64,000 bases of DNA from Asterochloris sp. CNOR1 (lineage: Eukaryota; Chlorophyta; Trebouxiophyceae; Trebouxiales; Trebouxiaceae): assembly GCA_963969365.1 (NCBI GenBank), contig OZ017757.1, positions 2,108,001-2,172,000 of the forward strand. The letters are read 5' to 3'. Below the pieces are notes generated by a model, which saw nothing but the letters and a program-made list of their open reading frames with translations, had not been told where the DNA came from and did no database searches. Made by a program: the position numbers and the translations under genes. How positions within the stretch are numbered: the stretch's first letter is position 1; each line of letters begins with the position of its first letter. Positions 1 to 64,000 of the stretch are shown here, piece by piece.

Positions 1-467
1 CTCAACGACTTTTACATCTAAGGTGCCCCTCTGGGGACTCTGTGGGTTTGCTCATGGCGCTGATAGAGGTAGCCAGCACCACAGGAGGATGCTGCAGAGT
101 GATGCTGGTTGCTGCTAGGGACGCGGGTGTGCCCCTGGGAAGCAGGTGTCTGTGGGGCGCTGACGCACTGTGCTGGTCAGAGCGCAAGCACCCACAAGGA
201 GAGCCCTGCTGTGCCCCAGTGGCGGCAAAATGGCGCACAAGCTTACCAGCTTGCTTCGTGTCAGATGTCCCTCCAGCAGAGCTGCCTGCAGCGGCTTCTA
301 GTAGCTGGCTGCACAGCAAACGCTACAGCAGAGCTGGACGTACAGCAACATCCTACAGCTGAACTGCCCGGGGCGCTGGCTGCACTTCTCTGACAGCAAA
401 TGCCAGTACAGCAGAGCTAGCAGGCCCCCTTCTGCCCCTGACCTGCACATGACCGTCTTGGATGCAG
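1..467. other. no gene identified; upstream of or within first gene
   Basis: No exon can be supported here. Open frames exist on both strands but none shows family motifs or splice-consistent phase. The first supported exon of the plus-strand glycoprotein starts at 468 after a TGCAG acceptor, so this stretch is probably its intron or 5' region, and the true start may lie outside the window. Confidence 0.5.
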
Positions 468-3400
468 GCTTTGTGGTCAACTCGAGCGCAGTGGGCAATG
501 CATCCAACAGCATTGGCATGACCTCAGCAGCCTGGCAGGGCTGCTTTGCCTGCAACACGCCCCTGGGAACCTGCACAATGATCAGCCAGGGAGGCCCATA
601 TGACCAGTTTGCAGCCTTCAGGAGCAGCACTGTAGCCTCGCTGACTGCGCTGGCTGGCACCAACTGCAGCTGGATTGGAAATACCTACACGGGTAAGCGA
701 TGCCGCCTGAAGAGAAGTTGCTGACTGCAGTTTAAAAGAGCTTCAAGCTGCCCGGGTTTGAGCTTTTTGCGGCTGGTACTAGCATCTCAGGCTTGTCCTG
801 TCACCGAGTGTAGCCCACAGGATAAGTTACATGCCATGAGCACCAGGAAGATGCAAAAGAGAGGCGCAGCAGAAAGTCGCACCTGCGCATGATGAACCCA
901 GCACAGCTGCTCAAAAGCAGTATGGAGTTGAGCGTACAACATATACTGCCCGGCTGCCGCGGCTGCCAACCAATGTGGAGTCACCAAAGTAGCAGCCTGG
1001 CATGATCAGTCTGACTGTGCTATCCCTTGATGCTGCAGTGATTGGGGGTGGCACCTACCTGACTCAGCAGGTGGCCTGCGACTACACAGCCGCAGTGCTC
1101 AGCGTGCAGCTGCTGCTGAATGCCAGCGTGTTTGGTGTGGCGCCCGCAGTTGCTTCAGCTGCTGTGCTGGCCTCAGGGCAGCAGCCCTGGAGCATGGGCA
1201 GCCTGTCAGGTGGGTGCCGTGCTGGCCCTAAATTCACTGGACGCCTGCGCCAATGGGTCTGGGCGGCCTTGTACAACATTGCGCCTCCCTTGCTGCTGTG
1301 GTCGATAATCTCCATCGGCTGCAGCATGCAGAGCACACTGTGCAAATGCTTGGGCCCGCTAAAAAGGCAAGTCCTGTTGCAGCAGGCAAAACGCATGTTG
1401 CTCACCACCAAGCCCTGTCCACAGCACACCCCTGCACATGCTTGAATCGTGTGCATGAAGATGCCACCACTGGTGGACTGCTGGACAGACATCAGCACCA
1501 TGTTTGCTGTGCTGCCTGCTGCAGGGGCACTGTACATCAACGTCGAGAACAGCGGCAACGTCCCAAATCAGCTGCAGATTGGCGCCCTGAGCTGCTGCGT
1601 GAACAACGGGACTACCAACCTGTGCGGCTACAGCCAGAACGGCATCGTCGTCAGCGGGCTACAGAACGCAACGCTTGCTGCAGGCGCCAACACCACATTC
1701 CTCTTTAACGTGGGTGAGCCGACACCCTGCAGAAGCACCATGTCTGTCAGTACTGCGCAGGCGATCTGCTGAGATGTGCCTCGTCAGATGTTTGGTGTGC
1801 TTTCCCCTGTCTGGGAGGAGCACTGCTGAGAGGTGCCTGGTGATGCATTTAAATAGATGCAATCCACTCTAAGAGGAGAATTGCGAAGGCATGCCTGGCG
1901 ATGCATGTAGATACAGGTACTACACAATCTCCCGGAGCAACACTGCAGACACGTGCCAGGTCATGTGTGGGGGTGAGGTACTCAGCATGGTCTGAGAGGA
2001 GCACTGCTGAGATGTGCCGGGTGATGCATGTGAAGGGGGCCAGTCCACAACGGTCTTGACAAGCTTGCTGAGATGTACTTGGTGCTGTGTCTTGATGTGT
2101 GCCCTGTGGGGCGTCCCTTGTGCTCCGTTTGGGAGCGGCACTGCAACTTAGAAATTCTCAGCACAGCCTGCAATGACAGCAGGTGCTGCTGCATGGCACA
2201 GCTCTGTCGGGTGCAAAATGGTCCCATTTAGAGGATCTCCTGGGGGTGCAACTGTGTGCTGGATGACACGTCAGACAGCTGGCACCACCTGCAGCCCTGC
2301 CCTGCCTCTCAACCTCAGGTGCCTGGCCGCAGGGCTGCAGAGGAATACAGGAATGACCAGCAGCTGCAACTTCATCCTTGTCTCCAACGGCTACCAGACC
2401 CAACAGGTCAACTGCAGAAGCTGCTGTGCGCATTTGCAATGCTGTGGTTGTAATAGGAAGACAGTAATTTGGTTGTTTGTGCAAGCCGATGTTTGAGTGC
2501 CAGGGCCAAATCCAACTGCCCCCTTATGGTAGTGCCCTGCCCCAACAAATCTCTTGGCAGTGCATCTAAAACCCCAACTGTGTTGCAGCTGCCCTTGAGG
2601 TGATGCCCATGAGAGGGCGCCACATAAAATGCCGCCAGCAGGGATGCTGCTGGTGACCGTAAGCAGGGGAGCTCTGGCCAAAGAGTCCACCTCCTCACAC
2701 TCTGCCATGCCATGCTCTGCAGACAGTGGTGAACTTCACGGCGATTGCTGCGCCGCCACCTCCCTCCCCACCGCCCAGCCCTCCACCGCCGCCCATCAGG
2801 TGAGACATGGGAGGCTTTGGGTGCTCTGGGTCTTGCTGGAGTGCTTGTCACTACTCTGAAGGCAGCCTTGCTGCACCGATGAATGGCCTGCCTGCCCTCC
2901 TGGGGCCGCCTGCTTCATTGTGGCTAACATTTGCATTGCTCAATGAAAGCAGCCTGCGCTCATTGGACATGCAAGCAGAGTGCCAGACAAACAGGACAGG
3001 CATGCCTGACACTGCCAGCTGTCAAGTGCTGAGGCCACCTGCGCTCGCAGCCCGCCGCCGTTCTACCCTCCGCCGCCTCCCGCCAGCACCTATCCTCAGC
3101 TGACCTTCGTGCTGTCCTTTGTCAGCCTGGGCACCAGCCAGCTGGGCAATGCCTCCTACATGTCCACCCTGAGCAGCAGGTGAGCCCCAAGCAGCCCTGG
3201 CTGGTGTGCAGGGGCACCTGGTGCCGCAGAATTCAGGGTGTGCCCCTCAGGAACAGGCCTTTGGCTTGTGTTGTCATGCCAGGTACTGTGCTTTGGCCCC
3301 GGAGATACAGCCAGTGCCACAGGGTGCAGGGTATGCCCCGCAGCAACAGGCCCTTTGGCTTGGGGTGTCATGCCATAAGTCTTGCTTTGGCTCCTCAGCT

Positions 3401-6400
3401 GACAGAGTTGCGTTGAATTGTTCTTCAGCAGTGCATTGGCCCAGTCCTGCTCACACCCACTTGCACCGTGCATGCCAAAGACCCGCAACATCTGCCAATC
3501 AGCAGTGCAGGAGTGCACACATCATCCTGACCATGTTTGCACACTTGGTGGAGCTGCAAGTGCATTGCTGATGTGGCTGCTGCAGCCTCGCTGCACAGAG
3601 CTGAATTCACTACGGCTGCAACATGCACGTGTGACGCAGGTACACTGCTGCTCTGGCCGCTGCAGCCTCCCTTCCCAGTGCTAACGTCCACATCACCTCC
3701 ACAACAGCTGGCAGCCTCAATTTGGCCACCCTCATTCAGTTCCTCCCTGCCTCTACAACCTCGGGCGCCACCAGCTTCAAGGTGCATCTGCTGCACCGAC
3801 AGGCCTGCACATGCCTTTGTGGCCGCTGGCTAAGGGCCCTAGCATTCCTCGCCACCCCAGCTTTACAAGAAAAGGCACATACCTGCACATGCCTGCCTGG
3901 CAGCTGGCCAGGAGTCAAGCAGTCCCTGCCAGCCAACACCACCTCAGGCACCACTAGCTTCAGGGTTGCTGGCTGCATGCGTTTGTGGGCCAGGCGGGCC
4001 TCTACTGCCCTCAAGAGTTGGCAGCTGGCGGCTGGATTATGTGATGCCTATGACGTCAACCTGCAGCTGATGTCAGAGGTTGATCAGCAGTTGGCAGCGC
4101 TTGCTTGCCTCACTCTGTGCAGCTGCGAGGGAATGTCCTACCTGTTATGTCACCCTGGAGATGACACTATCTGTTTTGCTTGCATCCAGCAGCCTGCAAT
4201 CCACAGCTCGGCTACTGAATGCCCTGTCGCCAATGCTACTGTTCCCTAATGGGTCACCTTGCTCTGCCGCCAGTGTCACATATTCAGAACCCTGCCAGCT
4301 GCTCTCATGCTTACCAGAGTCTCCGCCCCTGTTCCCCCCCTTCACGTCTGTCTTGCCAAGCTCAGCCGCTGCCTAGCCTCTAGCCAAGCTCAGCTGCTGC
4401 ACAGCACCCTCCGCAGCGCCAATGTTCATACTCCTCTCTGTACTGTCAGGCCCAGCTGCTGAACAGCCCAGCCAGCGCCTTCACCTCAGACAGCACCTTT
4501 GCCTCAGACTATGGGGCCATCAACACCACCAGCTTCGCTCTGGCCTTGGTGGCCTTCTCCCCGCCGCCCATGGTGGCCCAGAACTACGCCTCAACCGCTT
4601 ACCCACCTCCTGCCACAGTGCCTGCGCCACCACCTCCGGTGAGAGAGCCAGTGCTTGCAGACACTTGCACAGGCCAGGCACGTGATCAAAAAGTAGTCAC
4701 CGCTGCCAGGCTGCCTGCGCTGCCGCCGTTGCTTGGAGGGCTGGTGCATGCCCCCACCTGCCTTGCTGATGCAGCCCTCGCAAGCAGCATGCCCCTGCCC
4801 AGCCTGCCAGCAAGCATCTCTGCCACAGTGCCTGCAGCGTCAGGAGCAAGAGAGACATCCTGAAGTGATTTTTGTAAGGTTGCCTGCGCAAGTTAGGGAC
4901 AACGCGGCAGGGCACTGCAAGCAGCTGGCCTGCCACAGCTCTGCGCAATCTGAGCTGCCTGCACCCCTGCGCATGTACCAGGCAGCATTGCCGGTGCAGC
5001 CTTATCAGGCCCTTCCTGAACTCAAGCCCCACCCTGGGCCCCCTACCCCACCCACCTCCGATGCCCACGACATTCTTTGATGCTGCAGGGTATCTCCTGC
5101 AGCTTTGGCTACCCCAACTGTGGCACCCACGGCACCCTGACAGCACCCTGCAGCTGCACCTGCGCCACAGGGTACACCACAGCAGCTCAGCAGGATCTGG
5201 CCAGCTACAAGTACTGCACCATACAGACTGGGACCACAGCGCCAGGCACTTATCTGATTGGCCAGAACAGCTCAGGTGGGAATTGGTGCTGCCACATTGA
5301 AGAATCTGTCTGCTGCTCGGCTCTGGGTGCTGCTGCATAATTTAAACCAAGCCGACCTGCCAGCTATGTTCACCAAGGTGAGAGGCCTTCGGCGGCATGC
5401 GGAGAGCAGCAGGAGTTGCTGGCAGGCTTGCCTTGTGTCACTCTGACTCCCAAGGCCCTGGGACAGTCCCTTTGGCTGTCTGCCGCCAGAGCAGCCTCGA
5501 GGCTGCCGCCTACCTGCCTTGCCTGCCTCCCACCCACTCACTGCACACTTCTTACTGCTGATACAGCCAGCAGCAACTCCAGCAGCAGCACGTCCACTTC
5601 TACCTCCATTTCCAGCAGCTCCAGTACCAGCATCTGGAGCAAGCTGTTCACCTCAAGCTCCTCAGGCTTCCCAGGCTACCTGACCAGCTTTGTGGTCGTC
5701 GCTGCGATCGTGTGGTGCTGCGCCTTCTGCTGCTGCCGCAGCAAGGCGCTGGCCTGCTGCAAGGGATGCTGCTGCTGCTTTGGGCTGGGGCCCCTGGCAG
5801 TCAGCATGATCAAGGGCAAGGTCTTTGAGGACAAGGGCAGCCCTGACAGCGACCTCAAGAAGATGACTGCCAAGGTGTGGCTGGCCTGCACTGGGCACAG
5901 ACTGCTGAGGTGATTTGACAGCGTGTGTCAGGGGCCCCAGCGTGTCAGGAACGCATGTGCTGCATGGCTGCCTAGGCATGTGCAGCAGGCTGCACAGTGA
6001 GGCACACCAGATGGACTCCTCATTGCTCTATGTGAGGCATCAGATCTGCCCTGGACAGACAGCATGGTGCCTTTGTGCCTGCAACTTCCACGCTCACTTG
6101 GAGATGCCTGAGTGCGCTGCATGGCGGCACCAGAACATTGATTTGCTGGTCTACACTGTGTGCGGGCACAAAGCCCGATGCTGACTGGTCTTTGCTCCGC
6201 GCTGCAGTACAAGAAGCGCCTGAATGCACTGTACGAGGGCCAGCTGGACTCTGAGATGGTGGCAGCGCAGGCGCGCCAGATGGGAGCTCAGGAGCAGGTA
6301 TGCGCGACCAGCAAGACCTCCAAGACAAAAAGGAAGGGCAGGAGGAGGGGGAGTGATGGGAACGAGTCTGCCGAGAGAGTGGGCAGCAATATAAACAGTA

Positions 6401-7799
6401 GCCAGATGGCAGCCATGATGCGCATCATGGAGCAGCAGAGGTGAAGTTTGGCTTGGGGGTTCGGGGCAAAGCTGCATGGCTGGGTCCGAGGCTGACAGTC
6501 CCCGCAAGTGTGCACCAACAAGCGTCACGGTTCAGGGTGCTCCTCTGTGGTGGTCTGGGAGCAGCCGGCAACGGTGGAGCCCTGATGATCCTCACAGCGC
6601 AGCATATATTTGTGTTCACTGGTGGTGTTCACTGGTCGCGGTATCTTCTTTTGTTTTTGTAAATGCAACTGTATGCCGTGGGGCATGGCATGGCATGGAG
6701 CACCAGAGGTGGGTGCCTGCCGCTGGCATCAGAATTTCTTACTGGGCTGCCTTCAAGCAGAGCTGGAGCCCCTCCTCATCGTTCTGCAGGGAGCTCATGG
6801 TGCAGCAGGCGCAGCTGCAGGGTGCTGTATCCATGCAGCCTCTGCTGCCCCCGAGCAGCCCCGTGCAGCTGGCAGCATCTGGTGGTATCAGTCCCCTGGA
6901 CATCATGCTACTGCCGCAGCAGCAGAGCCGCCAGGTTTTGCCAGGCCCTCAGCAGGTGGTGGCAGGGCAGCAGACTGTGTATGCAGGGCTGCCCATGCAG
7001 CAGGGGGCCTGGCAGCTGCAGAACCAACAATTTCAGCTGCCGCCGCCTGCCCGGCAGCTGGCTGTGCAGCCCCCTCAGTCCCTGCAGCTGCAGCAGCCCC
7101 AGCAACAGCAGCTGGCCATGCAGCACGCTCAGCCCCCGCCACAGCAGCAGCTCAGCCCTGCTGCCATGGCCACGCTGGCGCAGGCTGCTGCCCGGCGGGG
7201 CATGTTACCCCAGCAGTTGTTGGCGTTGCTACAGCAGCGCCAGGCTGCCATGCAAGGTGGCGGGGCAGCAGCACAAGGCATGCCTACCCTGCAGGCGCCT
7301 CCCCAACAGCAGATGCAGACAGCTCCACAGCAGATGCAGCAGCCAAGGCAGCAGCAGCCTCAGGCACCGGCTGTGGGACAGCAGCCCCAACCAGGCTTTG
7401 GAGCAGGCTGGGCGGCAGGCAGCCAGCCTGGTGCATTGCTGTCGACCGGAATGCAACTAACAGGACTCAATGCACAGCAGGCCCAGCAGTATGAGCAGCG
7501 CCTGAGACAGCAGCAGGTAAGGATTGGGTTCACAAGGCCTATGGGGTTCACAAGGCCTATGGCGTCTGTAGTTGTCATTGCTCTGCTTTGCATTTCTTCT
7601 AGACCTTGATATATGCAGTGCGCCCTGCTGGCTATCACACAATGCAGTGGTGCTTCTCCTGCAGCAGCAGCTCTTCCTGTGCAGCAACCTCTGCTGCTGG
7701 CTGCAGGGGCAGCAGCCACAGGTTGCAGCATCTGGCCAACAGCTGTTTGCCAGGCCCCAGATCACAGAGCTATACTCACGGCAGCCTTCCCAGCAGTGA
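468..7799 (+). CDS. single-pass membrane glycoprotein, HAP2/GCS1-like Cys domain, proline-rich linkers, Gln-rich tail (5' incomplete)
   Basis: Unnamed gene with coherent splice phases. Supported exons: 468-692, 1039-1209, 1525-1713, 2351-2406, 2723-2799, a Pro-rich exon ending at 3180, about 3679-3780, about 4450-4640, about 5091-5276, about 5560-5874, 6208-6297, 6406-6440, 6790-7516, and a last exon ending with TGA at 7797-7799. In order the protein shows: a Cys/Asn-rich extracellular part with many N-glycosylation sequons; a beta-rich segment (YINVENSGNVPNQL, then paired Cys, then CNFILVSNG and VVNFTAIA) that resembles domain III of the gamete fusogen HAP2/GCS1; PPPPSPPPSPPPPP linkers typical of algal hydroxyproline-rich glycoproteins; an EGF-like stretch (SCTCATGYTT); a Ser-rich stalk; a membrane segment around 5680-5720; a dense Cys cluster (CCAFCCC, CCKGCCCC), a plausible palmitoylation site; and a cytosolic tail of more than 240 residues rich in Gln and Pro. 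HAP2 identity is a suggestion only; a wall or adhesion glycoprotein is the alternative. Confidence 0.7.
1770..2040. repeat. degenerate minisatellite inside intron
   Basis: Four imperfect units of about 60 bp, each reading roughly GAGGAGCACTGCTGAGAKGTG followed by CC(T/G)GGTGATGCATGT, lie in tandem in the intron after the exon ending at 1713. They are visible near 1815, 1870, 1932 and 1995. Units differ by substitutions and small indels, so the array is old. Confidence 0.6.
3235..3405. repeat. two-copy tandem repeat of about 85 bp in intron
   Basis: Two adjacent copies share GGGTGTGCCCCTCAGGAACA, then GGCCTTTGGCTTG and GTCATGCCA, at about 3238-3290 and 3325-3380. They lie in an intron of the large glycoprotein gene. 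The second copy is diverged. Confidence 0.55.
7526..7561 (+). repeat. 18-bp perfect tandem direct repeat next to a splice donor
   Basis: The unit GGGTTCACAAGGCCTAT plus one base occurs twice in immediate succession, about 10 bases downstream of the GTAAGG donor that ends the Gln-rich exon at 7516. The near identity suggests a recent duplication. Confidence 0.75.
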
Positions 7800-7908
7800 G
7801 CCCCTCTAAAGTCGAAGCACGTTCAAGAAAGATTGTTCACTAAACATTGCCAAAACGCTTTCAGAAAAACAACAGGGGTGAGACATGAAATAATGCAAAA
7901 TCATGTAT

Positions 7909-10900
7909 CTAGGCTCCCATTCGGATTTCATAATCTCCTGCTGTGGTGATATACCGTACCTGTAGGCAGGCACGACATGATGGCAAGGTTTCAGTGTCAT
8001 GCAAGAAGCACTGACTGGTGAGGGACAGAGAGGCGGCGCTCACCCATGGCAGGGCCTGATAACCTGAGCGCTCTGTGACCTTCAGGTAGCGCACCTGCAG
8101 GGGCCACATCGGGTCGTTAAAGCACTGGACTCTTGGTCAAGCTCCAGCTGCTTAGGAGATGGCTGCCCATAGGATGGCTACCTGCAGGAATGCCTCTTAA
8201 CAGCTCCCAGGTGCATCCTTTGGCCAATTGCTTCATGTTTGTGCACCAGGCTGGTCTTGCCATCCCCCATGACCTTTCAGGGTGACGAGCATCCTCAAAG
8301 CCGATAACATGACCTTTAGAACAATACCTACAATCCCCACCCATATACCGCTGGCCGTGGCCGGGGGCAGCCCGAATGGCATCACCCCCTGCCGTTCCCC
8401 ATCTGCCTCACTGCAGGGCAGCTTAGATTGCCCCCCTCGACCAGGTGCACAAGGCATGCCACAGAAAAGCGCACCGAGTCCAGACCTGCCTCGTGTACCA
8501 GGCAGCTGTCACATGCGAAGCTACAACTCAGCTACGCGCCCCATCTTGAACGTAACAAGCTGCCGCCTGGATGCTGTTGATGCGAAGCAGCATGGCTCCT
8601 TGGACGCATGACTGGGTAGGATTCTACCCTGCTGCTCCTCTCTTTTCTCTTTCCTCACCCAGGCAGCCCACATGACCCCGTCTAAGCTCACACAGAGCTC
8701 ATGTCTGGAGATGCCACACTGTCTGCAGCTGCCACGCCAGTCCCTACGTGGGGGCTGATTCCTGTCCCATCTGCACCCGCAGTCCCCCAAAGACCTGAGC
8801 GCTGAGCTCGCCCGACCCACCTGAATGCCGCTGATTGTGAAGTAGCACAGCTCCATGGACACCCGGATGGGGGGCATCCGGCCCTGCTGCTCCTCCTCCG
8901 CCTCCACGCTGGGCAGCCCAAACTTGCAGCGCAGCAGGAACTCCTTGCCCCCCGGGAAGTTCTTGATCTTCCAGACCATGGCCTCCTTCTCAGGTGCGTA
9001 CACTGCATTGCCCTGCGGAACCGGCGAAGGAGCAGATCTGACAGGGGGACGCTCAGAGCGTGCATGTCGAGTGCTGTCCTTGCAGGGGCACATCGCAGAG
9101 AGCAATCTGTGCAGCAATACTTCACAGGACAGAGCAGCACAACGCGTTTTGAACAAAGTGCCACCAGTGCAGGCTCAGTAAGGGGTGGGGCAGGCAGAAG
9201 GGTAGGAGAGTATAGCGAGGCCGCATTGCCCCTGCAGCTGATGCAGATGCTCATCTGCCTCAACAGGCAGCACAGCTCTCCCAAGGGCTCCGCCAACCCG
9301 TTGGGCCCATGCCAGCGCCTGCATGCTGGGTGTGATGGCATCAGAAGGCAGGGCAGAAGGTTCACTAGCAACTGGCACTGTGCAACGGCATGAGCTGGCG
9401 CACTGCTGGCGCCACTGCAGTGCTTACCACACATTCGTGGCGCACCCCTGACACTCAGCAGAGCGCTTGACACTGGCCTGCTCAACCCTTCAGCTTTGTC
9501 CCTTAATTTGGGGGAAAAGGTAGGCATCTGGCAACCCAAGATGGTGCCCCATGCGGTGCTCGTAGGCTTGCTATACACCCCTGGCATGCAGCCGGAACTC
9601 GCTCAAGTCTGGCACGCTCAATCACTGAAGCAAAGCACACTGTCCTAGTTGTGGCCGCATCTGGCAACCCCTGGAGTGAGCTGCGCCCACCTGTGACGCG
9701 CGCACAGTGGGTGTGATGGCGTCCGCTGGCAGGGGCAGGAGAATTTCTACATTGGTGGCTGTGCTGCGCTCCTTGAACTGTGACTTGGCCTTGACCAGGT
9801 ACTCGGTGCGGCTGCGGGACTTCTTGTTGACCATGCATTCCACCCAGATGAGGGGCTTCACGTTCTGGCTTAGACGGTAGGTCCTGCGCAGGGCAAGTGG
9901 TAAGGAGTCAGCAAGCCAAGCAACCCTCGATGCTCATGTGGTTGATGTATTTGCTTGTGCAAGCCACCAGAACATCGACCAGATTGCTATAGAAGTGCAG
10001 GCCACCCCGATCAAGTGTCTCACATCGTGGCAGGAGTGATTGTCCTGCGCATAAGAGGGAGTGCTGTCAGTAATGTGGAACTGATGTGTGCAGGCGCAGC
10101 CAGGTGGCGGATACCACACCCAGTGGCTGCAGAACCGAGCTGCAAAGCAGAATGGCAAGTGTGTCAGCGAGGACACATGGTGTTCAGGAAGCAGCCGCCT
10201 GGTCATGCTGAATTCAGTGACAGCTTTTGGGGTGGAAGCGTTATCATGCAGCAGGCATCTGGCTGCTAGGGCATTCTGTCTCAGCTGGCAGGTTGATGGC
10301 GAGCATATCACTGCTTGACGGCAGCCAGCAGTCCCAGTCATGGGTCACACTCAGCTCTGACAACCACTTTGCCCCATTAGGACCTCCGGCAGCTCTTCAG
10401 GCTTAGCAGCCCACCCAGGGGGCACCAGGCAGCTTGAAGGCCCACAGATCTGACCACTTTACAGTGCACTCCAGAAGGCTCAGTGAGACCAGGCACCCTC
10501 TAAGCAGACAGAGCAGGGCCCTAATAAGAGCAGGTGACGCCCAACGGCTCACACAACAACAAAAAGACCAAATCTATGCAGTCAGAACCCCAAATTTTGT
10601 TAAGCTGAAGAAGCACCCAGCAGCGCCAGCCTAACAGCACACAGTAACAGCAAGCACAGAAGTGCACTGACATGAAGCCAAAGGCCCCTTTGCGGAAGAT
10701 GAAGGAAAGGCAAGGATGGTAGCAGGGCAGGACAACACCACAGCGGCGATTTGGCAGTGCACTTGGAAGGTGCTCAATGTCCAGGCTACTGAAAATTGCA
10801 ACAAGCCATTTGGACCCCGATAAAACCTGTCATACCCTGGCCATCCTGCACAGGCAGCATCCAACGCTGAGTGCACCTACAACAGGGCTCACATGAGGTC

Positions 10901-13900
10901 GAACGCCCCGTCAGGGGGGATGAAGGAGATGGTGCGGTCGTTCTCAAACCTCGACAGGCGCACGCACTGGTGGAACTTCATGTCCTCCAGGTCCACTGCC
11001 TTGCTCTTGCCGCCACGGCCCTGGGCCTCAAACAGCACCTGCAGATTAGCAATCAAAGGCCTGAGTGACCTCTAATGACTGGACTACTGAGGTGCCCCGT
11101 CAAGCAGGGCTTGCTCCTGCCGCTGCGCCCTGGACCTCAATTGTGACCTTCAGGCGTGGTCCAAAGGTTGGCATATGTGCAGGCACACATGGTGCTGCAG
11201 TGTACTATCTGCAAGCAGGCCTGGAGGTACTCTTGCCCCTGCGCTCCTCAGAAAGGGCCTGCAGCCAATGGAACCGTGAGGCAGTAGTGTCAAACAATGA
11301 CCTCAGTGCAAAGGTGGCGGCACTGGGCCACAAAGGCCATCCTGCACAGACTTACGAGTCAAGGTGTCAACGAGCTGCTTGGGGGAAAGCCTCAGTGCTC
11401 AGGGCGTTGTGCAGGATGCTGCACAGCACAAGTGAGGGTAGCAGCAGCTGGGCTCCCCTGTGGGGAGGTCCTGCACCCGCGGTCTGACAGCTGTGCAGCC
11501 GGGACTGGCATTCTGGCAGAGCCTGCTGCAGCACGGTGCAGCTGCAATATGGCACTGATGCCAAGGTGCTGTCAAGCAGGCTCACTCGCCTCGCAAAGTT
11601 GTCCAGCTTGCTCTTGAGTATGCCGCTGAGGTATGCATTAGCACCCAGACATCAGCAGCAGCTGTGCAGGAGCCAAGCTGTGGAGACACAACAAAGAGTT
11701 GGCTACATGAAGCTGTGGGTGCTGCCCGTAGAGCGCTTGCCTTGTCATTCAGGCCCAGCTTGCACTCAGGCATGCCGCTGAGAAAGGTGCGCATCTTGAG
11801 GGCGCCCACCACCTCCGACCTCACCACAGTACCGTTGCTGTTGACCAGCAGGTTCACCGTCTCCACCACATCCAAGAAGACCTGCAGTCCCAGGGCATCG
11901 AAAAGTCAATGCTGACTCATGTCTGCCTGTAGGCCGCGCTGGCCTGATCTGAGTGCATGCAGGCATGCATGTGTCAGGTGGATTTCCAGACCCGAGATGA
12001 GTGGCCAAGCTCAAGCTGCCTTGCAGCTGCTGGCTGCCAAAATTAAGGGTTGCCTCACTGTGGAGGTACATGAGAGGGCGCCTTTCATTGTTGACTCTGG
12101 CAGTAAGTATGCAGGGGCCACCATACCTTGCTGGCCACCTGAATGGTCTGCAGAAGCAGGCTCACCTCATTCTTCTTGTACTTGATGCCCTCGCTGCGCC
12201 AAGAGACCGCATTGGTGACAGCCATGGGCGGCTTGACTTGCACCTGCATCCAGGCAACATGCAGCCTGTCAGCATGAAGTGGCCCTCATTGAAGAAAGCA
12301 TGCCTGAGCAACAAAGAGCAGGATTGAAGCGCAGGCAGCAGCACAGGGAAGAGGAGCAGGATGCAGCTCTTGGAAATGCCGTACAAAGCAGCTGCTGAGG
12401 CAACAGGCAAGTCTCTGTTGGTGTGTAGGCCAGAGGCAGTGGCTACATGCTGACCTCCATCTTGTGGGCATCTGTTTTGATGTACTCCGACAGGATCTTG
12501 GCTTCTGTGAATTGTGGGTAGCCAAAGTCCATGACCTGCAGCACAGTCCACCCAGTCACATCACCCTCCCAATGCAAATGAGGCAGTGGCAGCCAGCAAG
12601 TCAAGGTGGGTGTAATGGTTGACCTGAGCGCAGTGCCTGGCACATGATCTTCTGTGCAGGGATTGCATGCACGTCTTGCCAGCAGTAAAAAGGATGCATC
12701 AGGCTTACACGTTGACCTGCCCCCCCACTGCAGTGCACAATGGCCAGCGAGTGGCAGCAGATACTGAGCTTGCTGCGGCAGCCTGTCAGGCTCGGGGTCA
12801 CAAGCAAATGCTGTGCCCTGCTACAGGCCTTCCCAAGGCCATGCAGGCAGGCCACCTGCATGTTGACAGCAGAAGAGAGGCAGACTTCTGAGCCATAAAA
12901 TGCCCAGCACACCTCATCGAGCAGCTCGTAAGCGATCACAAAGTTGTCCCGGAGGGACTCCTCCTCCAGCTCCTCAAAGTAGTGCTTGAACACCTCGCGC
13001 AGCTTGTGCAGGAAGAGCAGCATTGAGGCCACCTGCAGGTGGGGCCATTCACTGAGTCGCTGCAGGGCACAATATAGTGTGGCCAGCAGCTTCTGCAGCA
13101 AGAGGTCCATGAAGAACGCCTGCAGAGGGAGGCAAGCGTGGCATGAGAAGGGGCTGCAGGGCTCACAGTAGCGCGGCTTGGCGCTTGCGCAGAAAGAGCA
13201 GTCTGGAGCACAGCATGAGCATGCTCAAGCCCAAGCGCTCAAAAGTTGCCGGCATCTTGTAGAAGCATGGCACTGGCCTGGCAAGCGGCAGCGCTGCCGG
13301 ACAACAGGGGGTGAGCAGCTGACTGGCAGCTCACGTTGCAGTTGTTGCGGGCCACTGCCAAGAGGTACAGGTTGCTGTACTGCACATAGATGTAGGAGAT
13401 GCCGTCATCGTATATCACAGGCGTGACTGTGCCCTTCTCCTCCAGGTCATTCAGCTTCGAGATGAAGCGCTCAGCCTGCTTGCTGGTCACGTCTCCGCGA
13501 TAATCCCTGCAGGGCAGAGGGAGTCCAAGACTCATTATTCGCTGCTGTGACAAGCCGTTGGACATGCTGAGGTGGCAGTGTGCTTGGTCTCATCGCTGAA
13601 AGAGTCCCTGCACGGCAGGTGGGGCCACTTGTGGGGCAGGCATGCCTGGCTTGCTGGTCACATCCCCAGCAACAGTCCTTGCCAAGCATGCATAGGGGTC
13701 AGGTGAATGCTGGACTGGGTTCTGCATTGGCACTGCGCTTGGCCTGTTGTTGGTCGTGTTGCAGAGACCCTGCAGGGCACGCAGGGAATTGCGGGGTGAC
13801 TAGTGGGGGCCCTGGAAGAAAGTGGCGGACTGCCTGGCCTTGTGCTGGTCACAGTGCCAGGTCTTAGAGCCACAGACTGTATGGATGCGAGGATTAGGAG

Positions 13901-14127
13901 CGGCAGGTATCGTGCAGGAGCATGAAGCGACAGGGCAGTGCTGTTCCTTATTGCCTGTGGGCAGCAGCAAGCTGCTACAGGGACCATTGGTGCTTTGTTG
14001 CCAGCAGCTCTTAGGTCAAGCGCAGGCGGTTGGCATCTGCTGTGACACAGTGCTGCTGTTCTTGGCCTCACCTGGACAGGAGGATGCGCCCCTTCAGGTC
14101 CAGCACAAACAGGGCTGAGGCAGCCAT
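7909..14127 (-). CDS. AP1M: AP-1 clathrin adaptor complex subunit mu
   Basis: Medium chain of the AP-1 clathrin adaptor, which sorts cargo carrying YxxPhi signals at the trans-Golgi network and endosomes. Eleven exons join in frame to 426 aa, matching the family's usual length of about 428: 14072-14127, 13335-13506, 12913-13032, 12455-12535, 12166-12243, 11741-11881, 10893-11038, 9691-9883, 8821-9012, 8044-8094, 7909-7959. Landmarks in order: start MAASALFVLDLKGRILL; longin-like N-terminal domain with FKHYFEELEEESLRDNF (about residues 90-110); then the mu homology domain with KPPMAVTNAVSWR, GLNDK, FHQCVRL, DRTISFIPPDG, SQFKERSTATNVEI, VWKIKNFPGGKEF, YFTISGIQ, and the end VRYITTAGDYEIRMGA. The intron after GLNDK uses a GC donor (AAG|GCAAGC). 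The stop lies 109 bp from the convergent upstream neighbour's stop. Confidence 0.97.
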
Positions 14128-14414
14128 GCTGCCTGCTGTGGCGCTGCCTGCTTGGCCGCAGTTGTGTCGCTCTGATGACTCCCCGGCCAAGGTGCCAGCA
14201 GCAAGCAAGCTGTCGTCCCTGCAGGCAATGGCCATGCAACTGTGCTGGCCTGACAATTGCACTGGACGCAGCACGGCCAAGTAGCGCTGCACGTTTCAGG
14301 CTGGGCAGCATCAGGGACTGGACTGCTTCTGTGCTTTGTGCAATGCAGCCTCAGCATCAGCCATGGTGGCACAGGATCTACATGTCCCACACCTGCTGGA
14401 GGCAAGGGAGTGCC

Positions 14415-14827
14415 TCAATGTGTGGGTGTCCCTGCCTGCTGACGCTCTGCGGGAGCAGCAGATGCGTGCCTCCTGGCAGCAGAGCTTCCGCCTGTCTTGC
14501 ACAGGGCGCCAAGTACAGTGTTGAGGCTGTTCGGAGCCACACCGCAGTCCAGCAGCTCCAGAAGCGTGTCCAGAACAGCAGCCCTGATGTCAATGCCTGC
14601 GAGTGCACAATTTCGAGCTGCAGGTAACATCAGGCAATGGCTCCCACCAGCCCTGCGTCTGCGAACAGGATAACATTGCAGCAATCATCCAGAGACCCAT
14701 GAAGTGCTCATGCATGACCAGATGCTCATTGATTGCTACCTGCCAGCGACACCAGGTTCACGAGATCTGCCTTATGCTGTGCCAGGCCCTCCGTAGGAGG
14801 GCGACCGGTATCAGCCAGCGTGTGCAC
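14415..14827 (-). CDS. MOZART2-like gamma-tubulin complex small protein (5' exon not found)
   Basis: Two exons are supported, 14740-14827 and 14415-14596, joined in phase 1. The reconstructed core has a helical stretch (HKADLVNLVSLAGIDIRAAV) followed by LDTLLELLDCGVAPNSL and NTVLGALCK. This matches the pattern of MOZART2, a very small subunit that binds the N-terminus of gamma-tubulin complex proteins: a helix ending in AxxxGxxID, then a Val-Ala-Pro turn and a final helix with Leu-Cys. After the core the frame stays open for about 25 residues rich in Ala/Gly/Ser before the stop; MOZART2 proteins also have low-complexity tails. The start exon should lie between 14828 and 15958 but was not located. 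MOZART1, or chance similarity in a short protein, are alternatives. Confidence 0.45.
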
Positions 14828-15958
14828 CTGGAAAGTGTTGCAAGCTATGCCTCTCGGTAGCAGTCAACTTCCTGGAAGAATTCGAGCAGTGCGTCTTCTA
14901 GCTACTTTCTGTCCAGTATGCCCCTGCCATGCCACCTTGGCTGTATTTTAGTTGTCACCGGGATGCATTCACGCCAGAGGATGTCATGAAGCTGAAACCC
15001 CTTGATTGTGGCAGCACCTTTGCCTTCACTCTGATGGGGGCAAAGCGTGCAGCCTTCCCTGAGTCTATGGCCTCTACATAAGGCCAGATTGGCATCAAGT
15101 GAGGCATGCTTGGTTCCCAATGACGGCAGGCAAGTCCCACGTTGTAACCTGCATCTCTGCCAGCAGGTCTGAAGGCTCGGAGCCATATCCTGAGCTTTCT
15201 TTGATGCAGCAAATACCAGCTCAAGCTGAAGCTTGACTAGCAAGGCGTGGCAGCAAGCGAGTGGCTGGCCAGGTGTACACAGACTTAGAGACAGCTTGTT
15301 GCAGCAGCCTGGGCCATCCACAGCTGGGTGAGTGGTCATGACAGAACCAAGCTGGGCAGTACTAGGCAGGCACCTTGCGGTCAAGCAGACAGGCGAACTG
15401 TACACGGACGGGAGCGCGGGGAGGCGGGGGCCACAGCTTGTGCAGTTGAGCACAGACTCGACAACCAAGCTCAGCAGCCAGCTGAGGCTGTGCTAAAGTC
15501 AATGAGTCAGCAGGCAACCTGAGCAGCAGCCAGGCAGGGGCTGCTGACATGACATGCATGGCAAGGAGACGCGAAGCTATTGACTTGCCAGGTGCAGCCA
15601 TCAGGACTCCAGGCAGCGCCAGAAAACTCACCTGCTCAGCTCCTGTGCTGTGGCTGCAACAGGTCCTGCATGAGCCTACCTGGGCTAATCGCAGGCCCCT
15701 CGAGCGAGCCTGAGCCAACCTTTACCCGCAAGTTAAAGACTGCGGCCTTTGGGGATAGCTCAGTTGTCAGAATGTTGCTGAGGGGACATTGGCAGCACTG
15801 TGGCGGGAAGAGAATTGGCAGGCCCGCCATCTTCGGCACATGCCACCTCTGCAAGTTGGTTGCTACATTACACTGGCCAAAGAACCTGCTTTCTGCCAGG
15901 GCCTATACTCGAATGCCACCTTCAGGAAAACTAGAAAGACAGCATGTTCGGATACTAC
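14828..15958. other. no exon resolved; expected 5' part of the MOZART2-like gene and 3' region of MECR
   Basis: Several open frames run through here on both strands, but none has recognisable motifs or matching splice phase. The minus-strand sequence TGTAA at 15868-15872 is the only signal I can place. Confidence 0.4.
15868..15872 (-). promoter_or_regulatory. candidate polyadenylation signal of MECR (TGTAA)
   Basis: TGTAA, the usual green-algal polyadenylation signal, lies on the minus strand 87 bp past the MECR stop codon. The motif is short, so chance occurrence is possible. Confidence 0.4.
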
Positions 15959-18900
15959 TCAGCCCACCAACATGACCTTGCTGCCTCCCTTTCTGCTCAT
16001 AGCATCTTTGACTGCCTCAGGAGCCTTGTCCAGGGAATGTTCAGCCTCTGCACTCAGCACCGTGACGTTCTGGCAGGCAGGCCACAATGCTGTGCCAACA
16101 GTCATGGCAAGCAGGTCTCAAATTGAATGGGATGCAGCTTTCTAGCTGCTTGACCGCAATGAGCCCAGACAAAGCCAGCGAAGAGCCTACCTGGCTTGGG
16201 GGCCCTGATGATCCTTTCTGCAATGTAATGCATCACCTGCACGAGCCAGACTTGCTGCTGGCAGAGTGCTTGACATGCACCTTTTCCAGAAGGGCTGGTG
16301 GCCTACGGCCATGCAGCCAAATCCCCTTCAGGTAACAGCAGCGGCCTATCGAGCATCGACAGAAGGGGCTGCTGAGCATGCAGCAACAGCTCAGTAGAAG
16401 GACAGAGCTTCTTGAAGGTAAATCAAGGGGTTAGCACCGCAGTCTGCTGAGCAGCCAGAACCAGGGTGACAGCGGGACTGGACCTCAGCTCCCATTGCAG
16501 AGCGCAGAATTCAGTGGTCTGCAGGCAGCAGCAGCGTGACAGCAGGATAGGGTCAGCCAACCTGCTTGAGTGCTGCGTGCCGTGCCATGTCATCCGGCAG
16601 CGACTCCAGCCACTGATTCAGCCAAAACCCACGCACGATGATGCGCCTGACAAGCAGATCCTGCATGGGCACCACCTGCAGGCAATGCTGTCCGTCTAGA
16701 AGCCCTGTGTAAGGTCAGGAATCTGGCACTTAAGTTGACACCAGCTTGGTTGAGCTTCTGGGGTGGGGGGGAGAGGGGCATGAGTAAGTGCAGGTGTTAC
16801 GAGCACAAGGGAGCTCAGCCTGTGTCCTCTCACGCAACACTCCACTGATGGCTGGGCATTTGGGAAAGCTTGGGTTCCCTTCATGAGCATGACGATGCCG
16901 CCCCATGTTTATGCATTGCACGGTACAAAATCTCTCAAGGTTTTGCTCACCACTTTGTCCAGGACCAGAGAGTAAATGTACAGTGTGCCGCCATCCCGCA
17001 AGCCTGTACAGATCACAGAGCCAGGGCATTGCAGCGAGTAGTCAAGCCTGGGCAGCTGGGGGACAAGGTGATGCAGGGGCAGTTACGGTTTGTTTTGCCA
17101 CTGTCCTTGCCAGCCACACGGAGCACGGCAAGCTTTGCTGCCCCAGCAAAGGCAGAAGTCAACATCGTCACTGGGCAAGGTCCTCTGATGCACCTGCTGC
17201 GTGAATGCAATGTGGCAGGAGGGTGGCTGGGGTGTGCATGAGCAGCGCTGGGGTGTACAACAACATCATTGGCAGGCGCAGCAGACCACATTGCTTCTGT
17301 TCCGTTTCAGCAGACTCACTTTCGGTCAGTGGAATATTGACCTGCACTCAGGAGCTGCGTGTGAGCTGTTGCTCTCAAATTGAGCTGGTGCTGCTCAATG
17401 CTTTATGCAGCAGCCGCTTGTCGACAAGACTCAGCGAGACCAAGTTGCAGCAAGAGCTGACCTCTCCACCGATTGGGTTGATGACAGCATAGGCTCCCCT
17501 GCCCTGCGTGATCTCAGCCACACGCTTGGGCAGGTCCTCCTGTGTGATGACCACCACCACATCAGCCCTGCAGAGTGCTTTGTCACTGATGCACTGCCAC
17601 CTCGGTCCTGCAGAGTCAATGCACGTTGCCCTAAAGGGAACGTATGGTCGACGAGGTCGCTAGGGGCGCGCCGCGTACAGGGCATTGAGAACACCCTTCC
17701 CTGCAGGTACAGATCCTTGCCTCCTTGGGCCTGCGCAGTGCATTGTGAGCTCATGCAGACATCACGCTAGAAGTAAGGGCTGCCAGGCCATGGCAGCACA
17801 CATAAGAGACCTCTCAATTTGGGGTGGTGCACAAGAGACGCAGGCTGCATCAGCCTGCCAATCTACTCTGCAGAAGCATTGCAGCACCGACGCCTCCGCG
17901 ACCCGCAGTCAAGGACAGCATGAGGCAGCACACTGACTTGACAGACCCCTGAGCATGGGACCCTGCTCTGGCAGAGGCGACGCAGCAGGACTGTCCATCC
18001 AGAAATGCATGCAGCCCTGAGATGAGGCTGGCATACCCGAGGTCCTTGAGCTCCTGCACTACGTCCTCTCTTCTCACCACGCTGATGACTTTCGTGCCCC
18101 GCTTCTTGGCCATGCAGATGAGCTGCATGGCAGATACAGCGCTTGGCTGGCTTTGCTGCCAGGACCCTATTGTGAATTTTTGCTGCCTACAGCCCCAGAG
18201 CATTCAGGTAAGGTTTGACCTGCCTAGTCCACAGCACCTTGTGCAGCCATAGCTGCTTGCAGGCAAGTGCAGGTGCAGGCAGCATGATCTGGCTCTCAAC
18301 TTCTAATGTCACACCTCCCCTGCGGCAACTGGAGCTCTGACTGCACTCACTGACACTCACACCCACCTCTTTGCCCAGCACGCTGTTGGCGGCATTCTGC
18401 AGGAGCCACTCGCCCTCGGGGACTGCAATGGCTTCAAGGAACGCGTAGGCAGTCACCGGGTTGACCAGGAACTGGGCTGCCTGGTAGTCTTGCACATTGG
18501 CAGGCACTGCAATCTGCACAGACATGCAGGTCTCAACAGAGACCATGTCTTCACAATAGTGGAGCAGGAGCTCCTGTACAAACAAGCTTTTAGATATCTA
18601 GAAGTAGAGAAGGCAGTCTCAGCTCCTCCCTGCTATCAGCCACAGCCGCCTGCAGTCAGAGGGTGCTGCAGGAGGAACTGAGCTGGGTCACAGTGGCCAC
18701 AGGACCCCCTGCCAACTCCGTTTGGTGGGCACAGGCACCTTCACACACAGCACCATGTGTGAAACCACAATGTGCTACACCAGAGGAGCAGGGACTCCAC
18801 CCTAGAGGAGACAAAGCTCACTGAAGACTGCACAGGCATAGACATTTGTTGCAGCACTAGGGCCACTGCTGAGAGAGGCAAGTGTGGGCAGCGCTTTGCT

Positions 18901-20085
18901 AGGCATTTTCCACTCCCTGCAGGCCAAGCAAAGTGGCAGCCACCTGGCGGTCCAGGTTTGAACTCCAGTGCTTGGCTGGCGCTGCTAGTACCATGCTGTG
19001 AAGCATGCTGCCTCCTGCAGCCCTGGTGCATCCGCATGAGGTATGGCCTACCTGCTCCAGCAGTTGTGCAGCCCCAGTTGCTGGCAGATGAGTGCCAGTG
19101 CAGGCAGCAACGACTGGCTTCCAAATCCTGATGCCAGTCAGCCGTTTAGCCTGCACGCTGGCTTGACATCAGAGCAGCCCACCCCCCTCACCAGGCTCTT
19201 TGCAGGCACCAACACCAGCTGCTGCCAGGTGCCTTCCCCGCCCTCGGTTGGCCAGGGGCACGCTGTGACCCTCTGCCCCTGCTTGAAGCCTTGCACATCA
19301 GGCCCCACTGCCTCAACAGTGCCCATGCCTGCATGACAAAGAAGCTGACTACAGGACTGAACAACGGTGCCCCTTCTGGCAGAGTGGGCAGCGAGGCTGG
19401 CAGAGATCAGGGTGATACTGTGACTGGGCCTGCCAGATGAAGTTGCTACTGCCAGTAGCAGAGTGATGCTGCACGCTGGTCACAGCTGCCTGCTCACCTT
19501 CCTGGCCTACAACAGCGGGAAACTTCTTGGGCTTGAAGCCGCCATAAATGCCTGCATGCTCAAGACAGCAATTGCACTAGCAGTAACACAGTGTGCAACA
19601 GGACTGTCCAGGTGAGAGCCTGCATGTAGCCCGGAGGCACGATTGGGCTGAGCTGGAGCATTGTCATGACTGACATGCAGCCCACGCGCAAGCACTGCCA
19701 TGGCCTCCAAAGGCCGCAAGCGCACTGAACAGACTAGTGGACAGTTGCAGCTGCAGTGCACTCCTGCACATGCAGCACCGCTGCTGTGGGCTTAGGATGG
19801 TCAGAGCAGCTCACCGCGTAGGCAGAAGAGATCAGAGGGGTTGATAGGGCGCTGCTTCACCCTCACCTGCGCAGCATGGCAGGCCCTGGCAGCCCAGACC
19901 AGCATGTGCTGAACAGCACGTATTCAAGCATAATGAGGGGCACTGTGCCTCACCAGCACCTCCCCATTGTGCGGGGTGCGTGGCAGATCTTTCTGGAACA
20001 CAGTGGCTGCCTTGGCAGGGTCGTCATTGTTGAAGCCATTCTGGTCAGCAACGCCCACGGCCACTTGCTTCCCTCCTGTCTCCAT
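15959..20085 (-). CDS. MECR: MECR-type NADPH-dependent trans-2-enoyl reductase
   Basis: Zinc-free medium-chain dehydrogenase/reductase of the MECR/Etr1 type, which performs the last reduction in mitochondrial type II fatty-acid synthesis. Exons: 19954-20085, 19815-19866, 19498-19551, 19192-19328, 18367-18513, 18037-18122, 17462-17567, a tentative 22-nt microexon at 17111-17132, 16951-17003, 16562-16675, 16191-16236, 15959-16047. They sum to 345 aa. Family landmarks: RPINPSDLFCLRGIYGG, where the Tyr is in the position of the catalytic Tyr of Etr1; FPAVVGQEG; GTVEAVGPDV; FLVNPVTAY; WLLQNAANSVLGKE, the cofactor-binding turn; INPIGGE; and VRGFWLNQW near the C-terminus. The microexon would need a GC donor and is uncertain. 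The start is the first ATG of the first recognised exon; a targeting peptide on an upstream exon is possible. A quinone or other enone reductase is the alternative function. Confidence 0.88.
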
Positions 20086-20428
20086 GCTGTACAGAGCTAC
20101 TCAGCCTGTCTTGCTGACAAACAGAGTTGAAGGTGTCTGGCCCTGCAGCTGCCTTGTCACCTATCTGACTGTGCATTCGTGGGCACCTCCTTGTCAGCTC
20201 TGGCATCTCAGGATTTCACAGCTTGCGCCACCATTCTGAGTGTACAGGTGGCATTCGGCTGGTTGAGGTGCAGGGTTGGTGCGGGCTATCACTGCATTGT
20301 ATTCTTGATCAGAGTGGGCCACCGCTTAGCTCCAAAACAGTGTCAAGATGTTCTCAAAGCTCACTATGTGCAACAAATGTCTGGTCAAGCTGCAGCGCAA
20401 GCAGGCCACAGAGCATGGGCGGTCAGAC

Positions 20429-20830
20429 TGTGAAGTGGGGTGCAAAGATCAGATCTGAAGCCTCGTCCCCAGCTTTGCAAACCTGCGTCAAGTTGCCTTC
20501 ATAGGCTTCACATTGCATTGCACTGCAGACAATGATGGACCTGGGCCAGACCACCCATGCCTCTAGGCAAGCATGCTTAAGAGCACTGTCCTACCTGACC
20601 ATCAGCGCTGGGCGGCTCATCAGGCACAGTCTGCATTGCCCAGAAGTAATGCCCCACAGTTTTGTCCAGGCAGCCGCGCACTGCAGGGAAGGTAGCAAGT
20701 CACGTGAGTGTTGACTGCTGCCAGGTGGGAGGGCAAGCTGGCAAGACCAGCGTTGCTGTGCACGTTGTCTCTGGGGAAGGCACGGTAGCCAGTCCGCAGG
20801 GTCCACAGCCTCTGCAGAGAGAGGGTCAAA
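20429..20830 (-). CDS. unidentified gene, 3' exons only
   Basis: I do not recognise this gene. Three exons join in phase: one reading EAVDPADWLPCLPQRQ (about 20776-20825), one reading RGCLDKTVGHYFWAMQ followed by TVPDEPP (about 20590-20675), and a last one beginning VCKAGDEASDLIFAP that ends in a TGA near 20430. The middle exon has good CTGCAG and GTAGG borders. A further possible upstream exon at about 20955-21047 reads LHGAIDGQYSAGAYAEGHR, but its donor phase does not fit the next exon. The reading is supported by splice borders only, so it could be wrong. Confidence 0.35.
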
Positions 20831-21059
20831 GGCCTGCCTGTGGGCTCAGTGGTCGCCCCTGTGCTGCTGGCTGGCAGGGCTCCAGCAATAGGTGCAGAGC
20901 AGCTTAAAGCGTCCTGCAAGGAGAGGCAGTGTCAAGCTGTTCACTTTTGCAATGGGGAGGTTTCCAGAAAGATGCGGTGCCCCTCAGCATATGCGCCAGC
21001 AGAGTACTGGCCATCAATGGCACCATGAAGATTGCTGGGGAAGGAATAGGTATGCATGC

Positions 21060-21658
21060 AGACAGCCCAGGTGCCGGACAGTACGGAGACTCTTTGCCCA
21101 CCTGCGAAATGCTGGCAGCCAAGCCATTTACAGCTGCAGTCAGAGCCCTACAGATTGCTGACCAGAGGTACCTGCAGGCAGGTGAGTGTGCTGGGTGCAG
21201 ATGCCACATGATGGCCCCAGGCCTGCAGGCAACACGTGGGTGTGTCAAGCAAAACAAGGGCTCCATGCATGCAGGTTTGCACCAGGTTTTGGCAGTCGGA
21301 CATGTCCACTGCACAAGAGTCACACTTTGTAACATCAGACTTGACCATGACCAAGGCCCACGCATCCCACATTGAGCAGGGCTGCAGCTAAGTCCGACAG
21401 CCAATTACTCAGCCATGCCAGTGGCAAGCATGTGAACTGGTGTCAGCTTTACTTACTTGCAGAATCAGCAGTTTACAGCAGGGGAAGGCGGGGAGTCAGT
21501 GACTGACTGGACACAATAAATACAGCTGTGATCAAATGGGCGCGGGAGTCGGGTCATCCTGCAGGTTTGGGTGGTAAAGCAGTGCTCTCAATCAAGCGTT
21601 CACCTCAATCAAGGTCCATTTTGTGTTGTGTTAGTGTCAGTGCCAAGCGCAGATTGTG
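21060..21658. other. no gene resolved; 3' region of the WDR91-like gene
   Basis: Nothing is assigned except a minus-strand TGTAA at about 21471-21475, some 185 bp past the WDR91-like stop codon, which may serve as its polyadenylation signal. A plus-strand open frame of 148 codons at 20929-21375 shows no family motif. Confidence 0.35.
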
Positions 21659-24496
21659 TTAGCCAGAGCTGCTGCTGGGCTGCAGATCATTGAGCTCATG
21701 AGACTGCAGCATGCCCAGCATGTTTCGGTTTGCAGCTCCTGCCTGTCGGCTTTGAGCATAGACCATGCTGCCCCAGCTCTGGCCAGGTTCTTGCCGCCTA
21801 GCTGTGCTGAACTGCTTCATGAGCTCATCAATGTCAAGAGGAGCGGAGGGGACCTGCAGCAACAAGTGGGCAGCCTGGGCATGGAGAGCATCATGTGAAT
21901 TATTTGGACCAGACGGTGGTCTAGCAGGCAGCAATGCTTGCCACTCATGTGTCAGCCTGTCTGCAAACCTTGAGGGCAGCACACCTGCTGTGCCTGTCTG
22001 ATGGCAGAGGCAGCATGGCCTGTGGCTCCCTCAGCAGCAGAGCGGCCCGCTCCTGGTGAAGTGCTGCCACCTCCCCATCTGAGCCCTCCCTTGGCCGCCC
22101 CATATCCTGGCAGGCTGGAGCCTGCAGCTGACAATCTGGCCTCGCCAGCAGCAGATGTCCCAGACTGAGGCCTGTCCCTCATGGGGCGCCCTGCACGTGG
22201 CCACCCAGCCTCGCCACTCCCGCCCCCTCTGTCGTTGCTGTTGGGCAACTGGGTGCTGGCTGACACCCCCGAGCCCGGCCCCTGCAGCTGCCGGCTGCTG
22301 CGGCTTCTGCTGGACTTCTTGAGGGCCCCTTCCTGCGTGGAGCTCTCAGTGCTGCTCTGCGAGGCGGGGCTTGCATTGACCCCGCGCCTCGGCTGAGGTG
22401 CCTGCCGGGCCTCTGATTGGGGGCTGGGCGGCTGCGGGGGCCTCTGATGGTCCAGCAGGGCTGCCGTAATGTCTGCCACCTGCTCCTGCAGGTGCTGATT
22501 CTGGGCCTGCAGTTGACTGATCTGCACCTGCGCCCAGGGGAGCTCATGCTGGAGCACCACGCCGTGCCCGATTGTGGTGTACAGGCACCAGTCGGCTGAT
22601 GTGGGGTTTGCAACGAAGAGCATGCCTCAGCAAGCAAGATTTCAAGGTCCCCATAAGCACTGGCAACAACCATGGACAGTCCCTCTCACTGACAGACTGC
22701 CGGACCAACCCCTCCTGACTAGGCTGGGCCCTCTACTCATGCAACACCCAATGTGTATGAGCACACGACTGTCCTCCAGCAGCAGTCGCACTGTGGCATG
22801 GGGTTTACATGCATGTGCCTTACACACCCAGGCCTGCCAGTCTGAGGCGATTCGCAGACCACACTCTGTGCCTACATGCAAGCGCACCACCACCCCAGGC
22901 CAGGCTATGCCAACCTGCCGACAAGCACTTCCTGTACCTGCAGCTGGTCGACCTTCTTCTGCAGGCCCTGCCGCTGCACACGGTCCGTATTGAAGCACAG
23001 GATGGCCGGCAGGGGCAGCTTCTGAATGACCTCTGCCAAGAAGTTGCGAAAGGAGGTCTCCAGGAGATTGGCCCATTCCTTGGTGAAGAAGACCTGCAGC
23101 AGAGGCACAGGGAACGTCTGCATTGCATGACAGGGGTAACCCCCATGTGAGAGTCAACACCCACACCGGGCTTGTAGCCAGCACGCAGTGGGTGACATCT
23201 GGAGGTTTCATCAGTGGGTGGAGGCACTGCAGGGCATCAAAGGGCTGGGCCTGGCAGCAGTGCTGCTGACACCGACGGCCAGGAGGAGGCAGGCACATGA
23301 ACGTGCAAGGCTCACAACTGCTGCCAAGGGATGGCAGATCCGCAGACCCAAACATGCAGTGCAGCAATGACCTGAAAATGTGGATGGGACGCAGGCGCCT
23401 TGCAGTAGGGCAGCGCGAACCAGACATGCCAGTCTGCAGCCTCTGGGCTGCTGAGCAGCTGCTGGCTGTGCAGCTCCAGGAAGCCCGTGACCACCTGGGG
23501 CTGGTTGGACTGCACAGCGTGCACCAGCAGGCACCGCAGAATGGACACCTGCAGCCAAAAGTGCCCAGCACGTTGCGCACACAGCAGCGCCAAGAGCAGG
23601 CGAAGGCCTCAGCATGCCCGAGTGACAATTACGCTGTGCAGCTGAAGAAGCAGGCACAGGCCACACGAAGTGCATGATGCATTCCTCGTTTCGCAGCACC
23701 AGTGGAACACAACGAGGCCAAATAGAGCAGGCATGTGTCTGCTTGCCAGAGCAGGTGCATGCTGGCACAGCCACGCGCTCAAACATTGCATGCCAAGTGA
23801 TGCCAAAGCAATCGCATGCCAAGCAGCCCAGCCAGCAGGGAGATATGGTGCAAGACTCCCAAACAAAGCAGTTCGGTAGGCTTTGCCGGCAGAGTTCAGC
23901 CCCCAACACAATGAACACAATGCACAGCTTGCCAACCTCCAGCTTGCGAATGGTTGGCTCGTAGCTGGCATCCAGCCGGCAGTACACTCGCTGATTGAGG
24001 AAGTCAAGGACCTCCAGCAAAGTCTTTGCATCATGCTGAGGGATTAGCCGCCTGCACATGCACGCCTCTCCCTTCTAGTCAGTCTGCTCTGAGTGTGCCA
24101 GCATGCAGTTCTTGTGTGCAGCCAGGCAAGTGCAAAGCAGCCTGCAGGCCACAGCGCTGCTGGGCAGCGTGCCAGTTGCGCCGCCTGTTCAGGAGTGAGC
24201 GCAGGCTTGATTGCCATATGGGTGTTGTGCTGTTTGAGGGGGTTTGCATGTGGCCACATACATGCAGCAGGCCACAGCAAGGCCACGCAGCTCCCAAACA
24301 GATGCACAGCAGCAAGCACGCTTCACCTGAACACCATCTCGCTGATCTGGTCTGCCTGAAAGCCACAGCCTCGGTCAGAGGCCAGCTCGGCATGCATCTG
24401 CTGGAGAGTTTTGGTGAAGCCCCGAAACAGGAGCCATTCTTTGATCAGGGAGTCAATGTAGGAAAGGGACTGCAACGCATCTGTCACTGATCCCAT
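21659..24496 (-). CDS. WDR91/ARMC9-type N-terminal module protein without WD repeats
   Basis: Six exons (24327-24496, 23937-24051, 23372-23548, 22938-23093, 21985-22527, 21659-21853) join in frame to 451 aa. Residues 1-200 match the N-terminal helical region that WDR91 shares with ARMC9: IKEWLLFRGFTKTLQ, LLEVLDFLNQRVYCRLD, YEPTIRKLEVSILRCLLVHAV, then WFALPYCKAP, FFTKEWANLLETSF and PLPAILCFNTD. A coiled coil follows (LQKKVDQLQVQISQLQAQNQ, residues about 210-240), then a long disordered Ser/Gly/Pro/Arg part and a final exon ending HELNDLQPSSSSG. Animal WDR91 continues into a WD40 propeller and acts with Rab7 on endosomes. Here a stop codon ends the protein with no propeller sequence. The start is the ATG five codons before the conserved helix. 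The gene is divergent from RPN7, with 295 bp between the two starts. Confidence 0.85.
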
Positions 24497-24791
24497 GTGA
24501 GCTGACAGTGCTGTTTTCTATGCTCTGTTTGCCATCAGGATCTTGGCAGTGGGAGGCCTTCACCAGCTCGGTGAAAAGCGGGCCTGCATTGATCCTGGTG
24601 GATGTTCACGGGCAGGGCAAAGGTGACTGCAGCTTCAACCATGTCTGCTGCAAGTGCCCAGCAGGATCTCGCAAGAAAGGAAGAGGATCAGCACAAGCTG
24701 TTTCCTCTGTGTCTCTGCCTGCCTGCATCGGTCAGTAAAGGGTACTCTCATCAGAGCCTACCTGTTTGAAGAAGGTGATTGCTTAGGAAGC
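24497..24791. promoter_or_regulatory. presumed bidirectional promoter between WDR91-like gene and RPN7
   Basis: The two start codons face away from each other across 295 bp, so both promoters and 5' leaders must share this space unless leader introns exist. No TATA element or other clear motif is visible. Confidence 0.45.
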
Positions 24792-27700
24792 ATGGCAGAG
24801 ATCAGTGCTGGCGATGAGACACCACCACTGGACTGGAAGCTGGACCTGGCCCACAAGGTGAGGGGTATCATGTAGTGACTGCTGCACGCAAAGGCCATCA
24901 TTGCAAGAACAGGCCCGTGCTGAGGTGGGTGTGTGATGCAGTGCTTCCACTACAAGACAGCCACTGGCAATGACAAGGATAAGCCCAGGCTGCAGAAGGA
25001 CATCTTGAGCGTCATCTTTGACCACAGTGAGCCTCAAGTATTCGTGTATGGCAGCTCATCAGCTGTGCACCGCGAAACTGCCGGATCCAACATCACATGT
25101 GCCTGCATAAGGCAGCAGCAGGATGTGCAACAAGCACAACGCCGGGGACCTGCCAGATGTCTTCACCTTTAATGCTGCAGATGCAGCCCCTCTGTACAAA
25201 TTGACCTGCGAGGAGCTGGGCTGGAGCACAGATGGGGAGCAGCTGGGGAAGATGGAGGCGGAGAACAAAAAGGCGTTGGAGGAGATGGACGCCAAGATAA
25301 AAGATGCAGAAGAGAACTTTGGTGCTGTGGAGGTCAAGCAAGCCTATGCAGCCAAGGCGGAATACTTCTGCAAGATTGGTGAGTGACTGGGCTGTTCAGC
25401 TAGCTGACATGAGGGGCTTGCTGTGGGTGTGGAGCTGACGTGCTGCAAAGTGGCTGGCGTATGCAATCAAGGCTGGACCCATCTGTGACATTGATTACAG
25501 AGAGTGCCAGCCCTGTCTACACGAGCCAGGCCTGGATTGCGGGCATGGTTTAAGTGGCTGCTGTGTGGATTGTCAATACTGCGGGTGGGGCGTCCTCATA
25601 TGCACAGCAGTCAGACGCATTGCGGACTGCTCCCTGGCCTGGGCAGCTTCGAAGGGTCGCAGTATGTTTTGCCAAGGCTGTGTAAGGGGCTCATCATCAA
25701 TAAACTTGGTGCTGGCTGATCCAGACATGTGTGCCGTTGGCGGGATGCATCATAGTCATCAACCATACAGGCTTCGGGTGCAGACCAACCTGTTGTCATT
25801 GAGAGGTTTTGTCACCATGCTGCTGGCCCGGTGGCATTCTGTGGGTGTACAGCTGCCCTGCCTGGTATAGGCGCATCTCTGAGAGGCATCACCCACATCT
25901 GCTAGCTGAGGCTGCAAGTCCTCATGCCTCTTGGGCTGTGGCAGGGCAACTGCTCTGGGAAAGTCATTGTATGCACCATCTATTGCCTTGGGGGATTGAC
26001 GAGCTCCTTGCAGGTGGGCCCACCTGGTCACGTGCTGCCCTGCAGGAGACAGGGAGGCGGCAAAGGCTGCCTTCCAGCTCACAGAGGAGAAGACTGCTGG
26101 CGTAGGCCCCAAAATGGACCTTGCCTTCAGCCTGCTCAGGTAAGCGCCTGCAGCTCGGCAAGTTCGGCCTGCTGGCAGGCGCAGGCTCGACTGCCACAAT
26201 TGAACCTGCCCTCACTGGCTGGCCTGCACCCGAACAGAAGACAGAAGGTCTCCAACTCCAGCAGCCTTGTGCTCCGTCGGCTCTGGCCTGCTTGCTGCAA
26301 AGCCAGCTGGTTGTGCACCCGCTGGGACTGCCTCTGCAGCAGTCGCACTGGTCCTGCGCATCACTCAGTGATCATGCTGTTGCCGGCCACGCCACTCTGA
26401 TCAGTGCACTGCCACCATGATACACTGACCCTACAGATGCTAGGTACAGCTCCTACATGGCATGACCTTGCACCCGCAGTGCAGATGCTGGCCATCTGGT
26501 CATGGCCGGCATCCTGCCTGCAGACCTGGGAGACCTTTGCGTGCTGCAGCAGGGGAACTACTCTTGCCCAGCCGATGGCCAGGAGCCAACCAGCCATCTG
26601 CACGACAGGTCTCCTATGGCATGCAGCAAGCACTCCTGGTGGTGGTGTGCGCCCTCCTGAGGAGAACCGGCATCCTGCCTGCAGGCTTGACATTGCGCAT
26701 GGAGACTGGCACGCTGTGAAGCAGAACATTGAGAAGGCGTCAAGGCTGTGCGAGGAGGGAGGCGACTGGGAGCGCAAGAACAGGCTCAAGGTGTGCAGTG
26801 ACTGCAGCGCCACAGGGACCAGAGGTGGCAGCTGTGCCCCAGAGAAGCCAGGGGCAGAGTGTCTGCAGTGCATTGGCATTCTGTGGCTGCTGTGTGCAAC
26901 GCATGGACATAAGCCATTGCAGCACAGTGAAGAAGCAAGCGGCTGACCACACTCAGACAGGCACCCCCCCCACCCCCCAAGGTGAGAGACCTTCCAACAG
27001 CTTGCTGCGTGTCTGCCAGACTGTGGCGGCCTGCAGGGGCGTTACGCAGCCTGCTTGTGGCTGCTGGGTGATGGCATGCTGCAGAGCAGCAGACGCCTGC
27101 AGGCAAGGGGGAGCCAGCTCCTGAAGAGCAGGGTGGTGCTGCATAGCACTGCTGGCTGGGTGTGGAGAGGCTGCCTGCACAGACAGCATGCAGCTTGCTC
27201 TAGATCTAGGTTGGCTGCCCAAGAGACTGGCTGCAGGGTCATGTCAGATGTGGCAAGCAGCAGGGCAGCCGACCTTACAGGCAACATGCAGCAGCCCCGT
27301 GTGCGCACAGGGCATCTGTGCATGGTGCTGGCCTGCTCCCAGCTCCACACGGCACATGTGAACAACGGAAGAGAGAAGGCTTCGTCTGTCAGTCAAAGTT
27401 CTGGGCACGGGGCGGCAGGCTCAGATCAGCATGAATCAACGGGGTGTGGTGTTCAAGTTAGAGCTGCAGCACTGAAGCTGAGCCATCCGCAGGTGCACCT
27501 CGTCTACTACAGAGCCAGACCTTGCTTCCGTACCTGTTGTAACTCTTGAGCCCCGCCTGGCATCCAAATGCGCTGTGCATCTTGAGCCTGTGTTGCAGAC
27601 CCAGGTGGCGCCATCTCGCATCCTGTACTTCCAAGCCTGGCCTGCTGAGGCATCTTTTGGTCCATGGTCATCTGAAGTCACCCTGCAGCTCGTGCCTGCT

Positions 27701-30083
27701 TCTGCGCTCCCAGTCTTCGCCCTACCAAAGCGCCCCCAGCCCCAATAAGCTCTGCACCAGGCTGCCTTCCTTTGCCTGCAGGTGTACGACGCCCTGTTGC
27801 ACTTGGTCACCCGCAACTTCAAGCAGGCAGGGGAGCTGCTGCTGGACTCCATCGCTACCTTCGGCGCGTGAGTACCCTTTCATGCAGCAGCACGCCCTGC
27901 GCCTGGCAAGCTACTGCTATGGTCCCTGCAAAGAGAGAATGCAAACACTGAGTGGCATTGATGAGTGAGAGCAAGTCTGTTGCAGGTCTGTTTCTAGCCG
28001 GCCTTCACACCTCACAACTGCAGCCACACCAACATGCATAACTTCAACGTCATGGGCTTCTGCTGCTATGTGCCAGGCACTGCTGATGAGGCCGCATCGC
28101 TCAGCATGTCAATCCAGAGCCCTGCCTTACGCTCCAGCATGGGCCTGACGAGAATAACTGACCATATGCCATCATGGCTGGTCCTGTCCTCCTCCACCTA
28201 GGATGTGCCCTGCCGTGTGCTGTCCAGGACTGAGCTGATGAGCTATGAGGACTCCATCTTCTACACCGTGGTGACAGCCATCACCACTCTAGACAGGTGA
28301 CGGCTTGGCTGCATTCAGGGGACAGCAGCTGTATGTGCGAGGTGGGCTCACATGCCTGAGGACAGTTGAAGAGGCCTGTAAGTCCTGTGTGGAGAGGCAT
28401 GCCCCTGACCAGAGCTGGCAGCCGCTGCTCCACGGCCCTGAAGTCACAGTCCTTTGTGGCAAAGCACTTGACACTGCCAGCTGTTGGGCTCTAAGCTCGA
28501 AGTGTTCATGTTGACACAGGGTGGCCCTCAAGGAGAAGGTGGTGGATGCCCCTGAGATCCTGACAGTCATAGACTCCATTCCCCACTTGACACAGTACCT
28601 CAACGCGCTGTATGGGTGCAGATATGCAGACTTCTTTGCGGTGAGTGTGGTTGGGTGCTCATCTGCACACTTGTTTAGAGGAGGGATGCTGCCTGGCAAG
28701 TGCAGGACTCTTATGAGCGTGAGCCTGGGGTGCAGCTTAGGGCTGAGCGTTCTTCCTGGGTGGGCTGGCGGCAGAACCCCAACCCTGCACCAGGACCTGC
28801 TGTGCATTGATGGTAGTGCCAGGCGTACTCTATTCCTGTGGTGCCTGCTGGGCAATGGGGTTGCATGCCTCAGGCTTGCACCTGCCTCACCTCTCAAGCC
28901 CTCTTCAGCATGTGAGAGTGTAAACTGCTCACACCTGCAGCTGATGGCTTGACGGCCCGCACAGCCCCAGTCCTCAAGATCATGCAGGCCATTGCCTGCC
29001 CAGACCATGGCTTAACCCAGGAAGCCCTGACTGCTGCAGGCCTTTGCTGATGTCATCACTCGCATCAGCAGCGACCGCTACCTGCAGCCCCACCTCAGGT
29101 ACTACGTGAGGGAGGTCAGGGTGGTGGCTTACTCACAGGTGAGAGACTCCCTAGTATCTGCAATCCGGGATTGAGACGTGAGGGCTCTTTGGCTGCTGTC
29201 ATGTACAGTAGGTTGGGGGCGGCTCCTTCCTCGTAGGTGGGATCAGCACATGTGCTGATTCCAATCAGTGTCCACAAAATGCATTTGTTGTTATTTGCTG
29301 AAGATGGCTGGCTCTCAGGTGGCCTGTCGAGGTGTGCTTATAAACATACGAATGATGCTGAACAGGTGAATGCAATGGCTGTATGCATGACGTCATGGCA
29401 GAAGCTAACACAGGTGAGCCTAGCCAGCCGTGACTGTTACAGGTGCTGCTTGGCTGCGCTGAGCGCCTGAATGCCGCTGCCTGTCTGCTCCTGCGGGGGG
29501 CTCGTGCGCAACTCCCTGGCAGGTCACACTAATGATGCTGGGGGCCTGAAATTTGGACAACCTGCATGAGGAGGCGAGGTAGCCCTGGGGACACAGGCCC
29601 TCTGCTGCGTGAGCTGGGGTCCAGCACGCCTGCCCAGGGAGGGCCACTCCCCTGCACTGCGCCCCTGTGAACTTGACTGGCCCTGCTGCAGTTTTTAGAT
29701 TCCTATAAAAGTGTGACGCTGGACTCGATGGCAGCCAGCTTTGGGGTCAGCACAGACTTCCTGGACCGGGAGCTGGCAGAGTTCATTGTGGCAGGGCGCT
29801 TGACTGCCAAGATTGACAAAGTGGCTGGCATCGTTGAAACCAACAGGTGGGCTTCATTCCGTGAGCCATGCATGCCTGGCATGCTGTGCATGACCCGAGT
29901 CTGTCAAGGTGGTGGTATGCACTCAGGAAAGTCTGCTTGGGGTGGCTCGACTAGGCGCTCTCAAGCTTCCCCCTATGTTGCAGGCCTGATGCGAAGAACG
30001 CACAGTATCAGCAGACCATCAAGCAGGGAGACCTTCTCTTGAATAGAATACAGAGACTCAGCAAGGTTGTTGATCTTGAATGA
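24792..30083 (+). CDS. RPN7: 26S proteasome regulatory particle subunit RPN7 (PSMD6)
   Basis: Lid subunit of the 19S regulatory particle of the proteasome. Eleven exons (24792-24857, 24942-25026, 25181-25378, 26046-26139, 26685-26790, 27782-27867, 28228-28296, 28520-28640, 29040-29138, 29692-29846, 29984-30083) join to 392 aa, close to the 386-389 usual for the family. Landmarks: [28 protein letters not shown]; the TPR-like repeats ending [33 protein letters not shown]; then the PCI domain with [65 protein letters not shown] and the end [19 protein letters not shown]. The start ATG opens directly into an acidic leader and LDLAHK, as in plant orthologues. The second exon ([13 protein letters not shown]) is the least conserved piece. 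Confidence 0.96.
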
Positions 30084-31602
30084 TCAAGTGGAAATAAGAT
30101 TGCATGGACTGCGGCTCAGGAGCGGGCATCAGCCCACTGCTAGTCAGCATGCAGGCTAGAAGGACAGAGTCTGCATAACAGCTTTGCTGCTGGTGATGAA
30201 CAGCAAAGTTTAGCATGATGCCACCATACATGCTTGGTATGCGCCCTAAGCGATGCTCTCGCTGGCAAGTCAACCTCAGGCTGAGCTGTGAAAGGCACAC
30301 TAGCTCCAAGCAGGGTTGGCTGGCATACTCAGGCAAGAGACGGGGCTGCTGAGAGCTGGTCCTGAGTTGTGTTTGAAAGCATGTGAGTTGACTTGAGACA
30401 TGCCTTCTCCAGCTGCACGCTCAAGGGTTTTGGAGCAATGACACAATGACTCGCACTGACAGTGACCACCCATCAAGGGCACTCACTAGCCACCACTTCT
30501 TGTGAGGAGACTATCAACGAGCCTCTGAACTTCCATCAGGCACCAGGCAGCATGCTGTACCCTCCTTTTGACAACCACTTAGCTGAGGACCTCCTGTTTG
30601 CTCTGTGGCTAGCTTGCAGGCATCCAGTATACGGTCCCTTCTTTCAAGGCAACATGTATGTTCATGCGTCACATGTAACTCACTTCTTCCTTGTGTGGCA
30701 GCCTCTTCTGGGGCCCTACAACTGCAGCTTGGTTGCAGAATACTGCAGCGTCTGCTGCTCCCTTTGGGGTACTGCTGCGATGCCAGCTTACAGGTGTCAG
30801 CACTTCACCAAGTTGAGCAGTTCTGTAAGCAGTTTGACTTGTTGCAAGAGCAGCAAGTCATGCTGGTCAGATGGCTCTGTCACAAGCTTATCGCCTGGGC
30901 ACGGTCAGGCGGCAAACACCTGTAGAGCTGAGGCACACATAATACTGCGGTGATGTGCCATTCAGGCTGCTAGGTGCTGGCAGCGGCAATGCAACCTGGC
31001 ATCATTCCAGGCTGCTGCATGCACGCAGAGTGTGCAGAGTACCTTGCACTGTGGCATGTTGCTTGCTCTGCTGCAGCTGCCAGCAGTCACGTCCTGCCGA
31101 GGCAGGCCTGCAGTCACCACCACGCCAGACTTCCAGCAGCCTGCAATGCCAGTAGGGAGCCAGTACACTGCAATATTTAGGCCATGCCATGTCAACTGCT
31201 GAGGCATGTGAGTATGAGGTGCAGGGTCACCAGATCCAGCAGACCAGCACCCATAAAGCTATGTCATCAACGCTGGATGGCTCTGCAGAGTGCAACATCA
31301 CCAGGTCAATGGTGGTCAGCTGGCGATGTCTGCGGCTCAGTTCCCATATGATTCCAGCTCAGCCAAGGAATCGGCAGGTCATCAATGCAGTGCAATGCAT
31401 TATGCTGGGCCTGCAGGTCTCGCCAGCCTCAACCGCAGTGCACAGATCAATATGACATGTCACAGCCTGTTTGCCCAATGTTGGGCAGATGTTAGTCTTA
31501 AATTGATGACAGCCACTTGATGGGCTGTAAACCTCAGTCAAGCAAACCCCAGCATGCTGCAAAGTCAACACTGATCAAATGGAGTGAATTTTATGGCAAA
31601 GC
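30084..31602 (+). other. gap with weak plus-strand exon candidates
   Basis: No gene can be named. Possible plus-strand exons with CTGCAG-like acceptors read VSALHQVEQFCKQFDLLQEQ (about 30796-30873), PAVTTTPDFQQPAMPVGSQY (about 31100-31165) and SAAQFPYDSSSAKESAGHQ (about 31328-31385), suggesting a Gln/Ser-rich protein, but starts, phases and an end could not be fixed. Confidence 0.25.
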
Positions 31603-34600
31603 TTATGCATGGCTGTTTGGCGTTCTGTCTGTTGCAGAGAGGGGCTGAAAGTAATTGAACACCTGCTTCAGCATGGTCCTCGTGGGCTGCGCTGCTGGGC
31701 AAAATGCACTGACAAAGGCCAGGCGCTGCCGCACTGCCTCCTTGCTTACACCAGATGCTTTGAGCTCTGCTCCTTGAGACTGGCTCCCGCCACCTTGGGG
31801 GTGCATGCAGCCGTCGCCAGCGTGAAGGCAGGCCAGCAGGACAGCAACAGCCACACAGATGGAGGTGTTGGTGCCTGCATGCAGAGCAGAGCTTTACTTT
31901 GCAAGCCTTCACTACGCTTTTGTCAAAAGCATGTATTTTAGAATTTGATGCGCAGCTTTTGAATCAAGGTCTCAAGTCTTTCTTCAAGCAGAGTCCAACC
32001 CTGAAGCCGACACACAAAGAGCTGAGAGCACCAGGCAGTAGCTGCTGAGCAGACTCACCAGACTCGCAAAGGATCAGCAGGCGCCTGCCGGCTCCCAGCT
32101 GCTGCTGAGCAAAGTTTAACGCTGGTCCTAGCTTCTGCTCCAAGCTGTGCTTGTTCGTCTTGTCAGATATGACCGGCAAGTGCATGTAAGCAGGGCGTGG
32201 AGGCAGGGGCTGAGGGGTGCGGATGCCATCTGAGCTCAGGGGCCAGGCCTTCTGCTGGGTTGACTGCTGCTGAATGTAGCGCTGCTGGCACGCTGCCCTG
32301 CCTAAGACCTGCTCAGCAGCTGTTGAGCAAGCCTGCTGCGTGCAGGGTGCCTTTCTAGGGGTGCAGGCCTTGCTGTTGGAGGCACAGGCGGGCCTGCCAG
32401 CAGCATAGAGGCCACCAGCCTCACAGGCAGGTGTGGCGAGCTCACCCCAAGCAGCGCTCTGCTGCAAGCTACAGTCCAGGACGGCTGCACCCGCCTCAGC
32501 AGCGGCCTGCGGGCTGACTGTCCGGCTGCATCCCACTGCCAGGCGGGTCTGGGCGAGCCAGCAGGCTCCAGGGAGTGGACAGCCATCAGGGGGAGGCTCT
32601 TTGACAGCTGCATCACTGGCCAGCCCCAGCCGCACGCCGGCCGGCAGCAGGTGGTGCTGGCCACGCAGCCTGTCGCTGGCTGGCATTGCCGGTGCTGTGC
32701 CACATAGCCCAATGTCACCCTGTGCTGGGGCATCTCCCTTGGCTGACATACCTTGCTGCTGAGGGCTTGGGGAGTGATGAGCCTGGCAAGTAACTTTGGT
32801 GGCAGCAGCAGCAGCAGGCGCATCGTGGTCAGGCCCGCTTTGCTGCTGGGTGCCGCATGACCCCTGCGAGGAGTGGGCTGCTTGTTGCTCTGAGCCATGT
32901 GGAGCATTGGCCGCATGTTCTGACGAACTGCCTTCCTGTGAGGACGCTGGCTCTGCTGCCGACTGCCCAGCTGCCTCAAAGGCAGTGCTGGGGTGCGGGG
33001 CAGCATCCGCTGCTGAAGGAGTCTGTAGCGAAGCATTTGTCTGGTGCAGTGGCTGTGAGTCCTGAGCTGCCTGTGTGCCCAGCAGCTTGATCACAAGAGG
33101 CACAGCTTCCACAGGGCCAGCCTGACACAGTTCCTGCAGTGTTTGGGGAGGTCAGCTACCTGATCTAGGCTCTGGCAGTGGCGACATCATGCTACATGCT
33201 GCACGTCAGTTTGAAGCTACAGCCTAAGAGTGAGCAAGGACCTCACCTGTTGGTGCAGCCAGAACATGGCAGGAGTGAGGCCGGCAGCCCAGCTCTCTTC
33301 GTCATCTCCAGCGCCCGGCACGTATTCGTAAGACACTGGCCCGCCAGCAAGCTCTGCAATGGCACACAGTGCCCTTTGAGATGCACTTGGAGGCTAGATG
33401 GTAGCACGTCAGGAGGACTGAAGCAGATGATGATGAGCAGGCACCACGCCAGCAGGGTGTGAACTGCTACCTGGCTGCCTGTGCTGCCTGTGCCATTTGG
33501 ACTAAAAAAATCATGGCAGGCTAGCAACACAAACGGCAATGACAGGACCAGCTGGCTGAAAGGCCCACCTAGCTGCCTGCGCTGCCTAACGTTTGGCAGA
33601 GAGGCTGAGACAAGGTACAGCGGCACGAATGGCAGCTCCTGCAGGGCTGGCACCTCATTGATCCAAACCCGTGTGAGCTGAGAGACCCAAAGGGGGCGCA
33701 GAGGCTTGCGAAGCTTTTGGACCAAGTTCTGCAGGCTGGGGTCCACCTGCAGCAGTTGAGTGCCAGAGTCAGCACAGACATGTGGCATGGGCCAGGTGCT
33801 GTAAGAGCGCCTTGCATGATACAAAATGAACAAGCCTGGCCTGCAGGGCATAATGCTGACCTTGCACCACACCAGCATGTGCGTGAGCAGGGCCATGCAG
33901 GCTGTGCTCCACCCCAACAGTGAGCCTTATGTTGGAGTACACAAGTGCTGCACTTTACTAGCACACGAGGGGCAGCACAGCCAGTCCCTTGGGCAGCCGC
34001 CTCAGACCGCCCGTGCAGGCCTGGCATGCTGCTCTGACGCTGTGTCCACACCTGTGCAGATGTCCAGCAGTCCCTTCCCTCCCAACAACATCACCACCTG
34101 CGTGAGCAGCTAGGTGGCACATCACTTTGCTGCTCACAAGTGCCCTTCCCCTGTGGGCTCAACCTACCTGCATGAGCTGCTGCTGGAAGAGGGGAAGCCG
34201 GCTTTCTATCTGCCTCTGTTCGTTTTCTGAAATCCATGGTGGCAGGTGCAGGCTGCTGTCCCAATCCTCTGCCTTGCTGGCCGGTGCAGCAACTGCCTGA
34301 CTTTCAGTGCTGCCCGCAATGCAGGGTGCATCTGCAAAGCGTGCTGCTGCGATAGCACGATTGAGCACCGCCGCCCAGATTGGGATGGTTTTGGTGAGCG
34401 CATCCTGCAGAGGCACATGCTGGCTGAGGCTGCTGCTGAGCATGTGGGAGCTGGGGCAGAAGTCCCGGAGGCGATGGCATTCAGGTGGCTGTGTCTGCGG
34501 CTGCAGCCTGCACAGGCTGTGCACACCTGCACGGTAGCTGCGAGTCAGAAGCCTGAGGTTACCGGAAAGGTCTTGCCTCTCCTGGTGGCATCCACAATGA

Positions 34601-34984
34601 CTGCCCCTCCCCTCTGTGCAGCCTGCTCTGCCACATGGAGATTGAGTCTGCTTGTGCTGAAGGACCAGTTGCCACTGTGGCCATCTGTGGACTTGAAGTA
34701 GCAGGTATGGCGTGCTGCTGGCAGGTACCAAAGCCCGCAACGGAGGTTGGCAAAGGCTGGCAGGCCAGGATGCAGGTCACAGACTTCGGCAACAAAGTCT
34801 GCATCATCTGCTATGCTGCACACGCAGTTGTGCAGGCTGCTTTCAGCACGTTTCAAGTCCTTCAGCACCTGCAGAGCACATGGATCCTGGCTTCAGTAGC
34901 TGCTTGCTGATCTAAAGATTGGCAAAGCCAGCTCGTCCTTACCTGGTTGACGGTTGGTGCATCGCTGATTCGCAGAGCTTGCAT
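31603..34984 (-). CDS. RIT1: initiator tRNA 2'-O-ribosyl phosphate transferase (RIT1)
   Basis: Adds a phosphoribosyl group to A64 of initiator tRNA-Met, which keeps it out of elongation in fungi and plants. Seven exons (34943-34984, 34563-34868, 34168-34404, 33569-33746, 33247-33353, 32059-33133, 31603-31874) join to 738 aa. Family landmarks: ANLRCGLWYLP, CYFKSTDGHSGNWSFSTSRL, VIVDATRRGK, DALTKTIPIWAAVLNRAI, LRPLWVS, GAGDDEESWAAGLTP, then the C-terminal phosphatase-like domain with YMHLPVISDK, LLILCESG, and VSKEAVRQRLAFVSAFCPAA followed by PTRTMLKQVFNYF. Yeast RIT1 is about 513 aa. The excess here is a low-complexity, Ala/Gln/Ser-rich insert of roughly 220 residues within the long exon 32059-33133, between the two domains. 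The C-terminal Cys signature (CESG) is split by an intron. The start is the ATG giving MQALRISDAP, in frame with the conserved LKDLKRAESSL helix. Confidence 0.95.
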
Positions 34985-35395
34985 GCATGAACCCCTGACT
35001 TCTGAACATGGGTTGACCTATACATTGTCTCTCCTCCAGCTCACTCAGACTGGACTGAAAAGCTCAGACTGACAGATCCAAAGTTCGCTGAGTGCCAGAG
35101 CTGCAGGCCCCAACAACCCAGGTACACTGTGATTTTCTGGCAGGTGTTCGGAATACCCTCACGGAGCATGGCGTCCCCTGCTGTGCTCTGGGGACCCCCA
35201 CATTGGCGTCAGTGCCGATTGCTGGTCTTAATTCACCTCAAAGGGAGATATGGGATCTGCTGATGCAATCGTGCAATCAGCTCACTCCAGCCATTGCCCG
35301 GCATTCTGTGGTGAGGGCCCTGCTTTGACTGCGCGCAGGACTTCTGAAGCCAGCTAGCTGTGCGGTCCCACGCCCTCCACGCAGCACCACGCACA
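34985..35395. promoter_or_regulatory. presumed bidirectional promoter between RIT1 and secreted glycoprotein
   Basis: Start codons are divergent across 411 bp. No conserved promoter element could be recognised by eye. Confidence 0.4.
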
Positions 35396-38377
35396 ATGCG
35401 CGCAATTGCTGCAGCCCTGTGTGTGCTGGCTATCTGCGCTGGCAGGACAGGTGCGCAAAAGCTGGCCTCAAGCAGGAGACATGCCCCCATGGATGATCTG
35501 GCGATCTGCCTCCTTGCCTTGTCGTACAACTGCCAGTGCCTATGCCAGCACGCTTTTGGTGGATGCAGTCACCTGTGACTGATTCGGCTCAGATCATTTT
35601 GCTGCGTGAAAACTGACAGCTGCCCTGCCAGCTGGGGCAGATGCGCCAGCAGCAGAATTTTGGCCAACAGCTGGCACAGGTTCTGGCTGTGCCACATCCT
35701 GCAGGCATACACCCTGTTGGCAGAGCCCTCCGCAACTCGTTCAGTCCCAAACACAGATGCATCTGTTGCCAAGCAGGTGCACGCACCGGTCATCTCCTCA
35801 GGTGCAGTCCTGGGCCGTGCCTCAGGCTTGCACGTATTATAAGCTCCTCATTCCTTCACTGCCATGCAGGTCCAGAGGCAGAAGGCCGCCGTGCCTGTGC
35901 GCAGTCCCTCGCCAGCAGCTCGGGCTGGAGCAGCTCCCTGCATGCTGGAGCCTGTCCTGCTTGACCCTGCAGGCGCGTACAGCAGCTGCTCTTGGGCCAA
36001 GCTCTGCAGCTTGACCTCCACTGCAGTCACAGCCCCAGGATTGGGCGACTCAGTCGAGTCTTGCTTGCGCAGTGTTCTTTGCCGCCATGCAGATGCGCAC
36101 ATCGAACGCGCCCCTGCACAGTCCTGACTGCATCTGTGATTGCCTAAAAGACAGTTTCGCTTTGTGCTGCAGCCACGCAGGCGCCAGATCGCAGCCATGG
36201 CCAGCTTCACTCCCGTGACAGCAGGTCATACTTGCAGAAACAACTAAGTCTCCATTGGCTGCTTTGCAGATGCACATGGTGGCCGGGTGTTGATGCAGCA
36301 GGGCTTTGCCAGCAGCTCAGGCTCGCCTAACTCAGTCTCAAGCAGCTCCGTCAGCTCAACGACAGGTGAGCTGCCCAGCTGCAAGCAAAGACACACAGAT
36401 CGTCAGAGGGTGTTCATCGAGAGCATGACTTGCCCTAGACTTCTCAGTTGCACTGCTGGTGGCCATTTCATGCGACAGCCAAGCGGTGCCTTCTTCTGCT
36501 CAGTGAGCGCTGATCAGATGCTGCTGGAGGCTGCACGGTGCTTCATTGCTGCCACATAGCAGTGTTTGCTGCAGCCCTGAAATCTGCCCTTGCACTCGAA
36601 ACAGCTTGCTGACATTCAGCAGCAAGCGTGCCATAAACTCAGCGAGCGCTGTTTATAGCAGATTGCTGTTTGGCTGTACTGTTGGGTGTGGCGCAGCGCC
36701 ACTAAATGAATGTGCTTCAGGTCTGCAGGTGCACCTCACACTTCCATGCTGCGGACAGCACCCAAAGGAGCCAGGGTTTGTCTCAGGGATCCTGCAGCAG
36801 GCAGGGTTGGTCGGGGAACAACATCTCGCAACTGTTCTGCAGGGAATGATGCCGGCACCGTCACCAGCGGTAGCGTCAGCAATAACAACAATGGTGCGGT
36901 GACGCAACGGACCACTGTGACCACACCGGTGGGTCATTCAGGACTGTGGAATGCGCCGCAGGGAGAAACCTTTAGGGAGGACAACATTGCAGGCCCGAGG
37001 CTAGGCACAATTTATGATGCTGCATGTGCCGTGCTGTGTGAGCCTGATGGGCTCAGCCAGTGTGCCGCCACACCCCAGATGGTTGAGCTGCTGCTGGGGC
37101 AACCAGAGCTGCAGGGATGCTTCCTTTATTTGTTGGACTCACTGAAGTGAGGCAGTTGCCCACTTCACGATGCCCGGGTACGTTGGTGTGTGGGGCCCAG
37201 GGCTTGTCTGAGGTCCTGTGGGTGTGCTGTCGGTGCATAGAAGCTGCATCTGGGGTGATGAGGTGGTGGGCTGCACTGGGGGACGACAGGTGTGCTACAC
37301 CTGGGCTGGGCTTGTCTCAAATCACAGAGCTGAGACAGGGTATGGTATGACCACTAGAGCCTGCTGCTTGCAGACAAAATAGGTGATGTCCTGCAGATGA
37401 CAGGCAAGGGGCCTGCTGAGCACAAGGCGACGTGACAGGTGTCCGCCCCCTGCAGAATGGCACTATGCATCAGTTGAAGAACTGTGCCTGTGTTTTCTGC
37501 AGAATGGCACTGTGGTCAATACTGGGAATAGCCCTGGCACCATCTCAAGCAGCAGCAAAGAAGTGACGCCTGCCTCTACCGTGCCACTCGAATCAGAGGT
37601 GAGTCAGGGCTGGTTGCTCCCTGTGTTGTTGCTGCAACCCTGCCCTGCAGCAGAGAGCTCCACTGACCCTCAGCTGCCAACCACCACCAGGCTCCAAATC
37701 TATCCAGATCCACAGTTGTGCCTGTTCCTGCTTCTTTTTGCAGCGCAGAGCTGCACTCACTGAGCACCTCTGTCTGTGCTGTGCTCAGTAGACCACAGCT
37801 CCACAACAGCCCAGCCCCGTTCAGAATCCTGCCACATCTGCGCCAGCCACAGTACAGCCTGCTACCCCTGCGCAAGGCCTGCCAGCCACCTCAGCACCTG
37901 GCACCACCCCAGCACCTGGCACCACACCAGCCACTGAGGCCACACCGTCGCCTGCTGCTGCTGACACCACCCCGCCACCTGTGACGACCACCCAGCAGCC
38001 TGCCACCCCTCACAACCTGCCAGCTGAAGCAACTCCACCACCTGCTGCTGCTGCCACGTCCCCTCTGCCTCCTGTGAAGGCGGTGCCGTTCACGTCTGCA
38101 CAGCTGTCTGCGCTGCAGTCTTTCTTTCCGCCAGGACCAGGGCCTGCTCCCGCACCGGCACCCGGTGAGCTGAGGCTGAACCTTCGGCCTGAGAACACAC
38201 TGCCTTCAGCTCTCTGGTTGCCAGCTGCTGCCGCACCTAAGCTGACACATGCTGGCTGGCCGCGTAGCCTGCGCGCCCCAGTAGTGCTTCACGCACACCT
38301 TTATGTGTACAGGTCCTACAGGTCCTTTTCTTCCCCTGGCTGCCCCAGTCGCAGCAGCTGCTCCGCCGTCCGCCTGA
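35396..38377 (+). CDS. secreted Ser/Thr/Pro-rich (mucin-like) glycoprotein
   Basis: Seven exons (35396-35450, 35870-35953, 36270-36365, 36843-36928, 37503-37598, 37792-38164, 38313-38377) join in frame to 284 aa. Exon 1 is a signal peptide, MRAIAAALCVLAICAGRTG. The mature chain begins with Ser-rich segments. Exons 2 and 3 carry related motifs, LASSSGWSSS and FASSSGSPNS, suggesting an old exon duplication. NNNNGAVTQRTTVTTP and a Thr/Ser stretch follow, then about 125 residues of Pro/Ala/Thr (APGTTPAPGTTPATEATP and similar), and an Ala/Pro-rich end. There is no hydrophobic C-terminal segment, so no membrane or GPI anchor is evident. Composition fits a heavily O-glycosylated wall or mucilage protein. 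The end of exon 2 relies on a weak GTCCTG donor; otherwise borders and phases agree. Confidence 0.75.
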
Positions 38378-38694
38378 AGAGGCTGCGCCACTCTGCTTCT
38401 AATGGTGGTGCAGTCAGAAGCAATTCAGAAATGAGCTGGAAAAGCCTTTGCAAGTGAATCAAGAGTGATACACAGCCTGTTAAAATGTGATGGAGTCTAA
38501 GAATTCCGCTCGTGATGAGATGCTGAGGGTGTTCCCATAATTTGATTAGCATCAGATTTAGCAATGCAAAGCACACAGCTGCTGTTGTGAGATTTCCAAC
38601 AGATGTCAATGAATGACCACAATGTGTGGGAGGGTGAATTGCCCTGAAGCATGGTCTATGACTGAACTTGTACATGAGGGACTGTGACATGTAT
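38378..38694. other. short convergent intergenic gap
   Basis: Lies between the stop codons of the convergent glycoprotein and deaminase genes. AT-richer than its surroundings. No TGTAA on either strand could be placed with confidence. Confidence 0.4.
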
Positions 38695-41600
38695 CTAGAC
38701 CCTGGCCTGCATGAACAGCACAGTCTTCTGTGAGTGCACTGCAGCAGTGCAAGGCAGACCAAGCTCTGCTGTCCACAAGCGCCGCACCTGTATCCGCACA
38801 TGGTCTGCCGGCTTGGACAGTGAGGCGCCGTTGCATGAGGCGCCGTTGCACTGGGCGCCATTTGCCTGGGTGTTGTACAGGTTCTGGGCGCAGCTGGTGG
38901 GCTGCCTCTGCACTGGTACATTCTGCGGCTTGGCAGGCACCTCATCCAGTTCCCGGTAGTCTGGGACCTCTGCATGGATAGGTATGCCGTCCCGCAGTAC
39001 AATCTGCAGCATGCTTCAGCCATTTGGCACCTCACTGCACCACAATGGGAAGGCCACATGAAGGGGGAGGGGAGAAGCGCCCCACCAGCAGCCAAATAAC
39101 TCGTTGCCGGGTACTGCAGAGGCCTTGATCTTGATGCTGCACCCCTGAAGGCTGCAGAGCCAGCCATTGAGGCCACTCACTGAGGGCAAAGAGCACCCTG
39201 GCCAGGCACATAGCAGGCTCACTGAACAGCACCCTGCCGGGAAGGCAGACAGCCGGATCAAATTTTTGCCATTCAGCAGCAGTCACATCAGCTGCACCCA
39301 GCCTTACTGCTCATCGGGATGGCCTCAGCATGCGCACAGTAGCTGTAGCACAAAGGCTTACCCGATCATATTGTGGACGAGACAGCAATTCACTGAAGCC
39401 ACGGCCCCTGAAGAGGACGAGGTTAGCAGGCCCGCCCACAGCTAGACGGCTGTGGTCTCGCAGGTGCATGGCATCTGCTGGCACAGACGTGACTGCTGTG
39501 GGCCACTCTCCATACGGCCTATCCAAGTGGCCTATCCTGCAGCCCTGCAGGAGCATGCCATCACATCTGTGTCACAGGCAGGGCTCAGGTAATAACCAAA
39601 AGCAGGCTGCTGCTTTCCTGACTGGAGCCCCTTGGATGCAGCCCCTAGCCATCTGCTGGGTGCTCTGAACGTCCGCTGTGCAGGGGGAGGTCAGAGGCTG
39701 CCAGGCCACCTCACACCCCCACCTGCTGGTTGGCAGCTGGCTCAGAGCACTGCACGCAGCCCACGGCTGAGTCTTGAGATACGCCATGCCCTTCCTGTGT
39801 CCCCAGGTGCAAGCATGCAGCCTGCTTCACAAAGAACCCCACCGCCTCTGCCACATGCCCACCTGACCGGGGCCAAGCAGGGTCCACCTCAAGTTTCCCA
39901 GTCAAACATTCCTTAGCCAAGCCATCTGCCCATGCCTGCTTTGGCCTCACCTATCCTCCTTGCGCCAATCACCTGCTGAGGCCTTTGGCACAGAGCCCAC
40001 AAACATCACAATCCGATCTTCCTGAAGAGCTCTGGTTGCAAATCACCTCTAGTGCCACTCGATGCCCTCCCACTGACAGGGCCAAGCAGACAACCTCATC
40101 AACCCAGACTGTGAAATTGTGAGGCAGCACCTGCAGGCTCCCATAGCCCATGACAATGACTTATCCCACATGGCCCCATGCAATGTCCCTGGCTAAGAAT
40201 GTGAAGCTGGCAGCATGGTGTGGCAGCCCATGCCGCACCTAGCACGCACGCGAGCTGCCCACAGCACCTGCTCTCTGTGCAGCCTTGCAGGCCGTGCCGG
40301 GAGGGGCACCAAGATGTGCAGCCTCCCCACCTGGTTGAAAACCTCGAGCATGTCAAGGTCGCCATAGGCATAGAACTGATCCCGCGCATTGTCACTGGCC
40401 AGAGAAGTGGGAATGCCGGCCGCACGCAGCTCGTGCAGGAGGGTGATGCCCCGCCAACGTGGGGTGCGGCGGCCGCGGGGATCCCGCTCCTGCACGAAGT
40501 GAATGGGACATACGTGAGCACTGCACGGCCAGTGCCGTGAGGTGATGCCCAGCAGTGGAGGGGGGTTCACTGCCTGCAGCATCACGCTCATGCGCGTGCT
40601 GCAGCAGACGTGCAGCTCTTGCAGAGGGACAAAGCGCCGCTAATAGTTAGTGCAATGGCTGCAGGACATGCTCCTGCACAGGCACTGGAGACACATACGG
40701 GTGTCCAGCTACAGTGCCGGTAACTTGACAGCATGGCCACTAGACGGTGCGTGCTGACCCACATAGGAGGCCTGTTAGGAGGCCTGGTGCCTTCCCAGAC
40801 TGTCTGGCACTGGTGCGCCAGCCTGTGCCTGCAGGTCCTCGACTACCAGCGGCGGATTTGGCGGGCGATATGCATGTATGGGTGGAGGCGCACGCTCATG
40901 TGCAATCAAGCCTTTGCAGAAAGACATTGAGCACGCATCCCATTGACACATGGGACTTGCGCCAAGCCATGCTGCAGCTGCAGCTGCAGCTGCAGCTTCA
41001 GGCACAACTGTACAGGTGCGGGTGCATCCCCATCTTAAGGCAATCAACTGCAAAGCAGGTCCAGTGCGCCTCCCGGCAGCATGTTCTGAGGCCAGCTGAG
41101 CAAGAGTGCCACTGCGATCTGTGTTCACACAACATGGTCCCTTGTTCACCTGCGTCCAGAGGTTGACCATGGGCAACGAGACGACAGTGATTCCGGCCTC
41201 CTTGACGGTAGCTAGTGTCCTGGCCAGTGCCTCAGGGTTCTGGAAAGCCAGCGAGCTGCAGGTAGAGCAGAGGCTGACTGAATGCTTGTCAGAGCACATG
41301 CACTTTCACAAGCGCCGTGCTGAGGCAGTGACAGCTTTGTGGCTGGGCAAAGTGCGCTGCAGGCAGAGCACAAGCTTGCCAAGATGCTCACTTCAGATGG
41401 TCTGCCAGGCCTTTGCAGCAACAGCAGGCTGTGCACATGCGGGCACATCAGGCTTAAAAGGACAACAGAGATGTGAGCAGGCAGCCTCTGACATGGGAAC
41501 TGAAGTGGCACCAGTGCTGCAGCTGGTGCTGCAGATGCACAGCTGAATATGCACAGCTGCAGAAACAGCTTTGTCACAGCAAGTGCAGCAGGCAAGCACC

Positions 41601-44600
41601 TGCTGCAGCTAGGAGGCCCAGGCCACTAGCAGTGCACGCAGAGAGGCTCTCCTGCATGCAGACACTGGATGCAGCAGGCAGACTGCTACCCTTCTCTGCT
41701 GCAGCCAGCATCAGCCAGAATGCAGACTGTTGTGAACAGGCACAGTCAGCGCAGATGCCTGTGCAGTTAAGCACAGCGCACCAGCAGTGCCCACACACAA
41801 CTCGGCCCTGGTAGCCGTGCTGGATGGTTTTCCGGGCCACATGTAGGAGCCCTGTGGCCAGCTCATTGCCGTTCTCATCAACATGGAAGTCCAGGTCCAG
41901 ATCCCGCTCTTTTGCAAGACTGAACACCCTACACAAGACAGCCAACAACATCTCAGGCCAGTGCAACCTCGATTGCAGCTGACAAGGAGGCAAGTGCAGA
42001 AGCCCCTCTGAACAATGTGAGGCAGGTCCGTAACGGCCTCTGGGCTGCTGGGCATATGCTCAGCTATTAGGAGTTGATGGGCATGCTGTCATGGCCTGCT
42101 CAATCATCACGCTGCAGGTGAGACGGGCCCCAGAGCAGTGCCTGAAGTTGATCCAGGCCTTGCTAACAGGAGCACAAAGCCAGACACGCTGCAGTTGCCA
42201 GGGCATCAGCTGTGCCGCATGCATATGGGCTCAGTAGGCGAAGTGCACCCTATCAGGGTGCCAACCAGGCAGAGGTCACACTCTGGGCGCATGACAGGGC
42301 ACTCCTCATGCACACAGCACCGCTTGTGTTGCCTGTTCACGTGGGGCCCTCACTCTCAATCCCATGAGGCAGCCCCATGGCTGCAGCTGGTATGCACGTA
42401 GGCTCCCATGCTCGCACCATAAACCGCTGTTCACTTGCCAAGCACCTAATCCTGATTCCTGCCACAAATCTTGCCCTCATATGGCCCATTCACTTCCAGA
42501 CATGTCGGCAGCCTGCTGCTGCAGCCTGCTGCGCTGATGTGCATGCAATCTCACATCAGGACAGGCTGTTCACCTGTCAAGGAGCTGATCTCGGTCCCTA
42601 TCGCAGGTCGTCCACTCGTCATAGGGACTGCCCCCATTCTCTGCACAGCACACGGCTGCGCCCATGATGCCCCCATGGCGCTGCACCAGGTCAGCTAGCT
42701 GGCGCGCCTGGTCTGCATCCCTGAACACGCTGAGCACCACCAGCGACACACCCTGCAGCTCCACCTGCAGGCAGATGAAAGCAGAGAGTGCTGAAAGGCA
42801 ACAACGTCCCTGGAGGCCCCAGCACCAGCAAGTACTGTCCCCGACAGCTCCAACAGCAGGCAGCAAGTGACAGGTAGCCTCCACCGTTGCACCAGGATAG
42901 CTGCCTTTGTTCACAGATGTACTTATGCTAGGCAGTACCAGCAACTCACCTTGTAGCTCCCCTGCAGGCAGCATTTGGGGAATCCAAGCTAATAGCAAAC
43001 AATGGACCTGGGAGCTAAACAGCATCGACATGCTCTGTGGCTCGACTGACACAGACCTAACACCTCACTCAGCCTAGACGGGCTGACCTTGCCGGCCCAC
43101 TGCACGCAGCGCTTACCCTGCCAGTCTCTGTATCTGCACCTGCCCCTGACCACATCTCACCACAATGACCACTCCAGGACGACGCATGTACACAGGCTGA
43201 CCTTGCCAGCCCACTTGTTGGGCAGGGGTCCCTTTGGACGGTCTCTGCTGCAGCCGTGAGCCCTGCTGCCACTGACAACCAACAACCCTTCCTGTACATA
43301 ACCTGTTTTGCCGCTCTTCTCCCCAGGGCCTGTTTCTGAAGCCGCCCCACATTGACAACCACAACACAGCTCTCGCAGGCGGACCTTGCCAGCCCACTTT
43401 TTGCGTAGGGCGCTGAAAACTGGCCACGTCAGCTCAATCTGCTTAGGGGCCATGTTGATCAGGTGCGTCCTCAGGGCGGATGTGCCATGGGCGTAGGCGC
43501 AGCGAATACTGAACTCCATGCGCCTGCAGGCATCGGGGAGCCCCTGGGATTCTGCTGCTGTGGCTGTGCAGATGCAGCGTAAAGCATTTAGGTTCATGTG
43601 TGAGATGGAAGCGCGCAGCTGCGGGAACTGACACCCTGGGACTTTGGCACATGTGCAGCCCATGCTGACCTCCATCTGCCTGCAGGCACTGTGACAGTGT
43701 TGCTGCTGCTGGCCTTTGCACATGCTCTGCAAAGTCTTCAGGAAGACGAAGCATGCCAGCATAGTGAAAGGGCCTGTGTCCACCTGCAGCAGCAGCAAAT
43801 GGCATACTGTGGGCACAGACATACCTAAAGCTGCAATCCATCCCCCCTACAGGGCCTGCTGTGGCTGCGCCCCTATGCAGGGTGAAACGTGTGCTGGTCC
43901 AGCTGGGGTTATACAATTTTCTGCGCTGGGTGAAGCTGCTTAGATTGCAAAGCCTCGCGGGCTGTGCCATGGTTGCAGCACCCAAAAGCACCCCAGTGCA
44001 GACGCCAGCAGGTCAGTTGCCATACAAAGAGCCCAGAACCGGAACTGCCTTCGCTTTGCATGGAGCTCAAGGCTGGAGTGCGGTCTGGCTGGCAGCAAGA
44101 GCCAAGGAGCTAGGCTGCACAGAGAAGGCATTGCTGCGTGGCGGCCAGCAGATGCCTTGCCTGTCCCAGACTGAGAGCAGACTTCCAGACATCCCCATGT
44201 GGGTAACTGTACATAAATAGGCAGGACACAGGCTTGCCTGTAGACATCCTCTGTGCTCCAGAAGTCGGCATCAGCTGCTGTGCTCCTGTCTGCACCGGTC
44301 AGGGTCCCATCCGGGTTTCTGGAGCGCTGCCCAGTCTGCGCCTTATCTGCAGCACCGCGACAGATGTTAGTATGGCTGGCATCTCAATGTTGGCTGGCAA
44401 CACTTGCTCGCTTGGCTGAGCTTGTGAGTGCATGTATCATTCCATTCCAGGTGCTGTGACGCGTGGAGGGGCCTGTAAGCTTGAGATATGTGCCACTTTA
44501 GCTGCTGAGATGCATTTGAGTGGGCACTGGTATCGTCAGTGCCTGCCATTCCAGATGTTGGATGTTGAACAGCAGTGGACAAGGAGAGGCTCAAGGGCTG

Positions 44601-45042
44601 GCATGCAGGCTCAAGGCCTGCTGCTGAAGATGCAGCATGCAGGCACAAAGGCGGAGACGGCCTGCAGAAGCCAAGCGCTTGCTGTGAGCCTGCACAAGCA
44701 GCTTGATGGGCTGACTTGCAGGGCAGCTTCATGTGTGAGGCTCTCAGGCCGGCCAGGTCAGGCCAAAACACACCACCCACCTATGTGGGTGTGCATGTCT
44801 GTGAAGCAGGGCAGCGCCATGCCCTGCTGAGCGTCCACTTCAGTGGCATCCCCTGTTGTGGGGCTGCTGGTGCTGCTGGAGGCATCGATAGCTGCCACAG
44901 TGCCATCCAGAATCTCGATGTCCACCAACACCAGGCCATCAATACATGGATGCAGGGCGTCAGGCTCAGGCCCGCCAACGATGCATGCCGCTGGGACGTT
45001 CACATTGCGCAGCACCAGATGCCTGCAGGCTGGGACCTGCAT
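38695..45042 (-). CDS. cytosine deaminase-like metal-dependent amidohydrolase
   Basis: Amidohydrolase of the CodA/COG0402 type; the expected reaction is hydrolytic deamination of cytosine or a related ring. Exons: 44781-45042, 44238-44346, 43385-43523, 42574-42764, 41782-41928, 41150-41255, 40331-40489, 39362-39536, 38695-39003. One small exon between 40331 and 39536 is missing, because the phases there do not match. Metal and active-site motifs are all present in order: MHTHI (HxH), DFHVDENG (His and Glu of the HxxE site), CGHCC (His) and ASDNARD (Asp). Other landmarks are RNPDGTL, SIRCAYAHGTSALRTHL, LLDRVFSLAKERDLDLDFHV, LPMVNLW, TPRWRGITLLHEL and IVLRDGIPIHAEVPDY. The donor after VYR is GC (CAG|GCAAGC). 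The frame stays open about 75 residues past the usual end, giving a tail with repeated CNGAS-type units; the real stop may differ. Introns contain decayed copies of exons. Substrate cannot be told from sequence. Confidence 0.88.
38818..38868. repeat. short tandem repeat in the deaminase C-terminal tail
   Basis: The unit GAGGCGCCGTTGCAT, about 15 bp, occurs in three near-identical copies, the last diverged. On the minus strand it encodes the repeated NGA-Cys segment of the C-terminal tail. The 15-bp period keeps the frame. Confidence 0.6.
40975..40998. repeat. (CTGCAG)n microsatellite in deaminase intron
   Basis: About four perfect CTGCAG units sit in an intron of the deaminase gene. The unit equals the common 3' splice acceptor of this genome, so the array offers several alternative acceptors on both strands. 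Confidence 0.7.
43080..43410 (-). pseudogene. decayed intronic copies of a deaminase exon end
   Basis: The real exon ends at 43385 with codons for KKWAGK followed by the donor GTCCGCCTG. Within the next intron the same string, AGTGGGCTGGCAAGGTC followed by A/C-GCCTG, appears again at about 43195-43220, and in a third, shorter copy at about 43085-43105. Both copies include the coding end and the donor. This looks like duplication of an exon-intron border, followed by decay. Confidence 0.65.
43605..43690 (-). pseudogene. decayed intronic copy of the deaminase RMEFSIRCAYAHG exon
   Basis: Upstream of the real exon (43385-43523) the intron holds a related sequence. Real exon: CRRMEFSIRCAYAHGTSALR; copy: CRQMEVSMGCTCAKVPG then QLRAS. 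At DNA level both begin GCCTGCAGGC followed by ATGGAG. Key residues (Arg, Tyr, Ala-His-Gly) are lost in the copy, and its frame leaves the family pattern, so it is a dead exon duplicate. Confidence 0.65.
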
Positions 45043-45394
45043 CGCCAGAGCAGGAGCCCTTGCACATGTATGATGACAAATTTGCCATGGCTGTTCAGGA
45101 AAGGGAGAAATCTGAGCTGCCTGCGACACTCGCTATGGCTTGGGCACCTCGTTACCTGAAGCCAGGCAGGCATCTTCGTTGCTGCCCCAAAACACTAAGG
45201 GACTTAAACACAAAGATGTACTGCAACCTCTTCAGGCAACCTCTCACAGGTCCAGGGGTCCCCTTGTGTTCAGCATGTGACCCTTTGTATGAAGATCTCA
45301 GGTGCCACTTTGCCTTCTAGTGATCGCTCCCCTATTTGCCCCTAAATTAGAGCAGGCTACAGCAGTGCTTGGCACCGTGCATGCATGTCGCCAC
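45043..45394. promoter_or_regulatory. presumed bidirectional promoter between deaminase and GDPD-like gene
   Basis: Divergent start codons are 352 bp apart. No obvious TATA element or motif is seen. The deaminase frame is open upstream of its ATG, but without an ATG. Confidence 0.35.
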
Positions 45395-48300
45395 ATGCCA
45401 GTGATGCGGGTTAAGAACCGCGCAAATCAGGTCCAGCGCCACCGGCTGGCTTTAGTGCTCAGTGCTTTGGGTCTTGGATTGCTCGTGTGGGTCGTGGTGA
45501 GCTTGCAGTACTCATCTGTCTGCCTGTGCAGCATGCAGGCCACCAGTGCAGCAGTTAGGCCTGGCTGCTGGCTGTTAAGCCTGCCAACCTGCATTGCCCC
45601 AGGGCCAGGAGCACCTGGCAAGGCAGGCTGTTCATCCATACAGCACTGGGCTATCCAGCATGGTCACGCAGCATTCACCTGGACACCTGGCATTGCTTTG
45701 TTCCTCCTCCTGAACCTCTGCAGTCAGCATCTCCCCAGCAGGCTGCCCTGTGCAGCTGATCTCTGTGTCTTAGTGTCCTGTCACCTTCCTGTCTGCAGAG
45801 CCGGCGAGGCGGCATACAGGTGCCGAGCAGGTTGGACGAAGCACTGGATGGGAAAGGGCCGCATGAGCCATCAGCGCCAGGTGCAAAGTCACATGACAAC
45901 CGTGTGCTGGGCGGGCATTGCTGGCAGCGCCAGCTGGCTATGCCAGCACAGCTAGTCCAAAGCTGCAGCGGAAAGCCTCCCTCTGCCTGCGATTGTGGTG
46001 TCCAGGAAACACAGAAGCGCTAAGTCCTGCTGCAGCCGCGTTACAAGATTGCAATCTGCGGCATTCAAGGCACAGGCGCATGAGACAAGCGCGGTCCCCC
46101 GCACCGCCTCTGCCACCTGGCAGGGTCGTGTGCAAGGCCGTCCTGCTGCTGTGCAGGGGCACCTGCCAACGTGCGCATAGGGCGCTGCTTGTGTGCAGCA
46201 GTCTTGCCGGGTGGCTAGTGAAAGGGGTGGCAGATGCCTCACCCTGCATACAGCTGCACACTTCCTGCAAGTGCTTCCCTTCAAGCTGACGACACCCATA
46301 CACACTGTGGCCATGGCTTTGCAGGGGGCCAGGCCAGCCCAGCCCGGGAGGTGGAGCATGTGGAGTCCCCTGAGCTGACTGCCCCTCTTTGCGACAATGT
46401 GTTCAAGACGCGCGTGTGCTCCCACAGGGGTGCTGCTCAGGTCAATGGCACTGCTGACGGGTCTGTGGCGGCCCTCAGGTCAGTGGCCTGCATTGCCTGA
46501 TACTTGCCTGTACCTGTCAGCGTGAAAGTTGCCACAAGCTGCAGTGCACACCCAACATGGCTCAGCATGCCCCTGGGCTGCACTGCACACCATCACAGTC
46601 AGCTGCAAGGCAGCTGAGGCGCAGCCTCTGGCACAGCGTTGTTGCACCTGAGCAGCCCCAGCTCCTGCTCACACAGATGCTGCCAGCGCCAGGGCAGAAG
46701 TTGGCGACCTTAAGCCTGCTGCGCTACCTGGGACGTCCAACACCTGCCTGCTCTCGTGCTGACTGTGCAAAATGTTGCACGCAGGTCAAGCACTGCTGGC
46801 GTCGGTCTGCAGCAGGCTGCTGCACCCTCCGTGAGCAGTAGTGTGGCTGCCTGCAGGAGCCTGTTCACTGCTGGGGTGCGCTGCTTCGACATGGACTTCC
46901 TGGCCACACAGGAGCATGAGCTGATCGTGTCACATCCAGACCGCCTGCAGGTGGGCTTTGTCTTTGTACATCATGTACTTGGCTTCCAGCCCTGGGCAGC
47001 CCTATGTCTGCAGGCATGCTGGGCGCTGCAATTGTGGGGCTGCTGAAAGCTGATCATGCACAGCCGGGCAGGCGAGTTTACAGGGAGCTGGGCAATGCCT
47101 GCAGCCTGAGGGATGACACCAGATGCCGCTATCTAGAGAGCACGGACATCTTCTGTGAAGCATGGTGTCACCAGGACACGTCTGTGGACTTGGTCCCAGC
47201 CTGCTTACCAATCTTGTGCCAGGACTAGGTCACCTCGTGCCGGTACATCTATCCAGGATGACCTCCACCTGTCATCCTACAGGCTGCCTTCCCCGCTCTC
47301 AACCCTGTGGGCAGTGTGCGCGACAACCTGCACCGCCACAGCATGCAGCAGGTCAGGGATCTGGGCGCTGCCGCTGAGTTCTTCCCATCAGCACAGGAGG
47401 TGGGTGCTGTTTATCATCATGATGAGGGACGCACATGCCAGTGTGGTGGGGCCACAGTGCCAATGCCCCCTGAGGCCTCCCCATCAGCACCCAAACAGAG
47501 CCTGTGCAGCTGACTCGGCCAATGCTCATGCCATGCAGCGTGTATGGTGCCTGTGCGCGAAGTGCTGACCCTCCCATCCTGGACCAGCTGCATGCGTTTG
47601 AAACTGCCTGAGCCTTGTTGTACCCTGAGGAACAGAATCATCGCATGCAAGCTGCAGCCACCCCATGAATTGTCTTACATGATGTGTCTCACCTGGTGCA
47701 GTACCTGGAAGCGTATGCAGCGCTGGTGCGGTCAGCTGCTGTCAAATTTCTGGATTGGCAGCTAGGCGACTACCACAGGCAAGCAAGCTCAGCCCAGATG
47801 TGTGTGCATGCTTGCCAGCTGTGATTGCTGTGCTGCAGCAGGCAAGGCAGTGTGAGGGCAGGCATACACACCTTGCCTGTCTTGCATTTGGCTCAAGTCT
47901 GCCGGACGACTCCAGAGATGTGTCAGCCTGCCATTCACAATGTCCTTTCTCATCTATCTGCTCTGCTTGTGCCTGCACACACTGCTGGTGTGTCGAGCCA
48001 GCGGAGTCTGTGTCCTATGACCCGTTCGGGCACATGTAACTTCATCTGTCAATCACTGAACCTGCTGCACTGTGGCCATGCAGAATGCCCCTGGAGCTCA
48101 CAGACCTGAGGGGCTGATCCCCAGGCCACTGTGCATCTCTCCCCAGTGCTGCCTGCCCCTGCAAGATGCTGCTTGCTCAGATACAGGCCAGGCCCAGCCA
48201 TTAGCCAGCCACCCAAGGCCCAGATGAGCTGGCCACCTCCCTGCGCGCTGCTTCTGCAGGATGCCGCTAGTGCTCATAGATTTGAAGGGCCCAGCCTTTA

Positions 48301-49764
48301 GCCAGCCAGTCATTGACAAGCTGTGGGAGCTGGTGCTGGACCTTGCCATCGTGGACTACACGGCGCTGTACATAATGGACCCTGCACAGCTGGCCCTCGC
48401 CCAGCATAGTCAATGGCGTGGACCCCTCATACGCTGCTGGCTGGTGAGGGGCAATTGACCTGTGAAGGGCTCTGTTGCGCTGTGCCTGGTGGACCTTGCC
48501 TGGCTGCTTGACCAACGTGACGAGCTTTTGATGCAAGCATATGGCTCTCATTGCTGCCTGAGAAGGCAGGCTGTGTGTAGTGGACCCTGCGCAGCTGGCC
48601 TGGCCCAGACTTGCCAGTGGTGTAGGCTGCTCATATGCTGTTGGCTGGTGGGCGGTGCACCTGTCGAGGGCTCTGTCAAGGGCTAGTGTATGTGATCACA
48701 AGTGGCCCTGACCAGGTGTAGTGTGGGCCCCTTATGCGCTGTTGACTGGTGAGCAGAGGCCCTGTGTCACAGCATGCAGCCCACCCTGATGAAGCCAAGT
48801 TTCTGTTAAACTCTTTGCCAACTCACATACAGTGGCCTTGACCGCAGGAGCCCTGCGCGTGACTCCTGCCTGCATTCAGCGTTGTCTCCTCAACCTTGCA
48901 CCCTTGTGTAGACACATCTCCACATTACGGCCATCCTTCAGGGTCTTCTCTGCAGCCTCCCTCTGCAGCTCCTCTGTCTCATGTCAGGTTTATTCAGCCT
49001 CTGCCTGTAGGGCATGTTACCTGGGCACTGAGGCCTGCCTGGCTGTGCATCTGTGCAGGGGCTTCTGCCCGGCAGTCGGTGATGCACAGCTGACCCTGCT
49101 GCCCGTCCTGCTCCTGCAGGATACCACCAGCCCAGATGCCCCCGCCCAGCTTTTTAGCACTGAGGAACTCAAAGCCTACACCATGGCTGGTCCGTCCCTG
49201 AAGATGTCCCAAAGCTTCTATGACGACCTGTTTGATGCACATCTGCCCATCTATGCGTGGGTGGTGGACACTGGACCGCAGCTGCAGGTAAGCACATGAG
49301 AGGTGTTGCTGGGTCATGTCACAGGGTTGCATGCTGCCTACAGCCAGGGCAGCAGTGGCCCCCAGCTGCGTGTTGGGAGGCAGACTGAGTGGACTGCCAA
49401 TGCAAGTGCTGCAAAGATCCGTGCTGCATCACTCACAAGCGGTGCCTGCCACATGTCACAAGGGGGTTTTGCTACTGGACAGGCAAGGGGGAGACTGGCC
49501 CTTGGCTGCATGTCAGGATGAGCAAAGTGCTTCATTGCCAAGCCATTGCTGCAGCACAGTGCTGCACTGTCAGATTGCCAGTGAATCCTAGCTGTTCATT
49601 CATTCCCTGCCCTGCCAAGTTCCTCTCACCAAACTCTGCAGGAAGCGCTTGCCAAGCATGCAAGCGGCGCCATCAGCAACCATCCCCTGAAGCTCAGGGA
49701 CATGCTGAAGGAGTGGCAGGAGCGTTGCAAGGAGACTGCTGAAGATGAGCAAGCCGCTGCCTGA
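45395..49764 (+). CDS. membrane-anchored glycerophosphodiester phosphodiesterase-like protein
   Basis: TIM-barrel protein of the GDPD superfamily; family members hydrolyse glycerophosphodiesters. Supported exons: 45395-45496, 46325-46478, 46857-46950, 47283-47399, 48260-48443, 49120-49287, 49642-49764. One or more exons between 47400 and 48259, and perhaps between 45497 and 46324, are unresolved. Exon 1 encodes a basic start and a hydrophobic segment (RLALVLSALGLGLLVWVV), a signal anchor or signal peptide. Barrel landmarks: CSHRGAAQ with the catalytic His-Arg; GVRCFDMDFLATQ, strand 2; VSHP; LVLIDLKGPAF; and the C-terminal IYAWVVDTGPQLQEALAKHA, then GAISNHP, matching the usual xWTVDxxxxxxxxxxxGxxTDxP pattern. 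Departures from family: PENT after HRG is missing, and the usual ExD metal pair reads DMD. Activity is therefore uncertain. ATG at 45404 is an alternative start. Confidence 0.8.
48555..48760 (+). pseudogene. two decayed intronic copies of the GDPD exon end
   Basis: The exon ending at 48443 contains ATGGACCCTGCACAGCTGGC and ends CATACGCTGCTGGCTG before the GTGAGG donor. The following intron repeats this as TGGACCCTGCGCAGCTGGC followed by CATATGCTGTTGGCTGGTG (about 48578-48655), and a third time, shorter, as TTATGCGCTGTTGACTGGTG (about 48728-48750). The copies carry stop codons and changed donors. This is the same pattern as in the deaminase gene. Confidence 0.65.
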
Positions 49765-50560
49765 GGGAGACGCAACCCAGCCTTGCTGTGCAGCCTTGAA
49801 GGCTGGCAGGCAGCCCTGCTCGCAGGTGGTGCCAGCAGGCCAGGGGAACCCCTGCTGAGCACAGTAGGGGAGCAGCGTGCAGGCTCAAAGTAGGCAGTCA
49901 TGGAAACCAGCTGGCATTTGCCGCAATTTTCATGAGCACCCCTCAAGGATGTGCAGAGGAGTCAACTATGGCCGCTTCCTCAAGTCACTGCCATCTGTAT
50001 TGCGCCACGCTTCAGCCCCTTCTGCAGTGACCTTTCGCTCAAGCCTTGCAGTGGCAGATTTTATGTATGGCCCTCGCCATTGCTCCAGTCAGCAGACATG
50101 TCTGCAAGCAAGTGATCCAGGTCTTGCTTGCTTCAACCCCTTGCTGTTGAGTATCAAAGGAAGCTGTCGAAGAGTTGAGTTTATGCTGCATCCGCTCTTG
50201 GACATTTGCGCCTCTGCACTTCCCTCAACGCATGTGGTGCAGCTGTAAGCAACAGTGGTCTAATGCTCACCGTGAACAAGCCTCAACAGCAGCTTGGCAC
50301 AGTCTAGTAGTGCTTTGCTTCTTCTTGGGCGCTGCCGCCTCGGCCCTCTCTCCGTGATGTTTTTCTCAGCGCCTGGGCTGCTTCCCCTGTCTTGGCAGGG
50401 AGGGCATAGCATGCAAACAGCACTGAAGCTGCCAGTATCTGTGGTCAGCACCATCACTCTGCATGAGGGCTGTGGCCCCTCACCTTCCTGGGGTGGCATG
50501 CTGTACAGCCCAGAGCCTTGTGTCAGTCCCTAGGTTGCATAAGCTGGGCAGCCAAAACAC
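49765..50560. other. intergenic, no gene identified
   Basis: No supported exon. Plus-strand TGTAA at about 50244-50248 could end the GDPD transcript, but lies 480 bp past its stop. Confidence 0.4.
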
Positions 50561-50565
50561 ATAAA

Positions 50566-50638
50566 GGCCAAGGGTAGACTTGAACTACCGACGTTAGTTC
50601 GGTGCTTAAACAAGCTTTTTTGAGATAACAACTTGGCC
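50566..50638 (-). tRNA. tRNA-like sequence, possible degenerate tRNA-Cys(GCA)
   Basis: A 73-nt stretch begins GGCCAAG and ends CTTGGCC, a perfect 7-bp acceptor stem. Its 3' part forms a perfect T-arm, GGTAG-TTCAAGT-CTACC, with a canonical loop. The middle is poor: the D-stem has three pairs without the GG of the D-loop, and the anticodon stem has one mismatch. The base before the anticodon is A instead of U, and GCA falls at the anticodon position. It is more likely a decayed tRNA or tRNA-derived element than a working gene. Confidence 0.35.
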
Positions 50639-50828
50639 AGCATTGTAGTGATTTCAGTAGTGCAGGTACCCAGTCAAACGAGTGCACGTCAAGGCAGCTC
50701 AGGGGGGCGTCAGTGGGGGCCCAATCATCATGCACTTCGAGGAGTTGACAAGTTGAGCAGAGGTGACGTGGATTGAGCAACAATGCATTCCAGCTTGTGC
50801 CAGGGCCGTGGCCCACAGTGCACTGGGC

Positions 50829-51041
50829 AGCGTGCTCAGGGCCACAGAATACGGCATACGCCGTATGACGTTCGCCGTACTACAGGCGCTCGTATTGTGT
50901 TCAGCCGCTAACAGTACGGGTTAATACGGGTTTACGTTTGGGGAAAAAACGCCCGTATTGCCCTGGAATTTCCAGCTGGAAATAGCGTTTTGTACGTATT
51001 GCATTCGAGGAGTTGCCGTATTCTGTGGCCCTGAGCGTGCT
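50829..51041. mobile_element. hAT-type MITE (non-autonomous DNA transposon)
   Basis: The 197-bp element at 50837-51033 has perfect 20-bp terminal inverted repeats starting CAGGGCCACAGAATACGG (50837-50856 and 51014-51033). It is flanked by identical 8-bp direct repeats, AGCGTGCT (50829-50836 and 51034-51041). Termini of CAGGG type with an 8-bp target duplication are the signature of the hAT superfamily. It encodes no transposase. Subterminal CGTA/TACG motifs recur inside both ends, as expected for transposase binding. Perfect termini and target duplication indicate a fairly recent insertion. Confidence 0.92.
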
Positions 51042-51619
51042 AACACTGTTGGGCAGCAGGCGCTGCACGCTGCGGACATCCAGCGCTGTAGGAAAGGTAG
51101 CTGCTACAAGGGCGCAAACATGGCATCGCGGCCTCATGCCCTCTGTTCATTCAGCCATGCACAGCATGAGAGCTACCTATTCTGCAACAGGAGCGTGCAC
51201 TGCTGACTGCTCATGCATGCACCTGTGCCTTGGAGTGCATGTCCAGCCTCTACCTGACGGTGTGTTGTCAGGTGGCATGTGCCATACAGCGTTCCTGAAT
51301 TCTTCAGCATGTAGAATTGCCGGCCTGCTCAGCAATCATCAGCTGCTGAAGTCCTATCACATGCTGGACCTCAGCCTTGGTGGCGCCGTCAGGCCCTGGC
51401 CCGCTCACTATGAGGAGTCTATGCAGCAGGCCCCACCTCAGTCAGGCCTGCTTCTGCCAAGAGCAGCTCCATATGTTCTGCTTGAAGATCAAGCCTGCTT
51501 GCCAAAGCAGCCCTATCTGGGCCAGAGCTGCTCTGAACGCAAGCCAGGTGCATAATGCAGCATCAGTCAGGCAGGCCGGTCAAAGGCAGTTCAGAAGTTG
51601 ACTTTACATGCCGTTGGCA
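51042..51619. other. intergenic or 5' region of the zinc-knuckle gene
   Basis: No supported exon. A long plus-strand open frame here lacks motifs. Presumably holds the promoter or leader of the following gene. Confidence 0.35.
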
Positions 51620-54600
51620 CATACAGCTGAGCAGACGCCAGCGCCATACACGCAGACGCAGGACCGCGCCCCCAGCTGAGGCAGCGTCCAGCGAGAGAGT
51701 CGTTGTGCCGGACATGCCTTCAACCCGGTGAGGCCTGCACCTGTTGCTCGACCTCAGGTTGCTGCTGAGGGTGCAGCTGACTGTGTGCGTGAGCGGTACC
51801 ACCTATCCAATCGGGCACCGAAGTTCACATGTCCAGCTGTGCCAGCCATCCTGCTACAGTGCTCTGCCTGTACAAAGATGCCAGACAACATTCCTGCCTG
51901 CTCTCTCACCATTACCGCAACAATCTGTCGGGCCCAGCCCCAGAGCCTTGCTACATGCCTCTCGTCCCACAGTGCCCTGCTCACCCTGCAGGCCAATGGT
52001 GAGAGGCCGCGGTGGACAGGGGAGGATTGGCCACCAAGCAGACCGAGCAGGGGCCAAAACAAGGGCAACAGCAGCGCCAGCAGCACATCCTGCCGGCGCC
52101 CTGAGCAGGTGACCCCATGCACGCCTTCTGCTATGACGGGATCATCCAGTAGCCCACTACTGGGCCAACATGCGCCACTCACAACTCCCATCTCTTGTAC
52201 CTGACCCTGCTACACTTGCTGCAGGCCTTTGCCTGAACACACATCACGCGCTTGCCACACTGCAGTCACCACATGCAGTTGATGCACACCGGGCACACCG
52301 CAACAAGCCTCACCACACAGCTGCACACCATCGGACTTCTGCAGTGCGCACTGGTTGCAGCCTGGTGCCGCCTGCTGCAGGGAGCATTGTTCCCCCGACC
52401 CTGACCAGGGCGCCCTCACAAAACATACGCACTCTGGCCGTGCAGGGCCTCAGCAGACAGCTCCAGCGGCGCAGTCGGTGGCGACGCATGCCCCCCATGC
52501 CATGCACCATCTCTCTCCTTCTCGTGCATTCAGTAGTGCTCTTGCACCCCGCTGCGCTTGTGGGTGCAGCCCATGCTGCAGGATGACTTGGATGCAGTCA
52601 GTGCCTGCCAGCAGCGCAATCAGCATCTCCCCATAGCCTTCATGCGCAAACAATCCTGTCTGCTTTTGCACTTCTGACTACCCGAGACCCTTAGCGGCAG
52701 GAAGCTTAAACTGGAATTATGGGTAAGCCAAGGGGGCCACGAGCCCACCACCACCACCCACAATCAGCTGCAGACTCCCCAGGTCTGCCCTGGCCGCATC
52801 TCTTCAGGCTGGCCCCCATTGCTGCAGGGAGCCCGAGGCCGAGGGTTGGGAGGTGCAGGAGGATGAAGGGCGTCATGAGGAGCACAGACCTACCATCATG
52901 ACAATCCGTCTCACCGAGGCGCAGAAGAGGAAGATGTATGAGCCAGAGGGCGCCAAGCTGGAGCGCAAACTGGACAGGGAGGACGCTGAGACCGCCTCAG
53001 ATGTGGCAGGACTTTACGGCGCGGACGGGACCTTCATCCCTGCAGACATTTCCGTCAGCCGCAGCAGGAGGCCCCAGAGGGAGCAGGAATCGCATGGACC
53101 CTGGCAGCCGCCCCCTGACCTCAACTCGTTTGAGGTGAGAGGAGGCTGCAGTGCGCCTTTGTCCAGCCAGACTGCATGCCCAGCCACTTGGCCTGCCTGG
53201 CCCAGGTGTCGATGCTGTGCAGTGCCACTCCTTGCTGCCTGCCTGCCTGCCTGCCATTGACAGAAGACCTGGGCTTTGTTCTCCTCCCTCCAGCCTGCCT
53301 GCCTGCTTGCCTGACAACAGGTAGAACATGTTCTCTCAAGCCTGTGGGCCCTGCCTGCAGGCATTCCCCATGCCTGGGCGGGGAGCAGTGCAGCCTGCAT
53401 GCCACGTCCCGACAGGTGAGCGTCCCAGCAGCTGCTGCATGTCCCACCCCAGCCCCCCTGCCTTAGCAAGACGGTGTGCAGCAGAGCATCCTCTGCTGAG
53501 TTGCCCAGGAAGCTGGCCTCCAGCATTCTGTTTTGAACTGGACTGGTTCTCACCACTCAGCTGCTCTATCCACTGACAGCCTGGCTGATGGCCACTTGCT
53601 GCATTGCCGTCACCCCTCCCAAGTTAGCACCTGCCCAGCGCCTAAGTCGCAGCAGCCGGAGCCCTTCACCCACCTCTGCAGGTGCCGCGCCCCAGGCCGC
53701 CACCTCTCAACCTTCTGCGGTACGGCCTACCCCACAGCAGACCTGCACCCGCCTGGACACCCCCAAGGCTAAGAGCTTTGCGGAGGTTGCCAAGCAGACC
53801 CCTGTCCCCCTGCCACACCAGCGGGCAAATCAGCGCATGGCAGCCCAGCAGGCAGAGGCCCCCGCCGCCTCCTCTCAGCAGCAGCAGATGCAGGAGAAGG
53901 GTGGTTGGGCGGCCCGTGCGGAGGCTGAGCGGCGCCGGCGGCAGGAGGTGGCTGCCAGGGCTGACGCTGCAAACCCGCAGCATGAGTCAGCGGTCCGATC
54001 TGCAGCACAGGCTGCAGAAGTTCAAGAGTCCATTGTGGGGACAGAGCCAGCTGCTGCTGAGGCGGCAGTGAAGCTGACCGTTGCGCAGGCTGCAGAGGAG
54101 CCTGGAAGGCAGGACCTTGCCCAGCCATCTGCAGACCCGAGCCAGCAGGGGAAGCAAGGTGAGGAGGGGGCACAGGTGGCAGCAGCAGCCAGCAGTCATG
54201 CTCCACAGCTGGCTGTCAATGCGTCGCTGGCCTGGCAGCTGCAGCCAGAGGGCGCTTCAGCCACTGAGGGGGCCGCACCAGCCGCGGCCAGCGCCCCCAA
54301 CGAGGCAGAGGCACAGGCAGCAGTGGAAGCTGCCAGCCTGGTCTCCTCGCAAGGCAACGGCATTGAGGCTGTGGCTAAGCCGCATGAGCAGACTGTCAAG
54401 GACTTGGGCCTGGCCTGTCAGCTGCAGGAGGAAATAAACCCTTGCGTTTCAGGTGTGCTCCAGTGCTGGACAGGTGCATTGGGAAAGCGAAGGGCTACTC
54501 ACAGTCTGCATGTGCTACATGCTGCCTCATTCTTGTGCATGACCCACAGCCCACTTGGGTGATCTTGTGCCTGACAGCTTGCTGAGGTGTCCACTCCACA

Positions 54601-57600
54601 GTCTGCCACAGCTATCTGCTCTGGACTGTGCACATCAGGGCGTCAGCTGCAGTGTGCCTGCCCTGCAGGTGGACGCAGCATCACGGAGGACCCTCCGGAG
54701 AGTGGAGACAAGCTCACCCTGCCGGTGCACCCTGCTGCTGGTGAGCCTCATCGTAGTTCCTGGTTCCTCCATAGTGGTCTGGGTACAGGAGGGTGGGCAG
54801 ACAGTCAGCCCCAAGCAGGAGCAGGCTGTGGTTGCAGGTGAGAGAGAGATGGGCTGCCCTTGTTCATGAGTCAGACAGCAGCAGCCACGGGTGCCGCCCA
54901 AGCTGCAGACGTGCCATCGCTGCGCCTGTTGAATGATGTTGTACAGCTTTCCCTGAGGAGGCCAGACGCAGTTCAGACCTGCAACGCAGCAGGCTCAAGT
55001 TGAGCCCAGCACAGCTTGTCCTGTGCCAGGTTCTTTCCTCTGACAACGGGGTGCTCATTCCTGCAGGCGAGGCTGCCGCTGCGGCCCCTGCTTGGGTCCA
55101 GGCAGGACGCCAGCCCGTGTTTGGCAGTCTCACCGCTGCCGACATCAGCGCCCAAGCAGTGCCATTGGCCCGGGCCAGGACCAGGGAGCGGGCTTCTGGA
55201 GACAGTGCCCAAAGCTTTGACCTGAATGCCCCAGGCCTCCCCGTCCCTGGAGGGATTGCAGGTGAGGAACAGATGAGCTGCGTCTGCTCCTGAGGTGCTA
55301 CAATGCAGCCTGCTTGTTAAAGAATCAGACAGCAGCAGCCATGGGTGCTGCCCAAGCTGCAGATGCCCCGTCTGTTGAGCGTGCTGAAGGGTGCTCTACA
55401 GCTCTCCTTCATTAGGCCAGACGCAGCCAGACCTGCAATGCAGCAGGCTCAGCCTGAGCCCAGCACAGCTTGTCTTCCGCCAGGGTTTTGCGCTGTCGAC
55501 AAGGTGCTCGTTCCTGCAGGCGAGGCTGCCGATGTGCCCCCTGCTTGGGTCCTGGCGGGACGTCTGCCCAACTTTGGCAGTCTCACCGCTGCCGACATCA
55601 GCGCTCGGGCAGGGCCACTGCCCCTTGTCAGAACCAGGGAACATGCATCTTGGGACGGTGCCGCAAGCTTTGTTCTGAATGCCCCAGGCCTTCCCGTGTC
55701 CGAAGAGATTGCAGGTGACAAACAGACAAGCTGCCCTTCGCATCTGCTCCTGAAGTGCGTGCAATGCAGCCTGCTTGTTCAGGAGTCAACAGACAGCAGC
55801 AGCCATGGGTGCAGCTGCAGACGCCCATCTGTTGAGCCTGCTGAAGGATGCTCTACAGCTTTCCCTCAAGGTCGCCAGACGCAGTTCAGACCTGCAACGC
55901 AGCAGGCTCAGCTTGAGCCCAGCACAGCTTGTCTTCCGCCAGGTTCTTTCCTCTGTTGACAAGGTGCTCGTTCCTGCAGGCGAGGCTGCCGCTGCGCCCC
56001 CTGCTTGGGTCCTGGGACGCCAGCCCATTTTTGGCAGTTTCACCGCAGCCCACATCAGCGCTCGAGCAGGGCCACTGCCCCTGGTCAAGACCATGCAGCA
56101 AGCACATGAGGATGGCGCTGGCAATCCCCCTCTGAGTGCGGCACAGTAAGCCGACTCTCAAGCCCTTTTCAGCACTGCTTTGCTCAGGCTGTTGGCAGAG
56201 CAGTGCTGCTGCTGTCGAGCACGGTGCCGATGTCCGGGGGGGCCGCTGTGCCCCCACTTGGCTCAGCATCAGCTGCCACAGCAGCCTTTTGCCAGGAGGT
56301 AGTGTGCGCCCCTTACAGCAAAGACGCTACACAGCGGACAATGCCATGGCGCAGGCTGCCAGCAGGCCAGGGCATCCCGCTGTGGTGCTCAGGTTGCCCT
56401 GAGGCTTGACAGCATGAGGACAGCAAGTGTCTTGCTGCCCACCTGCAGGCAGGAAGAGTGCGCGAAGGTGGTCTCTGGATCCCCCTCCTCTGTCACTGGC
56501 CCAGAGGGGCCAGTGCAGGAGCCACAAACGCCCGGCCTGGGGGTTGCAGTGCAGATGGGCAGCAGCCTGCACAGCCCGAGCCAGGGAAGCAGTTCAGGTA
56601 CGTACCCTGTCTGCCACACAGATGGCTTAGGTCGCCAGCAGACAAGCCTGTCCCGCTCAGGAAACTGCCAAAGGGCTGCTGTCAAGCGACAGTCTATTGG
56701 CAAGTTGAGGCTGCTTCTATTTGGTTTGATACGAGCTGCACAGGGTTGGCCTGCCTCATGCTGCAAGGGCTTGTCTTGGGGCACAAGTTGTGTACTTGGC
56801 TGCTGAGCTGAGGCCGCCTGGTTGCCACAGACAGGCTGAAGTTTGCTGCTGGATGTTGGTAGCACAAATGCTGAGCCGTTCAAGCAGCAGGCAATTCAGG
56901 CACATGTGACATAACCTGTGTGGTACGGAGCCCCAAGGACCAGGCTGCTACTGTGCAACACGCCTGGGCGTGCCAGGCTCAGAAGAGGGCAGTGTCAGGC
57001 TGCGCTGCAGAGTGTGCACCGTGTTATGCGGGTTCAATGGCCAACTCATCGGTTAGTTCCAGCTGCAAGGCTCGACGCAGTGGAGCCAGTGAAGAGTCTA
57101 GCTGACGTGCCTTCCCCTCCTGTGCTGTGCAGGCGCCCTGTCACGAGAGAACTCGCCACAGAATACAACATCCCATGCGGAGCCTGAGCAGGTGGCTGCC
57201 GACACCCAGCTTGTGGTGGAGGTGGGTGACAGGCTCTGGTAGCTGCTCAAGCCTTGAATGCTGTCAGGTGGCTCTGTGGGAAGTGCTGCTGCTGCAAGCC
57301 ACCAGCTGGCTGCCTGCACTGGCACTCCTCAGCTGCTGACTGTCCAGGTGACGATGCTCCAATCTGCTTTGGGTGAGGCCTGCCGCCTGCTCATCAGAGC
57401 TGCTTCCTGGGGTCATGACACCAGCTGCCCATTTGTGAGAAGGCTGGGCATGTGGCGCAGGTTCCAGCATGCCTGCCAGGGGAGGCGCCTGCCTGGTGGC
57501 CGTCGACCTGATGTGTGCCAGTGTGGCTGCCCTGCTGCTGAAATGCTGCTGGCTGGCGTCTGCAGGTGACCAGGTACGCCCAGAAGAGGCGCGACCGGCA

Positions 57601-59810
57601 GGCAGGGGCCTGCTACATGTGCCACAGGGCTGGGCACAGGGCGGCAGGTGGGCAGCACGTGACAATCTTGCAGGTGCAAAGGTGTTGTTTTCCCACTGCA
57701 GTCTTGCAGTCTCACTGGGGCCCTGCTGTAGCAAGCTGGTTGCCAGCTGGGCTACCAGAAGCAGAGCCAAGTGGACACTCTGCTGACTGGCTAAGGTGGC
57801 CTGGGCAGTTGCGACACCAACGTGCCTGCTTCTCACCTTCAGACTGCCCACTGCACCTGGAGAACCGAGGGCGACCAGGCCTGCCAAAGGAGGGGCAGCG
57901 CTCAGGTGAGGTCTGTTGATCAATGGACTGCTCATGCGCATCTGCTGCAAAGCATTCACTTTCACCTGCTGCCCTACGTGCTGCCACTAGTTGCTGCCAC
58001 TGTGGCTGCCGCTGGCGGGCATTCGCATGCCTGATGCGGACTCTGCTTCCGTTTGATAAATCCAAATTGCCAGCGACATGCCTGCTGTGGGCTCTGCTGC
58101 ATGACATCTCCACTTGTCAAAGGCTGTCCTGGTCGCTCATACTCAGGTCGCTAAAATTGCTCATCGCATTCCCTGTGTTCTTGCAGGACACCTTCCCAAC
58201 ACTGCCATCACCACCAACAGCGCAGTCATCATGGACCAGCCAGCAGCCATGATTTCAAAGTCATCAGCGACACTGGCGCCCACCGACGAGCTGCGCCCAG
58301 CAGAGACGCCACCCCCAGGCTGCCCTGAGCCTGTGCAGGCAGCGCCTGCTGGGGGAGTGCCCGACCAGAGCGCAGTGCCAGCGGCCTCCGCCGTGCCCAG
58401 CCCTGTGCACACCCGTGGCCAGAGCGTGCAGGGTGGCCCCTTGCCAGGCTTCCAGACAGACAGTCACGCCCCAGCGCCCATGCAGGCGGCGCACCCCGAG
58501 AGCACCCAGCTGACCCCCAGCCTGCCTCAGCAGCAGCAGCGAGAGGCTGGCGGTCTGCCATGGTTCAGTCATGGCCTGCCCATGCTGCTTGTAGATGGGC
58601 AGTGGGTGCCGCCCAAGTGGCCTGCACCTCCGGGCCAGCCTCGGCCCAAGTTGCCACACAGCAGGTGGCAACAGCTGTACCATGACATCATGGCTGCCCA
58701 CCCCGAGTGGGGCGACTCGCAGGAGGGCAGGCAGCGGGGGCAGATTGCCCTGCAGCAGATGCAGGTGGAGGCTGCAAGGAAAGCCTTTGGGCAGCCTGGG
58801 GACAGCCACCTGCAGCAACCCGAGGCCAGGGTGCAGCAGCCAGCCGCGCAGACGGGGGTCCACTCCGTGCAGGGGCTTAGCGGCAGGTGGTACCATACAG
58901 TGCCGCTCAAGCCTGAGCCGCAGCCCTGGTGCACCTTCTGCAAGGAGCAGGGGCATAGCACCCTGGGCTGTCTGCCCTTTGCCTACCCAGCTCTGCTGGG
59001 GGACAACGGCTGGGACCCGGTCACTGGCGAGATTGTGAGCGGCACACACCCACCTGGTCACCTGCATGCAAGGGCCAGCTGTGTATGCAGTTTGCACAGT
59101 CTCCTTGTGTTCTGCAGCCACCAGAGGTTCTTGTCGGCAGCCAGAGAGGGTGTCTGCCACTGATTGAGCGAAATCTTCCTGCATGTCGCATTCAAGACCT
59201 GAGGTCTGCATGTTCACCCTCCACATGGGAAGAGCTCCAGTTGCCGCTGTTGGCCGTTCAGGTGCCCAGTGTAGGGCCTTGGGCAGAGCCAGCAGGCGGC
59301 CCTGAGGACCAGCAGCAGCACCCGGCCTCAGGCAGGGCGCTCTCGGCGGAGCGGGTGACGAGTGGAGCGGGGCCCCCGCAGCAGGAGACACGCCACAATG
59401 CAGTGAGCAGCAGCTGCCTGCCTGCAACCCCATCTGCTGGCTATCACCGCTGTGCCTGCTGCAAACTCAGCTCTCTTGAGCACCTGAACTTTGCAGGGCG
59501 GATGTGGCCCCTGGGCTGTGCAGCAGCATTGCAGCGCAGGCGCATGTGCTCCTCTCGCTTGTGTGGCCTCTCTCATCAGTCTTTGCACCATGCCATGCAG
59601 GCTGCAGGCAGCGCCGTGCAGCTGCAGGCCTCTGCCGACGGCCTGACAGCAGAGCCGAACCATGTGCCAGCAGCCAACAGGGAAGGGCGCCAGCGCCATC
59701 GTGGCAGCAGGGGCAGCAGGCCTCGCGGCAGGGCCGGCCGCTGCAACCAGCTGCGCCGGCAAGGTGAGGCCTGTGCAGCTGCAATCATGTATTTCTGCAA
59801 GAATTTGTAA
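51620..59810 (+). CDS. protein with two CCHC zinc knuckles, tandem exon repeats and RG-rich end
   Basis: Not matched to a named family; composition suggests RNA binding. Securely phased exons: 52828-53134, 53361-53415, 53682-54452, about 54669-54740, 55067-55261, 55520-55714, 55980-56145, about 56451-56598, about 57132-57222, 57566-57647, 57843-57905, 58187-59034, about 59262-59400, about 59601-59764. A less certain 5' exon, ending PDMPSTR, lies at about 51630-51729, and other exons may lie between 51990 and 52570. Order: charged N-terminus (TEAQKRKMYEPEGAKLER); Ala/Gln/Glu-rich region; three copies of a 65-residue Pro/Ala module; knuckle 1 CYMCHRAGHRAADC, split by an intron; a Pro/Gln-rich part with WFSHGLPMLLVDGQWVPPKW; knuckle 2 CTFCKEQGHSTLGC; and a basic RG-rich end (RGSRGSRPRGRAGR). 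Both knuckles fit C-x2-C-x4-H-x4-C. The start is unknown. The stop at 59808-59810 overlaps a TGTAA, but the last exon border is uncertain. Confidence 0.75.
53238..53260. repeat. TGCC microsatellite in intron
   Basis: Five consecutive TGCC-type units (CTGCCTGCCTGCCTGCC) occur in the intron after 53134. A second short run, CCTGCCTGCCTGCTTGCC, lies at about 53293-53310. Confidence 0.6.
55067..56145 (+). repeat. tandem triplication of one exon with its intron
   Basis: Three exon copies, 55067-55261, 55520-55714 and 55980-56145, start 453 and 460 bp apart. Copies 1 and 2 are both exactly 195 nt, and all three open with GGCGAGGCTGCC-like sequence and share GSLTAADISA or its variants. The flanking introns are repeated too (ACAGCAGCAGCCA, AGCCCAGCACAGCTTGTC). 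The first two exons are phase 1-1, so adding or losing a copy keeps the reading frame. Copy 3 lacks one codon and ends differently, leaving in phase 2. Confidence 0.88.
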
Positions 59811-62010
59811 TGGACGCCTGCACCAGCGGGGATGGAAGCTGGCCTCTGCAAAAGCCTCAGCGCATCTGCTGCTATGCCTGCTCACTGCTTGGGGTTCCTA
59901 CAGGGTGTCTTGCTGCAGGGGTTTCGAGATGACACCAAAATTTTCTGACAAGCCCGCACCAAGTATGATATCAGCAATACACTTACCTGTCCCGACTGCC
60001 CCCATTTCGTGCTCTCTTCTGCGCACACGTCACATCACTGATGTAGCTGAGCTTGCTCGCTTTTCCAGTGCCAAGACCTTTCTGTTGTGTGCCTCATGTC
60101 AGCAGCAGGTGGTGCCATGGTTCCTATGAACAGATTTGCATGAGCTGTTGTGTAATGCGCCAGATTGACCAGGCCCAACAGGCTGCCTCAATCACTCCCC
60201 TCTGAGGGATTGTCTGACGTGCCATAGCGCCACAGCAGCCGCCAGCAGCAGTACACTGTCGCTTCGTCCTGTGAATCAACACAATTACCAAGGCACGCTG
60301 CAGAATTTCTGAGGCAACCGTGGTATTCTTAGAAGGGGGAGTTCAAAAACAAGCAGTCACAGTCCATGAAGTGCAAGCAGTCTGTCTGCAATTCATTGGG
60401 TATCTGTCCCAGGCAGCATGTTGAGCTGCACATGATTATGGCTTTGGGAGGCTGCATGCATCGGCATCACACTGTGAGATCTACTTTGCATTGTACATTG
60501 GTGAAGGCTCATTTTCCCTAAACCCCTTCAAGCCCTTGGCCAACATAAAAGTGCTGTTGGCTGGGTCGACCTGTACACATTTAGTCAACTGCCTGAGGCT
60601 GTGCTGTGATCATGTGGGGCTGTTGATTGACTGAGCGCCACCAAGCAGGTAGCTAAGATCCTGTGCAGCTGGGGTGTCAGACAGGTGTGTTCAGTCATTG
60701 CTGGACTGGGTGCCATGACGCCGCATGAGCTGTTCTGCTGCCTGTGAATCAATACAATCAGACGCCTGAGCTGGTACACATATACGGCTGTCAGCTGTGC
60801 ATGCTGGCAAACAGCAACCACAGCACGACCTGACCCTGTCCTGCCGGCTGTCTGGGAGAGTGGCGCTGTCGTGTGCTGCGCCTGCTGGTTTGTAGCCAGG
60901 CTGCCCAGACCAGTCAGCTGTGCGCCTCGAGAGCAGAAGGAGCCAGTCAACGCCGTTGTGCTTGGCCTCAAGCTCCGCACAGGAAAGCAAGTGGCAGTGC
61001 TCAAATATGGGAAGCAGTTGCATGCAAACATCGGGGATCGCTGTGTGCAGCATGCTGCGCAGCAAGGCAGCCAGCAGAGGACGGCAGATTGTGCAGCAGC
61101 AGGAGCACAAGAAGCCACAGTGGGCCTGGCGCAAGCCATGCTCGGGGAGGCGCAGATGCCATGCAAGCTGGGCCTGGCAGTGACTCTGTCTAGCAAGAGA
61201 CGCGGCACTGCGAAGGCCTGTTCAGAGGCAGTGGCAGATGCCTGAGTGGAGCTGGTCACCACACTGAGTCAGCAGGCAGGCTGGGACACCTCACAGCAGG
61301 GGCGCGCCACAAGACTGCACAAGGCTGCAACTTGAGCAGCTTGAAAGCCACCCAGGCAGTCCAGTATGCTGACCCCGCGCCCTGAGCCTTGGCAGCTGGG
61401 GTGTATGCAGAAGGCTGTAAGCTTGCTGACTATGTAGGCTGCGCTATGGTAAAACCTCTGGAGCAGGATGGAGAGGGCATCTCTTCATCCCCCCCAGGGA
61501 ATCATCATAGCGCACCCTGGCACCAGTGGAGCTCCACAAGCAGCCTGTGCAATTGGCCCAGTATGCAAAGTGAGTCATGCTGGGCAGGTTCTGTCGCATG
61601 CATGGGGCATTTGAGATGCAAGGTGGGCTCACCTGCACAGAATCTGTCCCAATTCGCCATGGGAAGCCAGATGGGCGGCCTGCAAGCCGCCAAAATCAGA
61701 CATGAAGCACCACGGCTTGAGGGCAAGGAAGGTTGCTGCAGGGTGCCAGGTAGGGCGGTCTCCGTGGATGATGTGAGCAGGGCAACTAAGCCCAGCTCAA
61801 GGGGCTAGTGCATGCACAAAGCATCCCTGAGAAGATCTGGGCCACAAGCAGAGATGGCATAGAGGCGGCAACGCCACTCGACTCAGGTGAAGGCTCAGGC
61901 TGTCATGCACACATGTGCTGCAAAGGCCTCAAGGTGACATCGCCGTCATCACAGCCTGAATGCAATACCTGCTGCCTGCACTGAGGGACACATGCCTCAC
62001 CGGCACGGCC
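59811..62010. other. no gene resolved
   Basis: Open frames on both strands at 60585-61262 overlap and give no recognisable motif, and no clean exon chain was found. Probably intergenic sequence or introns of an unseen gene. Confidence 0.4.
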
Positions 62011-62013
62011 ACC

Positions 62014-63640
62014 TCAGGGGGCAAGTGAGATCATTCTCATGATTAAGCGCAGCCTTGCTAGGATGTGCAAGTGAGGTCTGCCTGCCCAGAGCAGCTCAGA
62101 TGCCCACACAACATGCGCTGAGGGGCTGCAGAGCCTGCTTGCTGATCCCATGCTGCTGTGTGCAATGTGCAGAGTGTAACAGCTCACCGGCACAGGAGCT
62201 CCGTAGGATAGGTTGAGTGTGATTTCAGAGAGCAGCGCAGCCCTGCCAGGGGGCATGGTGGACACCTTGTGGCTTTGGCAATGGTCAAGGACCTCGAGGG
62301 TGATGTCTAAAGCACTCCCGACTTCCTTGACCACAGCTAAAGCTAAGAAGGTGTCAAATTTTTGCCCAAGCCAGGCTTGGCAGTGATGTAGACAGCGCTC
62401 TTGAGGACCTTTGACATGGCCAGCATCTGGCTGTGTACAACCTGCAGCCACAGCGCGTGCAGGTGAGGCTTTGGATGAGATGTTGGCAGCATCCTCAGGG
62501 TCTTGACTGCTGCCAGGGCTGCTTACAACCTGCAGCATGCGTAGCCTGCACATGAGGCTTAACAAAGGTCAAGCAGGCGCTCTTCCAAGTCTCGGAAGTG
62601 GGGTGAGATGCGGCCAGATCTGCACAATCTCTTCAGTATGAGGGACATTTGGCTGACTTCCCCCTGCAGCAGCAGGTCTGCAGCTGACGCTTGGGCTGAA
62701 TGGCACTTAGTGCTCTTCCTGCTACTGGCACCTGCTATGTGTCACCTGCAGCTCAGATGGTGTGCAAGCTCATGTTCAGATGGATATGTGCTCCGGCCAC
62801 ATTGATGACACGAGGGCAGAGGAGGCCGACTCAGTCCCCAGCCTGTGCGGCAGAGGTGCCAGCCGCTGCAACCGTCATGACCTCTGCAAAGTCCGCTGCC
62901 CACTGGGGCCCTGTCCACCAGCATGCTGCAGCCACCCGAGAGCAAGCGTGATGGGCCCAGGGACTCGTCAGACCAGCCTGTCAGACAAAAAGTGATTGCT
63001 GGGTATGCAGAGCGCATGGACATGCAGCCAGCCAGACTGTGTACTGCGTAGACCTGCAAAGTCCCTCCCCTGCAGGCCTCAGTCCCACTGGGCTGCCCCA
63101 GTAGTGCGTGGACCGCTGCGCACAGGACCTGCAGATGCAAGATGATGCAGTGCTCACCGCCGCTGCACGCATTCAGCCCTGCTGATGGCTGGCATACTGC
63201 CAGCGCAGGCCATCATGATCAAGGGCTACAGCAGGCGCGCCTGTACTCAGGATGTGCAGATGCAAAAGGACATGCTGCCACCTGTGCCGTCCCTCCCTTG
63301 CGGGGCCCCACCTGGCTGGTGGCTGACATGCTGGCCCCGCATGCCATGACCAGTGCAGGCTAGGTGCGTGCTCCCCTTGATGCTGCTGCGCAGTGGCATG
63401 CTGCTCACCTGCGCTGTCCCGCTCCTGTACGCCGTCCACCCTGCTGGGGGCTGGTGTGCTGGCCCCACAGGCCATGGTGAGCAGGGGACACAGCACGGAC
63501 CCCTGAGCCAAGGCCTTGTTGCAACATCTCCTCCTCAACGGATAAGAGGTGGCGCTGGATGTCGCGCGGCATGATGGACTTACTCTGCACAAAGGGGTCG
63601 ATGGTGTGATAAATGTTGAAGGAGTGCGACTCCAGCAAAT
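62014..63640 (-). CDS. unidentified gene, possible minus-strand exons
   Basis: I do not recognise this gene. Candidate exons on the minus strand read FNIYHTIDPFVQSKSIMPRD and IQRHLLSVEEEMLQQ (about 63515-63625), EVSQMSLILKRLCRSGRIS then HFRDLEERLL (about 62578-62665), and FLALAVVKEVGSALDITLEV then LDHCQSHKVS, ending LSYGAPVP before a GTGAGC donor (about 62190-62360). All look like amphipathic helices of a soluble, mainly helical protein. Acceptors are weak, and phases between the pieces could not be verified; they may belong to one gene or more. Confidence 0.3.
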
Positions 63641-63923
63641 TCAGTATGGTTTAGAGCACCACTGCCGGCTGCAGGGCAGGGCAGGGCACAATGACAGTCC
63701 CAGCAGGAGGAGTAGCAGGGATATGGCGCAGACCCACCAATGCACCCCTTCAAAGCACCCCTTTAGTTTAAAGCAAAGCAAATGGCCTGAAACGTGGCAG
63801 ATCTGATGCAGAGCACTGGTGCAAATCTGCATTTGAGTTGTTCATGCAGCAGGCATGGATTCACGTCAGCTGCCAGATGCAGAAAGGTTCTGGGGGCAGC
63901 CAAGAGGCCCTCACCATGCAGAC

Positions 63924-64000
63924 AGCCACTGTCTCAAATGCGCAGGCCTGCTGACCTGCAGGCCTGCAGGCCTGCTAGCCTGCGCATTCGAGACGGTGGC
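63924..64000. repeat. imperfect palindrome at window end
   Basis: AGCCACTGTCTCAAATGCGC (from 63924) pairs with the inverted sequence GCGCATTCGAGACGGTGGC at the end of the window, with about three mismatches. About 30 bases of GCCTGCAGG-type repeats lie between the arms. It could be a hairpin-forming repeat or a very short MITE; the right flank is outside the window. Confidence 0.6.

Follow-up and report, generated by a model that had tools for sequence, protein, structure and literature searches.

Gene model and tandem array

The window analysed here is a 64,000-nt (64-kb) stretch of the Asterochloris sp. CNOR1 genome, and a predicted gene on its forward strand contains three head-to-tail units of approximately 453 nt each (54838-56145). 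Tandem Repeats Finder, run on the 64-kb window, returned 15 rows, and the row at 54859-56087 is alone in having a period above 21 (period 453, 2.7 copies, 82% matches, score 1624). Repeat families D1-D9 agree with Tandem Repeats Finder on this tandem array, which is real and far beyond chance. Each unit consists of a complete pre-existing intron and the exon downstream of it, and the array starts 5' of 55067; the range of 55067-56145 given in a sequence-only reading is thus confirmed as an array but extended, as the unit also takes in the intron upstream of copy 1 (54838-55066). The modelled features, with exon limits according to predicted splicing, are:

52829-53134, + strand, first modelled exon (its 5' limit and the gene start are not fixed in the model)
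53361-53415, + strand, upstream exon of the same gene model
53682-54452, + strand, upstream exon of the same gene model
54669-54740, + strand, upstream exon of the same gene model
54775-54837, + strand, exon A, upstream of the array (13-exon model, intron-start and array alignments)
54838-55066, + strand, intron 0, 229 nt, first of the three intron copies (alignments)
55067-55261, + strand, exon copy 1, 195 nt, phase 1-1, putatively chimeric (alignments, change-point test)
55262-55519, + strand, intron 1, 258 nt, second of the three intron copies (alignment)
55520-55714, + strand, exon copy 2, 195 nt, phase 1-1, putatively chimeric (alignments, change-point test)
55715-55979, + strand, intron 2, 265 nt, last of the three intron copies (alignment)
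55980-56145, + strand, exon copy 3, 166 nt, phase 1-2, paralog-like end, one codon deleted (model, alignments)
56146-56448, + strand, intron after copy 3, GTAAGC ... TGCAG (13-exon model)
56449-56597, + strand, downstream exon
57133-57221, + strand, downstream exon
57566-57647, + strand, downstream exon
57843-57905, + strand, downstream exon
58187-59034, + strand, downstream exon

The spliced 13-exon model has no stop in 1018 codons, compared with 11 and 24 stops in the two alternative frames, and all 12 introns are GT-AG. Seven of the ten non-array exons are equal in length to their counterparts in a paralog (described below) or differ by a multiple of 3, the exceptions being exon E4, exon A, and E11. 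Exon lengths, the open frame, and the pattern of gaps support coding and splicing as modelled. Within the array, inner exon gaps are 3 nt in three of three pairwise rows, all of them one event (the loss of a codon in copy 3), and gaps in the array introns are multiples of 3 in 9 of 37 pairwise rows, which are repeated counts of fewer events; with only one inner indel among the exon copies, the indel pattern carries little weight on the coding question. Intron 0 lacks 30-38 nt that are found in the other array introns and in the C3 paralog.

The sequence TCCTGCAG directly precedes all three exon starts (55067, 55520, and 55980). Copies 1 and 2 align as exons of the same length (195 nt) and phase (1-1), and copy 3 has an inner 3-nt deletion relative to copies 1 and 2 and to both C3 paralogs; both points, the latter as the loss of one codon, had been read correctly from the sequence. 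The accompanying description of three 195-nt exon copies is right about the three-unit array but not about copy 3, which is 166 nt long with a different end. The donor of copy 3 (GTAAGC, 56146) lies elsewhere than those of copies 1 and 2 and permits the exit in phase 2 that had been proposed, and the next exon (56449) is predicted to enter in phase 2. If the intron after copy 3 were retained, an in-frame TAA would be read at 56147. The copy 2 donor (GTGACA, 55715) is the sole donor of 13 in the gene model without a G at +5, and to judge from this motif copy 2 may be skipped in part, or intron 2 retained in part.

The exon copies are 73-81% identical, and the array introns are 77.5-89% identical to one another and 76-83% identical to the paralog intron. 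With this much divergence between copies the array is neither fresh nor an artefact, and the word "live", applied to it earlier, does not suit copies that have diverged and give no sign of ongoing change. An assembly artefact of identical reads is ruled out by differences at 19-27% of exon sites. In the 5' part of the exon, dS between copies is 0.13-0.27 and dN/dS is 0.47-1.25; for the entire exon the ratio is 0.49-0.62, which suggests weak constraint between copies.

Single-copy paralogs on contig C3

The genome searched comprises 56.38 Mb in 21 contigs. A DNA search gave at least four matches, in the array and in two paralogs on contig C3, and among the best candidates scored three protein queries match only the window and the two C3 places. 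An introner or other mobile intron was considered and rejected: the intron sequence is not dispersed, and its genome matches (the counts being lower bounds) are the array and the two C3 paralogs. The paralogs lie near 1.314-1.324 Mb (L013, reverse strand) and 1.377-1.387 Mb (L014), about 61 kb apart, as an inverted pair in the same gene context. Over 9.4 kb the two share 95.6% identity, and some 8 kb of the window is similar to them, with gaps.

Along the C3 pair, taken in 500-nt steps, the central 4 kb are 98.6-99.8% identical, the 3 kb before that 96.8-98.8%, and the outermost steps 92.4-93.6%, a gradient possibly due to gene conversion between the two arms. Both copies on C3 appear to be damaged: the E4 counterpart no longer has an AG at its acceptor (tgcgg) and contains a TAG (by eye), the L014 matches to exon E3 include a TGA and a TAG, and L013 has a frame shift within E11.

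Each paralog has one intron (242 nt) and one exon (169 nt, phase 1-2), identical in both, in place of the three units of the window gene. This exon, referred to as exon B, exits in phase 2 (GTGAGC) at a place aligned with the copy 3 donor, and the ends of copy 3 and the paralog exon align without a gap. The comparison covers the window gene and these two paralogs, with a single copy as the putative ancestral state.

Relative to the paralog, the window gene has two extra 195-nt exons. The sequence-only reading saw here a protein growing by in-frame tandem duplication, and the 195-nt coding unit, the 1018-codon open model, and the single-copy paralogs speak for that part of it. Exon E3 is 771 nt in the window gene vs 1461 nt in the paralog, and the paralog includes three exon-like pieces (148, 113, and 220 nt) to which nothing in the window model corresponds, so the window gene did not simply grow; these differences are given without direction, as gain or loss on either side. 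Seven exons pooled (E1, E2, E3, E7, E8, E9, and E10, leaving out E4, A, the array exons, and E11) give dN 0.24, dS 0.39, and a ratio of 0.63 between the window gene and the paralog.

Exon ends and origin of the array

Copies 1 and 2 are 85-89% identical to copy 3 over the first 111-123 nt and 41-53% identical thereafter. The change point between copies 1 and 3 falls after column 123 (102/120 matches, then 19/46) and that between copies 2 and 3 after column 111 (96/108, then 31/58), each with 0/2000 shuffles, and the remaining four of the six pairs have no break in this test (p 0.31-0.67). As the pair of copies 1 and 2 and the pair of copy 3 and the paralog are both without a break, the fall is not that of a generally fast region; a rate burst on the single branch leading to copies 1 and 2 is possible. 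The array copies are 83-87% identical to one another over the first 118 nt and 68-69% identical to the paralog. Over the 51 nt that precede the B-type donor, copy 3 matches the paralog at 35/51 positions and copy 1 matches copy 2 at 40/51; copies 1 and 2 match copy 3 at 23/51 and 27/51, and the paralog at 28/51 and 29/51, respectively. Copies 1 and 2 have no GT at the bases aligned with the B-type donor.

In fixed register, the tails of copies 1 and 2 are more like the B tail than shuffled sequence is (23-29/51, p <=0.003, vs a mean of about 13 for shuffles); the junction thus lacks a sharp limit, and exon A may have supplied only the last ~14 bases. Free local alignment of the 40-nt tails of copies 1 and 2 detected no similarity to the end of paralog B and its intron (p 0.39 and 0.32) or to the end of copy 3 and its intron (p 0.25 and 0.46).

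Exon A has a donor (GTGAGA, 54838) homologous to those of copies 1 and 2. In all six pairings of introns 0, 1, and 2 and the paralog A-B intron, the intron starts are homologous from the donor onward (local scores 24-40, shuffled means 9-12, 0/1000 shuffles each), and by this homology the donors at which copies 1 and 2 end are copies of the exon A donor. When the same four intron starts were paired with the two introns that follow B, seven of the eight pairings gave p 0.031 to 0.71 and the remaining one, intron 0 vs the intron after copy 3, gave p 0.013. Immediately before the donor and beyond the CAG, copy 1 matches exon A of the paralog at 9/11 positions (p 0.005) and copy 2 at 7/11 (p 0.010), and both copies match the window's own exon A at 6/11 (p 0.22 and 0.023, respectively). 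The 40-nt tails give p 0.011 (copy 1) and p 0.097 (copy 2) by free local alignment to paralog exon A, and p 0.58 and 0.75 to the window's exon A, with the compared segment placed one base too far right. The length of exon A carried in the unit is small or uncertain.

The start of the intron after copy 3 has no detectable similarity to the paralog intron after B (p 0.76), and blastn found no match for 56119-56289; the window gene also lacks the exons that the paralog has there. Because the following introns are dissimilar, it is the exon tails that equate the copy 3 donor with the paralog B donor.

Exon A was also considered as an ancient copy of exon B. Paralog A and B share a stretch that agrees in 20/22 columns (counted by eye), and the local score exceeds shuffles for paralog B vs its own exon A (47; p 0.003), for paralog B vs the window's exon A (p 0.002), and for copy 1 vs the window's exon A (p 0.016), the other five of the eight A-B comparisons giving p 0.07-0.35. 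This candidate was rejected, as a score of 47 or more was also reached in 3/106 control windows of the same gene (overlapping windows in two other exons) and in 6/1380 genome windows.

These observations are probably best explained by duplication of a phase-1 intron together with parts of both flanking exons, from which a symmetric junction exon would follow by necessity. In a fast-evolving gene, the phase-1 intron between exon A and exon B would have been duplicated in tandem along with terminal sequence of A and the first part of B, and a second copying of the unit would have followed, an order that we infer; the intron distances (K2P 0.117 for introns 1-2, 0.178 for 0-2, and 0.271 for 0-1) do not settle the order of the two copying steps. 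The acceptor side of B would thereby have been joined to the donor side of A, at a junction placed only approximately, to give a new chimeric exon whose two ends border copies of one intron and whose phases would be equal, here 1-1. The coding part of the unit, at 195 nt a multiple of 3, would keep the frame and add about 65 residues per copy, and the last unit (copy 3) would retain B's own asymmetric 1-2 exit. A B-type phase-2 donor that was read through would give an immediate in-frame stop, and the chimeric exons would have had to lose it. Since both exon ends border the same intron, phase symmetry would be a by-product of the duplication and not its precondition, and the geometry of the junction would yield both the 1-1 phases of copies 1 and 2 and the 1-2 phases of copy 3, with no need for copy 3 to have decayed. 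With a single copy as the presumed ancestral state, it is probably the symmetric copies 1 and 2 that were altered, the paralog exons being copy-3-like.

Copies 1 and 2 might alternatively be optional or mutually exclusive exons of an alternative splicing cassette and not constitutive. Both are 195 nt and 1-1, so that any combination keeps the frame, and copy 2 has the one donor of 13 that lacks G at +5; copy 3, by contrast, is not skippable in frame, and at most copies 1 and 2 could be optional. We regard such splicing as rather unlikely, and as regards origin it is compatible with the intron-spanning duplication.

The array could be older than the split from C3, as the tails of copies 1 and 2 are equally far from copy 3 (23 and 27 matches of 51) and from the paralog (28 and 29). 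On this account the common ancestor with the C3 pair had both exon types, the C3 lineage lost the type of copies 1 and 2, and the window gene homogenised its introns and exon fronts while the tails kept the old difference. The 35/51 matches shared by copy 3 and the paralog in the tail fit an older array, as do tail dS values that are saturated for copy 1 vs copy 3, 1.97 for copy 2 vs copy 3, and 0.50 for copy 3 vs the paralog, and an intron 0 that is nearly as distant from intron 1 (K2P 0.271) as from the paralog intron (0.285). It is nevertheless unlikely: a runs test found no long shared tract between units 1 and 3 or units 2 and 3 (p 0.80 and 0.78), a 21-22 nt stretch common to the three array introns is missing in both C3 copies, the exon fronts are more alike inside the array (83-87%) than to the paralog (68-69%), and an extra loss is required. 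Gene conversion between units was rejected as a separate candidate, its sole significant run being the exon tail of units 1 and 2 (p 0.008), which is expected from a shared tail.

The sequence-only reading implied that a ready-made symmetric 1-1 exon, with flanking pieces of intron, was copied whole twice and that the end of copy 3 decayed later. The equal length and 1-1 phase of copies 1 and 2 agree with this, and the dissimilarity between the intron start after copy 3 and that of the paralog (p 0.76) is compatible with a re-made copy 3 end. We consider it distinctly improbable and do not retain that claim, as both single-copy paralogs have a 1-2 exon (169 nt) whose end aligns with that of copy 3 and whose tail matches copy 3 at 35/51 (23/51 and 27/51 for copies 1 and 2 vs copy 3). 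Moreover, repeat homology extends up to the intron 0 donor and ends within copy 3, placing the limits of the unit at or inside exons; copies 1 and 2 have donors that are part of copies of the intron downstream of exon A; and the copies do not share both exon ends, copy 3 being 29 nt shorter.

That the region is not coding, as a decaying gene or an unspliced repeat, is very improbable: the pooled dN/dS of 0.63 over seven exons vs the paralog, the frame damage in both C3 copies, and the lack of a convincing database family for the protein would suit it, but the 13 exons of the window model are fully open with GT-AG introns, and seven of ten non-array exons match their paralog counterparts in length or differ by a multiple of 3.

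Precedents, protein product, and neighbouring features

Two tandem internal duplications are known from Arabidopsis TOUCH3 (Knowles & McLysaght 2006, as described in PMC4974935). By that description, a whole pre-existing intron was duplicated in tandem with exonic sequence from both sides, twice, which resembles the intron-spanning duplication proposed here. Downstream exonic sequence in the unit is present here as the first 111-123 nt of the exon, and single-copy relatives are present as the two C3 paralogs with one copy each. The present case differs from the account of TOUCH3 in gene and lineage, in the little upstream exon that is carried, and in a junction that is not exactly placed. The internal gene duplications of Gao & Lynch 2009 (mentioned in PMC4974935), which contain entire introns, are, by the citing description, likewise segmental and intragenic. 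Intron gain through tandem duplication of an AGGT-containing exon segment (the Rogers model) and its variant in potato RdRp (PMC4974935, PMC2891723), in the form given there, share with the array an intragenic tandem duplication that alters exon-intron structure; in those cases a new intron comes from exonic or boundary sequence, whereas here an existing intron was multiplied. The portions of the open-licence literature consulted carry no statement of the consequence for phase symmetry, which is not claimed to be unpublished.

In a survey of 20 10-kb stretches of the same genome, 3/20 contain a tandem self-match of at least 100 nt, and one of the 20 has a tandem offset of the size of an exon plus an intron (about 404 nt, 81% identical; L026:6184-6987); it contains two open pieces that resemble exons, 153 and 147 nt long (limits by eye, other donors possible). 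As an example of a known route of gene lengthening, the array is clear but fairly ordinary.

An excess of symmetric exons is known. We tentatively suggest, as a possibility that falls short of being probable, that symmetric, expandable exons can arise in one step from asymmetric exons by intron-spanning duplication: a junction exon with equal phases (here 1-1, from a 1-2 exon and its upstream neighbour) could then be multiplied or skipped in frame. If this were general, part of the excess would stem from duplication geometry and not from selection for duplicable exons. The intuitive view that an exon must be symmetric beforehand would thus be corrected. The mechanism has already been described, and the value of the locus is that of a worked case, in which one gene and its own single-copy paralogs illustrate how duplication around an intron may create frame-keeping exons and add protein, together with a testable claim on the origin of symmetric exons.

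The repeated module is Ala-rich. No Pfam family was found in the three exon copies (one alanine was missing from the query), and a PDB profile search with the module gave a best E of 0.15. In NCBIfam, copy 1 had one weak match that is taken as chance (E 0.0064, 16.1 bits, cut-off 369), and the other three of the four proteins had none. Downstream, two C-X2-C-X4-H-X4-C knuckles were seen by eye (57566-57905 and 58187-59034), one of them split by an intron, and Pfam zf-CCHC (PF00098) matches below its cut-off (E 0.015, 15.9 bits vs 20.8); three other weak Pfam matches are taken as chance. The module would most likely serve as a flexible linker in a possible nucleic-acid-binding protein.

Elsewhere in the window, a 28-nt inverted repeat (50829-51041) with 93% complementary arms and 157 nt between them looks like a small inverted-repeat element. 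Matches to RbcS lie in three pieces on contig C1, one of which matches Rubisco small subunits in PDB, a good number of them labelled chloroplastic and the best from Chlamydomonas, and this three-piece arrangement suggests a nuclear, intron-bearing gene.
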